A DNA stretch of 64,000 nucleotides from Streptomyces canus (lineage in GTDB: Bacteria > Actinomycetota > Actinomycetes > Streptomycetales > Streptomycetaceae). Below, in pieces: positions 1 to 64,000 of the stretch. Every line of letters starts with the position of its first letter. The stretch's first letter is position 1. Location of the stretch: NCBI RefSeq assembly GCF_041435015.1, contig NZ_CP107989.1, positions 5,332,001 through 5,396,000 of the forward strand, written 5' to 3'. A model generated the notes under the pieces. That model worked only from the letters and a program-made list of their open reading frames with translations, made no database searches and was not told the origin of the DNA. Both the position numbers and the translations under genes were made by a program.

Positions 1-1
1 C

Positions 2-214
2 GGTACCGACCCGTCCCCGACGCCGGCCCAGTTCAAGGAGTACGTGGCGGACGGAAAGATCCACTACTTCATCTCCAGCGGCTCCGGCGGCGGCATGGGC
101 GGCAGCAGCAGCGGTACGTCCTCGCAGATCACCTCGTGGGTCGAGGCCAACTTCAAGAAGGTGACGGTCGGTTCGGCCACCTTCTACGACCTCACCCAGA
201 AGGCGAGCGGCTGA
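2..214 (+). CDS. C-terminal end of a membrane glycosyltransferase (ArnT/PMT type), cut by the window start
   Basis: Only the last 70 residues are present, so the catalytic part cannot be judged. The tail has a KIHYFISSG stretch, a Gly/Ser-rich linker (SGSGGGMGGSSSG), then SQITSWVEANFKKV and a stop. This arrangement is typical, from memory, of the extracytoplasmic C-terminus of streptomycete family-39-like glycosyltransferases, large polytopic enzymes that transfer sugar from a polyprenyl carrier. The stop lies about 120 bases before the next gene, which has its own promoter and operator-like repeats, so the two are probably separate units. The family assignment rests on the tail alone. Confidence 0.6.
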   Translation, partial: GTDPSPTPAQFKEYVADGKIHYFISSGSGGGMGGSSSGTSSQITSWVEANFKKVTVGSATFYDLTQKASG

Positions 215-293
215 CGTAGGACCGGATCGGGGCACAGGGGCGGTGACCGCGTGGGTCGCCGCCCCTTCGTCATGTCCGCGTGACCGGAAAGTT

Positions 294-331
294 TGTTGTA
301 CAGCGTATGGGAACTGTTCTACGGTGTATGG
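294..331 (+). promoter_or_regulatory. Direct-repeat operator candidate in front of the MFS gene
   Basis: Two copies of TGTTnTACnGnGTATGG begin at 294 and 315, exactly 21 bases apart (two helical turns), with 14 of 17 positions identical. The second copy ends one base before the ATG at 333, so a bound protein would block the start and any nearby promoter. The TetR-type regulator encoded just downstream of the pump is the obvious candidate ligand. That pairing is inferred. Confidence 0.55.
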
Positions 332-332
332 C

Positions 333-1808
333 ATGTCCGCTCCCGTCACCGTCTCCCAGGGCCATCCCCAGCGCTGGCTGATACTCGGCGTCATCTGTCT
401 CGCGCAGCTGACCGTGCTGCTCGACAACACCGTCCTGAACGTCGCGATCCCCTCGCTCACCCGGGAACTGGGCGCGGCCACCTCCGACATCCAGTGGATG
501 ATCAACGCGTATTCGCTGGTGCAGTCCGGTCTGCTGCTCACCGCGGGCAGCGCCGCCGACCGCTACGGACGCAAGAAAATGCTGATGGCGGGCCTGGCCC
601 TGTTCGGCGTCGGCTCCCTGGTGGCCGGTCTCGCCAGCACCAGCGAACAGCTGATCGCGGCCCGCGCGGGCATGGGCGTCGGCGGCGCGCTCCTCGTCAC
701 CACGACGCTCGCCGTCGTGGTCCAGATCTTCGACGACAGCGAACGCGTGAAGGCGATCGGCCTCTGGGCGACCGTCAACTCGCTCGGCTTCGCCGTAGGA
801 CCACTGCTCGGCGGTGTGATGCTCGACCACTTCTGGTGGGGCGCGATCTTCCTCGTCAACATTCCGGTCGCGGCCATCGGCCTGGTGGCCGTCCTGGCCC
901 TGGTGCCCGAGTCCAAGAACCCGCAGGGCGACCGCCCCGACCTGCTCGGCGCACTGCTCTCCACGATCGGCATGACGAGCCTCGTCTACGCGATCATCTC
1001 CGGCCCGGACCACGGCTGGACCTCCGCCACCACCCTCACCTCCGCCGCGATCGGAGCCGTGGTGATGACCGGGTTCGCCGTATGGGAACTGCGCGCCCCG
1101 TACCCCATGCTGGACCTGCACTTCTTCCGCAACCAGCGGTTCACCGGGGCCGTCGCGGGCGCGATCCTCGTCGCCTTCGGCATGGCGGGCTCGCTCTTCC
1201 TGCTCACGCAGCACCTGCAGTTCGTCCTCGGATACGACCCGCTGCAAGCCGGACTGCGGACGGCGCCGTTCGCCCTCACCATCGTCGCCCTCAACCTCAC
1301 CGGGGTCAGCGCGAAGCTCCTGCCGAGGGCCGGCACACCGCTCACCATCGCCCTCGGCATGACCTGTCTGGCGGTGGGCCTCGCGGCGATCGCCGTGCTC
1401 GGCCGTCACGGGTACGGCGGCATGCTGGCCGGCCTGGTCGTCATGGGCGCCGGGGTCGCCTTCGCGATGCCGGCCATGGCCAACGCCGTCATGAGCGCGA
1501 TCCCTCCGGAGAAGGCGGGGGTGGGCGCAGGTATCAACGGAACGCTCGCCGAGTTCGGGCAGGGGCTGGGGGTCGCCGTGCTGGGCGCGGTGCTGAACTC
1601 CCGCTTCGCGGCGCTGGTCTCGGTGGCTGCGGCCTCCTTGCCGGCGGCGCTGGCGCAGGCGGGCTCGGCACAGGAGCGGGCGCGGATCACCGAGGCGTTC
1701 GCCTCCGGCCTCGAGAGCAGTCAGTTGGTGGGGGCGGGCGCTGTACTGCTGGGCGGAGTGGTCGCCGCCGTGTTGCTGCGGCGGGCTGAGCGGGCAGAGG
1801 GAGCTTAG
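333..1808 (+). CDS. MFS drug/proton antiporter, DHA2 (EmrB/QacA) family
   Basis: A 491-residue polytopic membrane protein with the length and helix pattern of 14-helix DHA2 exporters, which use the proton gradient to expel drugs or metabolites. Visible signatures are LDNTVLNVAIPSL in helix 1 (DHA2 motif D1), the GRKKMLMAGL loop after helix 2 (motif A, preceded by AADRYGR) and GPLLGGVM in helix 5 (antiporter motif C). An in-frame GTG 90 bases upstream exists, but the ATG at 333 starts the family-like MSAPVTVSQ N-terminus and sits directly behind the repeated operator, so I prefer it. The TetR gene follows in the same direction, suggesting substrate-inducible efflux. The substrate cannot be read from sequence. 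Confidence 0.9.
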   Translation: MSAPVTVSQGHPQRWLILGVICLAQLTVLLDNTVLNVAIPSLTRELGAATSDIQWMINAYSLVQSGLLLTAGSAADRYGRKKMLMAGLALFGVGSLVAGLASTSEQLIAARAGMGVGGALLVTTTLAVVVQIFDDSERVKAIGLWATVNSLGFAVGPLLGGVMLDHFWWGAIFLVNIPVAAIGLVAVLALVPESKNPQGDRPDLLGALLSTIGMTSLVYAIISGPDHGWTSATTLTSAAIGAVVMTGFAVWELRAPYPMLDLHFFRNQRFTGAVAGAILVAFGMAGSLFLLTQHLQFVLGYDPLQAGLRTAPFALTIVALNLTGVSAKLLPRAGTPLTIALGMTCLAVGLAAIAVLGRHGYGGMLAGLVVMGAGVAFAMPAMANAVMSAIPPEKAGVGAGINGTLAEFGQGLGVAVLGAVLNSRFAALVSVAAASLPAALAQAGSAQERARITEAFASGLESSQLVGAGAVLLGGVVAAVLLRRAERAEGA

Positions 1809-1948
1809 GAGCTCGGGGCTTCGGGCCTCGGCGGTGCGCGGCCGTCGTGGCTGGTCGCGCCCACGCGGCGGAGCGCCATCGATACGGCTCGCACCCCGGT
1901 AAGGCCTAGCATCTTCGCAAGTGGACGGATGTACTCGAAAGGTGCGCC

Positions 1949-2710
1949 ATGCCTAACGCAGGCCAGAAGGCCTCGAGTCGGACCAGTGTGTGGCTGGAGG
2001 GCAAGGTGCGCCGGAGCGGGCGCGGCGGCGGGCAGCCGTCCGGACTGGACCGGGACCGGATCACCGAGGCGACGGTCCGTCTCCTGGACGCCGAAGGGCT
2101 GGCCAAGTTCTCCATGCGGCGGCTGGCCGCCGAGCTGAACGTGACCGCGATGTCCGTCTACTGGTACGTCGACACCAAGGACGACCTCCTCGAACTCGCC
2201 CTGGACGCGACCTTCGGCGAACTGGAGCTGCCGGACCCGGAGGCCGACGAGGACTGGCGGGACCAACTGCGCACGGTGGCCAAGGAGTACCGGAGCCTGC
2301 TGGTCCGGCACCCCTGGGTCTCACCGCTGGCCGGCACCTTCCTCAACATCGGCCCCAACTCCCTGGCGCTCTCCCGGATCGTGCACCGGGTCATCCGCAA
2401 GACCGGCCTGCCCGCACACGGCATCACCGGCGCGATCTCCGCCGTCTTCCAGTTCGTCTACGGCTTCGGCACCATCGAGGGCCACTTCATCGCCCGCTCC
2501 GCCCAGGCCGGCATGACCCAGGAGGCCTACTTCCGCCACGCCATGAGCACCGCCACCCGGGCCCCGGGCGCCGCGGAGATCCTCAAGGAGAACGAGGAGA
2601 TCATGACGGCGAGGGGAGGCGACACGGTGGAGGAGATGAGGGACAGGGACTTCACGTTCGCCCTGGACCTGTTGATCAAGGGAATCGAGGCGATGGTCGG
2701 ACCCGCTTAG
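1949..2710 (+). CDS. TetR family transcriptional regulator with TetR-class C-terminal domain
   Basis: 253 residues. After a basic, glycine-rich N-terminal extension, residues about 33-80 form the DNA-binding domain (DRDRITEATVRLLDAEG, then FSMRRLAAELNVTAMSVYWY and KDDLLELALD). The MSVYWYVDTKDDLL recognition-helix region and the long C-terminal half resemble the TetR_C_1 group of ligand-binding repressors, which usually control a neighbouring efflux pump. It lies about 140 bases downstream of the MFS gene in the same direction. The 21-base-spaced repeats before the pump are its likely operator. The final residues (LDLLIKGIEAMVG) are the usual last helix of this group. Confidence 0.88.
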   Translation: MPNAGQKASSRTSVWLEGKVRRSGRGGGQPSGLDRDRITEATVRLLDAEGLAKFSMRRLAAELNVTAMSVYWYVDTKDDLLELALDATFGELELPDPEADEDWRDQLRTVAKEYRSLLVRHPWVSPLAGTFLNIGPNSLALSRIVHRVIRKTGLPAHGITGAISAVFQFVYGFGTIEGHFIARSAQAGMTQEAYFRHAMSTATRAPGAAEILKENEEIMTARGGDTVEEMRDRDFTFALDLLIKGIEAMVGPA

Positions 2711-2730
2711 GGGCGCCGGCCCACGGCCCC

Positions 2731-3204
2731 TCAGGCGTCCGGCGAGGCCAACCGCTCAGGAAAACCACCGGTAGCCACAGGACCCCACCGCACCGGCGTC
2801 ACCCGAATGATCGACTTGCCCTGCTTCACCATCGCCGCCCGGTACTCGTCCCAGTCGGGATGCTCCCCGGCGATGTTCCGGTAGTACTCCACCAACGGCT
2901 CCACGGACTCCGGAGAGTCGACGACCTCCGCGGTCCCGTCGACCTGCACCCACGGTCCGTTCCAGTCGTCGCTCAGCACGATGACGCTGACCTGGGAGTC
3001 CCGCTTCGCGTTCCGCGTCTTGGCCCGCTCGGGATATGTCGAGACGACGATCCGCCCGGAGTCGTCCACCCCGCAGGTCAACGGAGAGGCCTGCGGTGAC
3101 CCGTCCCCCCGCCGCGTCAGCAGGATCGCCCGGTGCCGGGGCCGTACGAAGTCCAGCAACTCGTCCAGCGAGACGGCTTTGTTGGTCGCAATGTTCGGTG
3201 CCAT
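2731..3204 (-). CDS. PPOX-class F420-dependent oxidoreductase (split-barrel flavin/deazaflavin fold)
   Basis: 157 residues, the usual length of small actinobacterial pyridoxamine-oxidase-like proteins that bind F420 or FMN and reduce quinone-like or unknown substrates in the cytoplasm. Characteristic segments are RHRAILLTRRGDGSPQ and SPLTCGVDDSGRIVVSTYPER near the N-terminus (barrel strands), ARTRNAKRDSQVSVIVLSD-like cofactor-side residues, and WVQVDGTAEVVD. The C-terminal RVTPVRWGPVATGGFPERL tail is typical of the TIGR03618-type group. It starts at an ATG and converges with the TetR gene across 20 bases. It may be co-transcribed from the region 3' of the methyltransferase gene, five bases away. 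Confidence 0.85.
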   Translation of the reverse strand: MAPNIATNKAVSLDELLDFVRPRHRAILLTRRGDGSPQASPLTCGVDDSGRIVVSTYPERAKTRNAKRDSQVSVIVLSDDWNGPWVQVDGTAEVVDSPESVEPLVEYYRNIAGEHPDWDEYRAAMVKQGKSIIRVTPVRWGPVATGGFPERLASPDA

Positions 3205-3208
3205 GGAG

Positions 3209-3808
3209 TCAGCCTAGTTGGAGCGCCACGGCGTTCCAGTGCACCGCGTCACGGCCGAGTCGGTCCGCTTTCTCGTCCACGATCCGCAGCAGCGTCAGCC
3301 CCGCTCCTGTCCCGTGCCCGGCGACCTCCTCCGGCGCGATGTCGAACATCCGCCGGTCCACCGGCGGCTCACCGCGCCGCAGGGTGATCAGCAGGATGCC
3401 GCCGGGGGCGAGCAGTCCGGCCAGGCGCCCCATGGCGAGGGGCCGTTCCTCCGGCCGCAGGTGCATCCACACCGCGGACAGCAGGACGACGTCGTACGGC
3501 CCCTGGAGGCCGGGTATCCCCGGGAGCGCACCCGCCCGCCAGGTCACCCCGCTGCCGGGATGCAGCCGCCCGGCCAGGTCCCGCAGCTCCGCCACCGGCT
3601 CCACCGCGTCGACCGTGAACCCGCGCCGGGCCAGCGCCGCCGCGTCCCGCCCCGTCCCCGCGCCGATGTCCAGCGCCCGCGCGGGCGCCTCCGGCAGCAG
3701 GTCCAGCAGCGCCTCGTGCACCGACTCGAAGGAGACGCTCTCGTACACCCTTCCCAGCCGCTCCGCCGACTCGGCGTAGTAGGCCTGCACCCCCGCGGTT
3801 CGCTCCAT
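3209..3808 (-). CDS. Class I SAM-dependent methyltransferase
   Basis: 199 residues from the ATG at 3808. An upstream extension of 25 residues is open but arginine-rich and does not look like protein. Motif I is ALDIGAGTGRDAAALA, followed by an acidic end of strand 2 (VDAVEPVAELRDLA), and motif IV-like YDVVLLSAVWMHL, so a Rossmann-type SAM site is clear. The overall form matches small UbiE/Tam-like methyltransferases. The substrate is unknown. It is separated by only four bases from the next gene on the same strand, so the two may share a transcript. Confidence 0.82.
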   Translation of the reverse strand: MERTAGVQAYYAESAERLGRVYESVSFESVHEALLDLLPEAPARALDIGAGTGRDAAALARRGFTVDAVEPVAELRDLAGRLHPGSGVTWRAGALPGIPGLQGPYDVVLLSAVWMHLRPEERPLAMGRLAGLLAPGGILLITLRRGEPPVDRRMFDIAPEEVAGHGTGAGLTLLRIVDEKADRLGRDAVHWNAVALQLG

Positions 3809-3842
3809 GCCAGAACGGTACGACCCGCCACTGACAACGGCC

Positions 3843-4664
3843 TCAGGCCTGCGGCAGCGACTCCCCCTGCACCGCCTGGACATCGAGCTCGACCTTCAGC
3901 GTCGTACCGATCGCCGCGATCCCCGCCTGCACCACCTGGTTGTAGTTCATGGCGAAGTCCTCCCGCCGAAGCTGGGTGGTGGCCCGGAAGGCGGCACGGG
4001 TCCCGCCCCAGGGATCGGACCCCGTCCCCAGATACGCGAGGTCCAGGTCGACGGGGCGTACGACACCACGCATCGCCAGCTCACCCCGTACGGTCCACCG
4101 GTCCGTGCCGGCCACGGCCAGCCCCGTGGACCGGTACGTGATCTCCGGGTACCGCTCGACATCCAGGAAGTCCGCCGACCGCAGGTGCTCGTCCCGCATC
4201 GCGTTCCCCGTGTCGATGGAGGCCGCCCGGATCACCGCCTCCACCCGCGACTTGGTCACGTCGTCCGGGGCGACCTCGATCGCCGCCGTGAAGTCGGTGA
4301 AGCGGCCGTGCACGCTGGAGATGCCCAGATGCTGGGCGACCGCGCCCACGCCGGAGTGGGCCGGGTCCACGGTCCAGGGCCCCGGCGGCGGAAGTTCCGC
4401 CCCGCCGATACGGGCCAGTGTGACCGTGCCGACCTCGGCCCGGCCGCTCGCGGTGACGATCGCGCTCGACGCGGCGGGCGCGTAGCCGACGGCCGTGACG
4501 ATGACGGTGTACGGCCCCGGCTCCAGCGGTGTGCCGTCCCGTACCGCCCCTTCGGCGTCCGCCTCCGCGCGCAGCACCTGCGTCCCGGTCATGTCGGTCA
4601 CCGTGACGACCGCGTGCGACACGGCCCATCCGTCCCGGGTCCGGATCCTCGCGCTCAGTCCCAT
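3843..4664 (-). CDS. YceI-family protein with an N-terminal carboxypeptidase-regulatory-like module
   Basis: 273 residues. Residues about 1-85 form a beta-sandwich module of the carboxypeptidase-regulatory type (GWAVSHAVVTVTD, GPYTVIVTAVGYAPA). Residues about 95-270 are a YceI lipocalin-like domain (WTVDPAHSGVGAVAQHLGIS, VHGRFTDFTAAIEV, RSADFLDVERYPEITYRS, DLAYLG). YceI proteins bind isoprenoid-type lipids. No signal peptide is visible, unlike many secreted YceI proteins. The ATG at 4664 has a good GAGGAG nine bases upstream; a longer start at 4736 has none. It is the last gene of the marR-MFS-yceI set, and the preceding transporter carries the same module. Confidence 0.85.
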   Translation of the reverse strand: MGLSARIRTRDGWAVSHAVVTVTDMTGTQVLRAEADAEGAVRDGTPLEPGPYTVIVTAVGYAPAASSAIVTASGRAEVGTVTLARIGGAELPPPGPWTVDPAHSGVGAVAQHLGISSVHGRFTDFTAAIEVAPDDVTKSRVEAVIRAASIDTGNAMRDEHLRSADFLDVERYPEITYRSTGLAVAGTDRWTVRGELAMRGVVRPVDLDLAYLGTGSDPWGGTRAAFRATTQLRREDFAMNYNQVVQAGIAAIGTTLKVELDVQAVQGESLPQA

Positions 4665-4753
4665 TTCACGTAACTCCTCGAAGAAGACCGGCCCGTGGCG
4701 GGCGCGCACCTCCGCTCGGAGCGCGCTCCCTGCCACGGGCCGGAGTCGGTGGA

Positions 4754-7279
4754 CTACTCGCCGGGGTGGGCGAGTTCGATGTCGTGGCCGTCGACCGCGG
4801 GGCCGTTCACCGTCAGGGCGGTCGCCTGCGGCGGGTAGCCCGTCGCGATGACCGTGTACTCGCCGCCGTCCAGGTCGGTGAAGGCGTACGCCCCGTCCGT
4901 CCCGGTGGTGGCGGTACCGACCACGCTGCCCGCCGCGTCCACGAGGGTGACCCGCGCGTCGGCCAGCGGACCGTGCGGCGCCCGTACGACACCCTGGAGG
5001 CGGGCCCCCGAGTCGAGGTCGACCTCGATACGGGTGACGCCGGTGCCACCGACCTCGACGGGCAGTGCGCGCGGCCGGAACCCGGCGGCGTTCACGGCGA
5101 CGGTCACCGCACCCGGCACCAGCTCGCCGAAGGCGAACTCGCCCTGCTCACCGGTGGTCCCGGTGGCCAGCAGATCGCCCCGCACATCGGTGACGATCAC
5201 CATCGCGTCCTTGACCGGCTCCCCGCTCTGCGCGGCCCGCACGAGCCCGTTCAGCCCGCTGGTGCCGCTGAGGAGGACGTCGTAGGCCACCGGCTCGCCG
5301 TTCACGAGCACCGTGGACGCCTGCGGCTGGAAGCCGTCGGCGGAAGCGATCAGGACGTACGAGCCCACGCTCGGCGCCTCGACCGCGTAGGAACCGTCGG
5401 CCTGGGTCACCGACCGGCCCAGCTGCCGTCCCGCGAGCGAGATCAGCGTGACCGCGGCCTGCGGGACCGGCGCGCTCTCGTTGCCGCGCACGAAGCCGCG
5501 GACCGGGATGCCGCCGGAGCCGGCCGAGGACTCCTCGGGGCGGGCCAGGGTGGCGACGGCGGACAGCCGCTGCGTGCCGTCGGGAGCGGTCTCGGTGTCG
5601 GAGGTGGCCGTGGCCCAGCCGGGCGTGTGCCCGGCAGCCGTCGGAGCCGCAGCTTCCGCGGGGGCCTCTGCGGGCGAGTCCTCGCCGGCCGCCTGCGCCA
5701 GTGCGCCCTTGGTCTTCAGCGGAACCTCCTTGATGAACAGCGTGATCAGGAACGCGACGGCCGCGAGGCCACCGGCGATCAGGAAGACGTCCGCGATGCC
5801 GTGGCCGTAGGCGCTCTCCATGAGGGTGCGCACCGGGGCCGGCAGCTTGCCCAGGTCCGGGATGCTGTCGGTGGACGAGCCGGAACCGGACAGCGCGGCC
5901 TGGTACTTGGGGTCGAGGGCGGCGATGCCGTCCGTGACGTAGTGCGTGATCCGGTGGGACATGACCGCGCCGAGCGCGGAGACGCCGACCGCACCACCGA
6001 GGGAACGGAAGAAGGTGACCGTCGAGCTGGCCGAGCCGAGGTCGCTCGCGTCGACCTGGTTCTGCGTGCACAGCACCAGGTTCTGCATCATCATGCCGAT
6101 GCCGAGACCCAGCAGGGCCATGAAGATCGACATCTTCCAGTACGCCGTGTCGTACCGGATGGTGCCCAGCAGGCCCAGGCCGGCCGTCACCAGCACGCCA
6201 CCGCTGACCAACCATGCCTTCCAGCGCCCGGTGCGGGTGATGAACTGCCCGGAGACGGTGGAGGAGATGAAGAGCCCGCCGATCATCGGGATCGTCATGA
6301 CGCCGGACATCGTCGGGGACTTGTCGCGGGCCAGCTGGAAGTACTGGCTGAAGAAGACCGTGCCGGTGAACATCGCGACACCGACGAACAGCGAGGCCAG
6401 CGAGGCGAGGGTGATCGTGCGGTTCTTGAACAGCCGCAGCGGGATGATCGGCTCGCGCACCTTGGACTCGACCAGCACGAAGATCAGACCGAGGACGATC
6501 GAACCGCCGACCATCGCGTACGTCTGCCAGGAGATCCAGTCGTACTTGTCACCGGCGAAGGTGACCCAGACCAGCAGCAGCGAGACAGCGGCGGCGATGA
6601 AGAACGCGCCGCCCCAGTCGACCTTCACGTCCCGCTTCACGACGGGCAGGTGCAGGGTCTTCTGCAGCACGATCAGCGCGATGACGGCGAAGGGGACGCC
6701 GACGTAGAAGCACCAGCGCCAGCCCAGCCACGAGGTGTCGGTGATGACACCGCCGAGCAGCGGGCCGCCGACGGTGGCGACGGCGAAGGTCGCGCCGAGG
6801 TAGCCGGAGTAACGGCCACGCTCACGCGGGGAGATCATCGCGGCCATGACGATCTGCGCCAGGGCGGACAGACCGCCGACGCCGATGCCCTGGACGACGC
6901 GGCAGGCGATCAGCATGCCGGCGTTCTGCGAGAGACCGGCGGCCGCGGAGCCCAGGACGTAGATGACCAGGGCTATCTGGACGAGCGCCTTCTTGCTGTA
7001 CAGGTCGGCGAGCTTGCCCCACAGAGGGGTGGCCGCGGTCATCGACAGCAGGGCGGCGGTGACGACCCAGGTGTAGGCGGACTGGCCGCCGCCGAGGTCG
7101 CTGATGATGTGCGGGAGCGCGTTGGTGACGATCGTGGACGACAGGATCGCCACGAACATGCCGAGCAGCAGGCCGGAGATGGCCTCCATGATCTGCCGGT
7201 GCGTCATGGGGGCGTACTCGGTGGAGCCTCCCCCGTGCTTGGCGTGAGCCCGCACACCGGTTGGTGTGGTCGTAGCCAT
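4754..7279 (-). CDS. DHA2-type MFS transporter fused to three carboxypeptidase-regulatory-like repeats
   Basis: 841 residues. Residues about 28-535 are a 14-helix DHA2 exporter (LSSTIVTNALPHIISDL, PLWGKLADLYSKK, GPLLGGVITDTSWLGWR). After an Ala/Glu-rich linker (about 540-605) come three roughly 80-residue beta-sandwich repeats: RGFVRGNESAPVPQAAVTL, LNGLVRAAQSGEPVKDAMV and LQGVVRAPHGPLADARVTL. Each has a GxYxF-like turn and a G(Y/F)xPx segment. Normal DHA2 proteins end near residue 530, so the extra 300 residues are a fusion. With an even helix number the repeats should be cytoplasmic. A marR gene lies 13 bases upstream and a YceI protein with the same module downstream. GAAGGA precedes the ATG. 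Substrate unknown. Confidence 0.9.
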   Translation of the reverse strand: MATTTPTGVRAHAKHGGGSTEYAPMTHRQIMEAISGLLLGMFVAILSSTIVTNALPHIISDLGGGQSAYTWVVTAALLSMTAATPLWGKLADLYSKKALVQIALVIYVLGSAAAGLSQNAGMLIACRVVQGIGVGGLSALAQIVMAAMISPRERGRYSGYLGATFAVATVGGPLLGGVITDTSWLGWRWCFYVGVPFAVIALIVLQKTLHLPVVKRDVKVDWGGAFFIAAAVSLLLVWVTFAGDKYDWISWQTYAMVGGSIVLGLIFVLVESKVREPIIPLRLFKNRTITLASLASLFVGVAMFTGTVFFSQYFQLARDKSPTMSGVMTIPMIGGLFISSTVSGQFITRTGRWKAWLVSGGVLVTAGLGLLGTIRYDTAYWKMSIFMALLGLGIGMMMQNLVLCTQNQVDASDLGSASSTVTFFRSLGGAVGVSALGAVMSHRITHYVTDGIAALDPKYQAALSGSGSSTDSIPDLGKLPAPVRTLMESAYGHGIADVFLIAGGLAAVAFLITLFIKEVPLKTKGALAQAAGEDSPAEAPAEAAAPTAAGHTPGWATATSDTETAPDGTQRLSAVATLARPEESSAGSGGIPVRGFVRGNESAPVPQAAVTLISLAGRQLGRSVTQADGSYAVEAPSVGSYVLIASADGFQPQASTVLVNGEPVAYDVLLSGTSGLNGLVRAAQSGEPVKDAMVIVTDVRGDLLATGTTGEQGEFAFGELVPGAVTVAVNAAGFRPRALPVEVGGTGVTRIEVDLDSGARLQGVVRAPHGPLADARVTLVDAAGSVVGTATTGTDGAYAFTDLDGGEYTVIATGYPPQATALTVNGPAVDGHDIELAHPGE

Positions 7280-7292
7280 GGACTTCCTTCTC

Positions 7293-7799
7293 TTACTGGG
7301 TGGTCGCGGGTGTACGGGTGATCTGTTCGCGTACGGGGGGTACGGGCGGCCGTGGTTCGGGGCCGTGGGCGCGGGTGTCGTCGAAGCTCGCCCGGAGGCG
7401 GGCCATCAGCGCGGTCAGCTGGGCCACCTCGTCGTCGCTCCAGTCGCTCAGCCGTTCGGCGAGCAGATGGCAGGTCCGGCGGGACAGCTGGTCCAGGAGC
7501 GCCTGGCCGGCCGGCGTCAGCCGCAGGATGCGTGAGCGCTTGTCCGCCGGGTCGGGGGAGCGTTCGATCCAGCCGCGCTCGGCGACGTGGGCCACGTGCC
7601 GACTGGTCACGGACATGTCCACGGCGAGCAGCTCGGAGAGCCTGCTCATGCGCATGTCTCCGTAGCGCCCGAGCAGGGTCAGCACGGCGGCGGAACCGGA
7701 GGGGCACTCGGACGGCATCATCCGCCCGATCTCCCTCTTCACGGCGCCGAAGGCGCTGAACTGACGGATCAGCTCCTCGTAGCGCGTCTGCTCGGCCAT
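7293..7799 (-). CDS. MarR family transcriptional regulator
   Basis: 168 residues. The winged helix-turn-helix is at about residues 40-105 (SAAVLTLLGRYGDMRMSRL, LLAVDMSVTSRHVAHVAERG, then the wing ERSPDPADKRSRILRLT with the DxRxR core). Flanking helices form the dimer interface. The ATG at 7799 is preferred because GGGAGG lies four bases before it; the adjacent GTG at 7802 is too close. It is the first gene of a unit with the fused MFS transporter and the YceI protein, so it most likely represses them in response to a small, perhaps phenolic, ligand. Three dyads upstream are probable binding sites. Confidence 0.9.
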   Translation of the reverse strand: MAEQTRYEELIRQFSAFGAVKREIGRMMPSECPSGSAAVLTLLGRYGDMRMSRLSELLAVDMSVTSRHVAHVAERGWIERSPDPADKRSRILRLTPAGQALLDQLSRRTCHLLAERLSDWSDDEVAQLTALMARLRASFDDTRAHGPEPRPPVPPVREQITRTPATTQ

Positions 7800-7815
7800 C
7801 ACACCTCCCGTATTC

Positions 7816-7901
7816 GTTGCTTAGGGCAACCATAGATGTGCTTGGTTGCTACAGGCAAATGAAACCGGGTGAGTGCGGCATAAAAACTTGGCAAAGGCAA
7901 G
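7816..7901. promoter_or_regulatory. Cluster of three dyads upstream of marR (probable MarR operators)
   Basis: The first dyad is GTTGC-TTAGG-GCAAC at 7816-7830, a perfect 5+5 inverted repeat. The second, TTGC-TACAG-GCAA, lies at 7846-7858 and the third, CTTGGCAAAGGCAAG, at 7887-7901. The first two share TTGCnnnnnGCAA with centres 29 bases apart. They occupy the gap between marR and the divergent small membrane protein gene, the usual place for autoregulatory MarR sites. The assignment to this MarR protein is inferred. Confidence 0.6.
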
Positions 7902-7994
7902 TATTGCGAACGTAAACCTGCGGGTGAGGGGCCGTACTACGCCCTTGAGCCCCGCACTTGGGCCCGGCTCCCGGATTCGCTAGGGTCTCTGGGC

Positions 7995-8201
7995 ATGGCT
8001 GAGAACCAGGTCCCCCAGGGCAACCACGACCCCGCCGGCAGCACCCAGATGTTCCGCGCATTCGTGGACGAGGGCCCGCAGGGCCGCCGGCAGCAGACGG
8101 CTCCCGCCGCCTCTTCGGGCGGCCCGCGCATCGGCCTCATCATCGGCGTGGTGGTCGCAGTGGCGATCGTCGCGGCGGTGGCCTGGCTGGCGCTCAAGTA
8201 G
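7995..8201 (+). CDS. Small single-pass membrane protein, conserved hypothetical type
   Basis: 68 residues from an ATG. A polar, Gln/Gly-rich N-terminal half (about residues 1-43) is followed by one strongly hydrophobic helix (GLIIGVVVAVAIVAAVAWLAL) running to the last residue, so it should be tail-anchored with most of the chain in the cytoplasm. I do not recognise a functional family. Codon use and a clean start near the preceding operator region support a real gene. It is divergent from marR and could respond to the same operators, but its own promoter was not identified. Confidence 0.7.
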   Translation: MAENQVPQGNHDPAGSTQMFRAFVDEGPQGRRQQTAPAASSGGPRIGLIIGVVVAVAIVAAVAWLALK

Positions 8202-8203
8202 CG

Positions 8204-8628
8204 GGTGCCTGCGGGTGCCTGCGGGGTGCCTGCGGCGCCTGTGCGGGTTGGGTGGGGGCGGGCGTTGTGCGCAGTTCCCCGCGCCCCTGGATGCCTGCGG
8301 CGCAGCTGCGGGCCCGGTGGGGGCGGGTGTAGCGCATGCGGGTGTGTTGTGGGTCGGGGCCGGGGTGGGGGGTGTCCGTCCTCGGTCCGGCGGTTGCTGC
8401 TGCTGTGAGATGTGCCCGGTAACGGACGCGGGCCGCTGCGGGCGGACACCCCCCACCCCGTCCCCTGCGCGCCGTACGCGGCTACCGGCCCATCGTGGCG
8501 CGCGGTGCGGCGAACGGCCCGCCGGGGCGGGCGGGGTGGCGAGCGGTCCGTTGTGGTGCGGGTGACTGCAACTCCCCAGGGGCGCGGGGAACTGCGCGAT
8601 CAGCCCCCACTCACCCGCAGCCGCCCGA
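8204..8628. repeat. Long palindromic intergenic repeat, copy A
   Basis: This non-coding stretch reappears nearly base for base at 13874-14321. The outer arms are inverted: GCGCAGTTCCCCGCGCCCC at 8269 and its complement ending at 8597. An inner pair is CGGGGTGGGGGGTGTCC at 8361-8377 against its complement at 8444-8460, so the transcript would form a long interrupted stem. The segment between, containing GAGATGTGCCCGGTAACGGA, is also conserved between copies. I recall the outer-arm motif as common between genes in Streptomyces. No transposase or convincing reading frame is present. Nothing else is seen between 8629 and 8700. Confidence 0.85.
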
Positions 8629-8700
8629 CGGCATGGCGAGGCACCTCCATAGGCGCCCCGCCCAAGCCCAGCGCAGCTGCCGGCACCCGGTTCGGTCAGG

Positions 8701-9594
8701 TCAGTCCGAGATGAGTCCCTCGCGCAGTTGCGCCAGTGTGCGGGTCAGCAGGCGCGAGACGTGCATCTGGGAGATGCCGACCTCCTCGCCGATCTGTGAC
8801 TGCGTCATGTTGGCGAAGAAGCGCAGCATGATGATCTGCCGCTCACGGGGCGGGAGTTTGGCCAGCAGCGGCTTCAGGGACTCCCGGTATTCCACACCCT
8901 CCAGGGCCGTGTCCTCGTAGCCGAGGCGGTCCGCGAGGGAGCCCTCGCCGCCGTCGTCCTCCGGGGCCGGGGAGTCCAGCGAGGAGGCGGTGTAGGCGTT
9001 GCCGACCGCGAGGCCGTCGACGACGTCCTCCTCGGACACGCCCAGCACGGAGGCGAGTTCCGCCACCGTCGGGGAGCGGTCCAGCTTCTGGGAGAGCTCG
9101 TCGCTGGCCTTGGTGAGCGCCAGCCGCAGCTCCTGGAGCCGGCGCGGGACGCGCACCGACCACGAGGTGTCGCGGAAGAACCGCTTGATCTCGCCCACGA
9201 CGGTCGGCATCGCGAACGTCGGGAACTCCACGCCGCGTTCGCAGTCGAAGCGGTCGATCGCCTTGATCAGGCCGATGGTGCCGACCTGGACGATGTCCTC
9301 CATCGGCTCGTTGCGCGAGCGGAAGCGGGCCGCCGCGTAGCGCACCAGCGGGAGGTTGAGTTCGATGAGGGTGTCCCGGACGTAGGCGCGCTCCGGGCTG
9401 TTCTCGTCGAGTGCGGCGAGCCGCAGGAAGAGGGAGCGGGACAGGGTGCGGGTGTCGATGGCTCCGGACACCGTCGGGGGAGCCGGGAGGACCGGGGCCG
9501 GTGCCGCCTCGACGGCCGTGATGTCGTCGAGCACTGGCTCAGCCTCGCTCTTTGTGAGCGTAAGCACCTTCGAGCTGCCCTGATCTGCGGACAT
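8701..9594 (-). CDS. sigN: SigB/SigF-type RNA polymerase sigma factor, probable SigN
   Basis: 297 residues. A non-conserved N-terminal extension (about 1-48) is followed by sigma region 2 ([30 protein letters not shown] with the polymerase-core motif, then [30 protein letters not shown] for -10 recognition), region 3 ([19 protein letters not shown]) and region 4 ([36 protein letters not shown]). It belongs to the stress/sporulation class. Its position next to sigF in the same order as I recall for SCO4034/SCO4035 supports sigN, a sigma factor linked to aerial hypha development. Because the two sigma factors are close paralogues, the symbol depends partly on order. No anti-sigma gene adjoins it. 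Confidence 0.85.
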
Positions 9595-9907
9595 GCCACC
9601 CCCTTTGGGTCGCGGGACGGTCGTGGCGAACGCCCCGTGGTGGAACGTCAGCCTTCACCTGAATACCGGAGCCGAAGCCTCGGCAAACGCGCTTCCGGCA
9701 GAATGTCACATGTCGGCAACACGCTGTAGTGACATGTCGACATGTGAGACCCGAATACGCCCTGGATAAAGGGGGTCTGACGGTCTTTCGGTACAGAAGT
9801 GTCAGGAACGGCGCTGGTGAGCGATTCGCTCGTGCCGGTTACGCCTCGATACTGCTTGCGAACTGCGGCGTTCCGGAACGTGCGCCCGTGCGCCCCTTAT
9901 GCATCGG
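9595..9907. promoter_or_regulatory. sigN upstream region with a TCACATGTC/GACATGTGA dyad and ACATGT repeats
   Basis: The 313-base gap between sigN and sigF holds a perfect 14-base palindrome ACATGTCGACATGT at 9732-9745. It also has a wider inverted pair, TCACATGTC at 9706-9714 and GACATGTGA at 9739-9747. ACATGT occurs three times in about 40 bases. This lies about 110-150 bases upstream of the sigN start, a sensible position for a regulator or an upstream promoter. I see no reading frame and no convincing promoter hexamers that I would defend. Confidence 0.5.
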
Positions 9908-10726
9908 CTATGCGTCGATCCGATTGGCGGATCGCAGCCGCTGGAAGCTACGCGCGAGTAGCCTCGAAACGTGCATCTGCGAGACGCCGAGTTCCGCGCT
10001 GATTTGCGACTGGGTGAGATTGCTGTAGTAGCGCAGTAGCAGGATTCGCTGTTCCCGTTCCGGGAGTTGGACCAGCAGATGGCGGACCAGGTCGCGGTGC
10101 TCCACGCCGTCCAGGGCCGGGTCCTCGTAGCCGAGCCGGTCGAGCAGGCCCGGCAGTCCGTCGCCCTCCTGGGCCGCCTCGAGCGAGGTGGCGTGGTACG
10201 ACCGTCCGGCCTCGATGCAGGACAGCACCTCGTCCTCGGTGATGCGCAGCCGCTCGGCGATCTCGGCGGTCGTCGGGGTCCGTCCGAAGGCGGTCGTCAG
10301 GTCCTCCGTCGCGCCGTTGACCTGCACCCACAGCTCGTGCAGCCGACGCGGGACGTGGACCGTGCGGACGTTGTCGCGGAAGTACCGCTTGATCTCGCCG
10401 ACGACGGTCGGCATCGCGAAGGTCGGGAACTGCACGCCCCGGTCCGGGTCGAAGCGGTCGATCGCGTTGATGAGCCCGATGGTGCCGACCTGGATCACGT
10501 CCTCCATCGGCTCGTTGCGGGAACGGAAGCGGGCGGCCGCGTAGCGCACGAGCGGGAGGTTGGCCTCGATGAGCGCCGTCCGTACCCGGCTGTGTTCCGG
10601 TGTGCCCGGCTGAAGCTCTTTCAACTGGCCGAAGAGCACCTGGGTGAGCGCCCGGGTGTCGGCGCCGCGGCTGCGTGGAGCGGCCTCCTGGGTGGCCTCC
10701 TGGGGAGGCGCGGTACTGGCCGACAC
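9908..10726 (-). CDS. sigF: Sporulation sigma factor SigF
   Basis: 272 residues. Regions 2 ([37 protein letters not shown]), 3 ([19 protein letters not shown]) and 4 ([39 protein letters not shown]) are complete. From memory the sequence follows S. coelicolor SigF (SCO4035) very closely, including the tail [11 protein letters not shown]. SigF directs late genes in maturing spores, including spore pigment and wall functions. I chose the GTG at 10726 because AGAGGTGG lies eight bases upstream and the resulting VSASTAP resembles the known N-terminus. A TTG at 10765 would add 13 residues. Confidence 0.93.
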
Positions 10727-10863
10727 GGTCAACGCCACCTCTTCGTTGATCAACCCATCCGTCAAAAGCGGTCATAGCATCACAAGACATGTGCACTGTG
10801 TGCAAGCACCGCATAACGTTGGGTTACGCCGTGTTGAGGGGCAAGTCGGGTGAAGACACGGAA

Positions 10864-10893
10864 AAGCCTCCCACCGTTCCCGGCGGGAGGCTT
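10864..10893. terminator. Hairpin terminator upstream of sigF
   Basis: A 13-base stem (AAGCCTCCCACCG with CGGCGGGAGGCTT, one mismatch) closes a TTCC loop. It lies 14 bases past the Dabb gene stop on the minus strand and about 140 bases before sigF. It should end the Dabb transcript and insulate sigF. There is no long T-run, as is usual in this genus. Confidence 0.75.
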
Positions 10894-10907
10894 CGGAGTG
10901 CTCGGGC

Positions 10908-11201
10908 TCAGTACGCGTAGTCCGCGATCACCCAGGTGGCGAACTCCTTCCACAGCGCCACGCCCGCCTGGTGCTCCGGGTGCTCGACGTACGTCCGCAG
11001 CGCGGTCGCGTCCTCGAAGCCGGAGTTGATGGCGAAGTCGTAGGCGATGGGCCGGTCGCTGAGGTTCCAGCCCAGCTCCCAGAAGCGGATCTCGGGGATC
11101 TTGCCCTCCAGCGCGCGGAAGGCCTCGACGCCCGCCACCACGCGTGGGTCGTCGCGCTCGACGCCCTCGTCGAGCTTGAAGAGGACGAGATGGCGGATCA
11201 T
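10908..11201 (-). CDS. Dabb-family (stress-responsive alpha/beta barrel) protein
   Basis: 97 residues, the normal size for this dimeric ferredoxin-like fold. Key segments are MIRHLVLFKLDEGV at the N-terminus, FRALEGKIPEI, SDRPIAYDFAINSGFEDATAL and the C-terminal YVEHPEHQAGVALWKEF with the family His-Pro-x-His. The biochemical role of bacterial Dabb proteins is generally unknown; some related folds are monooxygenases or cyclases. The ATG at 11201 has AGGAGCG a few bases upstream. A strong hairpin follows the stop. It sits behind a small membrane protein gene on the same strand and may be cotranscribed with it. Confidence 0.85.
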   Translation of the reverse strand: MIRHLVLFKLDEGVERDDPRVVAGVEAFRALEGKIPEIRFWELGWNLSDRPIAYDFAINSGFEDATALRTYVEHPEHQAGVALWKEFATWVIADYAY

Positions 11202-11220
11202 GAGCGCTCCTTCGGGTCTG

Positions 11221-11397
11221 TCAGTGCGCCCCGTCGGCCAGCCAGGTGAAGAAGTCGCCGACGGCCCTCGCGGCGTCCGATATGCCCTCGAACCCTATCT
11301 GCACGTAGTCCGCTGCCTTTTCCGGGTCCGTGATGATCACATACAGCACGAAGACCACGAGCACATAGACGGCGATCTTCTTTCCGTTCACCGCCAC
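11221..11397 (-). CDS. Small membrane protein, conserved hypothetical
   Basis: About 58 residues. A short polar start is followed by one hydrophobic segment (IAVYVLVVFVLYVII, about residues 7-22) and an amphipathic C-terminal part (ADYVQIGFEGISDAARAVGDFF), suggesting an N-terminal anchor with a short peripheral helix. GGGGGAGG lies five bases before the GTG at 11397; a second GTG at 11391 is also possible and gives VNGKKIAVY. I do not know a function. The gene lies between the tRNA-Ser terminator and the Dabb gene, 19 bases from the latter. Confidence 0.7.
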   Translation of the reverse strand: MAVNGKKIAVYVLVVFVLYVIITDPEKAADYVQIGFEGISDAARAVGDFFTWLADGAH

Positions 11398-11470
11398 CGC
11401 GGCCTCCCCCGCTTCTGGTGTGTCTGTTCCTTCTGGGGCGCGAGTGTAACCGGGGTGATCAGCACGCACG

Positions 11471-11498
11471 AAGGGCCCCGTCTCTCGACGGGGCCCTT
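11471..11498. terminator. Terminator of the tRNA-Ser(CGA) gene
   Basis: A perfect 12-base stem (AAGGGCCCCGTC with GACGGGGCCCTT) closes a TCTC loop, seven bases beyond the 3' end of the tRNA on the minus strand. It also separates the tRNA from the small membrane protein gene downstream. Confidence 0.85.
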
Positions 11499-11504
11499 CT
11501 CAAG

Positions 11505-11589
11505 CGGTAGCGGAGGGATTTGAACCCTCGGTGACTTGCGCCACACTCGCTTTCGAGGCGAGCTCCTTCGGCCGCTCGGACACGCTACC
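11505..11589 (-). tRNA. tRNA-Ser(CGA)
   Basis: 85-base class II tRNA with a long variable arm. The acceptor stem GGTAGCG pairs with CGCTACC, the anticodon loop is CTCGAAA inside a CTCGC/GCGAG stem, and the T-arm contains GGTTCAAATCC. The anticodon CGA reads UCG, a frequent serine codon here. CCA is not encoded. A terminator follows directly. Confidence 0.95.
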
Positions 11590-11634
11590 GAGGGAGACCT
11601 TACAGCAAGGTGGGGCGTGCTTTGAAATCGGAAT

Positions 11635-12060
11635 TCAGCGCTCGCGGAAGAACTCCGTGAGGAGTCCGGCGCACTCCTCCGCGAGGACGCCTTCGATAAC
11701 TTCGGGCCGGTGGTTGAGGCGCCGGTCGCGGACGACGTCCCACACGGAACCGGCCGCGCCCGCCTTCTCGTCCCGGGCGCCGTAGACCACCCGGTCCACC
11801 CGGGACTGGACGATCGCGCCCGCGCACATCGTGCAGGGCTCCAGCGTGACGACGAGCGTGCAGCCGGTCAGCCGCCACTCGCCGAGCTCCGCCGCCGCCC
11901 TCCTGATCGCGAGGACCTCCGCGTGCGCGGTCGGATCGCGGCCGGCCTCACGTTCGTTGTGGCCGGCCGCGAGCACGGTCGTACCGTCCGGGGACAGTAC
12001 GACGGCGCCCACCGGCACGTCCGCGCCCGCCTTGCCGGCCTCCTCCAGGGCGAGCCGCAT
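11635..12060 (-). CDS. tadA: tRNA-specific adenosine deaminase TadA
   Basis: 141 residues. It deaminates A34 of tRNA-Arg(ACG) to inosine, a zinc-dependent reaction needed to read CGN codons. The cytidine-deaminase fold is complete, with the zinc ligands and proton shuttle in AHAE (His46, Glu48) and PCTMC (Cys76, Cys79). Substrate-side segments include DVPVGAVV and RVDRVVYGARDEKAGAAGS. The ATG at 12060 gives MRLALEEAGKAG, the usual family start, with GGCGGA upstream. The gene for its actinobacterial partner protein ends 47 bases upstream on the same strand. A tRNA-Ser gene lies just downstream, also on the minus strand. Confidence 0.95.
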   Translation of the reverse strand: MRLALEEAGKAGADVPVGAVVLSPDGTTVLAAGHNEREAGRDPTAHAEVLAIRRAAAELGEWRLTGCTLVVTLEPCTMCAGAIVQSRVDRVVYGARDEKAGAAGSVWDVVRDRRLNHRPEVIEGVLAEECAGLLTEFFRER

Positions 12061-12107
12061 CGCGGTCCGCCAGCGATCACGTACCGGATCCGCCGCGGTG
12101 GTTCCGG

Positions 12108-12644
12108 TCAGCGGACGGTCTCCAGGACCTCCGAGGCGCCCAGGGACTCGGCGATCTCGTTGACGGCGTCCTCCGACAGGGACTTCAGCTGCTTCTCGCT
12201 GACGCCCAGGTCGTCGAGGACCTGGGCGTCCCCGACCGGGCCGTGCGGCACGATCTCTCCGGAGGCGCCCGCCTCGGCGGCGGGGTCGTCGTCGTCCTCG
12301 TCCTCACCGTCCTCGGTGCCGTCGAGGTCGAGGGCGTCGAGATCGGGGTCGTCGTCGCCGGGCTCCCTTCCGAGCAGTTCGTCGGTGAGCAGGATCTCGC
12401 CGTACGAGCTGCGGGCAGCGGCGGCGGCGTCCGAGACATAGATGCGAGGATCCTCCTCGCCGTCGATGCGGACGACGCCGAACCAAGCGTCTTCCTGCTC
12501 GATCAGTACGAGCACCGTGTCGTCCTCGGCCGCGGCTTCCCGGGCGAGGTCGGCCAGATCCGACAGGGTCTCCACATCGTCGAGCTCTGTGTCGCTCGCT
12601 TCCCACCCGTCTTCGGTGCGCGCGAGCAGTGCGGCGAAGTACAC
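12108..12644 (-). CDS. tRNA adenosine deaminase-associated protein
   Basis: 178 residues. It belongs to the actinobacterial family found beside tadA (TIGR03941-like). Visible features are VYFAALLARTEDGWEAS at the start, an alpha/beta region (DTVLVLIEQEDAWFGVVRIDGEEDPRIYVSD split by strands), a very acidic linker rich in Asp/Glu at about residues 100-130, and a C-terminal helical segment (LDDLGVSEKQLKSL). The GTG at 12644 has GGGAG seven bases upstream and yields the family start, so 46 residues of an upstream open frame are excluded. The role is unproven; neighbourhood suggests it assists TadA or tRNA handling. Confidence 0.85.
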   Translation of the reverse strand: MYFAALLARTEDGWEASDTELDDVETLSDLADLAREAAAEDDTVLVLIEQEDAWFGVVRIDGEEDPRIYVSDAAAAARSSYGEILLTDELLGREPGDDDPDLDALDLDGTEDGEDEDDDDPAAEAGASGEIVPHGPVGDAQVLDDLGVSEKQLKSLSEDAVNEIAESLGASEVLETVR

Positions 12645-12958
12645 CGTGACTCTCCCACTGGTCATAGGCGTGCCGGTTGGGGGTCCCCCCGGCGGAGGTT
12701 GTGGGCGGGGAGAGCTCGGCTCCGAGTCCCGCCCACTCGGAATCGTGGCAGAAACAAGGCGTTCAGGGGACGTCTTCGGCACCCTGTGTCCGGTGGTTTT
12801 GATCGCACGTGCGTCGGCACGTCGGTGAAGGACTCACCAGCGCACTCGTCGCCGCCACGAGCGGGATCGTACGCGTCTTCCCCAAGGGCCCACGCACGGC
12901 CACCTGTTCAGCGAGCGCACCGTCGGTGCGCCGCCGGGCTCGGGGCGCGTGATCTTCC

Positions 12959-13141
12959 TTACCAGCGGAAGGTCCGCATACGCATCGCGTGTCGCAGCCG
13001 AGCCACTTTCGCCCGGCGTGGCTGTACCCGGTCGCGCAGTTCTCTGGCCTCCGCGAGATCGCGCAGGAACTGCGCGCGACGGCGCCGGCGCTCGGCGTCT
13101 GTCTCGTGTGACGACGGTTCGTGCTCAGGCAGGTCAGGCAT
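12959..13141 (-). CDS. Small highly basic conserved hypothetical protein
   Basis: 60 residues from the ATG at 13141 (GGGGTGG about seven bases upstream). The chain is acidic at the start ([17 protein letters not shown]) and then strongly basic and helical ([39 protein letters not shown]). The pattern suggests a nucleic-acid- or ribosome-associated coiled segment, but no function is known to me. It resembles a protein I recall as conserved between the tadA and upp regions of streptomycetes. It diverges from upp, and the 97-base gap would hold both promoters. Confidence 0.7.
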
Positions 13142-13237
13142 CGGTTCACCACCCCAGTCCGTCCCTCCCACTTTCCCCCGGTCGGGCGGTTTGACGCCAG
13201 CGTGAGGCGTGCGGTGGACCCGGCTACTGTTGTGGCC

Positions 13238-13873
13238 ATGCGTCTCCACGTCGTCGACCATCCTCTGGTCGCCCACAAACTCACCGCGTTGCGCGACCAG
13301 CGCACCGACTCCGCGACCTTCCGTCGTCTCGCCGACGAGCTGGTCACCCTGCTCGCCTACGAGGCCACGCGCGACGTGCGCACCGAGGCGGTTGACATCC
13401 GCACGCCGGTCGCCCCCACGACCGGTGTGAAGCTGTCGTATCCGCGCCCGCTGGTCGTGCCGATCCTCCGTGCCGGGCTCGGCATGCTGGACGGCATGGT
13501 CCGTCTGCTGCCGACCGCAGAGGTGGGTTTCCTCGGCATGATCCGCAACGAGGAGACGCTGCAGGCCACCACGTACGCCGCGCGCATGCCGGAGGACCTC
13601 TCCGGGCGGCAGGTGTACGTCCTCGACCCGATGCTGGCGACCGGTGGCACCCTGGTCGCCGCGATCCGTGAGCTGATCAAGCGCGGTGCGGACGACGTGA
13701 CGGCGGTGGTCCTGCTGGCCGCCCCGGAGGGTGTGGAGATCATGGAGCGCGAGCTGGCGGGGACTCCGGTCACGGTGGTCACGGCCGCGGTCGACGACCA
13801 CCTCAACGAGCACGGCTACATCGTCCCGGGCCTCGGCGACGCGGGAGATCGCCTGTACGGCGCGGCCGAGTAG
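13238..13873 (+). CDS. upp: Uracil phosphoribosyltransferase
   Basis: 211 residues. It converts uracil and PRPP to UMP in pyrimidine salvage in the cytoplasm. The family start [20 protein letters not shown] is intact. [15 protein letters not shown] at about 73-87, the PRPP loop at 130-138 (DPMLATGGT) and the C-terminal [15 protein letters not shown], which binds uracil, are all complete. The ATG at 13238 is clear. It stands alone, followed directly by repeat copy B, so the repeat may form the 3' end of its transcript. Confidence 0.97.
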
Positions 13874-14321
13874 GGGTTGCCTGCGGGGTGCCTGCGGCGC
13901 CTGTGCGGGTTGGGTGGGGGCGGGCGTTGTGCGCAGTTCCCCGCGCCCCTGGATGCCTGCGGCGGCCTGTGCGGCTTCGGTGGGGGCGGGTGTAGCGCGT
14001 CTGGTTCGGTGGGTGGGTCGGGGCCGGGGGGGGGGGTATCCGTCCTCGGTCCGGCGGTTGCTGCTGCCTTGAGATGTGCCCGGTAACGGACGCCGGCCGC
14101 TGCGGGCGGACACCCCCCACCCCGTCCCCTGCGCGCCGTACGCGGCTACCGGCCCGTCGTGGCGAGCGAGGTGGCGATCGGTCGGTTGTGGCGCGCGGTG
14201 CGGTGAGCGGTCCCGTCGTGGCGGGCGGGGTGGCGAACGGTCCGTCGTGGCGCGGGTGACTGCAACTCCCCAGGGGCGCGGGGAACTGCGCGATCAGCCC
14301 CCACTCACCCGCAGCCGCCCG
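13874..14321. repeat. Long palindromic intergenic repeat, copy B
   Basis: This copy matches copy A (8204-8628) over nearly its whole length. The outer arms start at 13931 (GCGCAGTTCCCCGCGCCCC) and end at 14291. The inner right arm GGACACCCCCCACCCCG is intact near 14108, but the inner left arm has degenerated into a run of eleven G at 14026-14036. There is an extra stretch of about 30 bases rich in GTGGCG near 14160-14240. It starts one base after the upp stop. The rest of the gap, up to 14366, shows nothing recognisable. Confidence 0.85.
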
Positions 14322-14366
14322 GAAACCCGACCCGGCCCCCTCATCGGCGCCCCGCCCTACGACACC

Positions 14367-15008
14367 TCAGCAGCTCTTCTTCGACGCCGTGGCCGTCGGC
14401 TCGGGTGCGCTCAGGGCGGCCAGTGCCTTGTCTGCGGCCGCCTTGCTGGTCAGGCTCTTGAAGCCCGTCCCGATGATCAGGTCGACCTCGGCGCCCTTGC
14501 GCGTGTCCGTGCGGGTCTCGGCGGAGCCCAGCTGTGTCGCGAGGACCGGCAGCGAGGTCTTGAGGGCGGACGACGGACCGAGCAGTATCCCCGTGCCCTT
14601 GACCTTCTTGTCGTAGGTCGCCGTCGCGTTGCCCACGTCGCCGATCTTGAAGCCCCGCTTCTTCAGCTCGTCCGCCGTCTTCTTGGCGAGCCCGCCGCGC
14701 GCCGTGGCGTTCAGGACGTTGACGGTGATCTGGCCCGGCTTGGGGAGAGGGGCCGCGGAGGCGGAGGGGGACGCGTCGGCCTTCGTCGTGCAGTCGCCCT
14801 TGGAGCCGACCGCGGAGGCCTCGTCCCCGCCGCCCGTGAACACGTCGATGAGCTGGAGCGTGCCCCAGCCGACCAGGCTCAGCGCGGCCACGGAGGCCAC
14901 CACGCCGAGCACGAGCCTGCCGCGCCGCCGGCGCCGACGCATCCGGGGGTACTTGTCGCCCGTGATCCGGTACTTACGGCCCATGCCGGGGGGCGTCAGC
15001 ATGCTCAT
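14367..15008 (-). CDS. Membrane-anchored LytR C-terminal-domain protein
   Basis: 213 residues. A basic cytoplasmic segment (KYRITGDKYPRMRRRRRRGR) precedes one transmembrane helix (LVLGVVASVAALSLVGWGTL, about residues 31-50). A Ser/Ala/Pro linker leads to the LytR_C domain at about 95-190 (ITVNVLNATARGGLAKKTAD, ELKKRGFKIGDVGNAT). That domain accompanies LytR-CpsA-Psr wall-polymer ligases but here stands without the catalytic part, so it may be an accessory or scaffold at the cell envelope. The ATG at 15008 was chosen; another two codons in is equally possible. It converges with upp across repeat B. Confidence 0.83.
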   Translation of the reverse strand: MSMLTPPGMGRKYRITGDKYPRMRRRRRRGRLVLGVVASVAALSLVGWGTLQLIDVFTGGGDEASAVGSKGDCTTKADASPSASAAPLPKPGQITVNVLNATARGGLAKKTADELKKRGFKIGDVGNATATYDKKVKGTGILLGPSSALKTSLPVLATQLGSAETRTDTRKGAEVDLIIGTGFKSLTSKAAADKALAALSAPEPTATASKKSC

Positions 15009-15107
15009 GGGCGCAGCGTAGTGCGCCCGGACGGCAATGCCTACTAGATGATCATTGACCACGGCGCAGGTGAACCCGAAAGGGCCAAACCTTTACAGCG
15101 CGGTCAC

Positions 15108-15404
15108 TCAGTCCAGTTCGAGCACGCGCGCGTGCAGCACCTGTCGCTGCTGGAGCGCCGCCCGCACCGCGCGGTGCAGCCCGTCCTCCAGATACAGGTC
15201 GCCCTGCCATTTCACGACGTGCGCGAACAGGTCGCCGTAGAACGTGGAGTCCTCGGCGAGCAGGGTTTCCAGGTCGAGCTGGCCCTTGGTCGTCACCAGC
15301 TGATCGAGGCGGACCGGGCGCGGTGCGACGTCCGCCCACTGCCGGGTGCTTTCCCGGCCGTGGTCGGGGTACGGCCGGCCGTTTCCGATGCGCTTGAAGA
15401 TCAC
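15108..15404 (-). CDS. Conserved actinobacterial protein with a ParB-like YLEDGLHR segment
   Basis: 98 residues. The sequence is compact and lacks low-complexity parts. MIFKRIGNGRPYPDHG at the start is followed by helices (RPVRLDQLVTTKGQLDLETL) and FYGDLFAHVVKWQGDLYLED, GLHRAVRAALQQRQVLHARV. The DGLHR pattern resembles the DGxHR of ParB-like domains. I also recall homologues annotated as VapB-type antitoxins, but no toxin gene adjoins it, so I do not adopt that role. The start is a GTG at 15404. It diverges from the HerA-like gene with about 100 bases between. Confidence 0.7.
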   Translation of the reverse strand: MIFKRIGNGRPYPDHGRESTRQWADVAPRPVRLDQLVTTKGQLDLETLLAEDSTFYGDLFAHVVKWQGDLYLEDGLHRAVRAALQQRQVLHARVLELD

Positions 15405-15508
15405 ACGGAAAGCCTACCGGTCAAGACCTTCCGGGCGCAGCCATGGCGACCGAGTGCGACGCTGGAAAAAAGCCGCGAAAAGGAGCGTAACGGGAGCAGG
15501 GGTTTGGC

Positions 15509-17116
15509 ATGAGCGAGCGAAAGACCCCGCCGGAGGGCGCCAGGGGGGCCGCGGCGGGAACCACCGACCGGTCCATGCCGGAGGCACAGTCCGGCTCCGC
15601 TGCTCTGCCCCGGGAGGCCCTGAAGATCGCCTCCGGCTACGCCTTCACCGGCCCCGCCCTCGAGCTGGGCGCGCTGCTGTGGGACGGCGTCTGTCTGCCG
15701 GACGCGCAGGTCAGGATCCCGCTGCCGATGCTCAACCGGCACGGGCTCGTCGCCGGTGCCACCGGCACCGGCAAGACCAAGACGCTCCAGCTCATCGCCG
15801 AGCAGCTGTCGGCCCAGGGGGTTCCGGTCTTCCTCGCCGACATCAAGGGCGATGTCTCGGGGATCTCCGAGCCGGGTGTGCGCAACGAGAAGGTGCAGGC
15901 CAGGGCTGCGGAAGTGCATCAGGCGTGGGCCGCCACCGGGTGTCCCGCCGAGTTCTACGCCCTCGGCGGCATCGGCCACGGCATCCCCGTCCGGGCCACC
16001 GTCACCAGTTTCGGGCCGGTGCTGCTGTCCAAGGTGCTCCAGCTCAACCAGACCCAGGAGCAGTCCCTCGGCCTGATCTTCCACTACGCCGACCAGAAGG
16101 GGCTCGAACTCGTCGACCTCAAGGATCTCAGGGCCGTCGTCGCCTTCCTGACCTCCGACGAGGGCAAGGCCGAGTTGAGGAACATCGGTGGCCTCAGCAC
16201 GGCCACGGCCGGGGTGATCCTCAGGTCCCTCACCGCTTTCGAGGCGCAGGGCATGGCCGACTTCTTCGGGGAGCCGGAGTTCGACACAGGTGAGCTGCTC
16301 CGGACGGAGGACGACGGGCGCGGGCTGGTGTCCGTGCTGGAGCTGGCCGCCGTACAGGACCGGCCGCAGCTCTTCTCGACCTTCCTGATGTGGCTGCTCG
16401 CCGATCTGTTCCACGATCTGCCGGAGGTCGGTGACGCCGACAAGCCGAAGCTCGTCTTCTTCTTCGACGAGGCGCATCTGCTCTTCAACGGGGCCTCGAA
16501 GGCCTTCCTCGAGTCCCTCACGCAGACCGTCCGGCTGATTCGCTCGAAAGCGGTCGGCGTCTTCTTCGTCACGCAGACCCCGAAGGACGTACCCGCCGAC
16601 GTCCTCGCCCAGCTCGGCAACCGGGTCCAGCACGCGCTGCGGGCCTTCACCCCCGACGACCAAAGGGCGTTGAAGGCGACCGTGAAGACCTTCCCCGACT
16701 CCGCGTACGACCTGGAGGAGCTGCTCACCGGTCTCGGGACGGGGGAGGCCGTGGTGACGGTGCTGAGCGAGAAGGGGGCTCCCACTCCCGTCGCCGCGAC
16801 CCGCCTGCGCGCTCCCGAGTCCCTGATGGGCCCTGTCGACGCCGGTGTGCTGGACTCGGCGGTCAAGGCCTCGCCGCTGTACGCGCGTTACGCACAGGCT
16901 GTGGACAGGGAGTCGGCGTACGAGCAGCTCAGCTCGCGTGGCGCCAAGGGCCCGGACGAGATGAAGGCCGCGCCCACGTCCCGTCGGAAAGACCCCTCCG
17001 TCGTCGAACAGGTCGTCGGCAGTGGGATGTTCACGTCGCTCACGCGGTCGCTGGGCACGCAGATCGGGCGTGAGATCACCCGCTCGCTCTTCGGTACGGC
17101 CCGGAGGAGGCGGTAG
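15509..17116 (+). CDS. HerA-like ATPase of the DUF853 family
   Basis: 535 residues. Walker A is GATGTGKT near residue 87, followed by VFLADIKGDVSGI. Walker B is VFFFDEAH near 315, and the sensor-like FFVTQTPKDVP lies near 352. The fold is the FtsK/HerA hexameric translocase class, but no NurA-like nuclease gene is nearby, so a role in DNA end processing is not shown. The C-terminal third (SRRKDPSVVEQVVGSGMFTS, RSLGTQIGREITRSLFG) is typical of the family. The ATG at 15509 follows AGGGG. It appears monocistronic and divergent from the preceding small gene. Confidence 0.9.
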   Translation: MSERKTPPEGARGAAAGTTDRSMPEAQSGSAALPREALKIASGYAFTGPALELGALLWDGVCLPDAQVRIPLPMLNRHGLVAGATGTGKTKTLQLIAEQLSAQGVPVFLADIKGDVSGISEPGVRNEKVQARAAEVHQAWAATGCPAEFYALGGIGHGIPVRATVTSFGPVLLSKVLQLNQTQEQSLGLIFHYADQKGLELVDLKDLRAVVAFLTSDEGKAELRNIGGLSTATAGVILRSLTAFEAQGMADFFGEPEFDTGELLRTEDDGRGLVSVLELAAVQDRPQLFSTFLMWLLADLFHDLPEVGDADKPKLVFFFDEAHLLFNGASKAFLESLTQTVRLIRSKAVGVFFVTQTPKDVPADVLAQLGNRVQHALRAFTPDDQRALKATVKTFPDSAYDLEELLTGLGTGEAVVTVLSEKGAPTPVAATRLRAPESLMGPVDAGVLDSAVKASPLYARYAQAVDRESAYEQLSSRGAKGPDEMKAAPTSRRKDPSVVEQVVGSGMFTSLTRSLGTQIGREITRSLFGTARRRR

Positions 17117-17135
17117 CCCCGCCTCCTCCGGAGGA

Positions 17136-17255
17136 TCAGCCGCGCTTCTCCTCTCCTGACGGCGGCTTCTTCTTCGTGTTCTGCGGTTTCGGCGCGCTGC
17201 GTGCGGCCTCCGCGCGCAGCAGGGCGCGCAGGATCGCGTACGGGTCGTTGGGCAT
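17136..17255 (-). CDS. 39-residue conserved small protein
   Basis: A short gene starting at the ATG at 17255 with AAGGAAC six bases upstream. The product begins MPNDPYAILRALLRAEAARS and ends in a Lys/Pro/Glu tail (KPQNTKKKPPSGEEKRG). The first half is an amphipathic helix and the tail is disordered and basic. I recall similar small streptomycete proteins of unknown function. It converges with the HerA-like gene (20 bases between) and lies downstream of a secreted proline-rich protein gene on the same strand. Confidence 0.65.
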   Translation of the reverse strand: MPNDPYAILRALLRAEAARSAPKPQNTKKKPPSGEEKRG

Positions 17256-17306
17256 GGCGGTGTTCCTTGCGTGAGTGCTGAGCAGGCTTGCGGGAAGCGG
17301 GCTCTG

Positions 17307-17624
17307 TCAGCAGCGCAGGACCACGGAGCGCAGGGCGCGCGGCACGTACGGCGGCCGCGGCGACGCCGGGACGGGACGGTCCGCCGGCACTCCGGGAGCC
17401 GTCTCCGGTCGCGGAGCGGGGCGCAGGGGTACGGCCGTACGGTGGATGGCCCGGGCCGGTGGCCGCAGGGGCGTGTCGAGGACGTCGTACTCGACGAGTT
17501 CCCCGGCCGGAACGGGCGGCATCGCATGCGCCTGGAAATGCGCCCCGGGAACCAGCAGCGCGAGCAGCAGCACGAGCGTCCGCAGCCAGTCATGGCGGCA
17601 CGGGGCACGTCGTACGGAACTCAC
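17307..17624 (-). CDS. Small secreted or membrane-anchored proline-rich protein
   Basis: About 105 residues from a GTG at 17624, with GGGGAG nine bases upstream. A basic N-terminus is followed by a hydrophobic segment (LRTLVLLLALLVPGAHFQAH, about residues 14-33) that reads as a signal peptide or anchor. The remainder is rich in proline and arginine (PPARAIHRTAVPLRPAPRPE). No family is recognised. The frame lies partly against the start of the repeat tract upstream. A hypothetical gene, moderately supported by the start site and signal-like segment only. Confidence 0.5.
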   Translation of the reverse strand: MSSVRRAPCRHDWLRTLVLLLALLVPGAHFQAHAMPPVPAGELVEYDVLDTPLRPPARAIHRTAVPLRPAPRPETAPGVPADRPVPASPRPPYVPRALRSVVLRC

Positions 17625-17639
17625 ACAGGTCGTCTCCCC

Positions 17640-18100
17640 GCCCGGCGCCCGGGATTCATCACTTCGGCGGCGGGATTCACCCGGTCGCAGCAACGGGCGC
17701 GTCGGTTCCTGTCCGGAGGGCGAGGACGTAGCGGTTGCCGCGGGTGTGGCTCGACATCGGTCGGGGGCTCACCGGGTCGCGGCCGCACGCATGCTGGTGG
17801 TGCGGCGGTTGGGTGGCCCGGTTCCTGCCCGGCGCGCGGTTCGTGATGTCGGCTGTGGGGTTCGTCCGGTCGAGGTGGCGTGCCTGTCGGTCGTGCGGCG
17901 AGGGCGTCGGGGGTTGCGCCCCGCGGGTTGCCGTCCGTGGATGTGGCTCGTCATCGGTCGCGGTGCTCACCGGGTCGCGGCAGCACGCAGCCGGTGGTGC
18001 GGCGGTGGCTGGATGGCACACATCGGTTCCCGGCAGGCGCGCGATTCGTGATGTCGGCTGCGGGCGTTCCTCCGGTCGAGGCGGCTCGTAGGTCGGTCGT
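17640..18100. repeat. Degenerate tandem repeat with a unit of about 200 bases
   Basis: TGTGGCTCGaCATCGGTCG at about 17745 recurs at 17942, and TTCGTGATGTCGGCTG at about 17840 recurs near 18045. Two full degenerate units of about 197-204 bases therefore lie in tandem. The stretch from 17640 to 17732 looks like the second half of a more decayed third unit. Units are GC-rich and diverged by point changes and small indels. The minus-strand frame through them is an Arg/Pro/Thr-rich sequence without family features, so I regard it as non-coding. The remaining gap to 18214 shows nothing else. Confidence 0.7.
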
Positions 18101-18214
18101 GGCGACCGGCGAGTGCCACCCAGATCCTCGGCACGCCGGCCACCACCGTCCTCCACGGCCACAGCCCCGCCAGTGCGGCCGCAGGTCATGCCGTGCCGTG
18201 GTCTGCCGTCGCCG

Positions 18215-18865
18215 TCACACCGCGCGCGGTACTTCCCGGGCCCGGGTGCGGATGCTGAGCGCGGTGATGATCTCCACGGCGCCGACGACGACCAGCCAGA
18301 TGCCGCCGACCAGGGTGAGTACGGCGACCGATTCGAAGGGGGAGTCGATCAGGACGATCCCGGCGGCGAAGGTGAGCGCGCCGAGGAAGATCTGCCAGCC
18401 GCGGGCCGGCATCGACCGGTCGGACGCGGCGGCCAGGGCCTGGGTGATGCCGCGGATCAGCCAGCCGATGCCGATCCACAGGGCGAGCAGCAGGATCGAC
18501 CGCATCGGGCCGCGCAGACAGAACAGGCCCAGGAGGATGGAGAGCGCGCCGCTGATGAAGGCCAGGACGCGCAGCGCCGTCGTCGTGTGGGTGCCGAAGG
18601 CCGCGACCAGCTGGAAGACACCGCTGATCAGGAGGTAGACGGCGAAGAGGACACCGACCGCGAGCAGAGTGGCGTCGGGCCAGACCAGGACCAGGACGCC
18701 CAGGACCAGGGAGGCGACACCGGTGAGCAGGACGACCTGCCAGGCGGCCTTCGCGAGGGCGTGCAGGGGCCCCTCGAAGGGCGGTTCGGGTGCGTGCGGC
18801 GAGACGCCCGGCGGGCGGCCCGCGTGGACCTTGCGGTCGTCGAAGCGGTCGTCGAACTCGGTCAT
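18215..18865 (-). CDS. HdeD-family polytopic membrane protein
   Basis: 216 residues from the ATG at 18865. After a polar start of about 40 residues there are six predicted helices, including VVLLTGVASLVLGVLVLVWP, LLAVGVLFAVYLLISGVFQL, FISGALSILLGLFCLRGP and IFLGALTFAAGIVLID. Repeated G(V/L)LLLVWP-type pairs are characteristic of HdeD, an inner-membrane protein named for acid resistance in E. coli; in actinobacteria its role is unproven. The gene stands between the tandem-repeat tract and a DNA-repair gene and seems to have its own transcript. Length and helix number fit the family. Confidence 0.85.
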   Translation of the reverse strand: MTEFDDRFDDRKVHAGRPPGVSPHAPEPPFEGPLHALAKAAWQVVLLTGVASLVLGVLVLVWPDATLLAVGVLFAVYLLISGVFQLVAAFGTHTTTALRVLAFISGALSILLGLFCLRGPMRSILLLALWIGIGWLIRGITQALAAASDRSMPARGWQIFLGALTFAAGIVLIDSPFESVAVLTLVGGIWLVVVGAVEIITALSIRTRAREVPRAV

Positions 18866-18922
18866 GGTCCATGCTGGGACCGCCGGACACCGCACGGCCA
18901 CCGGGGCGGGCCACCCGGCTGA

Positions 18923-19522
18923 CTAGGACTTCTTGGCCGCCTTCGCCGCCGCCTTCATCTCCTGCTTGTGCGCCCGGACCTTGGTCAGCGACTCGGGGCC
19001 GGTGATGTCGGCGACGGACCGGAAGGACTTCGGCTCGCCGTACGCGCCCGCGGCCTCGCGCCAGCCCTTCGGCTCAACGCCGAGCTGCTTGCCCAGCAAC
19101 GCCAGGAAGATCTGCGCCTTCTGCTTCCCGAACCCCGGCAGCTCCTCCAGCCGGCGCAGCAGTTCGCGGCCGTCGGCCACGCCCTTCCACACCAGCTCGG
19201 CCTGACCGTCGTAGTGCTCGACCAGGTACTGGCACAACTGCTGGATCCGCTTGGCCATCGAGCCGGGATAGCGGTGCACGGCCGGCTTCTCGGAGAGCAG
19301 CGCGGCGAAGGCCTCCGGGTCCTGGGCGGCGATCTCGTGCGCGTCGAGGTCGTTCGCGCCGAGGCGGTCCGCGATGGTGCGGGGGCCCTTGAACGCCCAC
19401 TCCATCGGTACCTGCTGGTCCAGCAGCATCCCGACCAGCGCGGCGAGCGGGGAGCGGCCGAGGAGTGCGTCGGCCTCGGGGTCCTGGGCGAGGTGAAGGG
19501 TGACGTCCATGTCCCCGATCAT
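18923..19522 (-). CDS. HhH-GPD-type base-excision DNA repair protein
   Basis: About 199 residues. The helix-hairpin-helix is visible as LEELPGFGKQKAQIFLALLG at about 126-145. An N-terminal helical bundle (SPLAALVGMLLDQQVPMEWA) precedes it, as in endonuclease III/AlkA-like glycosylases. The protein matches the short actinobacterial subgroup (TIGR03252-like). The usual catalytic Lys/Asp pair is not obvious to me, and the C-terminus is a Lys/Ala tail rather than an iron-sulfur loop. Starts at 19522 or 19510 (MDVTLHLAQDP) are both possible; neither has a strong ribosome site. It lies just downstream of the siderophore-interacting protein gene on the same strand, 21 bases away. Confidence 0.85.
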   Translation of the reverse strand: MIGDMDVTLHLAQDPEADALLGRSPLAALVGMLLDQQVPMEWAFKGPRTIADRLGANDLDAHEIAAQDPEAFAALLSEKPAVHRYPGSMAKRIQQLCQYLVEHYDGQAELVWKGVADGRELLRRLEELPGFGKQKAQIFLALLGKQLGVEPKGWREAAGAYGEPKSFRSVADITGPESLTKVRAHKQEMKAAAKAAKKS

Positions 19523-19543
19523 GCCTGCGCCGACGGCTCGCCT

Positions 19544-20281
19544 CTACCGGGAGCCGGCGGACTGTTCCCTCCAGTAGCCGAGCGCGTTCACCCGCTCCTT
19601 GGGAACGCCGAGGTCCTTGCGGACGTACGACGACAGCGCCCTGGTCGTCGCCGTGTCGCAGGCGATCCACACATACGCGTCCGGGTGGCTGTTCAGCAGA
19701 CCGGGCAGGTCCGCCTTCACCTGGGTGACCAGATGCGCGCCGGAGTCGAGGCGGAGGACCCGGCGGACCTCGTGGCGGGACGGGTCGGTGCGGAAGGGGA
19801 GGTCCTCGTCGCCGCCCTCGAACCAGACGGTCGCGGGGGAGGAGTCCAGGGCGCCGAGGAGGGAGTTGAGGGCGGGCAGGGAGGCCGGGTCGCCGATGGC
19901 GAAGACATGGGTGGGCTCGGGGTCGGGGCGCTCGAAGCCGGTTCCGTGGACGGTGGCCTCGACGGTGTCGCCGGGCTTCGCCGTCCGGGCCCAGTCGCTG
20001 GCCACGCCGTCGTGCAGCGCGAACTCCAGGGTGAGGGTGCCTGCCGCGGGGTCCGGGTCGACCAGGGTGTACGCGCGCTGGTGCGGTTTGCCCGCGCTGG
20101 AGAACCACAGGCGCACCCACATCGTCGGGTGGACGCCGGTGACCGCCAGCATCCCGCCGTCGGTGAGGTGCACCCGCCGGTACGTCCCGGTGACGTCCTC
20201 GGCGCCCGTCACGGTGAACACGAAGTCCTTCGCGCGCAGCAGTCGCAGGACCGCTCCCTCCCAGCCGTGCCCCTGCCCCAT
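19544..20281 (-). CDS. Siderophore-interacting protein (ViuB-like ferric-siderophore reductase)
   Basis: 245 residues. It belongs to the FAD/NAD(P)H ferredoxin-reductase-like SIP family that releases iron from imported ferric siderophores in the cytoplasm. The FAD-binding motif is QRAYTLVDPDP (R-x-Y-T) at about residue 69. The nicotinamide-side strands are HVFAIGDPASLPALNSLL and AYVWIACDTATTRALSSYVR, and RVNALGYWREQ at the end is highly characteristic. A DmdR/IdeR-type iron box lies about 42 bases upstream of the ATG, so expression should rise in iron starvation. It diverges from an acylase/acyltransferase pair controlled by the same box. Confidence 0.92.
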   Translation of the reverse strand: MGQGHGWEGAVLRLLRAKDFVFTVTGAEDVTGTYRRVHLTDGGMLAVTGVHPTMWVRLWFSSAGKPHQRAYTLVDPDPAAGTLTLEFALHDGVASDWARTAKPGDTVEATVHGTGFERPDPEPTHVFAIGDPASLPALNSLLGALDSSPATVWFEGGDEDLPFRTDPSRHEVRRVLRLDSGAHLVTQVKADLPGLLNSHPDAYVWIACDTATTRALSSYVRKDLGVPKERVNALGYWREQSAGSR

Positions 20282-20322
20282 GACCTTTCACCCCTCGCGT
20301 ACGATTCCCTCACCGAGCAAAC

Positions 20323-20341
20323 TTAGGTAAGCCTAACTTAA
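20323..20341. promoter_or_regulatory. Iron box for a DmdR/IdeR-type repressor
   Basis: TTAGGTAAGCCTAACTTAA closely matches the actinobacterial iron box TTAGGTTAGGCTAACCTAA (known consensus, quoted from memory). It lies between two divergent genes, ending 18 bases before the GTG at 20360 and 42 bases from the ATG at 20281, so one bound repressor could close both promoters when iron is plentiful. Confidence 0.85.
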
Positions 20342-20359
20342 AGGGAAGCGGGTCCGAGG

Positions 20360-22453
20360 GTGAGCATCGAGATCTACCGCGACGCCTGGGGGATTCCCCA
20401 TCTCCGCGCGGGCAGCGCGCGTGAACTCGCCCGCGCCCAGGGCCGGGTCACCGCCCGCGACCGTGCCTGGCAGCTGGAGGTCGAACGGCATCGCGCCCAG
20501 GGCACCTCGGCCGCCTTCCTCGGCGCCGGGGCCCTGTCCTGGGACACCCTCGCGCGACGGGCCCGCCTGGACGACACGGCGAGACGCTGCTTCCGAGCGC
20601 TGGAGAGACGGGACCCGGAGACGGCCGACTGGGTGCGGGCGTACGTCGACGGCGTGAACGAGGAGCTGCCGGGCACGCGGGCCCCGGAGTTCGCCCGCGT
20701 CGGCCTCACCCCCGGGCGCTGGGAGCCCTGGACCCCGCTCGGCGTCTGGCTCGCCACCCACATCCTGTTCGCCGGCTTCCCGGCCAAGCTCTGGCGGGAC
20801 GAGGCGCTACGGCACCTGGGCCCGGACGCGGTCGGCCTGTTCGCCGCCGACGGCCCGGGCACCTCCGGCAGCAACGGCTGGCTGGTCGCCGGCGCCCGCA
20901 CCACCACCGGCCAGGCCGTCCTCGCCGGCGACCCGCACCGCTACATCGAGGAACCCGGCGTCTACCAGCAGATCCGGCTCTCCTGCCCCGAGTTCGACGT
21001 CCTCGGCCTCGCCGTCCCCGGCGTCCCCGGCATCGCCCACTTCGGCCACACCGGCACGGTCGCCTGGTCCATCACCAACGCCATGGCCGACTACCAGGAC
21101 CTGTACCGGGAGCGACTGCGCCGCACGGGGGCCGGGGTGGAGGCCCTCGGCTCGGACGGCGTCTGGCACCGTGCCACCCGCCACACCGAGACGGTCGAGG
21201 TGGCGGGCGAGGGGCCGGTCGAGATCGAGGTGATCGAGACCGGGCGGGGGCCGGTGATCGCGGGCGGTCCGGAAGGGCTGGACGGGGGAGCGCCGGAGCA
21301 GGAGCGGCCGGGTTTCCCGGGTGTGCCCGTGGCCCTCTCCCTCCGCTACCCGCCCCGGGTCACCGAGGACCTCGGTTTCAGCGCCCTGCTCCCTCTCCTC
21401 CGGGCCCGCCGTACCGCCGACGTGGACCGGGCGTTCGACCTGTGGGCCGAGCCCGTCAACGTCGTCCAGGCCGCCGACACCGAGGGCGGGCTGCTGCACC
21501 GGGTCGCCGGAAGGGTCCCCGTGCGCGCGGAGGCCAACCGGCTGCACCCCGTCCCCGCCTGGGAGCCCGGCCACGACTGGCAGGGCCGGCACGACTCTCC
21601 CCGCGCCGCTCTCACCGACGGCATCGCCGTGATGGCCAACCAGCGCGGCCCCGCCGCCCCGCTCGGCGTCGAGTTCGCCCCGCCCCACCGGGCCGACCGC
21701 ATCACCGCCCTGCTGCAGGAGAAGGAGCGGTGGTCGTCCGCCGACATGCCCCGGATCCACATGGACACCCATCTCGCCTCGGCGCAGCCCCTGTTGGATC
21801 ACCTCGAGGCCCTGGACGGACTGAGCCCCGAGGCCGTGACCGCGAGGGAAACGATCCTTCGCTGGGATCGCCGCATGGCCGCGAGCAGCCGGGAGGCCGC
21901 CCTCTACGCCGCCGTCCGCAGCGCGGTCGTCCGACGGCTCGCCGCCCACCCCGCGTTCGCGGCCCTGACCGCCCCGCCCGCCTACCCGGACGTCCTGCTC
22001 CCCTGGCTCGGCCTCGTCCCCCGTATCGCCTTCGCGCTCGAACACCTCCTGCGCGCCGAGGACTTGTACGGCATCGACCGCGCCGGGATCGTGCGGGCCG
22101 CCGTGGAGGAAGTGGCCGCCGAGCCGCCGCGGGGCACCTGGGGCGACACCCATCGCCTCGCCCCCTGGCGGGCGCTCCCCGACGACGAGTGGCAGGCCGC
22201 CGCCCTCTCCGGCGACCACGACTGCGTCCTGTGCACCTCCGCGGTCCCCGGACTCACCGACCTCGCCGCCCGTGGCCCGGCCGCCCGTTACGTCTGGGAC
22301 CTGGCCCGCCGCGAGGACAGTCTCTGGGTGGTCCCGCTGGGCGCCTCCGGGGTGCCCGGCTCACCCCACCACCGCGACCAACTGCCCTTGTGGCTCAGGG
22401 GAGATCTCGTCCCCGTCGGCACCGACTGGCAGCAGCTGAAGAAGGAAGACTGA
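20360..22453 (+). CDS. Penicillin-acylase-family N-terminal-nucleophile amidohydrolase, iron-box controlled
   Basis: 697 residues. The family is made as a precursor that cleaves itself before a catalytic serine. Here GTSGSNGWLVAG places that serine at residue 171. Upstream lies the alpha chain (YRDAWGIPHLRAGSARELAR, ARAQGRVTARDRAWQLE). Downstream the beta chain carries GDPHRYIEEPGVYQQI, GIAHFGHTGTVAWSITNAM and MANQRGP. No signal peptide is visible, so it should act in the cytoplasm, unlike classical secreted acylases. It shares an iron box with the siderophore-interacting protein gene and is followed by a siderophore-type acyltransferase. That suggests amide exchange or trimming on a hydroxamate siderophore, comparable to the desG/desH pair as I recall it. 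Substrate not proven. Confidence 0.88.
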   Translation: MSIEIYRDAWGIPHLRAGSARELARAQGRVTARDRAWQLEVERHRAQGTSAAFLGAGALSWDTLARRARLDDTARRCFRALERRDPETADWVRAYVDGVNEELPGTRAPEFARVGLTPGRWEPWTPLGVWLATHILFAGFPAKLWRDEALRHLGPDAVGLFAADGPGTSGSNGWLVAGARTTTGQAVLAGDPHRYIEEPGVYQQIRLSCPEFDVLGLAVPGVPGIAHFGHTGTVAWSITNAMADYQDLYRERLRRTGAGVEALGSDGVWHRATRHTETVEVAGEGPVEIEVIETGRGPVIAGGPEGLDGGAPEQERPGFPGVPVALSLRYPPRVTEDLGFSALLPLLRARRTADVDRAFDLWAEPVNVVQAADTEGGLLHRVAGRVPVRAEANRLHPVPAWEPGHDWQGRHDSPRAALTDGIAVMANQRGPAAPLGVEFAPPHRADRITALLQEKERWSSADMPRIHMDTHLASAQPLLDHLEALDGLSPEAVTARETILRWDRRMAASSREAALYAAVRSAVVRRLAAHPAFAALTAPPAYPDVLLPWLGLVPRIAFALEHLLRAEDLYGIDRAGIVRAAVEEVAAEPPRGTWGDTHRLAPWRALPDDEWQAAALSGDHDCVLCTSAVPGLTDLAARGPAARYVWDLARREDSLWVVPLGASGVPGSPHHRDQLPLWLRGDLVPVGTDWQQLKKED

Positions 22454-22461
22454 GGAAACCG

Positions 22462-23073
22462 ATGTCCGACACCCCCACCCGTGAAGCGGTCCACACCCAG
22501 ACGGTGGACGGTTTCGGCACCGTCCGCGTCCTGCGTCTCGACCCGCACGCCGACGCCGCGACCGTCCACGCCTGGGTGCGCGAGGAACGGGCCGCGTTCT
22601 GGGGCATGAACGGCCTCACGAAGGAGCAGGTGGCCGGGATCTACGCCCACTTGGACACCCTCGACACCCACCACGCCTGTCTGCTGGAGAAGGACGGCGA
22701 ACCGGCCGGACTCCTGCAGACCTACGAACCGGAGGCCGACCGGGTCAGCGAGTGCTACCCCGTGGAACCCGGTGACATCGGCATCCACCTGCTCCTCCCG
22801 CCCCCCGGCCCGCACGGCACGCACACCGGCTGGTCGTCGGCGCTGCTGTCCGCCGTGGCCTCGTACGTGCTGCTGGTCCTGGACAGACGACGGGTCGTGG
22901 TCGACCCGGACGTGCGCAACGAGAAGGCCATCGCCCGTTTCCTGAAGCAGGGTTTCGTGGCCGGAGCCGCGGTCGTGCTGCCGGAGATCGACCTCCCGGA
23001 CGTGTACCTGCCCGAGAAGCACGCTCAACTGGCGTTCCTGACAAGGGAGGTAGCCTTCCCGGGTGACGCCTGA
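22462..23073 (+). CDS. GNAT acyltransferase of the siderophore (RhbD/IucB/AlcB) type
   Basis: 203 residues. The features are FWGMNGLTKEQVAGIYAHL, HHACLLEKDGEPAGLLQTYE and the diagnostic GDIGIHLLLPPPGP, then RVVVDPDVRNEKAIARFLK, QGF for CoA binding. Enzymes of this group acylate N-hydroxy-diamines during hydroxamate siderophore assembly. The ATG follows GAGGAAACC and lies eight bases after the acylase stop, so both are in the iron-regulated unit. No hydroxylase or NIS synthetase is nearby, so the pair probably serves a pathway encoded elsewhere, such as desferrioxamine. That last step is inference. Confidence 0.87.
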   Translation: MSDTPTREAVHTQTVDGFGTVRVLRLDPHADAATVHAWVREERAAFWGMNGLTKEQVAGIYAHLDTLDTHHACLLEKDGEPAGLLQTYEPEADRVSECYPVEPGDIGIHLLLPPPGPHGTHTGWSSALLSAVASYVLLVLDRRRVVVDPDVRNEKAIARFLKQGFVAGAAVVLPEIDLPDVYLPEKHAQLAFLTREVAFPGDA

Positions 23074-23530
23074 CGACCTCGTCGCCCACTACGGCCTGAT
23101 ACCGATTCCCCGCGAGGGCGGGCTGTTCCGGCAGACCTGGGCGGGCGAGGAGCGTGGCGACGGCAGACCGCACGGCACGGCGATCGTCGCCCTCCTCACC
23201 GCCGACGACTACTCCGCCCTGCACCGCCTGCCCAGCGACGAGATCTGGCACCACTACCTCGGCGACCCGCTGGACCTCCTGCTCCTCGCCCCGGACGGCA
23301 CGACGGCCACGCCCGTCCTGGGCCCGGACATACGCGCCGGCCAGCACCCCCAGCTGACCGTCCCCGCGGGCACCTGGATGGGGGCCAGGACCCGCGGCAC
23401 GTGGACCTTCTTCGGCTGCACCATGGCGCCCGGCTTCACCTACGAGGACTACGAGCACGGGAACGCGGCCGAACTGACGGCGCGTTATCCGTCCCAGGCC
23501 GCGCGCATCGCGGGACTGTCCCGCCCATGA
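23063..23530 (+). CDS. Cupin-fold protein of the DUF985 type
   Basis: 155 residues starting at a GTG inside the end of the acyltransferase gene (11-base overlap, translational coupling likely). Family segments are LVAHYGLIPIPREGGLFRQT, TAIVALLTADDYSALHRLPS, DEIWHHYLGDPLDLLLL and the closing AGTWMGARTRGTWTFFGCTM, APGFTYEDYEHG. Relatives include yeast YML079w, a single-domain cupin of unknown activity. Metal ligands of true dioxygenases are only partly matched (the HH pair), so no reaction is assigned. It may belong to the iron-responsive transcript. Confidence 0.85.
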   Translation: MTPDDLVAHYGLIPIPREGGLFRQTWAGEERGDGRPHGTAIVALLTADDYSALHRLPSDEIWHHYLGDPLDLLLLAPDGTTATPVLGPDIRAGQHPQLTVPAGTWMGARTRGTWTFFGCTMAPGFTYEDYEHGNAAELTARYPSQAARIAGLSRP

Positions 23531-24279
23531 GACTCCTCGAAGGGCAGGTCGCCCTGGTCACGGGCGCGAGCGGCGGCATCGGACGGGGGATCGCGCTGCG
23601 GTTCGCCGAGGAGGGCGCGGCGGTCGCGGTCCATTGCCGTACGGCGGTGGAGGCGGCCCGTGACGTGGCGTCCCGGATCGAGGACTCGGGCGCCCGGGCC
23701 GTCGTACTGGAAGCGGATCTGCGGGACGAGGACGCGTGCCGGCGGATGGTCCGGGAGGCCGCCGTGTGGGGTGGCGGACTGACCGCGCTGGTCAACAACG
23801 CCGGCGTGCAGCCCACTCAGCCGCTGCCCGGGATGACGGCGGCGGACTGGCGCGCGGTCGTGGAGACCAACCTGACCGGAGTCTTCGCGTGCACCCAGGC
23901 GGCGGCCGAGGTCATGGGGCCGGGCGGCTGCGTGACCCACATCGCGTCCATCGAGGCGCGTCACCCCGCGCCCGAGCACGCCCACTACTCCGCCTCCAAG
24001 GCCGCGATCGTGACGCACGCGAGGTCGGCGGCCCTGGAGTACGGACCGCACGGCATCCGCGTGAACACCGTCTCGCCCGGGCTGATCGACCGGGCGGGGC
24101 TGGCGGAGGCCTGGCCGGAGGGGGTGGAGCGGTGGGTGCGGAAGGCGCCGCTCGGGCGGCTCGGGCGGCCCGAGGACGTGGCCGACGCGTGTGTGTTCCT
24201 GGCCTCACCGCTCGCGTCCTGGGTCACCGGGCACGACCTGGTGGTGGACGGCGGGATGTCCGCCCGGCCGACGTGGTGA
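23527..24279 (+). CDS. Short-chain dehydrogenase/reductase
   Basis: 250 residues. The ATG at 23527 overlaps the cupin stop as ATGA, so the two are coupled. Cofactor motif TGASGGIGRGIA at about 12-23, the NNAGV segment near 87-91, and the catalytic YSASK (Tyr/Lys) at about residues 154-158 with an upstream serine in HIASIEARHP are all present. The C-terminal VTGHDLVVDGGMSARP is standard. Cofactor preference and substrate are unknown. It is the last gene of the run that starts at the iron box, although no siderophore role for it is evident. Confidence 0.88.
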   Translation: MRLLEGQVALVTGASGGIGRGIALRFAEEGAAVAVHCRTAVEAARDVASRIEDSGARAVVLEADLRDEDACRRMVREAAVWGGGLTALVNNAGVQPTQPLPGMTAADWRAVVETNLTGVFACTQAAAEVMGPGGCVTHIASIEARHPAPEHAHYSASKAAIVTHARSAALEYGPHGIRVNTVSPGLIDRAGLAEAWPEGVERWVRKAPLGRLGRPEDVADACVFLASPLASWVTGHDLVVDGGMSARPTW

Positions 24280-24342
24280 GCGCTCGGGGGTTCGCGTGCG
24301 TACCTATCGGGAAGACCGCGAGCCCAGGTACGGAGTAGTGAC

Positions 24343-26172
24343 GTGAGGTGTGAGCGTGCAGGCAGCAGCACAGGCCGGCGAGGGCGAGGACTTCAAGGGC
24401 TGGTGCTGCTGGGCACCGTGCTGGTCCTGCTCCTCTTCGGCGGTGCGGGAGCGGCGTCGGCCCACGCGGCCCTACGGGCCACCGATCCCGAGGACGGAAG
24501 CGTCCTCAAGTCCGCCCCCCGGGACATCACCCTGACCTTCACCGAGTCCGTCGGCCTGCTCGACGACTCCTTCCGGGTGCTCGACCCCGACGGCAAGCGC
24601 CTGAAGGTCACGGACGCCGGACACGGGGCGGCCGGCTCGGACACGGCCCGTGTCTCGCTGCCCGCCAAACTCGCCCAGGGCACCTACACGGTGGCTTGGC
24701 GGGTCGTCTCGGCCGACAGCCACCCGGTTTCCGGCGCCTTCACCTTCTCGGTCGGCAAACCCTCCCCGGCCACCGTGATCATGGACACCGGCCCGACCGA
24801 GGACCCGGCCACCGAGAGCCTCTTCAACATGGGCCGCTACCTGGCCTACCTCGCCGTCGCCCTGCTCATCGGCACGGCCGTCTTCCTCCTCGCCTGCCGC
24901 CCGCCGGAGCCCTCCCGTCTGCGCCGGCTCCTGTGGGCGGGCTGGGGCACCCTGCTCGGCTCCACCGTGTTCCTGCTGGTGCTGCGGGCACCGTACGAGT
25001 CGGGGGCGGGCCCGGCCTCCGCCTTCTCGCTGAAGGCCTTCGAACGCACCCTGACCACCCGCCCGGGCGAGGCGCTCCTGGTCCGCCTGGCGCTGCTGCT
25101 CGTCGGGTACTTCTTCGTCGTACGACTGCTGCGGCTCGGGGAGTCGAGGCTGCCCCGCGCCTGGCAGGCGGCGGGCGGCGCGCTCGCCGTGGGTCTCGCG
25201 CTGACCTGGGCCTCCGCCGAGCACGCGTCCGCCGGAATCCAGGTGCCGGTGGCGATGACGTCCGCGGTGCTGCACGTCCTCGCGATGGCGGTCTGGCTGG
25301 GCGGCCTCGCGGCCCTGCTCACCACGCTGTACCGGGCGTCGTCGCAGATCCCGGCCGCCGTGGTCGCCCGTTTCTCGCGGCTGGCCTTCGCCTCCGTGAC
25401 CGTCCTCGTCGCCACCGGCGTCTACCAGTCCTGGCGCGGCCTCGGCTCCTGGGACGCGGTCACCGGCACCACGTACGGCCATCTGCTCGTCTTCAAGCTG
25501 CTCGCGGTGACGGGGCTGCTGGGGGCGGCGCGGCTGTCGCGGCAGTGGACGGGACGGCTCGTGACGGCCGGGGCGCAGGTCGAGTCGGAGTCCGTCGTAC
25601 GGGAGCGGGTGCCGGAGCCGGTGGGGGGACCTCCGGCCGCCTCCGACGCGGAGCGGGAGCCCGCCGCCCCCGGGGGAGACTCCCCGGCGTACCGGCGTGG
25701 CCTGCGCCGTTCCGTCCTCGCCGAAGTGGCCGTCGGTGTCGTCGTCCTGGTGCTCAGCACCGTGCTGAGCGGCACGCTGCCCGGCCGGGCGCAGGCCGAG
25801 GCGGCCGAGGCGGGCCCGGCCACCGGCGGACTGCCCGCCGCGTCCCTGACCGACGTCCCCTTCGCCGTGGGCGGCGCCACGGGCCGGGTGCAGATCACCC
25901 TCGACCCGGGCCGCACCGGCGACAACTCGGTCCAGGCCATCGTCTACGCGGCCGACGGAGGCCTCGCCGCGGTCCCCGAACTCCGGCTGTCCTTCACCCT
26001 CCCGGCCAAGGAGATCGGCCCGATCGACGCCGAACTGAAGGACAAGGGCGGCTACTGGGGCACGAACGACCTCACCCTGCCCCTCGCGGGCGAATGGCGG
26101 ATGAAGACGACGATCAGGGTCTCCGACGTCGACCAGGTCAGCGTGACGAAGACGGTGCGGATCGTGGGCTGA
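24343..26172 (+). CDS. Copper resistance protein, CopC-CopD fusion
   Basis: 609 residues. A signal or anchor helix (about 19-40) ends at AASA, leaving the CopC domain starting with HAALRATDPEDGSVL; its first His and the His in SADSHPVSG are copper ligands in CopC proteins. Residues about 165-390 hold the CopD membrane domain (GRYLAYLAVALLIGTAVFLL, LHVLAMAVWLGGLAALLTTL, ATGVYQSWRGLGSW, FKLLAVTGLLGAARL). After a Pro/Glu linker and another helix comes a FixH/YtkA-like beta domain (about 510-609). Fusions of this layout act in periplasmic-side copper binding and import. It starts at a GTG. The end overlaps the convergent DUF72 gene by 35 bases. Confidence 0.92.
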   Translation: MRCERAGSSTGRRGRGLQGLVLLGTVLVLLLFGGAGAASAHAALRATDPEDGSVLKSAPRDITLTFTESVGLLDDSFRVLDPDGKRLKVTDAGHGAAGSDTARVSLPAKLAQGTYTVAWRVVSADSHPVSGAFTFSVGKPSPATVIMDTGPTEDPATESLFNMGRYLAYLAVALLIGTAVFLLACRPPEPSRLRRLLWAGWGTLLGSTVFLLVLRAPYESGAGPASAFSLKAFERTLTTRPGEALLVRLALLLVGYFFVVRLLRLGESRLPRAWQAAGGALAVGLALTWASAEHASAGIQVPVAMTSAVLHVLAMAVWLGGLAALLTTLYRASSQIPAAVVARFSRLAFASVTVLVATGVYQSWRGLGSWDAVTGTTYGHLLVFKLLAVTGLLGAARLSRQWTGRLVTAGAQVESESVVRERVPEPVGGPPAASDAEREPAAPGGDSPAYRRGLRRSVLAEVAVGVVVLVLSTVLSGTLPGRAQAEAAEAGPATGGLPAASLTDVPFAVGGATGRVQITLDPGRTGDNSVQAIVYAADGGLAAVPELRLSFTLPAKEIGPIDAELKDKGGYWGTNDLTLPLAGEWRMKTTIRVSDVDQVSVTKTVRIVG

Positions 26173-26980
26173 GCAGGCCGGCCATGGTCTCGGCGGCCTG
26201 TACGGCGGCGGCTCCGCAGCAGTTGTTGAACAGGACGTGGAGCTCGTCCACCTGCTCGGCCAGGGCGTGCAACCGCGGTAACCACTCCGCGAGTTCGGCG
26301 CGCCCGTAGTCGTACCGGAAACGCTCCTCCTTGCTGCCGCGCCCCCAGGAGGCGCTGCGTCCGTGGAAGCGCACGACGGACAGCCGGGGTGCGGTGACGG
26401 GGGTGACCGGCGGCAGGGAGGTGGGCAGGTCCTGGCTCATGTCCACGGCCACGGCGGCGAAGCCGTACATGCTCAGCAGCGCACGGGTGAGGTCCCGCTG
26501 CCGCTCCCCCCACCAGGCCGGATGCCGGAACTCCACATGGACGGGCCATCCGGCGGTCCGCGCCGCGGTCTCCTCCAGGAACCGCTCCGCCCGCGCCCCC
26601 GGCCGAAACCACGGCGGGAACTGGAACAGCACCCCACCGAGCCGCCCGGCCTCTCGCAACGGCTCGATCCCGGCGGCGAACCGCGCCCACACCTCGTCAG
26701 GAGCCGCGTCCGCGAGGGCGGCCTGCTTCACCGGATGTCCCGTGAGCGGTGCGTACGCCTTCACGTCGAACACGAACCCCGCAGGCGTGCGCTCCACCCA
26801 CAGACGGCTGTTGCGCTCGCTGGGCAGGGCGTAGAACGTGCCGTCCACCTCCACCACCGGGAACCGCTCGGCGTAGTACCGCAACCGCCCCTCGGCGTCC
26901 CGCCGGCCGGGCGGGTACCAACCGCTGCGGACGAGCGCGGGATCGGTCCAGGAGCAGGTGCCGACGAGGATGCTGGTCAT
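26138..26980 (-). CDS. DUF72 family protein (TIM-barrel, YecE-like)
   Basis: 280 residues. The family hallmarks are ILVGTCSWTDPALVRSGWYP at the start, RLRYYAERFPVVEVDGTFYA, PSERNSRLWVERTPAGFVFD, VKAYAPLTGH, VLFQFPPWFRP, WPVHVEFRHPAWWGE and VVRFHGRSASWGRG. YecE-like proteins form TIM barrels related to xylose isomerase-type folds, with no proven activity. The ATG at 26980 has no clear ribosome-binding site, so it may be leaderless or nearly so. It is divergent from an SDR gene across 30 bases, meaning the promoters overlap. Confidence 0.9.
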   Translation of the reverse strand: MTSILVGTCSWTDPALVRSGWYPPGRRDAEGRLRYYAERFPVVEVDGTFYALPSERNSRLWVERTPAGFVFDVKAYAPLTGHPVKQAALADAAPDEVWARFAAGIEPLREAGRLGGVLFQFPPWFRPGARAERFLEETAARTAGWPVHVEFRHPAWWGERQRDLTRALLSMYGFAAVAVDMSQDLPTSLPPVTPVTAPRLSVVRFHGRSASWGRGSKEERFRYDYGRAELAEWLPRLHALAEQVDELHVLFNNCCGAAAVQAAETMAGLLSPRSAPSSSR

Positions 26981-27010
26981 GGGGAGTGGGTACCGATTTA
27001 GGGTTCGGCC

Positions 27011-27790
27011 ATGACTTCCCAGGCGTATCTGTCGGAACTGTTCTCGCTGGACGGCCGTGTGGCGCTGGTGACCGGCGGGAGTTCGGGCATCGGCAGGGCG
27101 ATCGCGGGGGCGCTGGCGCGGGCCGGGGCGAGCGTGGTGATCGTGGCCCGCAGCGAGCCGGAACTGACTGCGACGGTCGGCGAGTTGACGTCCAGTGGCT
27201 GCCGAGCGGGCTGGGTGAGCGGCGACGTGAGCACGAGGGAGGGTGTGCGTACGGCGGCGGAAGCGGCCGCCGGTGTGTTCGGTGAGCCGGACATCCTGGT
27301 CAACTCCGCCGGGATCAACCTGCGTCCGCCGATGACCGAGCTCACCGACGACGTGTGGGACACCACCCTGGCGGTCAACCTGGAGGCCCCCTACCTCCTG
27401 GGCCAGCGCTTCGGCCCCGGCATGGCCGAGCGCGGCTTCGGCCGGATCATCCACATCACCTCCCAGCAGGCCCACCGCGCCTTCGTCCAGAGCGGCGCCT
27501 ACGGCGTCTCCAAGGGCGGCCTGGAGTCCCTGGCCCGCTCCCAGGCCGAGGCCTGGTCCCCGCACGGCGTCACCTGCAACACCCTCGTCCCCGGCTTCGT
27601 GCTGACCCCCCTCAACGCCCGTCTCGCCACCGACCCGGAGAAGGTCACGTCCCTGGCCGCCCGCACCATGACCGGCCGCAACGGCCTCCCCGAGGACTTC
27701 GCGGGCGCCGCGGTCTTCCTGGCGAGCGGGGCGTCGGGCTATGTCACGGGGCAGTCGATCTTTGTGGACGGGGGGTTGTCGGTGCACTGA
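27011..27790 (+). CDS. Short-chain dehydrogenase, gluconate 5-dehydrogenase-like
   Basis: 259 residues. The N-terminus (AYLSELFSLDGRVALVTGGS, SGIGRAIAGALARAG) carries the TGGSSGIG dinucleotide loop. DILVNSAGINLRPPM, HITSQQAHRAFVQSGAYGVS then KGG give the catalytic YxxxK, and VTGQSIFVDGGLSVH closes the protein. The LFxLDGRVALVTG start with an INxRxP motif is typical of Ga5DH-like oxidoreductases acting on sugar acids, but the substrate is uncertain. The ATG is just 30 bases from the divergent DUF72 start. Beyond its stop lie remnants of a mobile element, so it marks the edge of conserved sequence. Confidence 0.88.
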   Translation: MTSQAYLSELFSLDGRVALVTGGSSGIGRAIAGALARAGASVVIVARSEPELTATVGELTSSGCRAGWVSGDVSTREGVRTAAEAAAGVFGEPDILVNSAGINLRPPMTELTDDVWDTTLAVNLEAPYLLGQRFGPGMAERGFGRIIHITSQQAHRAFVQSGAYGVSKGGLESLARSQAEAWSPHGVTCNTLVPGFVLTPLNARLATDPEKVTSLAARTMTGRNGLPEDFAGAAVFLASGASGYVTGQSIFVDGGLSVH

Positions 27791-27807
27791 TCTCCCAGCG
27801 TCCCGGA

Positions 27808-27970
27808 TCACCTCGCCGGTCCCAGTTCACGCCTGCGCCAGGCGCCGAGCAGTTCCTCGGGGCCGTAGACCGCCTGGAGCCCGGAACAGCTGATCCCGTT
27901 GAAGGAGACCGCCACGAGCGGTACGGGCTCGTCGAGTGCGCCGACGCCGGTGCCGATGGGGAGGGCATGG
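27808..27970 (-). pseudogene. Possible C-terminal fragment of a displaced gene
   Basis: On the minus strand a frame reading VPLVAVSFNGISCSGLQAVY, GPEELLGAWRRRELGPAR runs to a stop at 27808. It looks protein-like but has no start of its own and runs into the integrase remnant. It may be the stump of a gene truncated when the element inserted or decayed. I do not recognise the family, and this could be chance. Confidence 0.25.
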
Positions 27971-28244
27971 GCTACGTGTTCGCCTCGCCGACTGGCGGAC
28001 CGCTGAGCCCGAACACCGGGGCGCGGGCGTACGTGACGGTCGTCTGCCAGATGCTCGGCACACGGCGGGCACAGTCCTCCTCTTGCTCGGTGTCCCCGAT
28101 GTGATCGTGGACGCAGTCATGGGCTGGGAGCCGGGCGGCGCCGCGCGGATGCGGGCTCGCTCCATGCACGTGACCGGGCCGATGCTCCGCAAGGTCGCGG
28201 ACCAGGTCGGCGAGAAGCTGTGGGGCTCCTCCGGAGCCGAATGA
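27955..28244 (+). pseudogene. Tyrosine integrase remnant, frameshifted and 5'-truncated
   Basis: GYVFASPTGGPLSPNT is read in one frame from about 27970. GVRDGRLPDARHTAGTVLLL, LGVPDVIVDAVMGWEP and MRARSMHVTGPMLRKVADQV are read in another up to the stop at 28244. Together they match the C-terminal catalytic half of actinophage/pSAM2-type integrases, including the RHTA of the His-x-x-Arg box. About a dozen residues appear deleted between SPNT and the GVRDGRL segment, where the frame changes. In SMHVT the usual catalytic tyrosine (normally R-Y-x-H-V-T) has become serine. The N-terminal half is absent. It ends about 80 bases from the 3' end of tRNA-Ser(GGA), the usual place for an integrase beside its attachment site. 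Confidence 0.8.
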
Positions 28245-28268
28245 GACCAAAACTGAGACCACGCACGA

Positions 28269-28300
28269 CGAAGGGCCCCACCTTGCGGTGGGGCCCTTCG
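28269..28300. terminator. Terminator of the tRNA-Ser(GGA) gene
   Basis: A perfect 14-base stem (CGAAGGGCCCCACC with GGTGGGGCCCTTCG) around TTGC lies 24 bases beyond the tRNA 3' end on the minus strand and 24 bases after the integrase remnant stop on the plus strand, so it could serve both. Confidence 0.85.
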
Positions 28301-28324
28301 ACATCGTGCCCGGTGAGGCACTGG

Positions 28325-28409
28325 CGGAGGATACGAGATTCGAACTCGTGAGGGGTTGCCCCCAACACGCTTTCCAAGCGTGCGCCCTAGGCCTCTAGGC
28401 GAATCCTCC
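28325..28409 (-). tRNA. tRNA-Ser(GGA)
   Basis: 85-base class II tRNA. Acceptor GGAGGAT pairs with ATCCTCC, the anticodon loop TTGGAAA sits in a CACGC/GCGTG stem, the variable arm is long and the T-loop reads GTTCGAATC. The anticodon GGA reads UCC and UCU. CCA is not encoded. Its 3' end faces the integrase remnant, so it is the likely old attachment site. Confidence 0.95.
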
Positions 28410-28482
28410 GCCGCAAACAATACAAGACGTTGAGGAGTGCTCGCGAACTCGTTCCCACCCGCTGCCATCGGGTACTGTTTGG

Positions 28483-28574
28483 GCAGCCCCTCACGCGGCG
28501 CTATCTGACTGAACTCCCCCAGGGCCGGAAGGCAGCAAGGGTAGGTCGGCTCTGGCGGGTGCGTGGGGGGCGCT
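28483..28574 (+). ncRNA. ffs: Signal recognition particle RNA (small bacterial type)
   Basis: The conserved domain IV reads CAGGGCCGGAAGGCAGCAAG, with the GGAA tetraloop and the asymmetric loop bound by Ffh. The ends pair: GCCCCTCACGC at 28486-28496 with GCGTGGGGGGC at 28561-28571. At about 86-92 bases it is the short 4.5S-like form. It lies just upstream of dnaX, its usual place in streptomycetes. The exact ends are estimated from the stem. Confidence 0.9.
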
Positions 28575-28637
28575 TGCGTTCCCGGCGGAGCGCACGCGCG
28601 GGCCCGGGTGTCAGTGGGCGCCTATAACCTCGTATGC

Positions 28638-31097
28638 GTGTCGTCTCTCGCGTTGTACCGCCGCTATCGCCCGGAGTCCTTCGCCGAGGTCATCGGGCAG
28701 GAGCATGTCACCGACCCGCTGCAGCAGGCGCTGCGGAACAACCGGGTCAATCACGCGTACCTGTTCAGCGGTCCGCGCGGATGCGGCAAGACGACCAGCG
28801 CCCGCATCCTCGCCAGGTGCCTGAACTGCGCACAGGGGCCCACCCCCACCCCCTGCGGTGAGTGCCAGTCCTGCCAGGACCTCGCACGCAACGGCCCCGG
28901 TTCCATCGACGTCATCGAGATCGACGCCGCGTCCCACGGTGGTGTGGACGACGCCCGTGAGCTGCGCGAGAAGGCCTTCTTCGGGCCCGCGAGCAGTCGC
29001 TACAAGATCTACATCATCGACGAGGCCCACATGGTCACGTCGGCGGGGTTCAACGCGCTGCTGAAGGTCGTCGAGGAGCCCCCGGAGCACCTCAAGTTCA
29101 TCTTCGCCACCACCGAGCCCGAGAAGGTCATCGGGACGATCCGGTCGCGAACCCATCACTACCCCTTCCGGCTCGTCCCGCCCGGCACCCTGCGGGAGTA
29201 CCTCGGCGAGGTGTGCGGCAAGGAGAACATCCCCGTCGAGGACGGCGTGCTGCCCCTCGTCGTGCGGGCAGGCCAGGGCTCCGTGCGTGACTCCATGTCC
29301 GTCATGGACCAGCTGCTCGCCGGGGCCAAGGAGGAGGGTGTGACGTATGCCATGGCCACGTCCCTCCTCGGCTACACCGACGGCTCCCTTCTCGACTCCG
29401 TCGTCGAGGCCTTCGCCACCGGTGACGGTGCCGCCGCCTTCGAGGTCGTCGACCGCGTCATCGAGGGCGGCAACGACCCCCGCCGTTTCGTCACCGACCT
29501 GCTGGAGCGGCTGCGGGACCTGGTGATCCTCGCCGCCGTTCCCGACGCCGCCGAGAAGGGCCTCATCGACGCCCCCGCCGACGTCATCGAGCGCATGCAG
29601 GCCCAGGCCGGCACCTTCGGCGCGGCCGAGCTGAGCCGCGCCGCCGACCTCGTCAACCAAGGCCTGACCGAGATGCGCGGCGCCAACTCGCCCCGCCTCC
29701 AGCTGGAACTCATCTGCGCGCGCGTGCTGCTCCCCGCGGCCTATGGGGACGAGCGCTCGGTCATGGCCCGCCTCGACCGCATCGAGCGGGGCGTGAACTT
29801 CTCGGCCGGCGGCGCCCCCGCGATGGGGTACGTGCCGGGGCCGGAAGCCCATGGAGGGGCGGCCCTGGGCACCCCGGGAGTCCAGGGCGTCCCTGGTGCC
29901 TCGGGTGCCCCCGTCCCGCCACCGGCAGCGGTCCCGCCCGGTGGCGGCCCGGCCGCGGCGCGTGCGGCGGTCCGGGCCTCGGGCGCGGGCACGCCCAGCG
30001 GCGCAGCGCAGGGGGTCGGCGTCCCGGGTGGCGGCGGCCCGGCCGGAGCGGGTGGCACGGGCGGATTCCCCGGCGCTACGGCCGACTCGGCGCCGCCCGC
30101 CGACCCGTCCGCGCCCGCAGACCGGACCTCTGACTCGCCCGCCGGCCCGGCGCACGGTTCACCCACGGCCCAGCCCCCCGGTGCTCCCTCCGGCCAACCC
30201 TCCACCGCCTACCCGGACCAGCCTCAACCGCCCCACCAACAGCCCTCCGCCACACCGTCCCCGGCGGCTCCCGCTACCGCCCCCGGAGCCTGGCCCGCCG
30301 CCGCCCCCGTCGGCGGCGGCCGGCGTCCCGGTGGCTGGCCCACCGCGACCCCGGCGGGCGGTGGCGGCCAACCCCAGGCGCCCGCATCGCACCGGCCCGC
30401 GGCCGCCTCGGCACCGGCCCAGCCCGCGCCCACGGCCTCCGCACCCGGACCGGGCGCCTACGCCCCGCCGACCGGCGGCCCCGACCCCCGCCAGCTCTGG
30501 CCCAACATCCTGGAAGCCGTCAAGAACCGCCGCCGCTTCACGTGGATCCTGCTCAGCCAGAACGCCCACGTGGCCGGCTTCGACGGCACCACCCTCCAGC
30601 TCGGCTTCGTCAACGCGGGTGCCCGCGACAACTTCGCGACCAGCGGCAGCGAAGAGGTGCTGCGGCAGGCGCTGGCCGAGCAGTTCAGCGTCCAGTGGAA
30701 GATCGAGGCCGTCATCGACCCGTCGGGCGGTGGAGGGGCGCCCCCGGCATCCGGCGGCTTCAACGGCGGCGGGGGCTACGGCGGAGGCGGCAACACCGGC
30801 GGCGGCAACACCGGCGGCTACGGCACCGGAAGCACGGCAGGCTACGGCGCCCCGGGCCCCCAGGCCCCCTCCTCCCCCCAGCCGACACCCGCCCCGGCGG
30901 CCCGGTCCACGCCGACGCCGGCCCCCGCACCGGCCCCTGCCCCGCAGCGGTCCGCGCCGGAACCCCCGCCGGTCTCCATCGAGGACGACATCCCCGAGGA
31001 CGACGACCCCGATCTCAACGAGGCCGCCCTCTCGGGTCGCGAACTGATCGTGCGCGAGCTCGGGGCGACCGTGGTGGAGGAGATCACCAACGAATAA
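28638..31097 (+). CDS. dnaX: DNA polymerase III subunit gamma/tau
   Basis: 819 residues from a GTG at 28638. It is the AAA+ clamp-loader subunit that ties the replicative polymerase together. The N-terminus (LALYRRYRPESFAEVIGQEH) is classical. Walker A is GPRGCGKTT at about 45-53, the zinc site is CLNCAQGPTPTPCGECQSC, Walker B is KIYIIDEAH, and the sensor region includes KFIFATTEPEKVIGTIRSRT. Residues about 385-610 are a long Pro/Ala/Gly linker. A tau-like C-terminal domain (PRQLWPNILEAVKNRRRFTW) follows, then a Gly-rich GGGYGGGGNTGGG tract and an acidic tail ending in RELIVRELGATVVEEITNE. SRP RNA lies immediately upstream and purD downstream. Confidence 0.95.
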   Translation: MSSLALYRRYRPESFAEVIGQEHVTDPLQQALRNNRVNHAYLFSGPRGCGKTTSARILARCLNCAQGPTPTPCGECQSCQDLARNGPGSIDVIEIDAASHGGVDDARELREKAFFGPASSRYKIYIIDEAHMVTSAGFNALLKVVEEPPEHLKFIFATTEPEKVIGTIRSRTHHYPFRLVPPGTLREYLGEVCGKENIPVEDGVLPLVVRAGQGSVRDSMSVMDQLLAGAKEEGVTYAMATSLLGYTDGSLLDSVVEAFATGDGAAAFEVVDRVIEGGNDPRRFVTDLLERLRDLVILAAVPDAAEKGLIDAPADVIERMQAQAGTFGAAELSRAADLVNQGLTEMRGANSPRLQLELICARVLLPAAYGDERSVMARLDRIERGVNFSAGGAPAMGYVPGPEAHGGAALGTPGVQGVPGASGAPVPPPAAVPPGGGPAAARAAVRASGAGTPSGAAQGVGVPGGGGPAGAGGTGGFPGATADSAPPADPSAPADRTSDSPAGPAHGSPTAQPPGAPSGQPSTAYPDQPQPPHQQPSATPSPAAPATAPGAWPAAAPVGGGRRPGGWPTATPAGGGGQPQAPASHRPAAASAPAQPAPTASAPGPGAYAPPTGGPDPRQLWPNILEAVKNRRRFTWILLSQNAHVAGFDGTTLQLGFVNAGARDNFATSGSEEVLRQALAEQFSVQWKIEAVIDPSGGGGAPPASGGFNGGGGYGGGGNTGGGNTGGYGTGSTAGYGAPGPQAPSSPQPTPAPAARSTPTPAPAPAPAPQRSAPEPPPVSIEDDIPEDDDPDLNEAALSGRELIVRELGATVVEEITNE

Positions 31098-31222
31098 GAC
31101 GAACAAGGGGACGCCCGAGGGACGCGCGCGAGAGCTCATCCGGTCTCATCTGGGAGGAACCTACGACTCCCCTCCCTCCACCCCTTAGTAACCCCCCACA
31201 AAAACCCCGTTAGGCTGACCCC

Positions 31223-32476
31223 GTGAAGGTCCTCGTCATCGGTAACGGCGCCCGCGAACACGCCCTGTGCCGCTCCCTGTCCCTCGACCCCGACGTCAGT
31301 GCCCTGCACTGCGCCCCCGGCAACGCCGGCATCGCCGAGGTCGCCGAGCTGCACCCGGTCGACGCCCTCGACGGCGCGGCGGTGACCGCGCTCGCACAGC
31401 GACTCGGTGCCGACCTGGTCGTCGTAGGCCCGGAGGCCCCGCTCGTCGCGGGGGTCTCCGACGCCGTGCGCGAGGTGGGCATCCCCGTCTTCGGCCCGTC
31501 CGGGGAGGCCGCGCAGCTCGAGGGCTCGAAGGCCTTCGCCAAGGACGTCATGGCCGCGGCCGGAGTCCCGACCGCCCGCTCCTACGTCTGCACGACCCCC
31601 GAGGAGGTCGCCGAGGCACTCGACGCCTTCGGCGCCCCGTACGTCGTCAAGGACGACGGACTCGCCGCGGGCAAGGGCGTCGTCGTGACCAGCGACATCG
31701 AGGCCGCGGCAGCGCATGCCAACGCCTGCGACCGGGTCGTCATCGAGGAGTTCCTGGACGGCCCCGAGGTCTCCCTCTTCGCCATCACCGACGGCGACAC
31801 CGTTCTGCCCCTCCAGCCGGCCCAGGACTTCAAGCGCGCCCTGGACGGCGACGAGGGCCCGAACACCGGCGGCATGGGCGCCTACTCCCCGTTGCCCTGG
31901 GCCGACCCCAAGCTGGTCGACGAGGTCATGCAGACGGTCCTGCAGCCGACGGTCGACGAGATGCGCCGCCGCGGCACCCCCTTCTCCGGTCTGCTCTACG
32001 CCGGTCTCGCGATCACTTCGCGAGGCGTGCGGGTCATCGAGTTCAACGCCCGCTTCGGCGACCCCGAGACCCAGGTCGTCCTGGCCCGCCTCGAGACCCC
32101 GCTGGCCGGCATCCTGCTCGCCGCGGCCACCAGCAACCTGGCCGACCTGGAGCCGCTGCGCTGGAGCGGGGACGCCGCGGTCACCGTGGTCGTCGCCTCG
32201 CACAACTACCCCGCCACCCCGCGCACCGGCGACCCGATCACCGGCCTCGACGAGGTGGCCGCCGAGGACGCCCCGCACGCGTACGTCCTGCACGCAGGCA
32301 CCAAGCGGGACGGCGACACCGTCGTCAGCGCCGGCGGCCGCGTCCTGTCGGTCACGGCGTCCGGCAAGGACCTCACCGAGGCCCGCGAGCGCGCCTACCG
32401 GGCGGTGGCCCGCATCCGGCTCGACGGTTCCCAGCACCGGACGGACATCGCGGCCAAGGCGGCGTCCGGAGCCTGA
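31223..32476 (+). CDS. purD: Phosphoribosylamine-glycine ligase
   Basis: 417 residues. It joins glycine to phosphoribosylamine with ATP to give GAR, the second step of purine synthesis. The N-domain reads MKVLVIGNGAREHALCRSLS. The ATP-grasp segments include VVKDDGLAAGKGVVV, VVIEEFLDGPEVSLFAITDG, the PAQDFKR / GPNTGGMGAYSP pair, and EFNARFGDPETQVVL, which holds the metal-binding Glu/Asn. Start and length fit the family. It stands alone between dnaX (125 bases) and a hairpin terminator, separated from purC and the purSQL group that catalyse later steps. Confidence 0.97.
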   Translation: MKVLVIGNGAREHALCRSLSLDPDVSALHCAPGNAGIAEVAELHPVDALDGAAVTALAQRLGADLVVVGPEAPLVAGVSDAVREVGIPVFGPSGEAAQLEGSKAFAKDVMAAAGVPTARSYVCTTPEEVAEALDAFGAPYVVKDDGLAAGKGVVVTSDIEAAAAHANACDRVVIEEFLDGPEVSLFAITDGDTVLPLQPAQDFKRALDGDEGPNTGGMGAYSPLPWADPKLVDEVMQTVLQPTVDEMRRRGTPFSGLLYAGLAITSRGVRVIEFNARFGDPETQVVLARLETPLAGILLAAATSNLADLEPLRWSGDAAVTVVVASHNYPATPRTGDPITGLDEVAAEDAPHAYVLHAGTKRDGDTVVSAGGRVLSVTASGKDLTEARERAYRAVARIRLDGSQHRTDIAAKAASGA

Positions 32477-32523
32477 GAAGCTCGAAAACCGGGGCGAAAA
32501 CCCCGCTGCCGAACAACCCGACC

Positions 32524-32553
32524 GGCCCCGGATCCGTCTAAGGATTCGGGGCC
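32524..32553 (+). terminator. purD terminator
   Basis: A 12-base stem with one G-T pair (GGCCCCGGATCC with GGATTCGGGGCC) encloses GTCTAA, 48 bases after the purD stop. A weaker CGGGG/CCCCG hairpin lies just before it. The rest of the gap to 32778 (302 bases in all) shows no gene; it should contain the promoter of the next gene. Confidence 0.8.
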
Positions 32554-32778
32554 TGATCTTTGCTGTACGTCATCCACCTCTCCCCAAAGCCATTCCATCG
32601 AGTGACCGGGGCCCCATACGGCTGACGGGGGCCCGGGGCCCAACTAGGGTGCGGCGCAAGCGGTCCGGCACTTGGCCCACCGGCATTGCGATGTCAGTGA
32701 CGGGTGCCACAGTGGGGGAGTGAGCAACGCCAGGACAGCTGGGCATTCAGGACGGCAGGGAGGGGGCGAGGTCCGGTC

Positions 32779-35229
32779 ATGACCGGTATCGGTGTCGAGG
32801 TAGCCGCGCAGGCCGCGCGCTCCCGTGCCCTCGCCGTGCTGCGCATCCGCAGCCGTGCGCTGGCCGTGGCGCTGTTGCCCGCGGCGGTGGCCGTGGTGCT
32901 GCTCGCCGGAGGGTCCACCAGTCATCTCGTGGGCGGGTTCTGGGACACCGCCCGCCTGGCCATGACCGTTCTCGGGGCCGTGGTGCTGCTCGCCGCCGGA
33001 GCAGTGGCTCTGGTCATCGCCCGCGCCCGCCCCGCCGTCAGTCCGACCGTCGCGATCGCCGAGGAGTCCGCGCCCGACCTGTACCGCATGGTGCGTGACC
33101 TCGCCGACCGCCTGGACGTCCCGGCCCCCTCCGCGATAGCGCTCACCCCGGACTGCGACAGCTGGCTGGAGGACCGCACCCACCCCGCCCACGGCCCGCC
33201 CCCGCAGGAGGGCCGGGACGACGAGATCGCGGGCGTCCGCGGCTCCCACCGCCGTGTCCCGGCCGCACCGGTGCTGGTCATCGGCTCGCCGTTCCTGTGG
33301 TGGATGCGCGTCGGCGAACTGCGGGCGGTCCTCGCACCGGTCGTCGCCGGTACGGGCCCTTCGGCGCACCCCGACATAGCGGCGGCCCGCCGTTTCGTGC
33401 GGGGTCTGGACGCGGCTGTGGCCGTCGGCTCCGTCCCGGGCCGCTGTCCGCTCACCCGTGTGATGTGCGCGGGTGTCGCCTGGGTGGCCCGCCTCCTCCT
33501 GCGCAGCTGCCGGGAGCACGCGACCCAGATGGAGCGCGGGGTCGCGGCCGCGGCCGCCGAGCGTGCACAGGCTGTGGACTACGGCCTCAGGATCGTGGCC
33601 CAGGAACAGGTGGGCCTGGCGTACGCGGGCTGGGACCGGCTGCTGACCCGGGTCGCGCTCCCCGCCTGGAGGATGGGCCGCTGGCCCTCCCGCCTGGACG
33701 CGGGCGTGGTGGCCGCCCTCACCGAGCTGTCCCGCCGCGACCGCCTGGCCGAGGGTTTCGCCTCCCGCCTGGGTGAGCGCCCCGCCTGTGACCTGCTCGA
33801 AGAGCCCGGCGCGATCGACGAGGCCACCTCCCTCCTCGCCGCCCGCCTCTTCCACGGCGGCCCCGCGGAGACCGGCCAGGACTGGTCCCCGGTGGACTGG
33901 CAGGAGTACCCGGAAGAGGTCGTGGACCGAAAGTGGCGCCTGGACGCTGCCCGCCTCCACCGAGTCCTGGACGCCCAGGGCGTGAGCCCCACGCCGGGAA
34001 CCGCCCCGCCGGAAGCCCACGGCCCCACCCTCTCCCGAGTCCTGGCCCACCTGTCGGCTCCCGGGCACACCGGCCCCACTCCACACCCCCCGACAGCCAA
34101 CCGACCCGCCACCTCGACACCCACGTCGTCACCCGCTCCCACCACGACGGCCGGCGGCGGACTGACCTCGACGGACGACCCCGGCGCCGTCGAGCAGGGT
34201 CCGGCGTCCAGTGAGACCGCAGCATCTCGGCGTGATCCCGCTTCCATGGACCGCGCGGCGATGGCCGGTGGATTGACTTCGGCGGCGGACGCCGGCGCCG
34301 TCGAGCAAGGGCGCGAGCAGGGGCCGGCTCGGGCAGACGCGGGCGGTCCGGCGTCCGGCGAGAGCGCAGCACCTCTGCGTGATCCCGCTTCCACAGACCT
34401 CACCTCGATTCCGCCGGCCGACGGCGTGGCGACGACCGGTCGACCCGCCTCCCCGGACGCCGCCGGAGGCGCGCAGCACGAATCGGCTCAGGCGGACGCC
34501 GCACCCGCGACCGCCGCCCCTGAACCGATCCGGCACGACCGGACTCCCGCCACCCCCGTACCGGCTCCACCGGACGGCGCCGTGACGCCGGACCAGGACC
34601 GTGAACCGCCTTCGGCTGAGGCCCTGGCGGCCGCACAGCACGACGCGCCTTCGGCTGAGGCCCTGGCGGCCGCACAGCACGACGCGCCCTCGGCTGACGC
34701 CCTCGCGGCCGCACAGCACAACCCGGTCCCGCAGGACGAGCCCGCGGTAGCCGACCGTGAGACAGCTGCCGCCCTCCAGGAGCCACCCGCAGCCCCTGAC
34801 GAATGTGACGCGGGTGGCGAAGGTGCCGTAGGCGAAGGCGCAGACGGCGAAGCCGAGACCCTCGCCGCGGCGCTCACCGCCGAGCTCGCCCGTGAGGAAG
34901 CCGCCGCCCCGCAGTCCCGCAGCACGCCCGACATCACCCCCTGGGACGACACCGCCCTCCCCCTCTTCCCGCTCCAGCCGCCCCGCAGCGCCCGAGAACT
35001 CCTCACCGACCACGTCACCGCGATGGTCTGCTGCGCCGCGATCGACACCGCCGGCGCCGCCCCGGGCCTGGACTGGCTCGACGGCCCGTCCCTCCTCATC
35101 AACGGTGAACGCGCCGCGGACCTCACCCCCCGCGTCCTCAGCCTCGTGGAGGACGGCGACCCGGCCCCTCTGCGCGCATGGCTGGTCAAGTCGGGGATAC
35201 GGCCCGAGAAGCCGGTCCGCCTCGTCTGA
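32779..35229 (+). CDS. Large membrane protein with a degenerate M48-peptidase-like domain and a long repetitive tail
   Basis: 816 residues. Two helices lie near residues 35-52 (LALVAL-like LPAAVAVVLLAGG) and 60-82 (MTVLGAVVLLAAGAVALVIA). Next comes a region resembling M48/HtpX proteases: APDLYRMVRDLADRLDVPAP, then PVLVIGSPFLWWMRVGELRA. The position that should carry the zinc motif HExxH reads VLAPVVAGTG, so it cannot be an active zinc protease of that kind. Residues about 430-700 are Ala/Pro/Asp-rich and include three tandem 13-residue repeats and a larger repeated GGLTS...GAVEQG block. The last 80 residues (LLTDHVTAMVCCAAIDTAGA, PRVLSLVEDGDPAPLRAWLV) are compact and conserved-looking. Function unknown. 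Confidence 0.75.
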   Translation: MTGIGVEVAAQAARSRALAVLRIRSRALAVALLPAAVAVVLLAGGSTSHLVGGFWDTARLAMTVLGAVVLLAAGAVALVIARARPAVSPTVAIAEESAPDLYRMVRDLADRLDVPAPSAIALTPDCDSWLEDRTHPAHGPPPQEGRDDEIAGVRGSHRRVPAAPVLVIGSPFLWWMRVGELRAVLAPVVAGTGPSAHPDIAAARRFVRGLDAAVAVGSVPGRCPLTRVMCAGVAWVARLLLRSCREHATQMERGVAAAAAERAQAVDYGLRIVAQEQVGLAYAGWDRLLTRVALPAWRMGRWPSRLDAGVVAALTELSRRDRLAEGFASRLGERPACDLLEEPGAIDEATSLLAARLFHGGPAETGQDWSPVDWQEYPEEVVDRKWRLDAARLHRVLDAQGVSPTPGTAPPEAHGPTLSRVLAHLSAPGHTGPTPHPPTANRPATSTPTSSPAPTTTAGGGLTSTDDPGAVEQGPASSETAASRRDPASMDRAAMAGGLTSAADAGAVEQGREQGPARADAGGPASGESAAPLRDPASTDLTSIPPADGVATTGRPASPDAAGGAQHESAQADAAPATAAPEPIRHDRTPATPVPAPPDGAVTPDQDREPPSAEALAAAQHDAPSAEALAAAQHDAPSADALAAAQHNPVPQDEPAVADRETAAALQEPPAAPDECDAGGEGAVGEGADGEAETLAAALTAELAREEAAAPQSRSTPDITPWDDTALPLFPLQPPRSARELLTDHVTAMVCCAAIDTAGAAPGLDWLDGPSLLINGERAADLTPRVLSLVEDGDPAPLRAWLVKSGIRPEKPVRLV
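34612..34728 (+). repeat. Three tandem 39-base repeats inside the gene
   Basis: Units at 34612, 34651 and 34690 encode SAEALAAAQHDAP, SAEALAAAQHDAP and SADALAAAQHNPV. The first two are identical in bases; the third has several changes. Period 39 keeps the frame, so copy number could vary between strains without breaking the protein. Confidence 0.9.
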
Positions 35230-35395
35230 CGGATCCGGAGTGCCCGCTTCCACTTTCGGCCAATTCGCAACGAATAGTGACAGTCTGGGTGCGGAATGTG
35301 ATGTGCTGAGACCGATCGCGCACATGGCACGGGCCTGTGCCAGCACAAAGCGCCGGGCAGGACGAACAACGGGGGCACGAGGGAGGGGAGCGACC

Positions 35396-36904
35396 ATGGG
35401 CCCAGGACCGGAGCACATCCGCCGCTGGGAGTCGGGAGCACTCGCGCACGCCGTGACGGACCCCTTCGGCCAGGGCCCCGTCCCCTGGCTGCGCGGCAGC
35501 GAGACGTACTTCGACGACACCGGCCAGGTGGTCCCGTGGTACGTCGAGACGGACCCCGCCCACACCCCGAAGGAGGGCGCCCCGCGCATCCCCTCCCCCC
35601 GCACCGCCCCCGGCGGCGGCCCCCGTTCCGCCGACGACGTCCGCCGTCAGATCAAGGGCTTCACCTCGACCGGCGCGGTCGCCCCGGGGGAGGCCGTCGA
35701 CTTCCACATCACCGTCGACCCGCCGCAGGAGTTCAGCGTCGACATCTACCGCATCGGCCACTACGGCGGCGACGGCGCGGCGAAGATCACCACCAGCCCC
35801 CGCCTCTCCGGCATCGTCCAGCCCGCGCCGCTGACCGCGGACCGCACGGTCTCCTGCCACCACTGGTGGCTGTCCTGGCGGCTGCAGATCCCGTCCTACT
35901 GGAGCGTCGGCGCATACGTCGCCGTCCTCACGACCGCCGACGGCTACCGCTCACACATCCCCTTCACGGTCCGCGACAACCATCCCGCGGACTTACTTCT
36001 CCTCCTGCCCGACGTCACCTGGCAGGCGTACAACCTCTATCCCGAGGACGGCCACACCGGCGCCAGCCTCTACCACGCCTGGGACGAACAGGGCCGGCTC
36101 CTCGGCGAGGCCGACGCCGCGACCATGGTCTCCTTCGACCGGCCGTACGCGGGCGCGGGCCTGCCGATGCACGTCGGCCACGCCTACGACTTCATCCGCT
36201 TCGCCGAGCGCTACGGCTACGACCTGGCCTACGCCGACGCCCGCGACCTGCACGCCGGCCACCTCGACCCCACCCGGTACCGCGGCCTGGTCTTCCCCGG
36301 CCACGACGAGTACTGGTCGACGGCCATGCGCCGCACGGTCGAGCGGGCCCGCGACAGCGGCACCTCTCTCGTCTTCCTGTCCGCCAACACCATGTACTGG
36401 CAGGTCGAGTTGGGCCCCTCGCCGTCCGGTGTCCCCGACCGTCTGCTGACCTGCCGCAAACGCAGGGGACCGGGCAAGCCGGCGCTCTGGCGCGAGGTCG
36501 ACCGCCCCGAACAGCAGGTGGTCGGCATCCAGTACGCGGGAAGGGTGCCCGAGCCCCACCCCCTGATCGTCCGCAACGCCGAGCACTGGCTGTGGGAGGC
36601 GACCGCTGCCCACGAGGGCGACGAACTCGCCGGCCTGGTCGCGGGCGAGGCCGACCGCTACTTCCCGCGCACCCCGCTGCCGGAGCACGACGACCGCATC
36701 CTGCTCGCCCACTCGCCGTACGCCGACAGCGAGGGCGCCCTCCGCCACCAGGAGACGTCCCTCTACCGCGCCCCCTCCGGCGCCCTGGTCTTCGCCGCCG
36801 GCACCTTCGCCTGGTCCCCGGCACTGGACCGCCCGGGCCACGTCGACACCCGCGTCCAGCGCGCCACCGCCAATCTCCTGGACCGCATCTGCAAGCGTGA
36901 CTGA
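35396..36904 (+). CDS. N,N-dimethylformamidase large-subunit-like protein, with a TTA codon
   Basis: 502 residues. The C-terminal two thirds match the DMFase large-subunit-like fold (DMFA2-type): TWQAYNLYPEDGHTGASLYH, VSFDRPYAGAG, GHAYDFIRFAERYGYDLAYA, GLVFPGHDEYWSTAMRRTVE and SLVFLSANTMYWQVEL. The N-terminal part is a beta-sandwich (VDFHITVDPPQEFSVDIYRI, GHYGG). Tyr and Glu residues of GHDEYWS are near the iron site in true DMFases, but many relatives have unknown substrates. GAGGGAGGGG precedes the ATG. Codon 200 (35993-35995) is TTA, so full expression should need the bldA tRNA. It lies between the M48-like gene and purC. Confidence 0.82.
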   Translation: MGPGPEHIRRWESGALAHAVTDPFGQGPVPWLRGSETYFDDTGQVVPWYVETDPAHTPKEGAPRIPSPRTAPGGGPRSADDVRRQIKGFTSTGAVAPGEAVDFHITVDPPQEFSVDIYRIGHYGGDGAAKITTSPRLSGIVQPAPLTADRTVSCHHWWLSWRLQIPSYWSVGAYVAVLTTADGYRSHIPFTVRDNHPADLLLLLPDVTWQAYNLYPEDGHTGASLYHAWDEQGRLLGEADAATMVSFDRPYAGAGLPMHVGHAYDFIRFAERYGYDLAYADARDLHAGHLDPTRYRGLVFPGHDEYWSTAMRRTVERARDSGTSLVFLSANTMYWQVELGPSPSGVPDRLLTCRKRRGPGKPALWREVDRPEQQVVGIQYAGRVPEPHPLIVRNAEHWLWEATAAHEGDELAGLVAGEADRYFPRTPLPEHDDRILLAHSPYADSEGALRHQETSLYRAPSGALVFAAGTFAWSPALDRPGHVDTRVQRATANLLDRICKRD

Positions 36905-37022
36905 GTTCTCACCCAGCAGCACACCAGCAGCACACCCACAGCTCCCTCAGCGCACCCCACGTCCAAGGTCAGCGCCCCGTACGGGACAATCGACCCGTTG
37001 GACATACTCACGGGGAGGAACC

Positions 37023-37922
37023 GTGTCCGGATTCGTAGAAAAGCCCGAACCGCTCCAGGTTCCGGGCCTGGTGCACCTGCACACCGGCAAGGTGCGCGAG
37101 CTGTACCAGAACGAGGCGGGCGACCTCGTGATGGTCGCCAGTGACCGTATCTCCGCCTTCGACTGGGTGCTGCCGACCGAGATCCCCGACAAGGGCCGCG
37201 TCCTCACCCAGCTGTCTCTGTGGTGGTTCGACCAGATCGCCGACCTGCTGCCGAACCACGTCCTGAGCACAGCCGTACCGGAAGGCGCCCCCGCCGACTG
37301 GGCGGGCCGCACCCTGGTCTGCAAGTCGCTCCGGATGATCCCCGTGGAAGCCGTCGCCCGCGGCTATCTCACCGGCTCCGGACTGCTGGAGTACAACGAG
37401 TCCCGTACGGTCTGCGGTCTCGCCCTCCCCGAGGGCCTGGTCGACGGCAGCGAGCTCCCCGCCCCGATCTTCACCCCGGCCACCAAGGCCGCCGTCGGCG
37501 AGCACGACGAGAACGTCTCCTACGAGGAGGTCGCCCGCCAGGTCGGCGCCGACACCGCGGCCCAGCTGCGCCAGGCGACCCTCGCGGTGTACTCGCGCGG
37601 CCGGGACATCGCCCGGGACCGTGGGATCATCCTCGCGGACACCAAGTTCGAGTTCGGCTTCGACGGGGAGACCCTCGTCGTCGGGGACGAGGTCCTCACC
37701 CCGGACTCCTCCCGCTTCTGGCCGGCCGATCAGTGGGAGCCGGGGCACGCGCAGCCGTCGTACGACAAGCAGTTCGTGCGCGACTGGCTGACCTCGGCGG
37801 AGTCCGGCTGGGACAGGAAGAGCGAGCAGCCCCCGCCGCCGCTGCCGCAGGAGGTCGTGGACCGCACCCGCGCCAAGTACATCGAGGCGTACGAGCGTCT
37901 GACGGGCACGAGCTGGTCGTAA
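37023..37922 (+). CDS. purC: SAICAR synthetase
   Basis: 299 residues. It joins aspartate to CAIR with ATP, giving SAICAR. Characteristic segments are VHLHTGKVRELYQNEAGDLV, MVASDRISAFDWVLPTEIPD, KGRVLTQLSLWWFDQIADLL, IPVEAVARGYLTGSGL, PIFTPATKA and ILADTKFEFGFD, with VLTPDSSRFWPADQWEPG toward the end. The GTG at 37023 follows GGGGAGGAACC. The C-terminus (RAKYIEAYERLTGTSW) is standard. A long bidirectional hairpin separates it from the convergent tRNA-Gly gene. Confidence 0.97.
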   Translation: MSGFVEKPEPLQVPGLVHLHTGKVRELYQNEAGDLVMVASDRISAFDWVLPTEIPDKGRVLTQLSLWWFDQIADLLPNHVLSTAVPEGAPADWAGRTLVCKSLRMIPVEAVARGYLTGSGLLEYNESRTVCGLALPEGLVDGSELPAPIFTPATKAAVGEHDENVSYEEVARQVGADTAAQLRQATLAVYSRGRDIARDRGIILADTKFEFGFDGETLVVGDEVLTPDSSRFWPADQWEPGHAQPSYDKQFVRDWLTSAESGWDRKSEQPPPPLPQEVVDRTRAKYIEAYERLTGTSWS

Positions 37923-37923
37923 C

Positions 37924-37959
37924 GGAAAAGCCCCCCGGCGAAAACCGGGGGGCTTTTCC
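37924..37959. terminator. Bidirectional terminator between purC and tRNA-Gly
   Basis: A perfect 15-base stem (GGAAAAGCCCCCCGG with CCGGGGGGCTTTTCC) around CGAAAA. The A-run and T-run at its ends give each strand a short U-tract. It starts two bases past the purC stop and ends one base before the encoded CCA of the tRNA. Confidence 0.93.
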
Positions 37960-37960
37960 A

Positions 37961-38036
37961 TGGAGCGAACGACGAGGTTCGAACTCGCGACCTCAACCTT
38001 GGCAAGGTTGCGCTCTACCAACTGAGCTACGTTCGC
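37961..38036 (-). tRNA. tRNA-Gly(GCC), copy 1
   Basis: 76 bases including an encoded CCA. Acceptor GCGAACG/CGTTCGC, anticodon loop TTGCCAA in a CAACC/GGTTG stem, T-loop GTTCGAACC. The anticodon GCC reads GGC and GGU. It ends against the purC terminator. Confidence 0.96.
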
Positions 38037-38058
38037 ATGCGCCGTGGCGCGAGAACCA

Positions 38059-38667
38059 CTATACCCAACCTCGCTCGCGCGCGAGCCGCACGGCCGTGTG
38101 ACGGTTCTCCGCGCCCAGCTTGGAGACGGCCGACGAGAGGTAGTTCCGTACGGTCCCCTGCGACAGCGCGGCCCGTTCGGCGATCTCCGCGACGGGCGCC
38201 CCGTCGGCGGCGAGTTCCAGTACCTCGGCCTCCCGCACGGTCAGGGGAGAGGCCCCGGCGGAGATCGCGTCGGCGGCCAACTCGGGGTCGACGTAGCGGT
38301 TTCCCTCGTGCACCGTGCGGATGATCTCCGCGAGCCGCTGCGCGCTCACGGTCTTCGGAACGAAGCCCCGCACACCGGCCTCGAGCGCCCGCTTGAGATG
38401 CCCGGGCCGCCCGTGACTGGTGACGATCAGCACCTTGCACGAGGGCAGTTCGGTCCGCAGGGATGTGGCGACCTTCACACCGTCCGCGCCGGGCATCTGG
38501 AGATCGAGTACGGCCACGTCGGGCTCGTGCGCCCGGGCCATCGCCAGCGCCTCGGGACCGGTCGCCGCCTCCGCGACGATCGCGAGGTCGTCCTCCAGGG
38601 AGAGCAGCGCGGCGAGAGCGCCCCGAATCAGATGCTCGTCATCAGCGAGCAACACCCGCACGCTCAC
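38059..38667 (-). CDS. NarL/FixJ-type response regulator
   Basis: 202 residues. The receiver domain has the acidic pair Asp9/Asp10 (LLADDEHL), the phospho-acceptor Asp55 (VAVLDLQMPG), Thr in LIVTSHG and Lys105 (GFVPKTVS). The LuxR-type helix-turn-helix lies at about 138-195 (LTVREAEVLELAADGAPVAE, IAERAALSQGTVRNYLSSAV). It resembles DesR-like partners of DesK-type kinases. The GTG at 38667 begins VSVRVLLADDE and is the first unit of the junction repeat array; an in-frame GTG at 38685 lies within the array. It should control the adjacent ABC exporter. Translation probably depends on coupling through the array. Confidence 0.92.
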   Translation of the reverse strand: MSVRVLLADDEHLIRGALAALLSLEDDLAIVAEAATGPEALAMARAHEPDVAVLDLQMPGADGVKVATSLRTELPSCKVLIVTSHGRPGHLKRALEAGVRGFVPKTVSAQRLAEIIRTVHEGNRYVDPELAADAISAGASPLTVREAEVLELAADGAPVAEIAERAALSQGTVRNYLSSAVSKLGAENRHTAVRLARERGWV

Positions 38668-38998
38668 GAGCCCATCCCCTCCCACACCACGTCCACGGTC
38701 ACGAGCCCGCCTGTACGGTCACGGACCATCTCCTCCAACGCCACGCGCCGGTCACGAGCCCGCCTCCGACACATCACCCGTACGGTCACGGACCATCCCC
38801 TCGAACAACGCCACGCGCACGCTCACGAGCCCAGCCCCTCCAACGCCACGCGCCGGTCACGACCCCGCCTCCGACACATCACCCGTACGGTCACGGACCA
38901 TCCCCTCCAACGCCACGCGCACGCTCACGAGCCCAGCCCCTCCAACGCCGCCCGCACGGTCACGAGCCCACCCCCTCCGACACCACCCGCCCAGTCAC
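38664..38998 (-). repeat. Minisatellite of eleven 34/35-base units, each with a GTGA stop/start overlap, between kinase and regulator genes
   Basis: TCAC (GTGA on the minus strand) recurs at 38664, 38699, 38719, 38752, 38786, 38823, 38857, 38891, 38925, 38960 and 38995. Spacings are 34 or 35 bases, except one of 20 and one of 37. Most units read on the minus strand as GGAGGGGnTGGGCTCGTGA plus a GCGTGCGCGTGGCG-like part. The first unit is the response regulator start and the last contains the kinase stop. A higher-order three-unit block is duplicated (38752-38850 and 38857-38950). Each GTG opens a frame of 7 to 41 codons that ends exactly in the TGA of another unit, so all mini-frames overlap as GTGA. 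Confidence 0.93.
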
Positions 38999-40209
38999 GA
39001 GGCCCCCTCCGTCGTCACCAGCGGCACCTCCGCCATCAGCCGGAACACGCCCTCGCGGACCGGTCCCGCCTCCAGCCTCCCGGTCACGGCCGCGAGCCGC
39101 TCCCGCAGTCCCGTGAGTCCGGACCCGCCGGGGCCCTGCGACCGCGACGCCCCGTCGTTCTCCACGGTCAGCACCACCCGCTCCCCCTCTCTCCGCAGAG
39201 CCACCACGCACAGCTTGGCGTCCCCGTGCCGCAGGACGTTCGTGGTCGCTTCCCGCACCACCCAGCCGAGCGCCGACTGCACCTCGGCGGGCAGCCCGTT
39301 CGGCTCCCCGGTGACCACGCAGGTGATGCCCGCGGCGGTCAACACCCCTTGCGCTCCCGTGAGTTCGATCCCGAGATCGGCCTCCCGGTATCCCCGTACG
39401 ACATCCCGCACCTCGCGCTGCGTCTCACTCGCGATCCGCTGCACCTCGGTCATCTGGTCCATGGCCTCGGCCCGTCCCCGACGCGCCAGCTGCACGGCCA
39501 GTTCGCTCTTCAGCGCGATCACGGCCAGGTTCCGCCCCATCACGTCGTGCAGGTCCCGCCCGAACCGCAGCCGTTCCTCGGCGACGGCGAGCCGCGCCCG
39601 GGTCTCTCGGGCCGTGTCGAGTTCGTAGACGGCGTTCAGGAGCCAGACGGAGAAGACGGAGGTGAAGGCGAGGAACCCGGCGGCGACCAGCACCACCATG
39701 CCGGTGACCAGCGACTCCGGGACGGCGTAACCCAGGGGAAAGCCACCGAGGACGGCGCCCGCGGCGAAGCCGCCCACCAGCGCGAGCACCCGCCGTCGCC
39801 TGCGGACGCCGAGCGCACCGATACCGGCCGCGAAGGTCAGCACGCCCACGAAGACCGCGCCCGCCGCCCTGTTCAGACCATCGTCGTCCGGACCCCGCTC
39901 GGCGATGCCGATCACCGCGACGGAGATGACGAGCGTGACCGCCGCGAGCACCCACAGCGTCCGCACCGGCTGCTCGCGCCGCCCCCGCGTCCAGTCGAGC
40001 GCCCGCGACGCGGTCACCGCACACACCACGGCATGCGCGCACACCAGCAGCACCAGCCAGACCGCGAGCTGCCCCGTCACCTGCCCGAAGACCGGCAGGC
40101 CGATCGAGGCGACGTAGATCAGCGCGAAGAAGTGGAACGACCAGCGCGTGTACGTCTCCACCTTCGCCGGCGTGCTCTTCCGCCGCCACCAGCCCCCTGC
40201 CTCGCGCAT
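38995..40209 (-). CDS. DesK-type sensor histidine kinase
   Basis: 404 residues. About five or six transmembrane helices occupy residues 25-195 (FFALIYVASIGLPVFGQVTG, LLVCAHAVVCAVTASRALDW, LWVLAAVTLVISVAVIGIA, VLTFAAGIGAL, VVLVAAGFLAFTSVFSVWLL). The HisKA_3 phospho-acceptor is His221 in FGRDLHDVMGRNLAV. The ATP domain has REATTNVLRHGDAK (N-box) and GSGLTGLRERLAAV (G-box). Kinases of this class sense membrane state or lipid-active drugs and pair with a NarL-type regulator. The stop at 38995 forms the last GTGA unit of the junction array. It starts 15 bases after the ABC permease stop, so the four genes form one minus-strand unit. Confidence 0.93.
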   Translation of the reverse strand: MREAGGWWRRKSTPAKVETYTRWSFHFFALIYVASIGLPVFGQVTGQLAVWLVLLVCAHAVVCAVTASRALDWTRGRREQPVRTLWVLAAVTLVISVAVIGIAERGPDDDGLNRAAGAVFVGVLTFAAGIGALGVRRRRRVLALVGGFAAGAVLGGFPLGYAVPESLVTGMVVLVAAGFLAFTSVFSVWLLNAVYELDTARETRARLAVAEERLRFGRDLHDVMGRNLAVIALKSELAVQLARRGRAEAMDQMTEVQRIASETQREVRDVVRGYREADLGIELTGAQGVLTAAGITCVVTGEPNGLPAEVQSALGWVVREATTNVLRHGDAKLCVVALRREGERVVLTVENDGASRSQGPGGSGLTGLRERLAAVTGRLEAGPVREGVFRLMAEVPLVTTEGAS

Positions 40210-40223
40210 GCTCTCCCCGTACG

Positions 40224-41006
40224 TCAGCGCCTCGGCTCCCACCGGAACCACCGCTGTACAGCAAACACGGCCAGCACCGTCCAGGCCACCGCGGTCCCGA
40301 TGGCGCCCAGGGCATCGTGCGCCGAGAGCGTGCCCGCCCAGCCGCCGCGGATCAAGGTGATCACGGGGGACAGCGGCAGCAGCTCGCACACCGACGCGAA
40401 CCTGTCGGGCAGCATTTCCAGGGGCACGGCGACGCCCGAGAGGACCATCGAGATCATCACGAACGGCAGCGTGGTGACCTGCGCGCTCTCCACGGTCCGG
40501 GTCACGGCCGCCGTCACGGCCGCGAGCGCGACGCACAGCACCAGACCCAGCAGCAGTCCCAGAGCGGCGAGATGGGGCGCGCGCGGTGCGGGCACGTCGA
40601 GCAGGGCCGTGCTCGCGGCCACCAGCACCAGGGACTGTGTGAGCCCGGTCGCGCCGATCGGCAGCGCGGTGCCGCAGAGGATCTCGACGTCCCGCAGCTC
40701 CCCGGTGCGCAGCCGCTTGAGCACCAGTTCCTCGCGTCGGGAGGTGTAGATCCCGACGAGGGCGCCGTACACACCGAACAACAGGGCGAAGCCGACCGCG
40801 GCCGGCAGCAGCACCAGGCCGACGCTCAGCCCGGCCTCCTCGACGTCCATGTCGTCCACGACGGACCGCAGGCTGAACGGCAGCGCGAGCGGCACCAGCA
40901 CGGCCGCGACGAGCGTGGCCTTGCTGCGTCCGAGCAGCGTGAACTCGGCGCGGGCGAGGGCGCCCAGCCTGCTTACGGGAGTGCTGGGAGTGGTGACCGT
41001 GCTCAT
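40224..41006 (-). CDS. ABC-2 type transporter permease
   Basis: 260 residues with six predicted helices: TLVAAVLVPLALPFSLRSVV, VGLVLLPAAVGFALLFGVYG, TGLTQSLVLVAASTALLDVP, LGLLLGLVLCVALAAVTAAV, LPFVMISMVLSGVAVPLEML and GTAVAWTVLAVFAVQRWF. The cytoplasmic TSRREELVLKRLRTGELRDV segment between helices 2 and 3 is the ABC-2 coupling region. The ATG at 41006 overlaps the ATPase stop as ATGA, so both subunits are made in step. Together they would export a drug, peptide or lipid. Regulated most likely by the downstream kinase/regulator pair. Confidence 0.92.
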   Translation of the reverse strand: MSTVTTPSTPVSRLGALARAEFTLLGRSKATLVAAVLVPLALPFSLRSVVDDMDVEEAGLSVGLVLLPAAVGFALLFGVYGALVGIYTSRREELVLKRLRTGELRDVEILCGTALPIGATGLTQSLVLVAASTALLDVPAPRAPHLAALGLLLGLVLCVALAAVTAAVTRTVESAQVTTLPFVMISMVLSGVAVPLEMLPDRFASVCELLPLSPVITLIRGGWAGTLSAHDALGAIGTAVAWTVLAVFAVQRWFRWEPRR

Positions 41007-41941
41007 ACCGAGACCTCCTCGCGCGCCGCGATCCCCAGGAACGCCTCCTCCAGCGAGGCCGACCGCACATCGAGCCGCCGCAGTTCGACCCCGGCCCTGT
41101 CGGCCCACACCAGCAGTCCGGTGGCCGTCCGCTGCAACTCCCGCGTCCGCAGCCGTACGACGCCGCCGTCGATCTCGTGCCCGCTCACGCCCAGCTCCCC
41201 GAGCGGTGGCAGATCTCCCACGAAGTACCCCTCCGGCAGCTCGAACGAGATCCGCGCCGGCTGGGCGGCGGTCACCTCGGCAGGTGTCCCCGTGGCCGCG
41301 ATCCGCCCCTCGTGGAGGATCGCCAGCCGGTCGGCGAGATCCTCGGCCTCCTCCAGATAGTGCGTGGTGAGCAGCACGGTCGTTCCCCGGTCCCGCAGTG
41401 CCCGCACCAACTCCCAGGTGTCCCGGCGCCCTTCGGCGTCGAGGCCGGTCGTCGGCTCGTCGAGGAACAGCACCTCGGGGTCGCCGAGCAGCGCGAGCGC
41501 CAGGTCGAGGCGCCGCCGCTCGCCTCCCGACAACTGCTTGACCCGTACACCGGTCCGCCGCGCGAGCCCGACGAGTTCCAGTACCTCCAGCGGCGGCCGG
41601 GCCCCGCTGACGCAGCCCGCCCACATCCGCGCGGTCTCGTCGACGGTCAGCTCGGACGGGAAGCCGCCCTCCTGGAGCATCACGCCGGTACGCGGGCGTA
41701 CGGCGGCCCGCTCGGCGTACGGATCATGGCCCAGGACGCGGATCCGTCCGTCGGTCGGCCGGGCGAGCCCCTCGAGGAGTTCGACGGTGGAGGTCTTGCC
41801 GGCTCCGTTGGTGCCGAGCAGGGCGAAGACCTCTCCGCGGTCCACGGCGAAGCTGATCCCGCGCACGGCCTCGAACCCGCCCCCGTACACACGCCGCAGG
41901 CCGGTGACCTCAATCACGTGTTCGTGTTCGTCGGTGTTCAT
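41003..41941 (-). CDS. ABC transporter ATP-binding protein (drug-exporter type)
   Basis: 312 residues. Walker A GTNGAGKTS, Q-loop VMLQEGGFPSELTV, signature LSGGERRRLDLALALLGDP, Walker B VLFLDEPTTGLD and the H-switch LLTTHYLEEAE are intact. The C-terminal DUF4162-like extension (ISFELPEGYFVGDLP, VELRRLDVRSASLEEAFLG) is typical of exporters such as DrrA or the bacitracin/natamycin-type ATPases. First gene of the ABC-kinase-regulator unit. The 91 bases between it and the hairpin upstream should contain the promoter. Confidence 0.94.
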   Translation of the reverse strand: MNTDEHEHVIEVTGLRRVYGGGFEAVRGISFAVDRGEVFALLGTNGAGKTSTVELLEGLARPTDGRIRVLGHDPYAERAAVRPRTGVMLQEGGFPSELTVDETARMWAGCVSGARPPLEVLELVGLARRTGVRVKQLSGGERRRLDLALALLGDPEVLFLDEPTTGLDAEGRRDTWELVRALRDRGTTVLLTTHYLEEAEDLADRLAILHEGRIAATGTPAEVTAAQPARISFELPEGYFVGDLPPLGELGVSGHEIDGGVVRLRTRELQRTATGLLVWADRAGVELRRLDVRSASLEEAFLGIAAREEVSV

Positions 41942-42032
41942 GAAGCCAGCGTCCCGGCGGACCGGATGCCACAGCAGTGCGCGCTGTCACCACTCCGTAT
42001 GACAAATGTCAGACGGTGCACCGGACATGAAA

Positions 42033-42061
42033 AAGACCCCGGTCGCGATGACCGGGGTCTT
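42033..42061. terminator. Terminator of the second tRNA-Gly gene
   Basis: A perfect 12-base stem (AAGACCCCGGTC with GACCGGGGTCTT) closes GCGAT. It lies five bases from the encoded CCA end of the tRNA at 42067. A T-rich flank follows on each strand (TCTTC, AAAAAG). Confidence 0.9.
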
Positions 42062-42066
42062 CTTCA

Positions 42067-42142
42067 TGGAGCGGACGACCAGGTTCGAACTGGCGACCTC
42101 AACCTTGGCAAGGTTGCGCTCTACCAACTGAGCTACGTCCGC
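42067..42142 (-). tRNA. tRNA-Gly(GCC), copy 2
   Basis: 76 bases including an encoded CCA. Acceptor GCGGACG/CGTCCGC, anticodon loop TTGCCAA. It is identical to copy 1 through the D-arm and anticodon arm and differs in the acceptor and T-stem, so the pair are diverged duplicates. Confidence 0.96.
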
Positions 42143-42222
42143 ATTGCCTCCGACCGGCTCTCACCGATCGGCGCGAGCATCATCCTACCCGATCCACCAG
42201 AGTGGTCCGGACGGTGATGCAG

Positions 42223-42294
42223 AGCGGGTGACAGGAATTGCACACTGCGCCTTCCCCCTGGAAGGGGGATGTTCTACTACTGAACTACACCCGC
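42223..42294 (-). tRNA. tRNA-Gly(TCC)
   Basis: 72 bases. Acceptor GCGGGTG/CACCCGC, anticodon loop CTTCCAG in a TCCCC/GGGGA stem, T-loop TGCAATTCC. The anticodon TCC reads GGA and GGG. CCA is not encoded. It lies 80 bases upstream of tRNA-Gly(GCC) copy 2, so both may come from one precursor. Confidence 0.93.
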
Positions 42295-42417
42295 GTGTAC
42301 TCCGTGAGCTGGGCCTTTCGGCCTCGCCCCTCGGCGTGCTCCAGACTCTAGCTGACCAGGTGGGGTGCAACGCAAGTCGGTTGGTCCGAGGGGCGGGTGA
42401 CCCGGTGTCGGCAGGCC

Positions 42418-42735
42418 CTACTGGGCCTCGGTGAACGCCTCGTAGACCTTCTTGGGGATCCGTCCGCGGGCGGGGACGTCCATCTTGTTGGCCTGGGCCC
42501 AGGCCCGGACCGCCGCCGGGTCGGGAGCGACCTCGGTCTGCCGGTACGCCTTGCCGGACCTGGACCGCTTGCGGCCGGCCTCCACGTAGGGCTCGAGTGC
42601 CTTACGCAGTTTCTTGGCATTGGCTTGATTCAGGTCGATCTCGTACGACTTGCCGTCGAGTCCGAAGGCGATCGTTTCCGCCGCTTCCGAGCCGTCGATG
42701 TCGTCAAAGAGAGTGACCACGACCTTCTGCGCCAC
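42418..42735 (-). CDS. lsrL: Lsr2-like nucleoid-associated protein (LsrL type)
   Basis: 105 residues from the GTG at 42735. The N-terminal dimerisation part is AQKVVVTLFDDIDGSEAAET, IAFGLDGKSYEIDLN. The C-terminal DNA-binding domain has VRAWAQANKMDVPARGRIPK, including the RGR AT-hook-like motif that enters AT-rich minor grooves. Lsr2 proteins silence horizontally acquired, AT-rich genes. Streptomycetes carry two; position beside purS (SCO4076 as I recall) fits the paralogue LsrL rather than the main Lsr2. The upstream gap to purS is notably AT-rich for this genome, a possible autoregulatory target. Confidence 0.9.
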   Translation of the reverse strand: MAQKVVVTLFDDIDGSEAAETIAFGLDGKSYEIDLNQANAKKLRKALEPYVEAGRKRSRSGKAYRQTEVAPDPAAVRAWAQANKMDVPARGRIPKKVYEAFTEAQ

Positions 42736-43004
42736 GAATATCGGTCCCTTCGTGCGGCACGCTGTCAATTCATTTGTACAGTGCCCGACAATGCATTGTG
42801 AAGCTCGACTAAATCCTTCCGCGTGTCCGAGCGCAATAGGTATCGGGTGTCGATCTGAGATCTTTCCGGGAAATTTTCACGGACGTCCGCCTCCATGCCG
42901 TGTCGTGATGGCCGTCACGTAGATTCCTCCAACTCAACGCGCGTAGAAATTTTGTGCGGGTAGTCTGAAGGAACCTGCTCAGCACCACACCACCGGGAGT
43001 GCCA

Positions 43005-43268
43005 GTGGCACGCGTCGTAGTCGACGTCATGCTCAAGCCGGAGATCCTCGACCCCCAGGGCCAGGCGGTGCAGCGTGCACTGCCGCGACTGGGTTTCGAC
43101 GGCATCTCCGACGTACGTCAGGGAAAGCGATTCGAACTGGAAGTTGACGGACCGGTCGACGAGGCCGCGCTCGCCCGCATCCACGATCTTGCGGAATCCT
43201 TCCTCGCCAACACCGTGATCGAGGACTTCACCGTCAAGGTGGAGGAAGTCGCGGAGGCCGCGAAGTGA
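43005..43268 (+). CDS. purS: FGAM synthase subunit PurS
   Basis: 87 residues, the usual size of the small structural subunit of the three-part FGAM synthase. [20 protein letters not shown] at the start, [20 protein letters not shown] and the end [18 protein letters not shown] are typical. The GTG at 43005 has GGGAG five bases upstream; a GTG two codons earlier is less well placed. The stop overlaps the start of purQ (GTGA), and purQ overlaps purL (ATGA), so the three subunits should be produced together. The promoter should lie in the AT-rich gap to the lsr2-like gene. Confidence 0.97.
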
Positions 43269-43945
43269 CCGCTCGTATTGGCGTCGTCACTTTCCCCGGC
43301 AGCCTCGACGACCGGGACACCCAGCGCGCGATCCGCCTCGCGGGCGCCGAACCGGTCGCTCTCTGGCACAAGGACAAGGACCTCCACCAGGTCGACGCCG
43401 TGGTGCTGTGCGGCGGTTTCTCCTACGGCGACTATCTGCGTGCCGGTGCCATCGCGCGCTTCTCGCCGGTGATGGAGCCCCTCATCGAGCAGGCGAAGGC
43501 CGGCCTCCCGGTCCTCGGCATCTGCAACGGCTTCCAGATCCTCACCGAGGCCCACCTCCTCCCGGGCGGGATGCTCGGCAACGACCACCTCCACTTCATC
43601 TGCCGCGACCAGAAGCTGCGGGTGGAGAACGCGGACACCGCCTGGACGACCGACTACTCGGCCGGCCAGGAGATCAACATCCCGCTGAAGAACATGGACG
43701 GCCGGTACGTCGCCGACGAGTACACCCTCGACAAGCTGGAGGGAGAGGGCCGGGTCGCGTTCCGGTACCTCGACTTCAACCCGAACGGCTCGCTGCGGGA
43801 CATCGCCGGCATCACCAACGAGGCGGGCAACGTCGTAGGCCTGATGCCGCACCCGGAGCACGCCGTGGAGCCGCTCATCGGCACCGGCCGCACCGACGGC
43901 CTCCCCTTCTTCACCTCGATCCTCAAGAAGCTGGTCAACGCATGA
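43265..43945 (+). CDS. purQ: FGAM synthase glutaminase subunit PurQ
   Basis: 226 residues, class I glutamine amidotransferase that supplies ammonia to PurL. The nucleophile cysteine lies in [14 protein letters not shown]. The catalytic His and Glu are in [13 protein letters not shown]. The N-terminus [20 protein letters not shown] is typical, as is [23 protein letters not shown] start overlapping the purS stop, and stop overlapping the purL start. Confidence 0.98.
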
Positions 43946-46200
43946 GCCGGACGCCTCTGGACACGGTCGAGCACGCGGCCGCGACCCCCGACGTCGAGCT
44001 GCCCTGGGCCGAACTCGGCCTGAAGAAGGACGAGTACGAGCGGGTCGTGGAGATCCTCGGCCGCCGGCCCACCGGTGCCGAGCTCGCCATGTACTCGGTC
44101 ATGTGGTCCGAGCACTGCTCGTACAAGTCGTCGAAGGTGCACCTGCGCCAGTTCGGCGAGAAGGCCCCGCAGTCCGACGCCCTGCTCGTCGGCATCGGCG
44201 AGAACGCGGGCGTCGTGGACGTCGGCCAGGGTTACGCCGTGACCTTCAAGGTCGAGTCGCACAACCACCCCTCCTACGTCGAGCCCTACCAGGGCGCGGC
44301 CACGGGTGTCGGCGGCATCGTCCGCGACATCATCGCGATGGGTGCGCGGCCGGTGGCCGTGGTCGACCCCCTGCGCTTCGGCGCTGCCGACCACCCGGAC
44401 ACCAAGCGCGTGCTCCCCGGCGTCGTCGCCGGCATCGGCGGTTACGGCAACTGCCTGGGCCTGCCGAACATCGGCGGCGAGGTCGTCTTCGACGCCTGCT
44501 ACCAGGGCAACCCGCTGGTCAACGCCGGTGCCATCGGCGTCATGCGGCACGAGGACATCCACCTCGCGAAGGCCTCCGGCGCGGGGAACAAGGTCATCCT
44601 GTACGGGGCCCGGACCGGCGGTGACGGCATCGGCGGCGCCTCGATCCTGGCGTCCGAGACCTTCGACGACGCCAAGCCGTCGAAGCGCCCCGCCGTGCAG
44701 GTCGGCGACCCCTTCCAGGAGAAGCTCCTCATCGAGTGCACCCTGGAGGCCTTCCAGGAGAAGCTGGTCGTCGGCATCCAGGACCTGGGCGCGGCCGGTC
44801 TTTCATGTGCCACCTCCGAGCTCGCCTCCAACGGCTCCGGCGGCATGCGCGTGACGCTGGACGACGTACCGTTGCGCGACTCGACCCTCTCGCCCGAGGA
44901 AATCCTCATGAGCGAGTCGCAGGAACGCATGTGCGCGGTCGTGGAGCCGGAGAAGGTCGACCGGTTCCTGGAGATCTGCGACAAGTGGGACGTCATCGCC
45001 ACCGTCATCGGTGAGGTCACCGACGGCGACCGGCTGGAGATCTACTGGCACGGCGGCAAGATCGTCGACGTCGACCCGCGCACGGTCGCGCACGACGGCC
45101 CGGTCTACGAGCGCCCGTACGCCCGCCCGTCCTGGCAGGACGAGCTCCAGGCGGACGACGCGAACAAGCTGCCGCGGCCGGCGTCGAGCGAGGAGCTGAA
45201 GGACCAGGTCCTGAAGCTGGTGTCCTCCCCGAACCAGGCCTCCAAGAAGTGGATCACCTCGCAGTACGACCACTTCGTGCAGGGCAACACCGTGCTGGCC
45301 CAGCCGGAGGACTCCGGCATGATCCGCATCGACGAGTCGACGGGTCTGGGCGTGGCGATCGCGACGGACGGCAACGGCCGTTACGCGAAGCTGGACCCGT
45401 ACACCGGCGCGCAGCTGGCGCTGGCGGAGGCGTACCGCAACGTGGCGACGACCGGCGCCAAGCCGCTCGCCGTCTCGGACTGCCTGAACTTCGGCTCCCC
45501 CGAGGACCCGGCCGTGATGTGGCAGTTCGCGGAGGCGATCCGTGGACTGGCCGACGGCTGCCTGCAGTTGGGCACGCCGGTCACGGGCGGCAACGTGTCC
45601 TTGTACAACCAGACGGGCGAGGTCGCCATCCACCCGACCCCCGTGGTCGCGGTCCTGGGTGTCATCGACGACGTCGCCCGCCGCACGCCGGCCGCCTTCC
45701 AGGAGGAGGGCCAGCTGCTCTACCTCCTCGGCGACACCCGTGAGGAGTTCGGCGGCTCGGCCTGGTCCCAGGTGATCCACGACCACCTCGGCGGCCTGCC
45801 CCCGAAGGTCGACCTGGAGCGCGAGCGCCTGCTCGCCGAGATCCTGATCTCCGCTTCCCGGGACGGCATGATCGACTCCGCGCACGACCTGTCCGACGGC
45901 GGCCTGATCCAGGCGGTCGTCGAGTCGGCGCTGCTCGGCGGCAAGGGTGCGCGCCTGATCGTCCCGGATGGTCTGGACGCCTTCACCCTCCTCTTCTCCG
46001 AGTCGGCGGGCCGCGCGGTCGTCGCCGTACCGCGCTCGGAGGAACTCCGCTTCAACGACATGTGCGGTGCGCGGGGCCTGCCGGTCACCCGCATCGGAGT
46101 CGTGGACGGGGACACCGTCGAGCTCCAGGGCGAGTTCGCACTGCCCCTGGAGGAGCTGCGCCGGGCGCACGAGGACACGATCCCGGCCCTGCTCAAGTAG
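43942..46200 (+). CDS. purL: FGAM synthase large subunit PurL (small form)
   Basis: 752 residues, the short PurL that needs separate PurS and PurQ. It converts FGAR, ATP and ammonia to FGAM. Segments include [78 protein letters not shown] and, in the second half, [20 protein letters not shown] and [20 protein letters not shown]. The duplicated PurM-like architecture is complete. The ATG overlaps the purQ stop. A strong hairpin follows 20 bases after the stop and ends the purSQL transcript. Confidence 0.98.
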
Positions 46201-46220
46201 GCCGTGACCGTACGACCCCG

Positions 46221-46255
46221 AAGGCCCCGCCCGTCGTCGTGACGGGCGGGGCCTT
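46221..46255 (+). terminator. purSQL terminator
   Basis: A perfect 15-base stem (AAGGCCCCGCCCGTC with GACGGGCGGGGCCTT) with loop GTCGT, 20 bases after the purL stop. The rest of the gap to 46443 shows no gene I can support. Confidence 0.92.
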
Positions 46256-46443
46256 CGTCACGCCGCCACCGGCTCGCGCGCGAACCGGAAGTGCCGGGCT
46301 CGGCGGGGGCCTTGGGCAGCCGGATCGCCGGCAGGGCGGCCAGGGCCATCGGTCCGGCGCCGCTCCGGAACACCACGCCCGCCCGAACCCGACGATCACC
46401 CTTCCCTCCCCCTGCCCCTTCCCCGCCGACTAGGCTCACCGCC

Positions 46444-47241
46444 ATGCCCACGGCCAGGAAGCGCGCCCGCGCCTACGACCCCGCCAAGATCCGCACGGCC
46501 GTCCAGGCCCAGCTCGGGAACGTACGGGAGGCCGTACGCACGCTGACCCCCGAGCAACTGGCGCTGCGGACGCGGCTGGGGGAGTGGACCGTACGGGAGC
46601 TGGTCGCGCACATCGGGATGGCGGTCACGGCCGTCCACCGGTCCCTGGACCGGCCCGCGCCCGCCCGGCAGGACGCCGTGCTGCTCGACTGGCCGTTCGC
46701 CACGTCCGCCAGCTCCGCGGCCATCGCCGACTTCACCCGGGGGCTGGCCCAGCAGCACCCCGACCTCGACGCGTACCTCACCGACGTCGACCGGACCCTG
46801 ACCGAGCTGCTGGACACCCACCCCGGCACGCGGCTCCTGGAGACCAACGCCGGGGCGCTGCCGCTCGCCGACTACCTGGTCACCCGCACCGTCGAACTCG
46901 TCGTCCACACCGACGACCTGAGCGCCGCCGTCCCCGGCCTCGACATCCCCTACGACCGTCAGGCCCTCGCCGCCTGCACCCGCCTCCTCGCCGACGCCCT
47001 CGCCGCGAAGGCGCCCGGCGGTTCGACCGAGGTGCGGGTGCCGCCGTACGCCGTCGTGCAGTGCGTCGAGGGGCCGAAGCACACCCGGGGCACCCCGCCG
47101 AACGTCGTCGAGACCGACCCGCTGACCTGGATCCGGCTCGCCACCGGGCGGCTGACCTGGAAGGACGCGCTCCACGCGGCCGAGGTCAGCGCGAGCGGGG
47201 AGCGGGCGGACCTGGGCGGACTGCTCCCGCTGATGAGCTGA
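46444..47241 (+). CDS. Maleylpyruvate-isomerase-family mycothiol-dependent-type enzyme with C-terminal sterol-carrier-like domain
   Basis: 265 residues. The N-terminal DinB-like four-helix bundle shows VREAVRTLTPEQLALRTRLG, EWTVRELVAHIGMAVTAVHR with the first metal His, and the distal TRTVELVVHTDDLSAAV carrying the second His pair, as in mycothiol-dependent isomerases and transferases. The C-terminal third (VRVPPYAVVQCVEGPKHTRG, PNVVETDPLTWIRLATGRLT) matches a sterol-carrier-like domain often fused to it. Substrate unknown. It lies between purL and a META lipoprotein gene, with its own ATG and no obvious coupling. Confidence 0.85.
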   Translation: MPTARKRARAYDPAKIRTAVQAQLGNVREAVRTLTPEQLALRTRLGEWTVRELVAHIGMAVTAVHRSLDRPAPARQDAVLLDWPFATSASSAAIADFTRGLAQQHPDLDAYLTDVDRTLTELLDTHPGTRLLETNAGALPLADYLVTRTVELVVHTDDLSAAVPGLDIPYDRQALAACTRLLADALAAKAPGGSTEVRVPPYAVVQCVEGPKHTRGTPPNVVETDPLTWIRLATGRLTWKDALHAAEVSASGERADLGGLLPLMS

Positions 47242-47272
47242 ACCCTTCGCGGGGCTCGTGCGTCAAAGAGTC

Positions 47273-48067
47273 ATGAAGCGGACGACATACGCCAAGTACG
47301 CGGCCGCAGCCCTGGCCGGGACCACCGTCCTGGCCGCCTGTGGCACGGAGACCGTGGGGACCAGGACCGAGGACGTCTCCACCATCGCGGACACCTCCTG
47401 GGTGCCCCGGAAGGTCACCGTCGACGGCAAGGACTACGTCCTGCCCGAGAAAGGTGCTCGGAGGAAGGCTCACATCGCCTTCGAGCCCGGCGCCTCCGAA
47501 CCGGACGTCGGCGGCGGGAAGTCCGGTGGTTCCGTGGGCTGCAACAGCATTGGCGCCGATGTGGACATCCAGGGCGACACCGTGAAGGTCTCCGACCTCG
47601 CCATGACACTCATCGGCTGCCCAGGAGCGGTGGGGAGGTTCGAGGAGAAGTTCGTCGACGTCTTCGACAACGACCTCAAGGCCGAGCTGAAGGGGCCGTC
47701 AGGTGCCAGGACTCTCACCCTGACCAGCCCGCAGAACGACACCATCACCCTGCGCGAGAAGAAGGCCCCGGCCCTGAAGGGCACGCGCTGGTCTCTCGGC
47801 GAGAACGCCTACCTCACCCTCACCAGGAACAACACCGTCACCGGCAGCCTCGGCTGCAACACCTTCCACGGCAGGGCCACCGTCAAGGACGGCACCATCG
47901 CGTTCGGGCGCCTCGCGACCACGCGCATGATGTGTTCGGGCCCGGTGATGAAGACCGAGCGCGAGCTCGCCGGAATCCTCTCCGGCAAGGTCTCCTACCA
48001 GCAGGAACAGGATTCCCTGAAGATCACCGGCGCTTCCGGCGAGAGCGTTACGGCCCACGCGGAGTAA
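47273..48067 (+). CDS. META-domain lipoprotein
   Basis: 264 residues. The signal peptide ends in a lipobox (AALAGTTVLAACG), so it should be lipid-anchored outside the membrane. Two META/HslJ-like repeats follow: the first around STIADTSWVPRKVTVDGKDY and GGSVGCNSIGADVDIQGDTV, the second around KGTRWSLGENAYLTLTRNNT and GSLGCNTFHGRATVKDGTIA. Each has the GCN core and an MT(L/M)xxC-type turn (AMTLIGCPG, TTRMMCSGP). META proteins are linked to motility or stress in E. coli, but streptomycete roles are unproven. The ATG at 47273 makes the lipobox length right; a GTG 15 bases upstream is less likely. Confidence 0.87.
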   Translation: MKRTTYAKYAAAALAGTTVLAACGTETVGTRTEDVSTIADTSWVPRKVTVDGKDYVLPEKGARRKAHIAFEPGASEPDVGGGKSGGSVGCNSIGADVDIQGDTVKVSDLAMTLIGCPGAVGRFEEKFVDVFDNDLKAELKGPSGARTLTLTSPQNDTITLREKKAPALKGTRWSLGENAYLTLTRNNTVTGSLGCNTFHGRATVKDGTIAFGRLATTRMMCSGPVMKTERELAGILSGKVSYQQEQDSLKITGASGESVTAHAE

Positions 48068-48124
48068 GAAAGCCCACTCTCCGCGAATTCGGACCAGTGG
48101 TCGATCTCGCCTACACTCGGAGCC

Positions 48125-49651
48125 GTGCCACGTGGTGACGGACGACTCAACCACGACCTGCTCCCCGGTGAGAAGGGCCCCCAGGACGCTTGTGGCGTCT
48201 TCGGTGTCTGGGCTCCGGGCGAAGAGGTCGCCAAGCTCACGTACTTCGGGCTCTACGCCCTCCAGCATCGGGGCCAGGAATCCGCGGGAATCGCGGTCAG
48301 CAATGGCTCCCAGATCCTCGTCTTCAAGGACATGGGCCTCGTTTCCCAGGTCTTCGACGAGACCTCTCTCGGTTCGCTCCAGGGTCACCTCGCGGTCGGT
48401 CACGCCCGCTACTCGACCACCGGTGCCTCCACCTGGGAGAACGCCCAGCCGACCTTCCGTGCCACCGCGCACGGTTCCATCGCGCTCGGCCACAACGGCA
48501 ACCTGGTCAACACGGCGCAGCTCGCCGAGATGGTCGCCGACCTGCCCAAGCAGGAGGGCCGTAGCCCCCGTGTGGCCGCCACCAACGACACCGACCTGCT
48601 CACCGCGCTCCTCGCGGCCCAGGTCGACGAGGACGGCAAGCCCCTGACCATCGAGGAGGCGGCCCACTCCGTCCTCCCGAAGGTCCGCGGTGCCTTCTCC
48701 CTCGTCTTCATGGACGAGCACACCCTCTATGCCGCGCGCGACCCGCAGGGCATCCGCCCGCTGGTCCTCGGCCGCCTCGAGCGCGGCTGGGTCGTCGCCT
48801 CCGAGTCCGCCGCCCTCGACATCTGCGGCGCGAGCTACGTCCGCGAGATCGAGCCGGGCGAGTTCGTCGCCATCGACGAGAACGGCCTGCGCACCTCCCG
48901 ATTCGCGGAAGCGAAGCCCAAGGGCTGTGTCTTCGAGTACGTCTATCTGGCGCGCCCCGACACCGACATCGCCGGCCGGAACGTGTACCTCTCCCGCGTG
49001 GAGATGGGCCGCAAGCTCGCCAAGGAAGCGCCCGTCGACGCCGACCTGGTCATAGCGACCCCGGAATCCGGCACCCCGGCGGCCATCGGCTACGCGGAGG
49101 CCTCCGGCATCCCCTTCGGTGCGGGCCTGGTGAAGAACGCCTATGTCGGCCGTACGTTCATCCAGCCCTCCCAGACCATTCGCCAGCTCGGCATCCGCCT
49201 GAAGCTGAACCCGCTCAAGGAAGTCATCAAGGGCAAGCGTCTGGTCGTCGTCGACGACTCGATCGTCCGCGGCAACACCCAGCGCGCCCTGGTCCGCATG
49301 CTCCGCGAGGCGGGCGCCGCCGAGGTCCACATCCGGATCTCCTCGCCGCCCGTGAAGTGGCCCTGCTTCTTCGGCATCGACTTCGCCACCCGCGCCGAGC
49401 TCATCGCCAACGGCATGACCATCGACGAGATCGGCACCTCGCTCGGCGCCGACTCCCTGGCGTACATCTCCATCGACGGCATGATCGAGGCGACCACCAT
49501 CGCCAAGCCGAACCTCTGCCGCGCCTGCTTCGACGGCGAGTACCCGATGGAGCTCCCGGACCCCGAGCTGCTCGGCAAGCAGCTCCTGGAGACCGAGCTG
49601 GCCGCAGGGCCCGCCGCCACGGCCGCGGCCGACGCGATCCGTCGCCCGTAG
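48125..49651 (+). CDS. purF: Amidophosphoribosyltransferase
   Basis: 508 residues. It makes phosphoribosylamine from PRPP and glutamine, the committed step of purine synthesis. The precursor MPRGDGRLNHDLLPGEKGPQ is followed by DACGVFGVW, so Cys23 becomes the N-terminal nucleophile after propeptide removal. Glutaminase residues continue in ALQHRGQESAGI and GHNGNLVN. The PRPP loop is VVVDDSIVRGNTQ. Cysteines in PVKWPCFFGID and NLCRACFDGEYP fit the 4Fe-4S class of B. subtilis type. It starts at a GTG and is followed after 45 bases by purM, which is probably cotranscribed. Confidence 0.97.
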   Translation: MPRGDGRLNHDLLPGEKGPQDACGVFGVWAPGEEVAKLTYFGLYALQHRGQESAGIAVSNGSQILVFKDMGLVSQVFDETSLGSLQGHLAVGHARYSTTGASTWENAQPTFRATAHGSIALGHNGNLVNTAQLAEMVADLPKQEGRSPRVAATNDTDLLTALLAAQVDEDGKPLTIEEAAHSVLPKVRGAFSLVFMDEHTLYAARDPQGIRPLVLGRLERGWVVASESAALDICGASYVREIEPGEFVAIDENGLRTSRFAEAKPKGCVFEYVYLARPDTDIAGRNVYLSRVEMGRKLAKEAPVDADLVIATPESGTPAAIGYAEASGIPFGAGLVKNAYVGRTFIQPSQTIRQLGIRLKLNPLKEVIKGKRLVVVDDSIVRGNTQRALVRMLREAGAAEVHIRISSPPVKWPCFFGIDFATRAELIANGMTIDEIGTSLGADSLAYISIDGMIEATTIAKPNLCRACFDGEYPMELPDPELLGKQLLETELAAGPAATAAADAIRRP

Positions 49652-49696
49652 GCAGCCCGTCATACCTGCCGTACGACACGAAGGTTCTCTACTGCC

Positions 49697-50761
49697 ATGT
49701 CTGAGACAACTGGTGCCAGCTACGCAGCCGCGGGCGTCGACATCGAGGCGGGCGACCGCGCCGTAGAACTGATGAAGGAGTGGGTGAAGAAGACCCAGCG
49801 CCCCGAGGTCCTCGGCGGCCTCGGCGGTTTCGCCGGACTCTTCGACGCCTCCGCCCTCAAGCGCTTCGAGCGTCCCCTGCTCGCCTCCGCCACCGACGGC
49901 GTCGGCACCAAGGTCGACATCGCGCGTCAGCTGGGCATCTACGACACCATCGGCCACGACCTGGTCGCGATGGTCATGGACGACATCGTGGTGTGCGGTG
50001 CCGAGCCGCTGTTCATGACCGACTACATCTGTGTCGGCAAGGTCCACCCCGAGCGGGTCGCCGCGATCGTCAAGGGCATCGCCGAGGGCTGTGTGCTCGC
50101 CGGCTGCGCCCTGGTGGGCGGCGAGACGGCCGAGCACCCGGGTCTGCTCGGCCCGGACGACTTCGACGTCGCCGGCGCCGGTACGGGCGTCGTGGAGGCC
50201 GACCGGCTGCTCGGCGCGGATCGTATCCGTAAGGGTGACGCGGTCATCGCCATGGCCGCCTCGGGTCTTCACTCGAACGGGTACTCGCTCGTGCGGCATG
50301 TGCTCCTGAACCAGGCGGGCCTCGCTCTGGACGCCCGGATCGACGAGTTCGGCCGCACCCTCGGCGAGGAGCTCCTGGAGCCCACCAAGATCTACTCACT
50401 GGACTGCCTGGCCCTGATCCGCACGGCCGAGGTGCACGCCTTCTCACACGTCACCGGCGGCGGTCTGGCGGCCAACCTGGCCCGTGTGATCCCCGACGGC
50501 CTGCATGCCGTCGTGGACCGCACCACCTGGACCCCGGGCCCGGTCTTCGACCTCGTCGGCAAGACGGGTCAGGTCGAGCGCCTGGAGCTGGAGAAGACCC
50601 TGAACATGGGCGTCGGCATGATCGCGATCGTGCCCGAGGAGTCGGCGGACGTCGCCCTGGCCACCCTGGCCGACCGCGGGGTCGAGTCATGGGTCGCGGG
50701 CGAGATCACGGACCGCGGTGACCACACCACGGGTGCCGAACTCGTCGGTGACTACGCCTAG
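49697..50761 (+). CDS. purM: AIR synthetase (phosphoribosylformylglycinamidine cyclo-ligase)
   Basis: 354 residues. It closes the imidazole ring of FGAM to AIR with ATP. Segments are SYAAAGVDIEAGDRAVELMK, LGGLGGFAGLFDASALK, LASATDGVGTKVDIARQLG, IGHDLVAMVMDDIVVCGAEP, LVGGETAEHPGLLGPDDFDV, AASGLHSNGYSLVR and HVTGGGLAANLARV. All family blocks are intact. It is 45 bases after purF on the same strand and is followed by a long hairpin, so purF-purM is a two-gene unit. Confidence 0.98.
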   Translation: MSETTGASYAAAGVDIEAGDRAVELMKEWVKKTQRPEVLGGLGGFAGLFDASALKRFERPLLASATDGVGTKVDIARQLGIYDTIGHDLVAMVMDDIVVCGAEPLFMTDYICVGKVHPERVAAIVKGIAEGCVLAGCALVGGETAEHPGLLGPDDFDVAGAGTGVVEADRLLGADRIRKGDAVIAMAASGLHSNGYSLVRHVLLNQAGLALDARIDEFGRTLGEELLEPTKIYSLDCLALIRTAEVHAFSHVTGGGLAANLARVIPDGLHAVVDRTTWTPGPVFDLVGKTGQVERLELEKTLNMGVGMIAIVPEESADVALATLADRGVESWVAGEITDRGDHTTGAELVGDYA

Positions 50762-50780
50762 GAACTGACAGGCAGCGCAA

Positions 50781-50818
50781 AACCCGGTCCGGTGGTGTGG
50801 ACCACCCCGGACCGGGTT
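50781..50818. terminator. Bidirectional terminator between purM and DUF3073
   Basis: Twelve-base outer stem (AACCCGGTCCGG with CCGGACCGGGTT) with further pairing of GGTG and CACC inside. It lies 19 bases after the purM stop and 16 bases beyond the convergent DUF3073 stop. Confidence 0.9.
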
Positions 50819-50834
50819 ACGCACAGCTGGGTCG

Positions 50835-51086
50835 TCAAGCTCCGCGGCGTTGAGACGAAGGACCGGACTCGTCGTCCTCGTCCTCGTCGTCGTTATAGAG
50901 ATCCGCGTACTGGGCGTACGGGTCGTCTTCCTCGTCGTCGTCCTCGAACGGCTCGCCATTCGGCGGCTGACTCGAAGTCGAAGCGCCCAGCTCATTGGCC
51001 AGACGCGAGAGGTCAGTCCCGCCGCTGCTGTACTTCAGCTGGCGGGCGACCTTCGTCTGCTTGGCCTTTGCCCGGCCGCGCCCCAT
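50835..51086 (-). CDS. DUF3073 family protein
   Basis: 83 residues from the ATG at 51086, with AGGGGGTCGAG upstream. The basic start MGRGRAKAKQTKVARQLKYS is nearly invariant in the family, and the rest is acidic and disordered (DDDEEDDPYAQYADLYNDDE). Such charge-split small proteins are common actinobacterial conserved proteins of unknown function, possibly nucleic-acid-bound. Position next to purM and the valine dehydrogenase gene matches what I recall for SCO4088. The 281-base gap to vdh contains no other gene that I can see. Confidence 0.9.
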   Translation of the reverse strand: MGRGRAKAKQTKVARQLKYSSGGTDLSRLANELGASTSSQPPNGEPFEDDDEEDDPYAQYADLYNDDEDEDDESGPSSQRRGA

Positions 51087-51367
51087 GGCTCGACCCCCTC
51101 GAATACGGGGCTCGGTGGCCCCAGAGTCTTGACACGCGTTCATGATCTAGAACGGGCTCTCCGCAGAGAGACCGGTCCGTAGGGCTTCCACGGTACCTGA
51201 GCCCACGCCCATACGGTACGTCGCCCGCAGCACGTGCCCTGGCCCAGAACCCTCGGGGAGCCCCGTCCCCGCTGGTCAACCGCGATTTTAACCACTTCTT
51301 CGCGGCCGACCCGCCGACGAACGTGAGAGTTCTCTCTAAGTGTGCGCCGACGGGTACCGGTCAAACG

Positions 51368-52468
51368 TCAGTGCGCCGGTTTCGTCGCCGCCTCATGCAT
51401 CCGCTGCTCGGCGATCCGGTCGGCCGCGGCGGCCGGCGGAATCCCGTCTTCCTTCGCACGTGCGAAGATCGCCAGCGTGGTGTCGAAGATCTTCGCGGCC
51501 TTCGCCCGGCACCGTTCGAAGTCGAACCCGTGCAGTTCGTCGGCGACCTGGATGACTCCGCCGGCGTTCACCACGTAGTCCGGCGCGTAGAGGATCCCGC
51601 GGTCGGCGAGGTCCTTCTCCACGCCCGGGTGCTCGAGCTGGTTGTTGGCGGCGCCGCAGACGATCCTCGCGGTCAGCGCCGGAACGGAGACGTCGTTCAG
51701 GGCTCCGCCGAGCGCGCAGGGGGCGTAGATGTCGAGACCCTCGGTCCGGATCAGCGCGTCGGTGTCGGCGACGGGGGAGACGGAGGGGTGCCGGCCGGCG
51801 ATCCGCTCCACGGCCTCCTGGCGTACGTCCGTGATCAGGACCTCGGCGCCCTCCTCGAGGAGGTGCTCCACGAGGTGGTGCCCGACCTTGCCGACGCCCG
51901 CGACGCCGATCCTGCGGTCGCGAAGCGACGGGTCGCCCCACAGGTGCTGGGCGCTGGCCCGCATGCCCTGGTAGACACCGAAGGCGGTGAGGACGGAGGA
52001 GTCGCCGGCGCCGCCGTTCTCGGGGGAGCGGCCGGTGGTCCAGCGGCACTCGCGTGCGACGACGTCCATGTCGGCGACGTACGTGCCGACGTCGCACGCG
52101 GTGACGTAGCGCCCGCCGAGCGAGGCCACGAAGCGACCGTAGGCGAGAAGCAGTTCCTCGCTCTTGTCGCGCTCCGGGTCGCCGATGATCACGGCCTTGC
52201 CACCGCCGTGGTCCAGCCCGGCCATGGCGTTCTTGTACGACATCCCGCGCGCGAGGTTCAGCGCGTCGGCGACGGCCTCCTGCTCGCTCGCGTACGGGTA
52301 GAAGCGGGTCCCGCCGAGGGCGGGGCCGAGCGCGGTGGAGTGGAGGGCGATGACGGCCTTGAGGCCGCTCTTGCGGTCCTGGCAGAGCACGACCTGCTCA
52401 TGACCGCCCTGGTCCGAGTGGAACAGGGTGTGCAGCACGTCGGCAGCGGCGCCGGTTACGTCGGTCAC
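51368..52468 (-). CDS. vdh: Valine (branched-chain amino acid) dehydrogenase
   Basis: 366 residues from the GTG at 52468, which gives [20 protein letters not shown] as known for streptomycete Vdh; GGAG lies eight bases upstream. It oxidatively deaminates valine, leucine and isoleucine with NAD, feeding acyl-CoA precursors for fatty acids and polyketides. The substrate region is [14 protein letters not shown], the catalytic Lys region [20 protein letters not shown], and the NAD fold [40 protein letters not shown], then [14 protein letters not shown], completes it. It is divergent from a conserved hypothetical gene. Confidence 0.96.
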
Positions 52469-52690
52469 TGTGGTGACTCCTGGGTACATTGCGGCGATGG
52501 GACACAGGCGCCCGTAAGGGTGGCGGGACCTGTGAGCACGAGATTAGGGCTTGTGGCGGCCCATGACCGTGCAGTGCTCAGGATCACCTTCTCCCGGGGG
52601 ACGGGCGTGCGACGATTTGCATAGTTTTCCCGCACGTTTGTGTGCGGGTTTCGCAGGTTTTCCCGGCAGGCGGCGGGGGAGAGAGCAGGC

Positions 52691-53533
52691 GTGCCCAAGG
52701 TGTCCTCGGTGATCGTCCCGTACGCGACCTATCTGCGCGTGTACGAACCGCTGGCCGCCTTCCCCGAGCCCGAGCGCAGCCACTGGGCCCGTTACGCCCG
52801 TCGCCAGGAGCGTCCGTCGTACCAGGACGAACTGCGTCGCTCCCTGGCCGACTTGCTGCCCACCCCGCCGATCCCGGTGCCGGTGCACGAGAGCAGCGAC
52901 GCCTTCGTGCTCGACGTGGACGGCGTGGTGTGCGTGTGCCCGTGGCGCACCCGGCTGCGCGGCTGGCTGGCCCTGGAGGAGCTCGGGGAGGAGCTGCCGG
53001 GGCCGGTCCTGGACGCGGTGCTGCCCGAGGTCGTACGCCGCCAGACCGCCCAGGACTACGAGCGCTGGCTCGCCCGGAACCCGGACGCCCGGCCCTGGAT
53101 CCGCACCGCGACCTGGCAGGTGCCGCTGAACTGGTTCGTGCTCGTCTCGGACGAGGAGCGGCGCTTCGACAAGGGGTCCGGTGAGATCCCGCCGATGCTG
53201 CGCTACCGCACCCCCATGGTGCAGGCCCGGCGGCGCGTGGCGCGGGCTCTGAGGGCCCTCAAGGACGCGATCGACGAGGGACCGCTCATCGACGGTCTGA
53301 TCGACGTGGGGCGCTGGCTGGAGGAGTTCCACCCGCGCTCGCTGGTCGAGCTGGACTACGGCGGTCTGGTGCATGTGCTGCCGCCCGGCGAGCTGGAGGA
53401 CGACCACTCGGCGGCGGACGTGGCCGAGGGCATCGAGGCGCTCAGGCACGGCGACGGGGCCGCGGCGGGCGAGGCCTACGGGCGGCTCGTGGAGCGCTGG
53501 CGGGGCATCAGGGACCGGCGCTCGGCGAACTGA
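52691..53533 (+). CDS. Conserved actinobacterial protein of unknown function
   Basis: 280 residues from the GTG at 52691 (GGGGGAGAG upstream). The chain is compact with no membrane segments: VPKVSSVIVPYATYLRVYEP, LAAFPEPERSHWARYARRQ, SSDAFVLDVDGVVCVCPWRT, PWIRTATWQVPLNWFVLVSD, EERRFDKGSGEIPPMLRYRT, and a helical C-terminus (HSAADVAEGIEALRHGDGAA). It matches a protein I recall between vdh and bldC (SCO4090 position), present through the genus. No catalytic motif is evident. It reads toward bldC, about 510 bases away. Confidence 0.8.
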   Translation: MPKVSSVIVPYATYLRVYEPLAAFPEPERSHWARYARRQERPSYQDELRRSLADLLPTPPIPVPVHESSDAFVLDVDGVVCVCPWRTRLRGWLALEELGEELPGPVLDAVLPEVVRRQTAQDYERWLARNPDARPWIRTATWQVPLNWFVLVSDEERRFDKGSGEIPPMLRYRTPMVQARRRVARALRALKDAIDEGPLIDGLIDVGRWLEEFHPRSLVELDYGGLVHVLPPGELEDDHSAADVAEGIEALRHGDGAAAGEAYGRLVERWRGIRDRRSAN

Positions 53534-54046
53534 ATGTGCGCCATGTCACGAACTGGCGTTTGACCTGACGCCCGTTTTGGGGTTTCGTCCTCGCTCAAGG
53601 CGTCAGCTTCCCCTGAAGTCTCACCGAGAAGGGACGTAGGTCCCGATCCGGGCGTAGGCCTCACGGAGTGTCAAGCGTGACGGACCGCACGTACCCGGCT
53701 CTTGCATCTCTTGCCCCTCCTCATGCCAAAATAGGACAAGGGGCCCGGGGGAGGTTCCGCTTTGGGGGGTCTGGTGACTCCTGATCGCCCTGTGACTGAT
53801 CGTCACAGTGGCGTGACTGTCCGCTATGGCATGGTCCATCGGCTTCCGTCGCCGATGAACACCTGGGGGGCAATTCCATCGGTTTGGCCGACGCGGCTGG
53901 ACGGATGGTGTAGTTGTAGTGCCGAGGACAAGCCGTTCGTCCTATAACCGACTCGACCCGCATCCGCCATTTCGGGCAACGCGGGTCAAGGTGCAGAATT
54001 TAGAGGAAAGAACCGAGAACGATCGGTTCTCCCGAGGAGGCCGCTC
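53534..54046 (+). promoter_or_regulatory. Long upstream region of bldC with a TGTGAC/GTCACA dyad
   Basis: No gene is supported in these 513 bases. A perfect dyad TGTGAC-TGATC-GTCACA lies at 53791-53807, flanked by further GTGACT motifs at about 53774 and 53812. The stretch after 53860 is less GC-rich than its surroundings, and AGAGGAAAGAACCG and GAGGAGG precede the ATG. Such length suggests a controlled promoter and a long leader. The dyad resembles a CRP-type site but its spacer is one base longer than the usual GTG-N6-GNCAC form. Confidence 0.5.
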
Positions 54047-54253
54047 ATGACCGCTCGCACCCCTGATGCCGAGCCGCTGCTGACCCCGGCTGAGGTCGCC
54101 ACGATGTTCCGCGTGGACCCGAAGACGGTGACGCGGTGGGCGAAGGCCGGCAAGCTCACGTCGATCCGTACGCTCGGCGGGCACCGCCGTTACCGCGAGG
54201 CCGAGGTCCGCGCTCTGCTCGCGGGCATCCCGCAGCAGCGCAGCGAGGCCTGA
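54047..54253 (+). CDS. bldC: Developmental regulator BldC (MerR-like)
   Basis: 68 residues. It is essentially a single winged helix-turn-helix of the MerR class without an effector domain: LLTPAEVATMFRVDPKTVTR, WAKAGKLTSIRTLGGHRRYR, EAEVRALLAGIP. BldC binds head to tail along direct repeats and controls the timing of development and antibiotic production. The sequence follows the known S. coelicolor protein (SCO4091) as I recall it. The ATG has GAGGAGG about eight bases upstream. It is a single-gene unit with a strong downstream terminator. Confidence 0.97.
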   Translation: MTARTPDAEPLLTPAEVATMFRVDPKTVTRWAKAGKLTSIRTLGGHRRYREAEVRALLAGIPQQRSEA

Positions 54254-54370
54254 ACAACTGAATAACCGGGCAAACCGGCTGACCCCCCAGTTGGCCGCGC
54301 CGCCCGAACCCTGGCTCCAAGCGACGCGGGTCCTGCCCCAACAGGGTCCATTCTCCACCTCGTCGTCGAT

Positions 54371-54406
54371 CGCGCTGGACTCCGCCGAGTCCAGCGCGAT
54401 CTTTTT
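54371..54406 (+). terminator. bldC terminator with a T-run
   Basis: Perfect 12-base stem (CGCGCTGGACTC with GAGTCCAGCGCG) around CGCC, followed by ATC and six T. It is the most classical intrinsic terminator in the window and lies 118 bases after the bldC stop. Confidence 0.95.
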
Positions 54407-54513
54407 TGTGTGCGCAGGGTGGGCGGCCGGCAGCCCTGTGAGCGGGCTTGTCGAAGTCTGGGGAGGGCTGTCGGATCTCCTGTGAGGGGCCCCTGGCAGG
54501 TGTGCGAACAGGA

Positions 54514-54600
54514 GTGCAATTGCACATATTAAATTGACCTGTTGTAGGGGAGGGGTAAGTTCCACGGTTTCAAAAACTCATGCGGTGACTCCCGTCACAT
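54514..54600 (+). other. Palindromes and promoter-like hexamers in a gene-free gap
   Basis: Between the bldC terminator and the next gene is an unusually AT-rich patch. It holds a perfect 12-base palindrome GTGCAATTGCAC at 54514-54525, then TTGACC (54534) and TAAGTT (54556) 16 bases apart, and a dyad GTGAC-TCCC-GTCAC at 54585-54598. No start codon leads to a supported gene; the small frames that open are under 15 codons. A short RNA is possible. Beyond, to 54694, only GC-rich sequence with an isolated AGGAGG is seen. Confidence 0.3.
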
Positions 54601-54694
54601 GCCGGAGTCCTTGTTACCCCCGGCTCCCGTGCGCTAAAGGAGGCGCGCGCCCCGGACTCCCGTCGGCGGGGCGGGGGTTGAGATCCGTCGACCG

Positions 54695-54886
54695 TCACGC
54701 CGTGGAGGGGCTCTCGTCCTCGACGGCCTCGTCCGGGGCCGGGGCGGTCCCTGGGGCGGAGTCCATCGCCAGCCGCAACAGGCGGTGGCAGATCGGGCAG
54801 TGGTGGGTCAGATGCCGGTACGAGGACGCGGCCGCCAGGTGTGCGCGCAGCAGTGCCCGCGTCTCGTGCCTGGCCGTTGCCGCCAT
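54695..54886 (-). CDS. DUF6274-like small protein with a CPICH motif
   Basis: 63 residues. The sequence is ATARHETRALLRAHLAAASS, YRHLTHHCPICHRLLRLAMD, then an acidic tail. The CxxC-His arrangement with two preceding His (HHCPICH) resembles a small metal-binding knuckle. I recall this pattern as a streptomycete family of unknown function. It reads toward bldC on the opposite strand and has no obvious operon partner. Confidence 0.7.
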   Translation of the reverse strand: MAATARHETRALLRAHLAAASSYRHLTHHCPICHRLLRLAMDSAPGTAPAPDEAVEDESPSTA

Positions 54887-55093
54887 ACGCCACCTCCGGG
54901 CTCCGCTGGGAACGGGGGCCTGGTTTCTGGGTACCGGTGCGATGCGACGCCGTCAAGATGGCGTGGAGGCCGCCGGCCCCTCACAAACGGCCTCGTCCTC
55001 AAGCGCCGGACGGTCTGGGATTGCCTGGACCGCGCGTACACACACGAAGAAGGCCCGCTCCCCGTTTCCGGGGTGCGGGCCTGACTTCCACTG

Positions 55094-55168
55094 CGGTCCT
55101 GACGGGATTTGAACCCGCGGCCTCCACCTTGACAGGGTGGCGAGCACTCCAAACTGCTCCACAGGACC
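55094..55168 (-). tRNA. tRNA-Asp(GTC), copy 1
   Basis: 75 bases. Acceptor GGTCCTG/CAGGACC, anticodon loop CTGTCAA in a CCACC/GGTGG stem, T-loop GTTCAAATC. Anticodon GTC reads GAC and GAU. The same sequence recurs at 59459-59533. CCA is not encoded. It lies 95 bases beyond the hrpA stop. Confidence 0.95.
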
Positions 55169-55262
55169 AGGTTTCGCGGCGCTTACTGCTGCGTTGCGCT
55201 GCGAGAAGGACTGTACAGGAGCAGGGAGGTCCTGGTCGAACTCACCCTGTGTGCGGGAGGCG

Positions 55263-58200
55263 TCACGGCGCCAGCGTGTCGATCGTCTTCACGATCCGCT
55301 TGTCGGAGATCGGGTACGCCGTGCCGAGCGCGTGGGCGAAATAGCTGACCCGCAGCTCCTCGATCATCCAGCGGACGTCCAGAACCTGCTGGGGCACGGG
55401 CCGGCCCTGCGGAAGCTGCTCCAGGAGCCAGGCGTACTCGTCCTGCATCTCGTGGACCTTCTCCATACGGGTCGTGTCCCGCTGGACGTTCGTCGGCATC
55501 TGCTGGAGACGGCGATCCGCCGCGACCAGGTAACGCATCAGGTCGGGCAGCCGGCGCAACCCCGTCGCCGTCACGAACCCCGGCTTCACCAGCGCGTCCA
55601 GCTGCGCCCGTACGTCCGCCAGGTTCGCCAGCAGCGCCGGGCTCCGTACGGCGTTCAGACGTCGCTCACAGGCCTGCCAGGCGGCGAGCACCTGCTGCAC
55701 CTGCCCGACCGTACGAACCGTGGTGTCGACGATCTCGGCGCGCACCTTGTCGTACAGCTTCCGGTACGACTCCTCGTCCCACGCCGGCCCCCCGAAGTCC
55801 CCGATCAGCTTGTCCGCCGCAGCCGTCGCGCAGTCGTCGAACAGCGCCTGGATCGAGCCGTGCGGATTCGACGACAGGGCGAGCTTCTGGGGGTTCGTCA
55901 GCTTCTCGGACGCGAACTTCGCCGGGCTCACCGGGATGTTGCGCACGATCAGCCGCCGCGTGCCCTTCCCCATCGCCTCGGCCTGCTCCGCCTCCGTGTC
56001 GAAGAGCCGGACCGAGACGGTGTCGCCGTCGTCCACCAGCGCCGGGTACGCCTTCACCGGCTGGCCCGCGCGACGGGTCTCGAAGACGCGCGTGAGCGTG
56101 CCGATCGTCCAGTCCGTCAGGCCCTTGCGCTCCAGGGACTCGCCGCCCTCGCGGGACGCCGTCGCGGCCGCCGCCTGGGACAGGGCCTGCCGCGCCTTCG
56201 GCCTGAGCTTCAGCCGCAACGCCTCCAGGTCCTTGTCCTCGGCCAGATTCCGGCGCCGCTCGTCGACGATCCGGAAGGTGATCCGCAGATGCTCCGGGAC
56301 CCGCGCCCAGTCGAAGTCCTCCGCGTCGAAGGGCACGCCGACCATGCGTTTCAGCTCGCGGGCCATCGTGACCGTCAAAGGCTCCTGGAGCGGGACGGCC
56401 GTATCCAGGAAGCGCCGCGCGAAGTTCGGCGCCGGTACGTAGTTGCGGCGGATCGGCTTGGGCAGGGAACGGATCAGCTCCGTCACCAACTCCTCCCGCA
56501 GACCCGGGATCTGCCAGTCGAAGCCCTCGTCCGTCACCTGGTTCAGGACCTGGAGCGGGATGTGGACCGTCACACCGTCCGCGTCGGCGCCCGGCTCGAA
56601 CTGGTAGGTCACCCGGAACTTCAGAGGGCCCTGCCGCCACGAGTCGGGGTAGTCGGCCTTCGTGACCGCCTCCGCCGACTCCCGGATGAGCATCGCGCGC
56701 TCGAAGTCCAGGAACTCCGGCTGCTCGTGCCGCTTCCGCTTCCACCACGCGTCGAAGTGCGCCCCGGACACCACGTGTTCGGGTACGCGCTGGTCGTAGA
56801 AGTCGAACAGTGTGTCGTCGTCGACCACGATGTCCCGGCGCCGCGCCCGGTGCTCCAGCTCCTCGACCTCGCTGAGGAGCTTGCGGTTGTCGGCGAAGAA
56901 CTTGTGGTGGGTGCGCCAGTCGCCCTCGACGAGGGCATTGCGGATGAAGAGCTCACGGCTCGACTCCGGATCGATACGGCCGTAGTTCACCTTCCGCTGG
57001 GCGACGATCGGCACGCCGTACAGCGTGACCTTCTCGTACGCCATCACCGCGGCCTGGTCCTTCTCCCAGTGCGGTTCGGAGTACGTCCGCTTCAGCAGGT
57101 GCTCGGCGAGCGGCTCGACCCACTCCGGCTCGATCTTCGCGTTGACGCGCGCCCAGAGACGTGAGGTCTCCACCAGCTCCGCCGACATGACGAACCGCGG
57201 CTGCTTCTTGAAGAGCGCCGAGCCCGGGAAGATCGCGAACTTGGCGCTCCGGGCGCCGAGATACTCGTTCTTGTTGCCGTCCTTCACGTCCTTCATGCCG
57301 ATGTGCGAGAGCAGACCGGCGAGGAGGGAGACGTGGACGCTCTGGTCGGGCGCATCGTCCTCGTTGAGATGGATACCCATCTGCTTGGCGACCGTGCGCA
57401 GTTGGGAGTAGATGTCCTGCCACTCGCGGATGCGCAGGAAGTTCAGGTACTCCTGCTTGCACATCCGGCGGAAGGACGACGAGCCGCGCTCCTTCTGCTG
57501 CTCACGGACATAGCGCCACAGGTTGAGGTAGGCGAGGAAGTCGCTGGTCTCGTCCTTGAAGCGGGCGTGCTGCTGGTCGGCCTGGGTCTGCTTGTCTGCC
57601 GGGCGCTCGCGCGGGTCCTGGATGGAGAGCGCGGCGGCTATGACCATGACCTCGCGGACACAGCCGTTCTTGTCGGCCTCCAGGACCATACGGGCCAGGC
57701 GCGGGTCGACGGGCAGCTGGGCGAGCTTGCGGCCGGTGTCGGTCAGCCGCTTGCGCACGTCCTTCTGCGCCGGGTCCAACGCGCCCAGTTCCTGGAGGAG
57801 TTGGACGCCGTCGCGGATGTTGCGGTGGTCCGGCGGGTCGATGAACGGGAACTTCTCGATGTCGCCGAGGCCGGCCGCGGTCATCTGGAGGATGACGGAG
57901 GCGAGGTTCGTCCGCAGGATCTCGGCGTCCGTGAACTCCGGCCTGCCGTCGAAGTCCTCTTCGCTGTACAGCCGGATGCAGATGCCGTCCGACGTACGGC
58001 CGCAGCGGCCCTTGCGCTGGTTGGCGCTGGCCTGCGAGACCGGCTCGATGGGCAGCCGCTGGACCTTGGTGCGGTGGCTGTAACGGCTGATCCGGGCGAA
58101 GCCGGGGTCGATGACGTACTTGATGCCGGGGACGGTGAGGGAGGTCTCGGCGACGTTCGTCGCCAGAACGATCCTGCGCCCGGTGTGCTGCTGGAAGACG

Positions 58201-59246
58201 CGGTGCTGCTCGGCGTGCGAGAGGCGGGCGTACAGGGGCAGGACCTCGGTGCCCTGCCCATTAGCGCCTCCGGCGCGGGGGTAGTTCTTCTTCACCAGGG
58301 CGTCCGCCGTGTCCCGGATCTCCCGCTCACCGGAGAGGAAGACGAGGATGTCGCCCTTGCCCTCGCCCTGGAGCTCCTCGACGGCGTCGCAGATCGCGGT
58401 GATCTGGTCGCGGTCGGCGTCGTCGGAGTCGTCTTCGAGGAGCGGGCGGTAGCGCACCTCCACCGGATACGTCCGCCCGCTGACCTCGACGATCGGCGCG
58501 TCCCCGAAGTGGCGCGAGAACCGCTCGGGGTCGATGGTCGCGGACGTGATGACGACCTTCAGATCCGGCCGCTTCGGCAGCAGCTGGGCCAGATATCCGA
58601 GCAGGAAGTCGATGTTGAGGGACCGCTCGTGGGCCTCGTCGATGATGATCGTGTCGTAGGCGCGCAGCTCGCGGTCGGTCTGGATCTCGGCGAGCAGGAT
58701 GCCGTCCGTCATCAGTTTCAGGAAGGTCGCGTCCTGGTTCACCTGGTCGGTGAACCGCACCTTCCAGCCGACGGCCTCGCCGAGCGGGGTGTCCAGCTCC
58801 TCGGCGACCCGCTCGGCGACCGTGCGGGCGGCGATACGACGGGGCTGGGTGTGCCCGATCATGCCCTTCACGCCCCGGCCGAGCTCCAGGCAGATCTTCG
58901 GGATCTGGGTGGTCTTGCCGGAGCCCGTCTCACCGGCCACGATCACGACCTGGTGATCACGGATGGCGGCCGCGATGTCGTCCTTCTTCTGGCTGACCGG
59001 GAGCTGCTCGGGATAGGACACGGCGGGCACGCGCGCACGGCGCGCGCTCACGCGTTCCTCGCCCTTGCCGACCTCCGCCTCGATCTCGGACAGCACGGCG
59101 GCCCGCGCCTCCGGCTTGCGGATCCTGCGCGCGCCTTCGAGCCTGCGCCCGAGCCGGTGCGCGTCGCGCAGGGACAGCTCGGTCAGGCGGGCGGCGAGAT
59201 CCCCGAAGGCGGGGGTACCGGGGGCGGGGGCAGGATGCGTAGACAT
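55263..59246 (-). CDS. hrpA: ATP-dependent RNA helicase HrpA
   Basis: 1327 residues, full length for the bacterial DEAH/RHA helicase. Motif I is VAGETGSGKTTQIPK near residue 105, Ia is GHTQPRRIAARTVAERVAEE, the DEAH box is IIIDEAHERSLNIDF, motif III VVITSATID, motif V VLATNVAETSLTVPG, and motif VI QRKGRCGRTSDG. The C-terminal half holds the HA2/OB region and a large HrpA-specific domain ending in ERLNAVRSP-like and WMIEELRVSYFAHALGTAYP segments. It unwinds RNA in the cytoplasm, with a suggested role in mRNA processing. Two tRNA genes flank each side within a few hundred bases. The ATG at 59246 begins MSTHPAPAPG. Confidence 0.97.
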   Translation of the reverse strand: MSTHPAPAPGTPAFGDLAARLTELSLRDAHRLGRRLEGARRIRKPEARAAVLSEIEAEVGKGEERVSARRARVPAVSYPEQLPVSQKKDDIAAAIRDHQVVIVAGETGSGKTTQIPKICLELGRGVKGMIGHTQPRRIAARTVAERVAEELDTPLGEAVGWKVRFTDQVNQDATFLKLMTDGILLAEIQTDRELRAYDTIIIDEAHERSLNIDFLLGYLAQLLPKRPDLKVVITSATIDPERFSRHFGDAPIVEVSGRTYPVEVRYRPLLEDDSDDADRDQITAICDAVEELQGEGKGDILVFLSGEREIRDTADALVKKNYPRAGGANGQGTEVLPLYARLSHAEQHRVFQQHTGRRIVLATNVAETSLTVPGIKYVIDPGFARISRYSHRTKVQRLPIEPVSQASANQRKGRCGRTSDGICIRLYSEEDFDGRPEFTDAEILRTNLASVILQMTAAGLGDIEKFPFIDPPDHRNIRDGVQLLQELGALDPAQKDVRKRLTDTGRKLAQLPVDPRLARMVLEADKNGCVREVMVIAAALSIQDPRERPADKQTQADQQHARFKDETSDFLAYLNLWRYVREQQKERGSSSFRRMCKQEYLNFLRIREWQDIYSQLRTVAKQMGIHLNEDDAPDQSVHVSLLAGLLSHIGMKDVKDGNKNEYLGARSAKFAIFPGSALFKKQPRFVMSAELVETSRLWARVNAKIEPEWVEPLAEHLLKRTYSEPHWEKDQAAVMAYEKVTLYGVPIVAQRKVNYGRIDPESSRELFIRNALVEGDWRTHHKFFADNRKLLSEVEELEHRARRRDIVVDDDTLFDFYDQRVPEHVVSGAHFDAWWKRKRHEQPEFLDFERAMLIRESAEAVTKADYPDSWRQGPLKFRVTYQFEPGADADGVTVHIPLQVLNQVTDEGFDWQIPGLREELVTELIRSLPKPIRRNYVPAPNFARRFLDTAVPLQEPLTVTMARELKRMVGVPFDAEDFDWARVPEHLRITFRIVDERRRNLAEDKDLEALRLKLRPKARQALSQAAAATASREGGESLERKGLTDWTIGTLTRVFETRRAGQPVKAYPALVDDGDTVSVRLFDTEAEQAEAMGKGTRRLIVRNIPVSPAKFASEKLTNPQKLALSSNPHGSIQALFDDCATAAADKLIGDFGGPAWDEESYRKLYDKVRAEIVDTTVRTVGQVQQVLAAWQACERRLNAVRSPALLANLADVRAQLDALVKPGFVTATGLRRLPDLMRYLVAADRRLQQMPTNVQRDTTRMEKVHEMQDEYAWLLEQLPQGRPVPQQVLDVRWMIEELRVSYFAHALGTAYPISDKRIVKTIDTLAP

Positions 59247-59328
59247 ACGCGATCCAGGATCTCATCCCCGGGAAATTACTGGCGAACGGTTTTGTCCCCG
59301 CGGCCGGCCTGTCACGACACATACAACA

Positions 59329-59354
59329 AGACCCCGATCCGGGGATCGGGGTCT
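59329..59354. terminator. Terminator of the tRNA-Glu/Asp/Phe set
   Basis: AGACCCCGA pairs with TCGGGGTCT around TCCGGGGA, seven bases beyond the tRNA-Phe 3' end. It separates the tRNAs from hrpA on the same strand. Confidence 0.8.
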
Positions 59355-59360
59355 GTGCTG

Positions 59361-59434
59361 TGGCTGGGGCCGGGGTCGAACCGGCGACCTACCGCTTTTC
59401 AGGCGGTCGCTCGTACCAACTGAGCTACCCAGCC
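59361..59434 (-). tRNA. tRNA-Phe(GAA)
   Basis: 74 bases. Acceptor GGCTGGG/CCCAGCC, anticodon loop CTGAAAA, T-loop GTTCGACCC. It is the last of three tRNA genes in a row and is followed by a hairpin. CCA is not encoded. Confidence 0.96.
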
Positions 59435-59458
59435 GAGAGGTTTCCGGGGAAACCTCAG

Positions 59459-59533
59459 CGGTCCTGACGGGATTTGAACCCGCGGCCTCCACCTTGACAG
59501 GGTGGCGAGCACTCCAAACTGCTCCACAGGACC
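59459..59533 (-). tRNA. tRNA-Asp(GTC), copy 2
   Basis: 75 bases with the same sequence as the copy at 55094-55168, on the same strand. It lies between tRNA-Glu and tRNA-Phe, 24 bases from the latter, and is most likely cotranscribed with them. Confidence 0.96.
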
Positions 59534-59571
59534 AAGCGTTGTGCACGAACAGTGTCGCACACGGTGATGCG

Positions 59572-59644
59572 TGCCCCCAACGGGATTCGAACCCGTGCTA
59601 CCGCCTTGAAAGGGCGGCGTCCTAGGCCGCTAGACGATGAGGGC
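59572..59644 (-). tRNA. tRNA-Glu(TTC)
   Basis: 73 bases. Acceptor GCCCTCA pairs with TGGGGGC (one G-T pair), anticodon loop CTTTCAA in a CCGCC/GGCGG stem, T-loop GTTCGAATC. Anticodon TTC reads GAA and GAG. First of the Glu-Asp-Phe cluster. Confidence 0.95.
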
Positions 59645-59724
59645 TATCGGCCCGCCTGGGCGCTTCTCAGCGCGTCGGGGACGTGAGAAGCATATGGGAT
59701 GCCGGGAGGTATCGCCAAAACGGT

Positions 59725-61308
59725 TTAGGGGGTGCCCGTGGGTGAGCCGGTGGGCGAACCCGTGGGCGAGGGGGTCGCTCCCGGCTGGTTGTCCTCCGGG
59801 AGGTGGCGGCTGACCTCCGCCGTCGTGAGGCCGAGGCCGCCGAGTTTGATCTCGTCCCAGGCCTGCAGGCGGCGGGTGTCGCGGTCCATGTAGAGGATCG
59901 ACGCCTCGATGGGGTCGGGGTACTTGCCCTCGACGGCCCGTAGACCGCTGCCGCCGGTGGAGCCCTCCACCCGCAGCCGTGTGCCCTTCTTCATGACCTC
60001 CATCTCCTGGTGGTGGAGGTGGCCCGACAGGATCATCGGGACCTCGCCGTCGACCTCACGGGCCGCCGAGGGCTCGTGGGCGATCGCGAGGTCGACCGGC
60101 GTGCCGGCGGCCCGCTGCTCGCGCAGGGCCGCGGCCAGGCGGTCGCCCGCCGCCTCCTGGGACTCGTCGGCACCCGGGTTCGTGGAGCGGTCGGGGGTGA
60201 ACTGGGGGTCGCCGATGCCCGCGAACCGCAGTCCGGCGATCGTCTCCGCCTTGCCGTTGTCCAGGACGTGGACCCGCTTCAGGGCCTCCATGTAGCGCTG
60301 GGTGGTGAGGGAGTCGTGGTTGCCGCGGACCCAGACGTAGGGCGCGCCGAGGTCGGGGATCGGGTCCAGGAAGCCGTTCTCCGCCGCCGTGCCGTGGTCC
60401 ATGGTGTCGCCGGAGTCGACGATCACGTCGACCTTGTACTGCTCCACGAGCGAGGCGATGATCTTCCAGCTCGCGGGGTTCAGATGGATGTCGGAGACGT
60501 GCAGGACCCGGATGGTGGTGGGGTCCGGCTGGTAGGCGGGGAGGGTGGACGTGACGTCGTAGAGCTTCGTCACGTTCGTCACCAGGCGGGCCAACTCCTT
60601 CTGGTAGACGTCGAATTCGGTGACGATGCTGCGCGCGTTGCCGACCAGGGAAGGGGCGGAGGAGAGCAGTCCCGAGAACTTCGGCTCCAGGACGGATTCC
60701 GGGTTCCAGGTGGCGTACGCCGTGCCGCCGCAGGCCGCCAGGAGGGTCAGGGCGAGGCCGCCGGCCGCGAGGGCCCGGCGCGGGCGGCGGTAGACGGCGA
60801 GGCCGAGGGCCGTGGCGCCGGACACCACGGCGACGACGGAGCGGACGGCCAGATCGAGGGTGCCGTGCTCGACGTCCGTCGCGACCTCGTCCTGGAGGCC
60901 GGAGAGACGCTCGGGGTGGTCGACGAGGGCCTGGGAGCGTTCCGGGTCGAGCTGGTCGACGTTGACGTCGAGGCGGACGGGCGCCTGGTGGCTGTCCAGC
61001 TGGAGCGCGCCGAGCGGGGACACGTTGATCTTCGTGCCGCCGGAGAGGGACGGGCGCAGGGTCATCGTCGTGTTCATGGGGCCGACCGGGACCCGGACGT
61101 TGCCGACGATCAGCAGACCCAGCCATGCGCCCAGAAGGACGACGGCGACCAGGCCGAGGGCGCGGGCCCAGGGGTGCGGCTGCTGGACGAGCTCGACGGA
61201 CGGGTGGGATCGGCGCCTGCCGTACTGGCGGGCGAGGGCTCGCGGGGGCTTGCGTAGGGCGTTCAGGATGCTCCGGGCGTTCAGGACTGCGGCGGGGACG
61301 CGGGCCAT
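59725..61308 (-). CDS. Membrane-anchored metallophosphoesterase
   Basis: 527 residues. Two hydrophobic segments near 50-70 (LGLVAVVLLGAWLGLLIVG) and 155-210 anchor it. The catalytic domain from about residue 275 has every calcineurin-type block: VSDIHLNP, VDSGDTMDHG, WVRGNHDS, AIAHEPSA and SGHLHHQEM. It would hydrolyse a phosphoester on the outer face of the membrane or at its surface; the substrate is unknown. The C-terminus ends in PTGSPTGSPTGTP, a short Pro/Thr/Gly/Ser repeat. The ATG at 61308 is chosen; upstream frame is Arg/Thr-rich and not protein-like. It diverges from the minizincin gene. Confidence 0.88.
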   Translation of the reverse strand: MARVPAAVLNARSILNALRKPPRALARQYGRRRSHPSVELVQQPHPWARALGLVAVVLLGAWLGLLIVGNVRVPVGPMNTTMTLRPSLSGGTKINVSPLGALQLDSHQAPVRLDVNVDQLDPERSQALVDHPERLSGLQDEVATDVEHGTLDLAVRSVVAVVSGATALGLAVYRRPRRALAAGGLALTLLAACGGTAYATWNPESVLEPKFSGLLSSAPSLVGNARSIVTEFDVYQKELARLVTNVTKLYDVTSTLPAYQPDPTTIRVLHVSDIHLNPASWKIIASLVEQYKVDVIVDSGDTMDHGTAAENGFLDPIPDLGAPYVWVRGNHDSLTTQRYMEALKRVHVLDNGKAETIAGLRFAGIGDPQFTPDRSTNPGADESQEAAGDRLAAALREQRAAGTPVDLAIAHEPSAAREVDGEVPMILSGHLHHQEMEVMKKGTRLRVEGSTGGSGLRAVEGKYPDPIEASILYMDRDTRRLQAWDEIKLGGLGLTTAEVSRHLPEDNQPGATPSPTGSPTGSPTGTP

Positions 61309-61392
61309 TGGTCCCGTATGCCCAAGTCCGCTCGTGGATATGCGGGCGTGCTCATGACTCTCGTACGGATGGTCGTACCGGAGAATGGGCGT

Positions 61393-61743
61393 GTGCTGGA
61401 GATGACGCGCGAGGAGTTCGAGGAACTGGTCGCCGAGGCCCTGGACCGGATTCCGCCGGAGTTGACGCGGCTGATGGACAACGTCGCGGTGTTCGTCGAG
61501 GACGAACCGCCGGCGGACGATCCCGAGCTGCTCGGGCTGTACGAGGGCACTCCGCTGACCGACCGGGGCGAGTGGTACGCCGGGGTGCTGCCGGACCGCA
61601 TCACGATCTACCGGGGGCCGACGCTGCGGATGTGCGATGCGCGGGAGGACGTCGTCGCGGAGACCGAGGTGACGGTCGTGCACGAGATCGCCCATCACTT
61701 CGGGATCGACGACGCGCGGCTGCACGCACTCGGTTACGGCTGA
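61393..61743 (+). CDS. Minizincin-type metallopeptidase family protein
   Basis: 116 residues. The zinc motif HEIAHHFGIDD (HExxHxxxxxD) near the C-terminus defines the small zincin-like group (DUF1025-like). MTREEFEELVAEALDRIPPE and LMDNVAVFVEDEPP in the first half are the family hallmarks. Size and sequence match proteins whose peptidase activity has not been clearly shown. The GTG at 61393 has GGAG nine bases upstream; starts further upstream are open but less family-like. It is divergent from the phosphoesterase gene. Confidence 0.88.
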   Translation: MLEMTREEFEELVAEALDRIPPELTRLMDNVAVFVEDEPPADDPELLGLYEGTPLTDRGEWYAGVLPDRITIYRGPTLRMCDAREDVVAETEVTVVHEIAHHFGIDDARLHALGYG

Positions 61744-61833
61744 GTCCGTTTCGAACGGGGCGCGTGTCCTCTTGTGGGCGGCGGGAGTTGGGCAGGTTGA
61801 CTTTTTGACGACCGCCCTCGGAGGTGGCTGCTC

Positions 61834-62346
61834 GTGCGCCCCTTGTACGTACCCGTCCGTCTGGCCGCCACGGTCATGGCCGTCGCCGCCGCCGCGGGTT
61901 GCATGAGCGTGGGCGGGGACGGCGGAGACGGCGGCGCGAAGCCGTCGCACTCCGCCGGCGAGCGGGGCGGTGAGGCGCCGGACGGGGGATCCGCGGGCTC
62001 GGGCGGTTCCGTGGGGCTCGGCGGGGCGGGCCCGGACGGCAAGCACGGCAAGCACAAGGGCAAGGGCGGCGAGGAGCCGGCGTCCGCGTCGGCGTCGGCC
62101 TCGGCGAGTGCGCCGGCCTCCGCGGGGGCGAAGCCGGGGACGTCGGCCCAGCCGGTGCCGTCGGCGACGGGGAGCGACCCGGCGCCCACGCATACGCTCG
62201 ATCCGGAGCCGCCGGCGTCCAGCGAGCCGCCCGCGTCGCCCACACCGTCGCCGCCGCCCGCCGAACCGTCGTCGTCGGCGCAGCCGGAGACGGGCCCGCA
62301 GCTGAGCCAGCGGGAGCCGGCGCCCACGGCGGGGTCGCCGGTGTGA
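61834..62346 (+). CDS. Low-complexity secreted lipoprotein-like protein
   Basis: 170 residues from a GTG. The signal peptide ends in VMAVAAAAGCMSVGG, a probable lipobox with Cys23. The mature part is disordered: a Gly/Lys stretch (KHGKHKGKGGEE), an alternating Ser-Ala run (SASASASASAPASA) and a Pro/Ser tail. No domain is recognised. It may be a wall-spanning or cationic surface protein. The DEAD-box helicase gene follows after 239 bases. Confidence 0.6.
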   Translation: MRPLYVPVRLAATVMAVAAAAGCMSVGGDGGDGGAKPSHSAGERGGEAPDGGSAGSGGSVGLGGAGPDGKHGKHKGKGGEEPASASASASASAPASAGAKPGTSAQPVPSATGSDPAPTHTLDPEPPASSEPPASPTPSPPPAEPSSSAQPETGPQLSQREPAPTAGSPV

Positions 62347-62585
62347 CGGACCCCGTGAAAGGCCCCGAGTGACCTCGGATACATACGAGAGGATCGGTTT
62401 GCCTTCGGGGGCGATGGGTGCGTATGGTTATAGATCGTTTGATCATTTGCCCGGCGCCAAAGCAGAAGCGCGCCGTGTGGCGCGTTCTCTCCCTTGCCGT
62501 GGCTGACCGCATAGAGGCGGTCGTATTGCGAATCACGGAGTTGACGGGCGCGTGCCGACGAGACTCCGGAAGGTTTCGCATACGC
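62347..62585 (+). promoter_or_regulatory. Promoter and structured leader of the DEAD-box helicase gene
   Basis: The 239-base gap turns AT-richer around 62385-62450. TTGCCT at 62399 and TATGGT at 62423 lie 18 bases apart as promoter hexamers, with TATAGA just after. The likely leader contains two hairpins, GCGCGCC-GTGT-GGCGCGT near 62470 and GACCGC-ATAGAG-GCGGTC near 62505. GGAAGG stands about ten bases before the ATG. Leaders of cold-induced helicases are often structured, so post-transcriptional control is plausible. Confidence 0.45.
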
Positions 62586-64000
62586 ATGTCCATTTCCAGT
62601 ACTGATCACGTCGTCGTGCCCGAGAACGAGGGCACGGAGGAGACTGTCGAGGTCACCTTCGCGGACCTCGGTCTCCCCGAGGGCGTTGTGCGCAAGCTCG
62701 CCCAGAACGGCGTGACCACCCCCTTCCCGATCCAGGCCGCGACCATCCCGGACGCCCTGGCCGGCAAGGACATCCTCGGCCGTGGCCGCACCGGCTCCGG
62801 CAAGACCCTCTCCTTCGGTCTGCCGGCCATGACGCGTCTCGCCGGTGGCCGCACCGAGAAGCACAAGCCGCGCGCCGTCATCCTCACCCCGACCCGTGAG
62901 CTCGCGATGCAGGTCGCGGACGCCCTCCAGCCCTACGGCGACGTCCTCGGCCTCAAGATGAAGGTCGTCTGCGGCGGTACGTCGATGGGCAACCAGATCT
63001 ACGCCCTCGAGCGCGGCGTCGACATCCTCGTCGCCACCCCGGGCCGACTGCGCGACATCATCAACCGTGGCGCCTGCTCCCTGGAGAACGTCGAGGTCGC
63101 CGTCCTCGACGAGGCCGACCAGATGTCCGACCTGGGCTTCCTGCCCGAGGTCACCGAACTGCTCGACCAGATCCCGGCCGGCGGCCAGCGGATGCTGTTC
63201 TCGGCCACGATGGAGAACGAGATCTCCACGCTGGTCAAGCGCTACCTGAGCAACCCGGTCACGCACGAGGTCGACAGCGCCCAGGGCAACGTCACGACCA
63301 TGTCGCACCACATCCTGATCGTGAAGCCCAAGGACAAGGCGCCGGTCACCGCGGCCATCGCCTCCCGCAAGGGCCGCACCATCATCTTCGTCCGCACCCA
63401 GCTGGGCGCCGACCGCATCGCCGAGCAGCTGTGCGACTCCGGTGTGAAGGCCGACGCGCTGCACGGCGGTATGACGCAGGGCGCGCGCACCCGTGTGCTG
63501 GAGGACTTCAAGAAGGGCTACGTCAACGCGCTCGTCGCGACCGACGTCGCCGCCCGTGGCATCCACGTCGACGGCATCGACCTGGTCCTGAACGTGGACC
63601 CGGCCGGCGACCACAAGGACTACCTGCACCGTGCAGGGCGTACCGCTCGCGCGGGCCGCACCGGCACGGTCGTGTCCCTGTCCCTGCCGCACCAGCGCCG
63701 GCAGATCTTCCGGCTGATGGAGGACGCGGGCGTCGACGCCGGGCGTCACATCATCAACTCCGGTACGGCCTTCGAGCCCGAGGTCGCCGAGATCACCGGC
63801 GCCCGGTCGATGACCGAGGTCCAGTCCGAGTCCGCGGCCAACGTGGCTCAGCAGGCCGAGCGCGAGGTCGCCCAGCTCACCAAGGAGCTCGAGCGGGCGC
63901 AGCGCCGCGCGACCGAGCTGCGTGAGGAGGCCGACCGCCTGGTGGCCCGGGCCGCCCGCGAGCGCGGTGAGGACCCGGAGTCGGCGGTCGCCGAGGCACA
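62586..64000 (+). CDS. DEAD-box ATP-dependent RNA helicase, cut by the window end
   Basis: 471 residues are present and the frame is open at the edge. The Q motif region is VTFADLGLPEGVVRKLAQNG followed by TTPFPIQAATIPDALAG. Motif I is GRTGSGKT, Ia PTRELAMQ, Ib ATPGRLRD, motif II VLDEADQMSDLG, motif III FSATM, IV IIFVRTQ, V ATDVAARGIHV and VI HRAGRTARAGRTG. After the core, at about residue 415, a coiled-coil, Ala/Arg/Glu-rich extension begins (AERERVAQL-like, ERAQRRATELREEADRL). It remodels RNA or ribosomal precursors in the cytoplasm. The missing C-terminus probably continues as a basic tail. Matches the SCO4096 position as I recall it. Confidence 0.93.
   Translation, partial: MSISSTDHVVVPENEGTEETVEVTFADLGLPEGVVRKLAQNGVTTPFPIQAATIPDALAGKDILGRGRTGSGKTLSFGLPAMTRLAGGRTEKHKPRAVILTPTRELAMQVADALQPYGDVLGLKMKVVCGGTSMGNQIYALERGVDILVATPGRLRDIINRGACSLENVEVAVLDEADQMSDLGFLPEVTELLDQIPAGGQRMLFSATMENEISTLVKRYLSNPVTHEVDSAQGNVTTMSHHILIVKPKDKAPVTAAIASRKGRTIIFVRTQLGADRIAEQLCDSGVKADALHGGMTQGARTRVLEDFKKGYVNALVATDVAARGIHVDGIDLVLNVDPAGDHKDYLHRAGRTARAGRTGTVVSLSLPHQRRQIFRLMEDAGVDAGRHIINSGTAFEPEVAEITGARSMTEVQSESAANVAQQAEREVAQLTKELERAQRRATELREEADRLVARAARERGEDPESAVAEA

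Follow-up and report, generated by a model that had tools for sequence, protein, structure and literature searches.

A tandem array of stop/start junctions between a sensor kinase and its response regulator in Streptomyces canus: a putative termination–reinitiation relay

Coupling between adjacent genes has been reported to fail when the genes are moved apart. In the excerpts available of PMC10666635, a 22-nt gap abolished coupling in H. volcanii, and a 38-nt gap in E. coli cut coupling by 80–90% or abolished it. The role of re-initiation in coupling is disputed between that study and PMC7538156, which, from work in E. coli, argues against same-ribosome re-initiation as the principal route to coupling. 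Tandem units between two operon genes are known from mycobacteria, where MIRU, as far as the excerpted sources go, are described as mobile, insert at start codons and carry a frame that couples at −4 nt (PMC12548453). MIRU occupy 41 locations in H37Rv (PMC2734929), have unit lengths of 77 and 53 bp (PMC4213456) and, in BCG Danish, form two or three 77-bp repeats at senX3–regX3 (PMC6615170).

The window analyzed here is a 64,000-nt stretch of S. canus DNA (assembly GCF_041435015.1, contig NZ_CP107989.1, positions 5,332,001–5,396,000), and all positions given for it are counted from its first nucleotide. Pfam matches and gene order define an operon on its minus strand that runs from an ABC ATPase through an ABC-2 permease and a HisKA_3 kinase to an array of short repeats and then to a LuxR-type regulator (Table 1). 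In the RagK/RagR arrangement, genes for an ABC ATPase and a permease are followed by a HisKA_3 kinase and a LuxR/NarL regulator, as they are here; we take ATPase, permease, kinase, regulator to be the gene order of the rag cluster, and the match is based on this. By gene order, the account in PMC9739842 and the synteny that we assume, the window kinase and regulator are probably RagK/RagR (SCO4073/SCO4072). The excerpts of that account likewise describe a pair of kinase and NarL-type regulator in S. coelicolor and assign the rag cluster a role in aerial growth and sporulation; an array is unmentioned in them, whereas the window pair has one. The kinase stop codon (TGA, 38997–38995) is overlapped by a GTG at 38998–38996, and the regulator start at GTG 38667 agrees with the conserved N-terminus of its relatives.

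Table 1. Coordinates of the operon genes, the array and the predicted relay frames in the window
Feature	Position	Strand	Basis and details
ABC transporter ATPase (probably RagA)	41003..41941	-	first operon gene; Pfam, gene order
ABC-2 permease (probably RagB)	40224..41006	-	Pfam; ATG overlaps ATPase stop as ATGA
Sensor kinase, HisKA_3 (probably RagK)	38995..40209	-	Pfam HisKA_3 1.6e-14; ATG 40209, stop TGA 38997-38995
LuxR/NarL-type response regulator (probably RagR)	38059..38667	-	Pfam Response_reg + GerE; GTG 38667
Array, ten units and eleven GTGA junctions	38664..38998	-	sequence read, TRF, unit alignment
Higher-order repeat of 105 nt (three units)	38732..38969	-	TRF; 2.3 copies, 94% match
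Relay step 1 (putative)	38960..38998	-	GTG 38998, 12 codons, stop = TGA of junction 38963
Relay step 2 (putative)	38925..38963	-	GTG 38963, 12 codons, stop = TGA of junction 38928
Relay step 3 (putative)	38857..38928	-	GTG 38928, 23 codons, stop = TGA of junction 38860
Relay step 4 (putative)	38786..38860	-	GTG 38860, 24 codons, stop = TGA of junction 38789
Relay step 5 (putative)	38664..38789	-	GTG 38789, 41 codons, TGA overlaps regulator GTG 38667
Terminal unit	38664..38702	-	GTG 38702, 12 codons, ends on regulator start

An earlier note on this sequence had described eleven units of 34/35 nt between kinase and regulator. The array is real, with eleven in-register GTGA sites on the minus strand (38998, 38963, 38928, 38894, 38860, 38826, 38789, 38755, 38722, 38702 and 38667) and TRF scores of up to 419, but the eleven sites are junctions that delimit ten units, and the successive spacings of 35, 35, 34, 34, 34, 37, 34, 33, 20 and 35 nt equal 34 or 35 nt in 7/10 cases within a range of 20–37 nt. 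Two extra GTGA sequences, at 38882 and 38777, fall within units. The further claim that GGAGGGG precedes most GTGA sites holds for a shorter motif: upstream of the ten downstream sites, exact GGAGGGG is found in five cases, GGAGG in eight and GAGG in nine (none at 38702), and GGAGG precedes the regulator start itself. The array is no chance pattern. TRF reports it in four rows with scores from 149 to 419, three of which exceed the next-best row of the window (205), and the 105-nt higher-order repeat is a recent duplication of three units. Misassembly, which the note had named as a possible refutation, is hardly the source of the array, because homologous but different arrays are present in four other species, in two of them on contigs of ~10 Mb. 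Elsewhere in the window, a 39-nt tandem repeat (34607–34719; 2.9 copies, 95% match) lies inside the ORF 32704–35229 (+) and, with a period divisible by 3, is probably an in-frame coding repeat.

A structured RNA was also considered and rejected: within 38000–42500 no Rfam family was matched except two tRNAs upstream of the operon, and the predicted folding energy of the array RNA (−176.9 kcal/mol for 391 nt) corresponds to a z-score of −0.99, which is not unusually stable for its composition. The upstream matches are a tRNA-Gly(gcc) at 42067–42142 (ARAGORN; Rfam match 42070–42142) and a second tRNA-like match at 42223–42294 seen by Rfam only.

Twelve mini-frames of 7 to 41 codons start at GTGA sites upstream of the regulator, and all twelve end in the TGA of another unit or in the TGA at the regulator start, as had been read by hand in the earlier note. 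The chain that it proposed from the kinase stop to the regulator GTG is also exact and comprises five steps (38998-38963-38928-38860-38789-38667), with a 4-nt stop/start overlap between neighboring frames at every step.

Our preferred reading, to which we assign a probability of roughly 70%, is that the array is a duplicated junction working as a termination–reinitiation relay. A ribosome that ends the kinase would restart on the GTG overlapping the kinase stop and translate a short frame whose own stop overlaps the next start, reaching the regulator in five such steps. It is also possible, within the same relay, that translation of the array opens the message for new 30S subunits. Stepwise passage of ribosomes along the chain is the predicted step of this scheme. 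Based on the excerpted gap effects at 22 and 38 nt (PMC10666635), a 330-nt gap should uncouple the pair unless it is itself translated, and a relay would keep kinase and regulator translationally coupled across these 330 nt. Coupling thus seems to have survived insertion of the array.

The ancestral state of the junction can be judged from orthologs across the genus, collected with the best regulator matches first and therefore not from every genome. The 376 loci obtained include 30 without a regulator and three without a kinase; of the 343 with both genes, 17 are duplicates, leaving 326 distinct junctions. Kinase and regulator overlap by exactly 4 nt in 297 of these (176 ATGA, 119 GTGA and 2 TTGA). 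In those 297 junctions the kinase extends from 1 to 241 residues (median 18) beyond query residue 405, so that the overlap is kept while the sequence preceding it changes. Low-complexity, repeat-rich kinase C-termini that vary in length next to a constant 4-nt overlap are seen in L005, L008 and L010. A plain 4-nt stop/start overlap is the likely ancestral junction.

Arrays of the same family occur in five species, spanning 330 nt in the window, 404 nt in G141, 323 nt in G140, 205 nt in S. canus DSM 40017 and 105 nt in LUP47B. These species form one clade (support 100/99), and their sister, S. canus 299MFChir4.1, has a plain overlap, so that the gaps of these six close species measure −1 (no array), 105, 205, 323, 330 and 404 nt. 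The array would have grown out of such an overlap once S. canus 299MFChir4.1 had branched off, unless that strain has lost it, and its units have later been rearranged in every species. Unit number ranges from 0 to about 12 across species, which bears out the expectation that copy number differs among relatives, the comparison being between species with one genome for each. In LUP47B (L033, ~4212–4378), the kinase frame crosses one array-like unit before it stops in another further on, so the kinase tail can take up array units. Two other species have unrelated arrays at the same junction: G189 has three starts spaced by 24 nt, and Act143 has units of 86 nt.

The unit itself points to where the array came from. 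Its 35-nt consensus, GTGACCGTGCGGGTGGTGTCGGAGGGGATGGGCTC, reads as the first codons of the regulator followed by the last codons of the kinase, with ~18 nt resembling the regulator start and ~17 nt the kinase end. Compared with the window, 16 of the 18 regulator-start nucleotides match, and the remainder aligns, with one gap, to the GGAGGG...CTC kinase end; compared with the array-less sister, 15/18 regulator-start and 10/17 kinase-end nucleotides match without gaps. A 361-nt query searched against the 10.68-Mb genome of the same strain for dispersed copies gave one match at E ≤ 0.001 (40 of 81 first-look candidates scored), and a dispersed repeat was rejected on this basis, a mobile element being unlikely. 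Because the unit resembles its flanks and has no other genomic copy at that threshold, local tandem duplication of the junction explains the array better than insertion of a mobile repeat, which is the less likely origin. As each unit would be a duplicated regulator start plus kinase end, most units carry an SD-like stretch and an overlapping stop/start (GTGA). The array is therefore probably the kinase–regulator junction itself in tandem duplicate, with relay function as its most likely role.

Two questions follow for the relay reading: (i) do other separated kinase–regulator junctions obey the same path from stop to start and (ii) is this path seen at other gene pairs. For the first question, we followed each junction from a start codon over the kinase stop along its frame to the stop, then to the start overlapping that stop, and so on, and counted a landing only at exactly the regulator start; the null randomizes phase by adding 0–2 bases per interval. 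Five of the 29 exceptions to the exact overlap were set aside because the overlap was longer, the gap was 2 nt or a frameshift was likely. The other 24 are separated by at least 10 nt; omitting three with an ambiguous regulator start and six without a start on the kinase stop leaves 15. The relay lands on the regulator start in 13 of the 15 (4.48 expected, P=6.3e-6), in 9 of 11 outside the S. canus clade (3.19 expected, P=3.5e-4) and in 7 of 9 outside the clade with gaps of at least 30 nt (2.5 expected, P=0.0024), naive P values that are optimistic because kinship among species and rows makes them overstate independence. A frameshift in the tail of the upstream gene, unlike a duplication, lands by chance about half the time; a frameshift origin of the separated junctions would accordingly bring the null nearer to 1/2, where 9/11 gives P=0.033. 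The two junctions that miss are L031, which has an internal TAG, and L067, where the path ends 4 nt past the start. Among the three rows with ambiguous starts, outside the 15, L338 and L343 land and L375 does not.

The six junctions without a start on the kinase stop comprise L032 (CTGA) and five kinases that end in TAG and lie 65–227 nt from the regulator with no relay (L324, L331, L339, L344 and L367). The TAG junctions are genuine counter-cases in which coupling has apparently been lost and the regulator seems to stand alone. S. canus DSM 40017, a member of the array clade, has CTGA at the kinase stop and hence no start there. The regulator can thus be made without a relay. With either mode of restarting, the phase data imply that ribosomes would traverse the array, and the earlier proposal of stepwise re-initiation down to the regulator gains support from this comparative evidence. 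Relays seem to be maintained by selection at coupled junctions.

For the second question, a triple GTGASCG pattern was scanned genus-wide over 392 genomes and matched in 180, with a reversed-pattern control matching in about 30; many matches are in-frame coding repeats, and the pattern is too broad. Thirty loci among the matches listed, one of them the window, were screened by spacing and open frames, and eight of these were read as sequence, as were 19 further stretches. The search for GTGA repeats at gene junctions that the earlier note had suggested thereby turned up further stop-to-start arrays. L077 lies in an Opp-type ATPase pair (ABC_tran and oligo_HPY on both sides) with three 35-nt units, and L377 lies in a HipA_2/DUF3037 pair with two 35-nt units that form a 2 × 35-nt relay; the relay lands in both.

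Each of these two pairs was then surveyed for its usual junction. HipA/DUF3037 genes overlap by 4 nt in 29 of 30 loci (26 by script and three on inspection), the remaining locus being the array. For the Opp pair, 95 loci were surveyed. The first 30 comprise 24 exact overlaps and six separated junctions, of which five land when the later of two starts is taken (L429 fails) and six for any in-frame start. A further 65 comprise 56 overlaps, three longer overlaps, one locus without a start candidate, one without an upstream gene and four separated junctions; all four land under the any-in-frame-start rule, L457 doing so on the first start and having a later one as well. Overall, 10/10 separated Opp junctions land by the looser rule and 8/10 by the stricter one (L429 and L457 fail), and for gaps of at least 20 nt the figures are 6/6 and 5/6. 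Four of the ten, with two-codon mini-frames (e.g. GTGACATGA) and similar flanks, may represent one event.

Pooling cases of at least 16 nt with the S. canus clade counted once (kinase–regulator 9/11 plus the clade, Opp 6/6 and HipA 1/1) gives 17/19 landings (P=6e-7 under a 1/3 null, P=3.6e-4 under a 1/2 null), values that, like those that follow, are optimistic because rows are related. Scoring L457 as a miss gives 16/19 (P=7e-6 and 0.002, respectively), and 15/17 (P=4.5e-6 and 0.0012) remain once the two cases ascertained through arrays are dropped, namely the HipA/DUF3037 array and L427, which is closely related to L077.

Seven other GTGA arrays between same-strand frames were checked among the matches listed; their downstream starts are without homology backing, and their orthology is not established. 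Five have a start on the upstream stop, and of these two land, which is at chance level (L104 and L389 land; L086, L385 and L394 miss); L100 and L386 have no such start. In L104 and L389, both from G315 and with 40- and 42-nt periods, the path reaches an in-frame start belonging to the following frame. Since the starts in these seven lack homology backing and nothing indicates coupling there, we read the relay rule as limited to coupled junctions.

Conservation within the units bears on whether the starts or only the stops matter. It is possible but unlikely that phase merely stops out-of-frame ribosomes from passing the regulator start, with the array translated, the regulator initiated de novo and array translation at most opening the messenger. 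A wraparound alignment of 41 units from the five related arrays, in which units are not independent and each array's first unit includes the kinase stop by definition, keeps the T, G and A of TGA in 41, 40 and 39 units, compared with 188/246 for the other T columns pooled and 49/82 for the other A columns; certain G columns away from the stop/start match TGA in conservation (41, 40 and 40 of 41). The SD columns are kept in 68–85%, no better than the average column in this alignment, and no SD conservation above background was found. A stop among the best-kept elements with less-kept SDs is what a guard against overrun would leave, and the GGAGG in front of the regulator start, the high absolute stability of the array RNA (though not for its composition) and the E. 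coli work against same-ribosome re-initiation as the main route (PMC7538156, as excerpted) agree with it. The start is kept too, however, with NTG in 39/41 units, and the exact 4-nt overlap of 297/326 relatives is, in the excerpted text of PMC10666635, the usual signature of coupling by re-initiation. Both observations speak against a mere guard.

The relay could also have a quantitative consequence, as the earlier note had supposed. Copy number as a selected tuning dial of the regulator:kinase ratio would add to the relay explanation and is no alternative to it. The number of relay steps does differ among close species, with five in the window, six in G141, three in G140, two in LUP47B and a direct overlap in S. 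canus 299MFChir4.1, but slippage predicts such variation equally well, and we consider selected tuning improbable.

Slippage is central to a further view, namely that the array is a minisatellite evolving neutrally, with a GC-rich repeat prone to slippage in a spacer that tolerates it; its phases would be arithmetic, and the regulator downstream would be translated from its own ribosome site. With tandem units whose copy number differs between relatives, the array has the features of a variable tandem repeat, and its change is fast: regulators are 98.5–100% identical among the five species although the arrays span 105–404 nt. The genus has other non-coding GTGA-containing arrays, among them some with periods of 40, 43 and 37, and of the five noted above two land. 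The spacings within the five related arrays are also instructive. Inner spacings are 2 mod 3 in 16/37 cases, near the 1/3 expected of an arithmetic pattern, and strict unit-by-unit phase selection within the array is not supported. The earlier caution that the pattern is partly arithmetic thus stands for this array taken alone, but not for the orthologous junctions, which land far above random phase. Indeed, landing in 13/15 junctions and in 10/10 at the Opp pair, together with T and A letters of TGA that are better kept than other T and A columns, makes neutrality quite improbable. The terminal spacing is 35 nt in 5/5 arrays, a further point against neutrality, although a single ancestral unit may have passed it on to all five. 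In 5/5 arrays every unit leads to the regulator start (0.15–0.18 expected for each). Constant exit, general convergence and free inner spacings together suggest that selection acts on the whole path and its exit and not on single units.

Finally, a DNA element, whether repeated operators to which the regulator would bind or a promoter for it within the operon, like the activity reported in the excerpts of PMC4213456 for the mycobacterial senX3–regX3 spacer, is very improbable, as the spacings vary over 12–59 nt and are not helical multiples, the stop/start letters are among the most constant, and a search of 38400–39400 that covers Streptomyces promoters only in part found neither a sigma-70-type promoter nor a terminator.

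With the relay as the preferred reading, a broader rule can be stated with odds slightly short of even: coupled Streptomyces junctions would keep inserts mostly when a mini-frame runs from the upstream stop to the downstream start, which demands a length of 2 mod 3 or several frames that together sum to such a length. If this rule is true, operons tolerate hypervariable spacers without losing translational coupling, and a series of relay steps could serve as an evolvable attenuator of stoichiometry, the present array being a five-step example. The phase of inserted sequence at coupled junctions is apparently under selection, which would be genomic evidence for the passage of ribosomes from stop to start through short frames. 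Since unit number runs from 0 to about 12, the relatives supply a natural gradient for gauging re-initiation per step, and some short frames between Streptomyces genes are suggested to be relays rather than proteins.

How does this locus compare with known systems? Termination–reinitiation at 4-nt overlaps (ATGA/GTGA) employs the same element as every junction of the array, but the cases in the accessible parts of PMC6728339 and PMC10666635 join two genes directly, whereas the array chains many such junctions through mini-frames. Coupled uORFs and minigenes such as that of axe-txe also have a short frame whose translation affects the gene that follows, depending on distance and frame (PMC8708949 and PMC12548453, as excerpted); these are single frames, whereas the array is serial, repeated and situated between two operon genes. 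In the open-access literature searched, as far as the accessible text of its papers extends, no chain of stop/start relays between genes of an operon is described apart from MIRU. The array would thus be a variant of translational coupling hitherto unreported in that literature, with a mechanism supported by comparative phase evidence.

The nearest known thing in kind is the mycobacterial MIRU at senX3–regX3. Both are tandem units of variable copy number between a sensor kinase and a regulator, as far as the excerpted MIRU papers describe, and the MIRU feature of a short frame overlapping its neighbor by 4 nt recurs in 12/12 mini-frames of the array. Compared by reported unit length rather than by MIRU sequence, 77 and 53 bp stand against an array consensus of 35 nt, and both MIRU lengths are 2 mod 3, in line with the phase rule of the present analysis. 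The differences concern origin and setting: (i) MIRU is dispersed at several loci and the array is not, having one match in its own 10.68-Mb genome at E ≤ 0.001; (ii) MIRU, in the excerpts, is mobile, whereas the 35-nt array unit is probably a copy of the junction in which it lies; and (iii) the flanking genes are SenX3/RegX3 in one case and a HisKA_3 kinase with a LuxR-type regulator in the other. The array would therefore work like MIRU while probably being a local junction duplication, and it would give the mycobacterial case a non-mobile counterpart.
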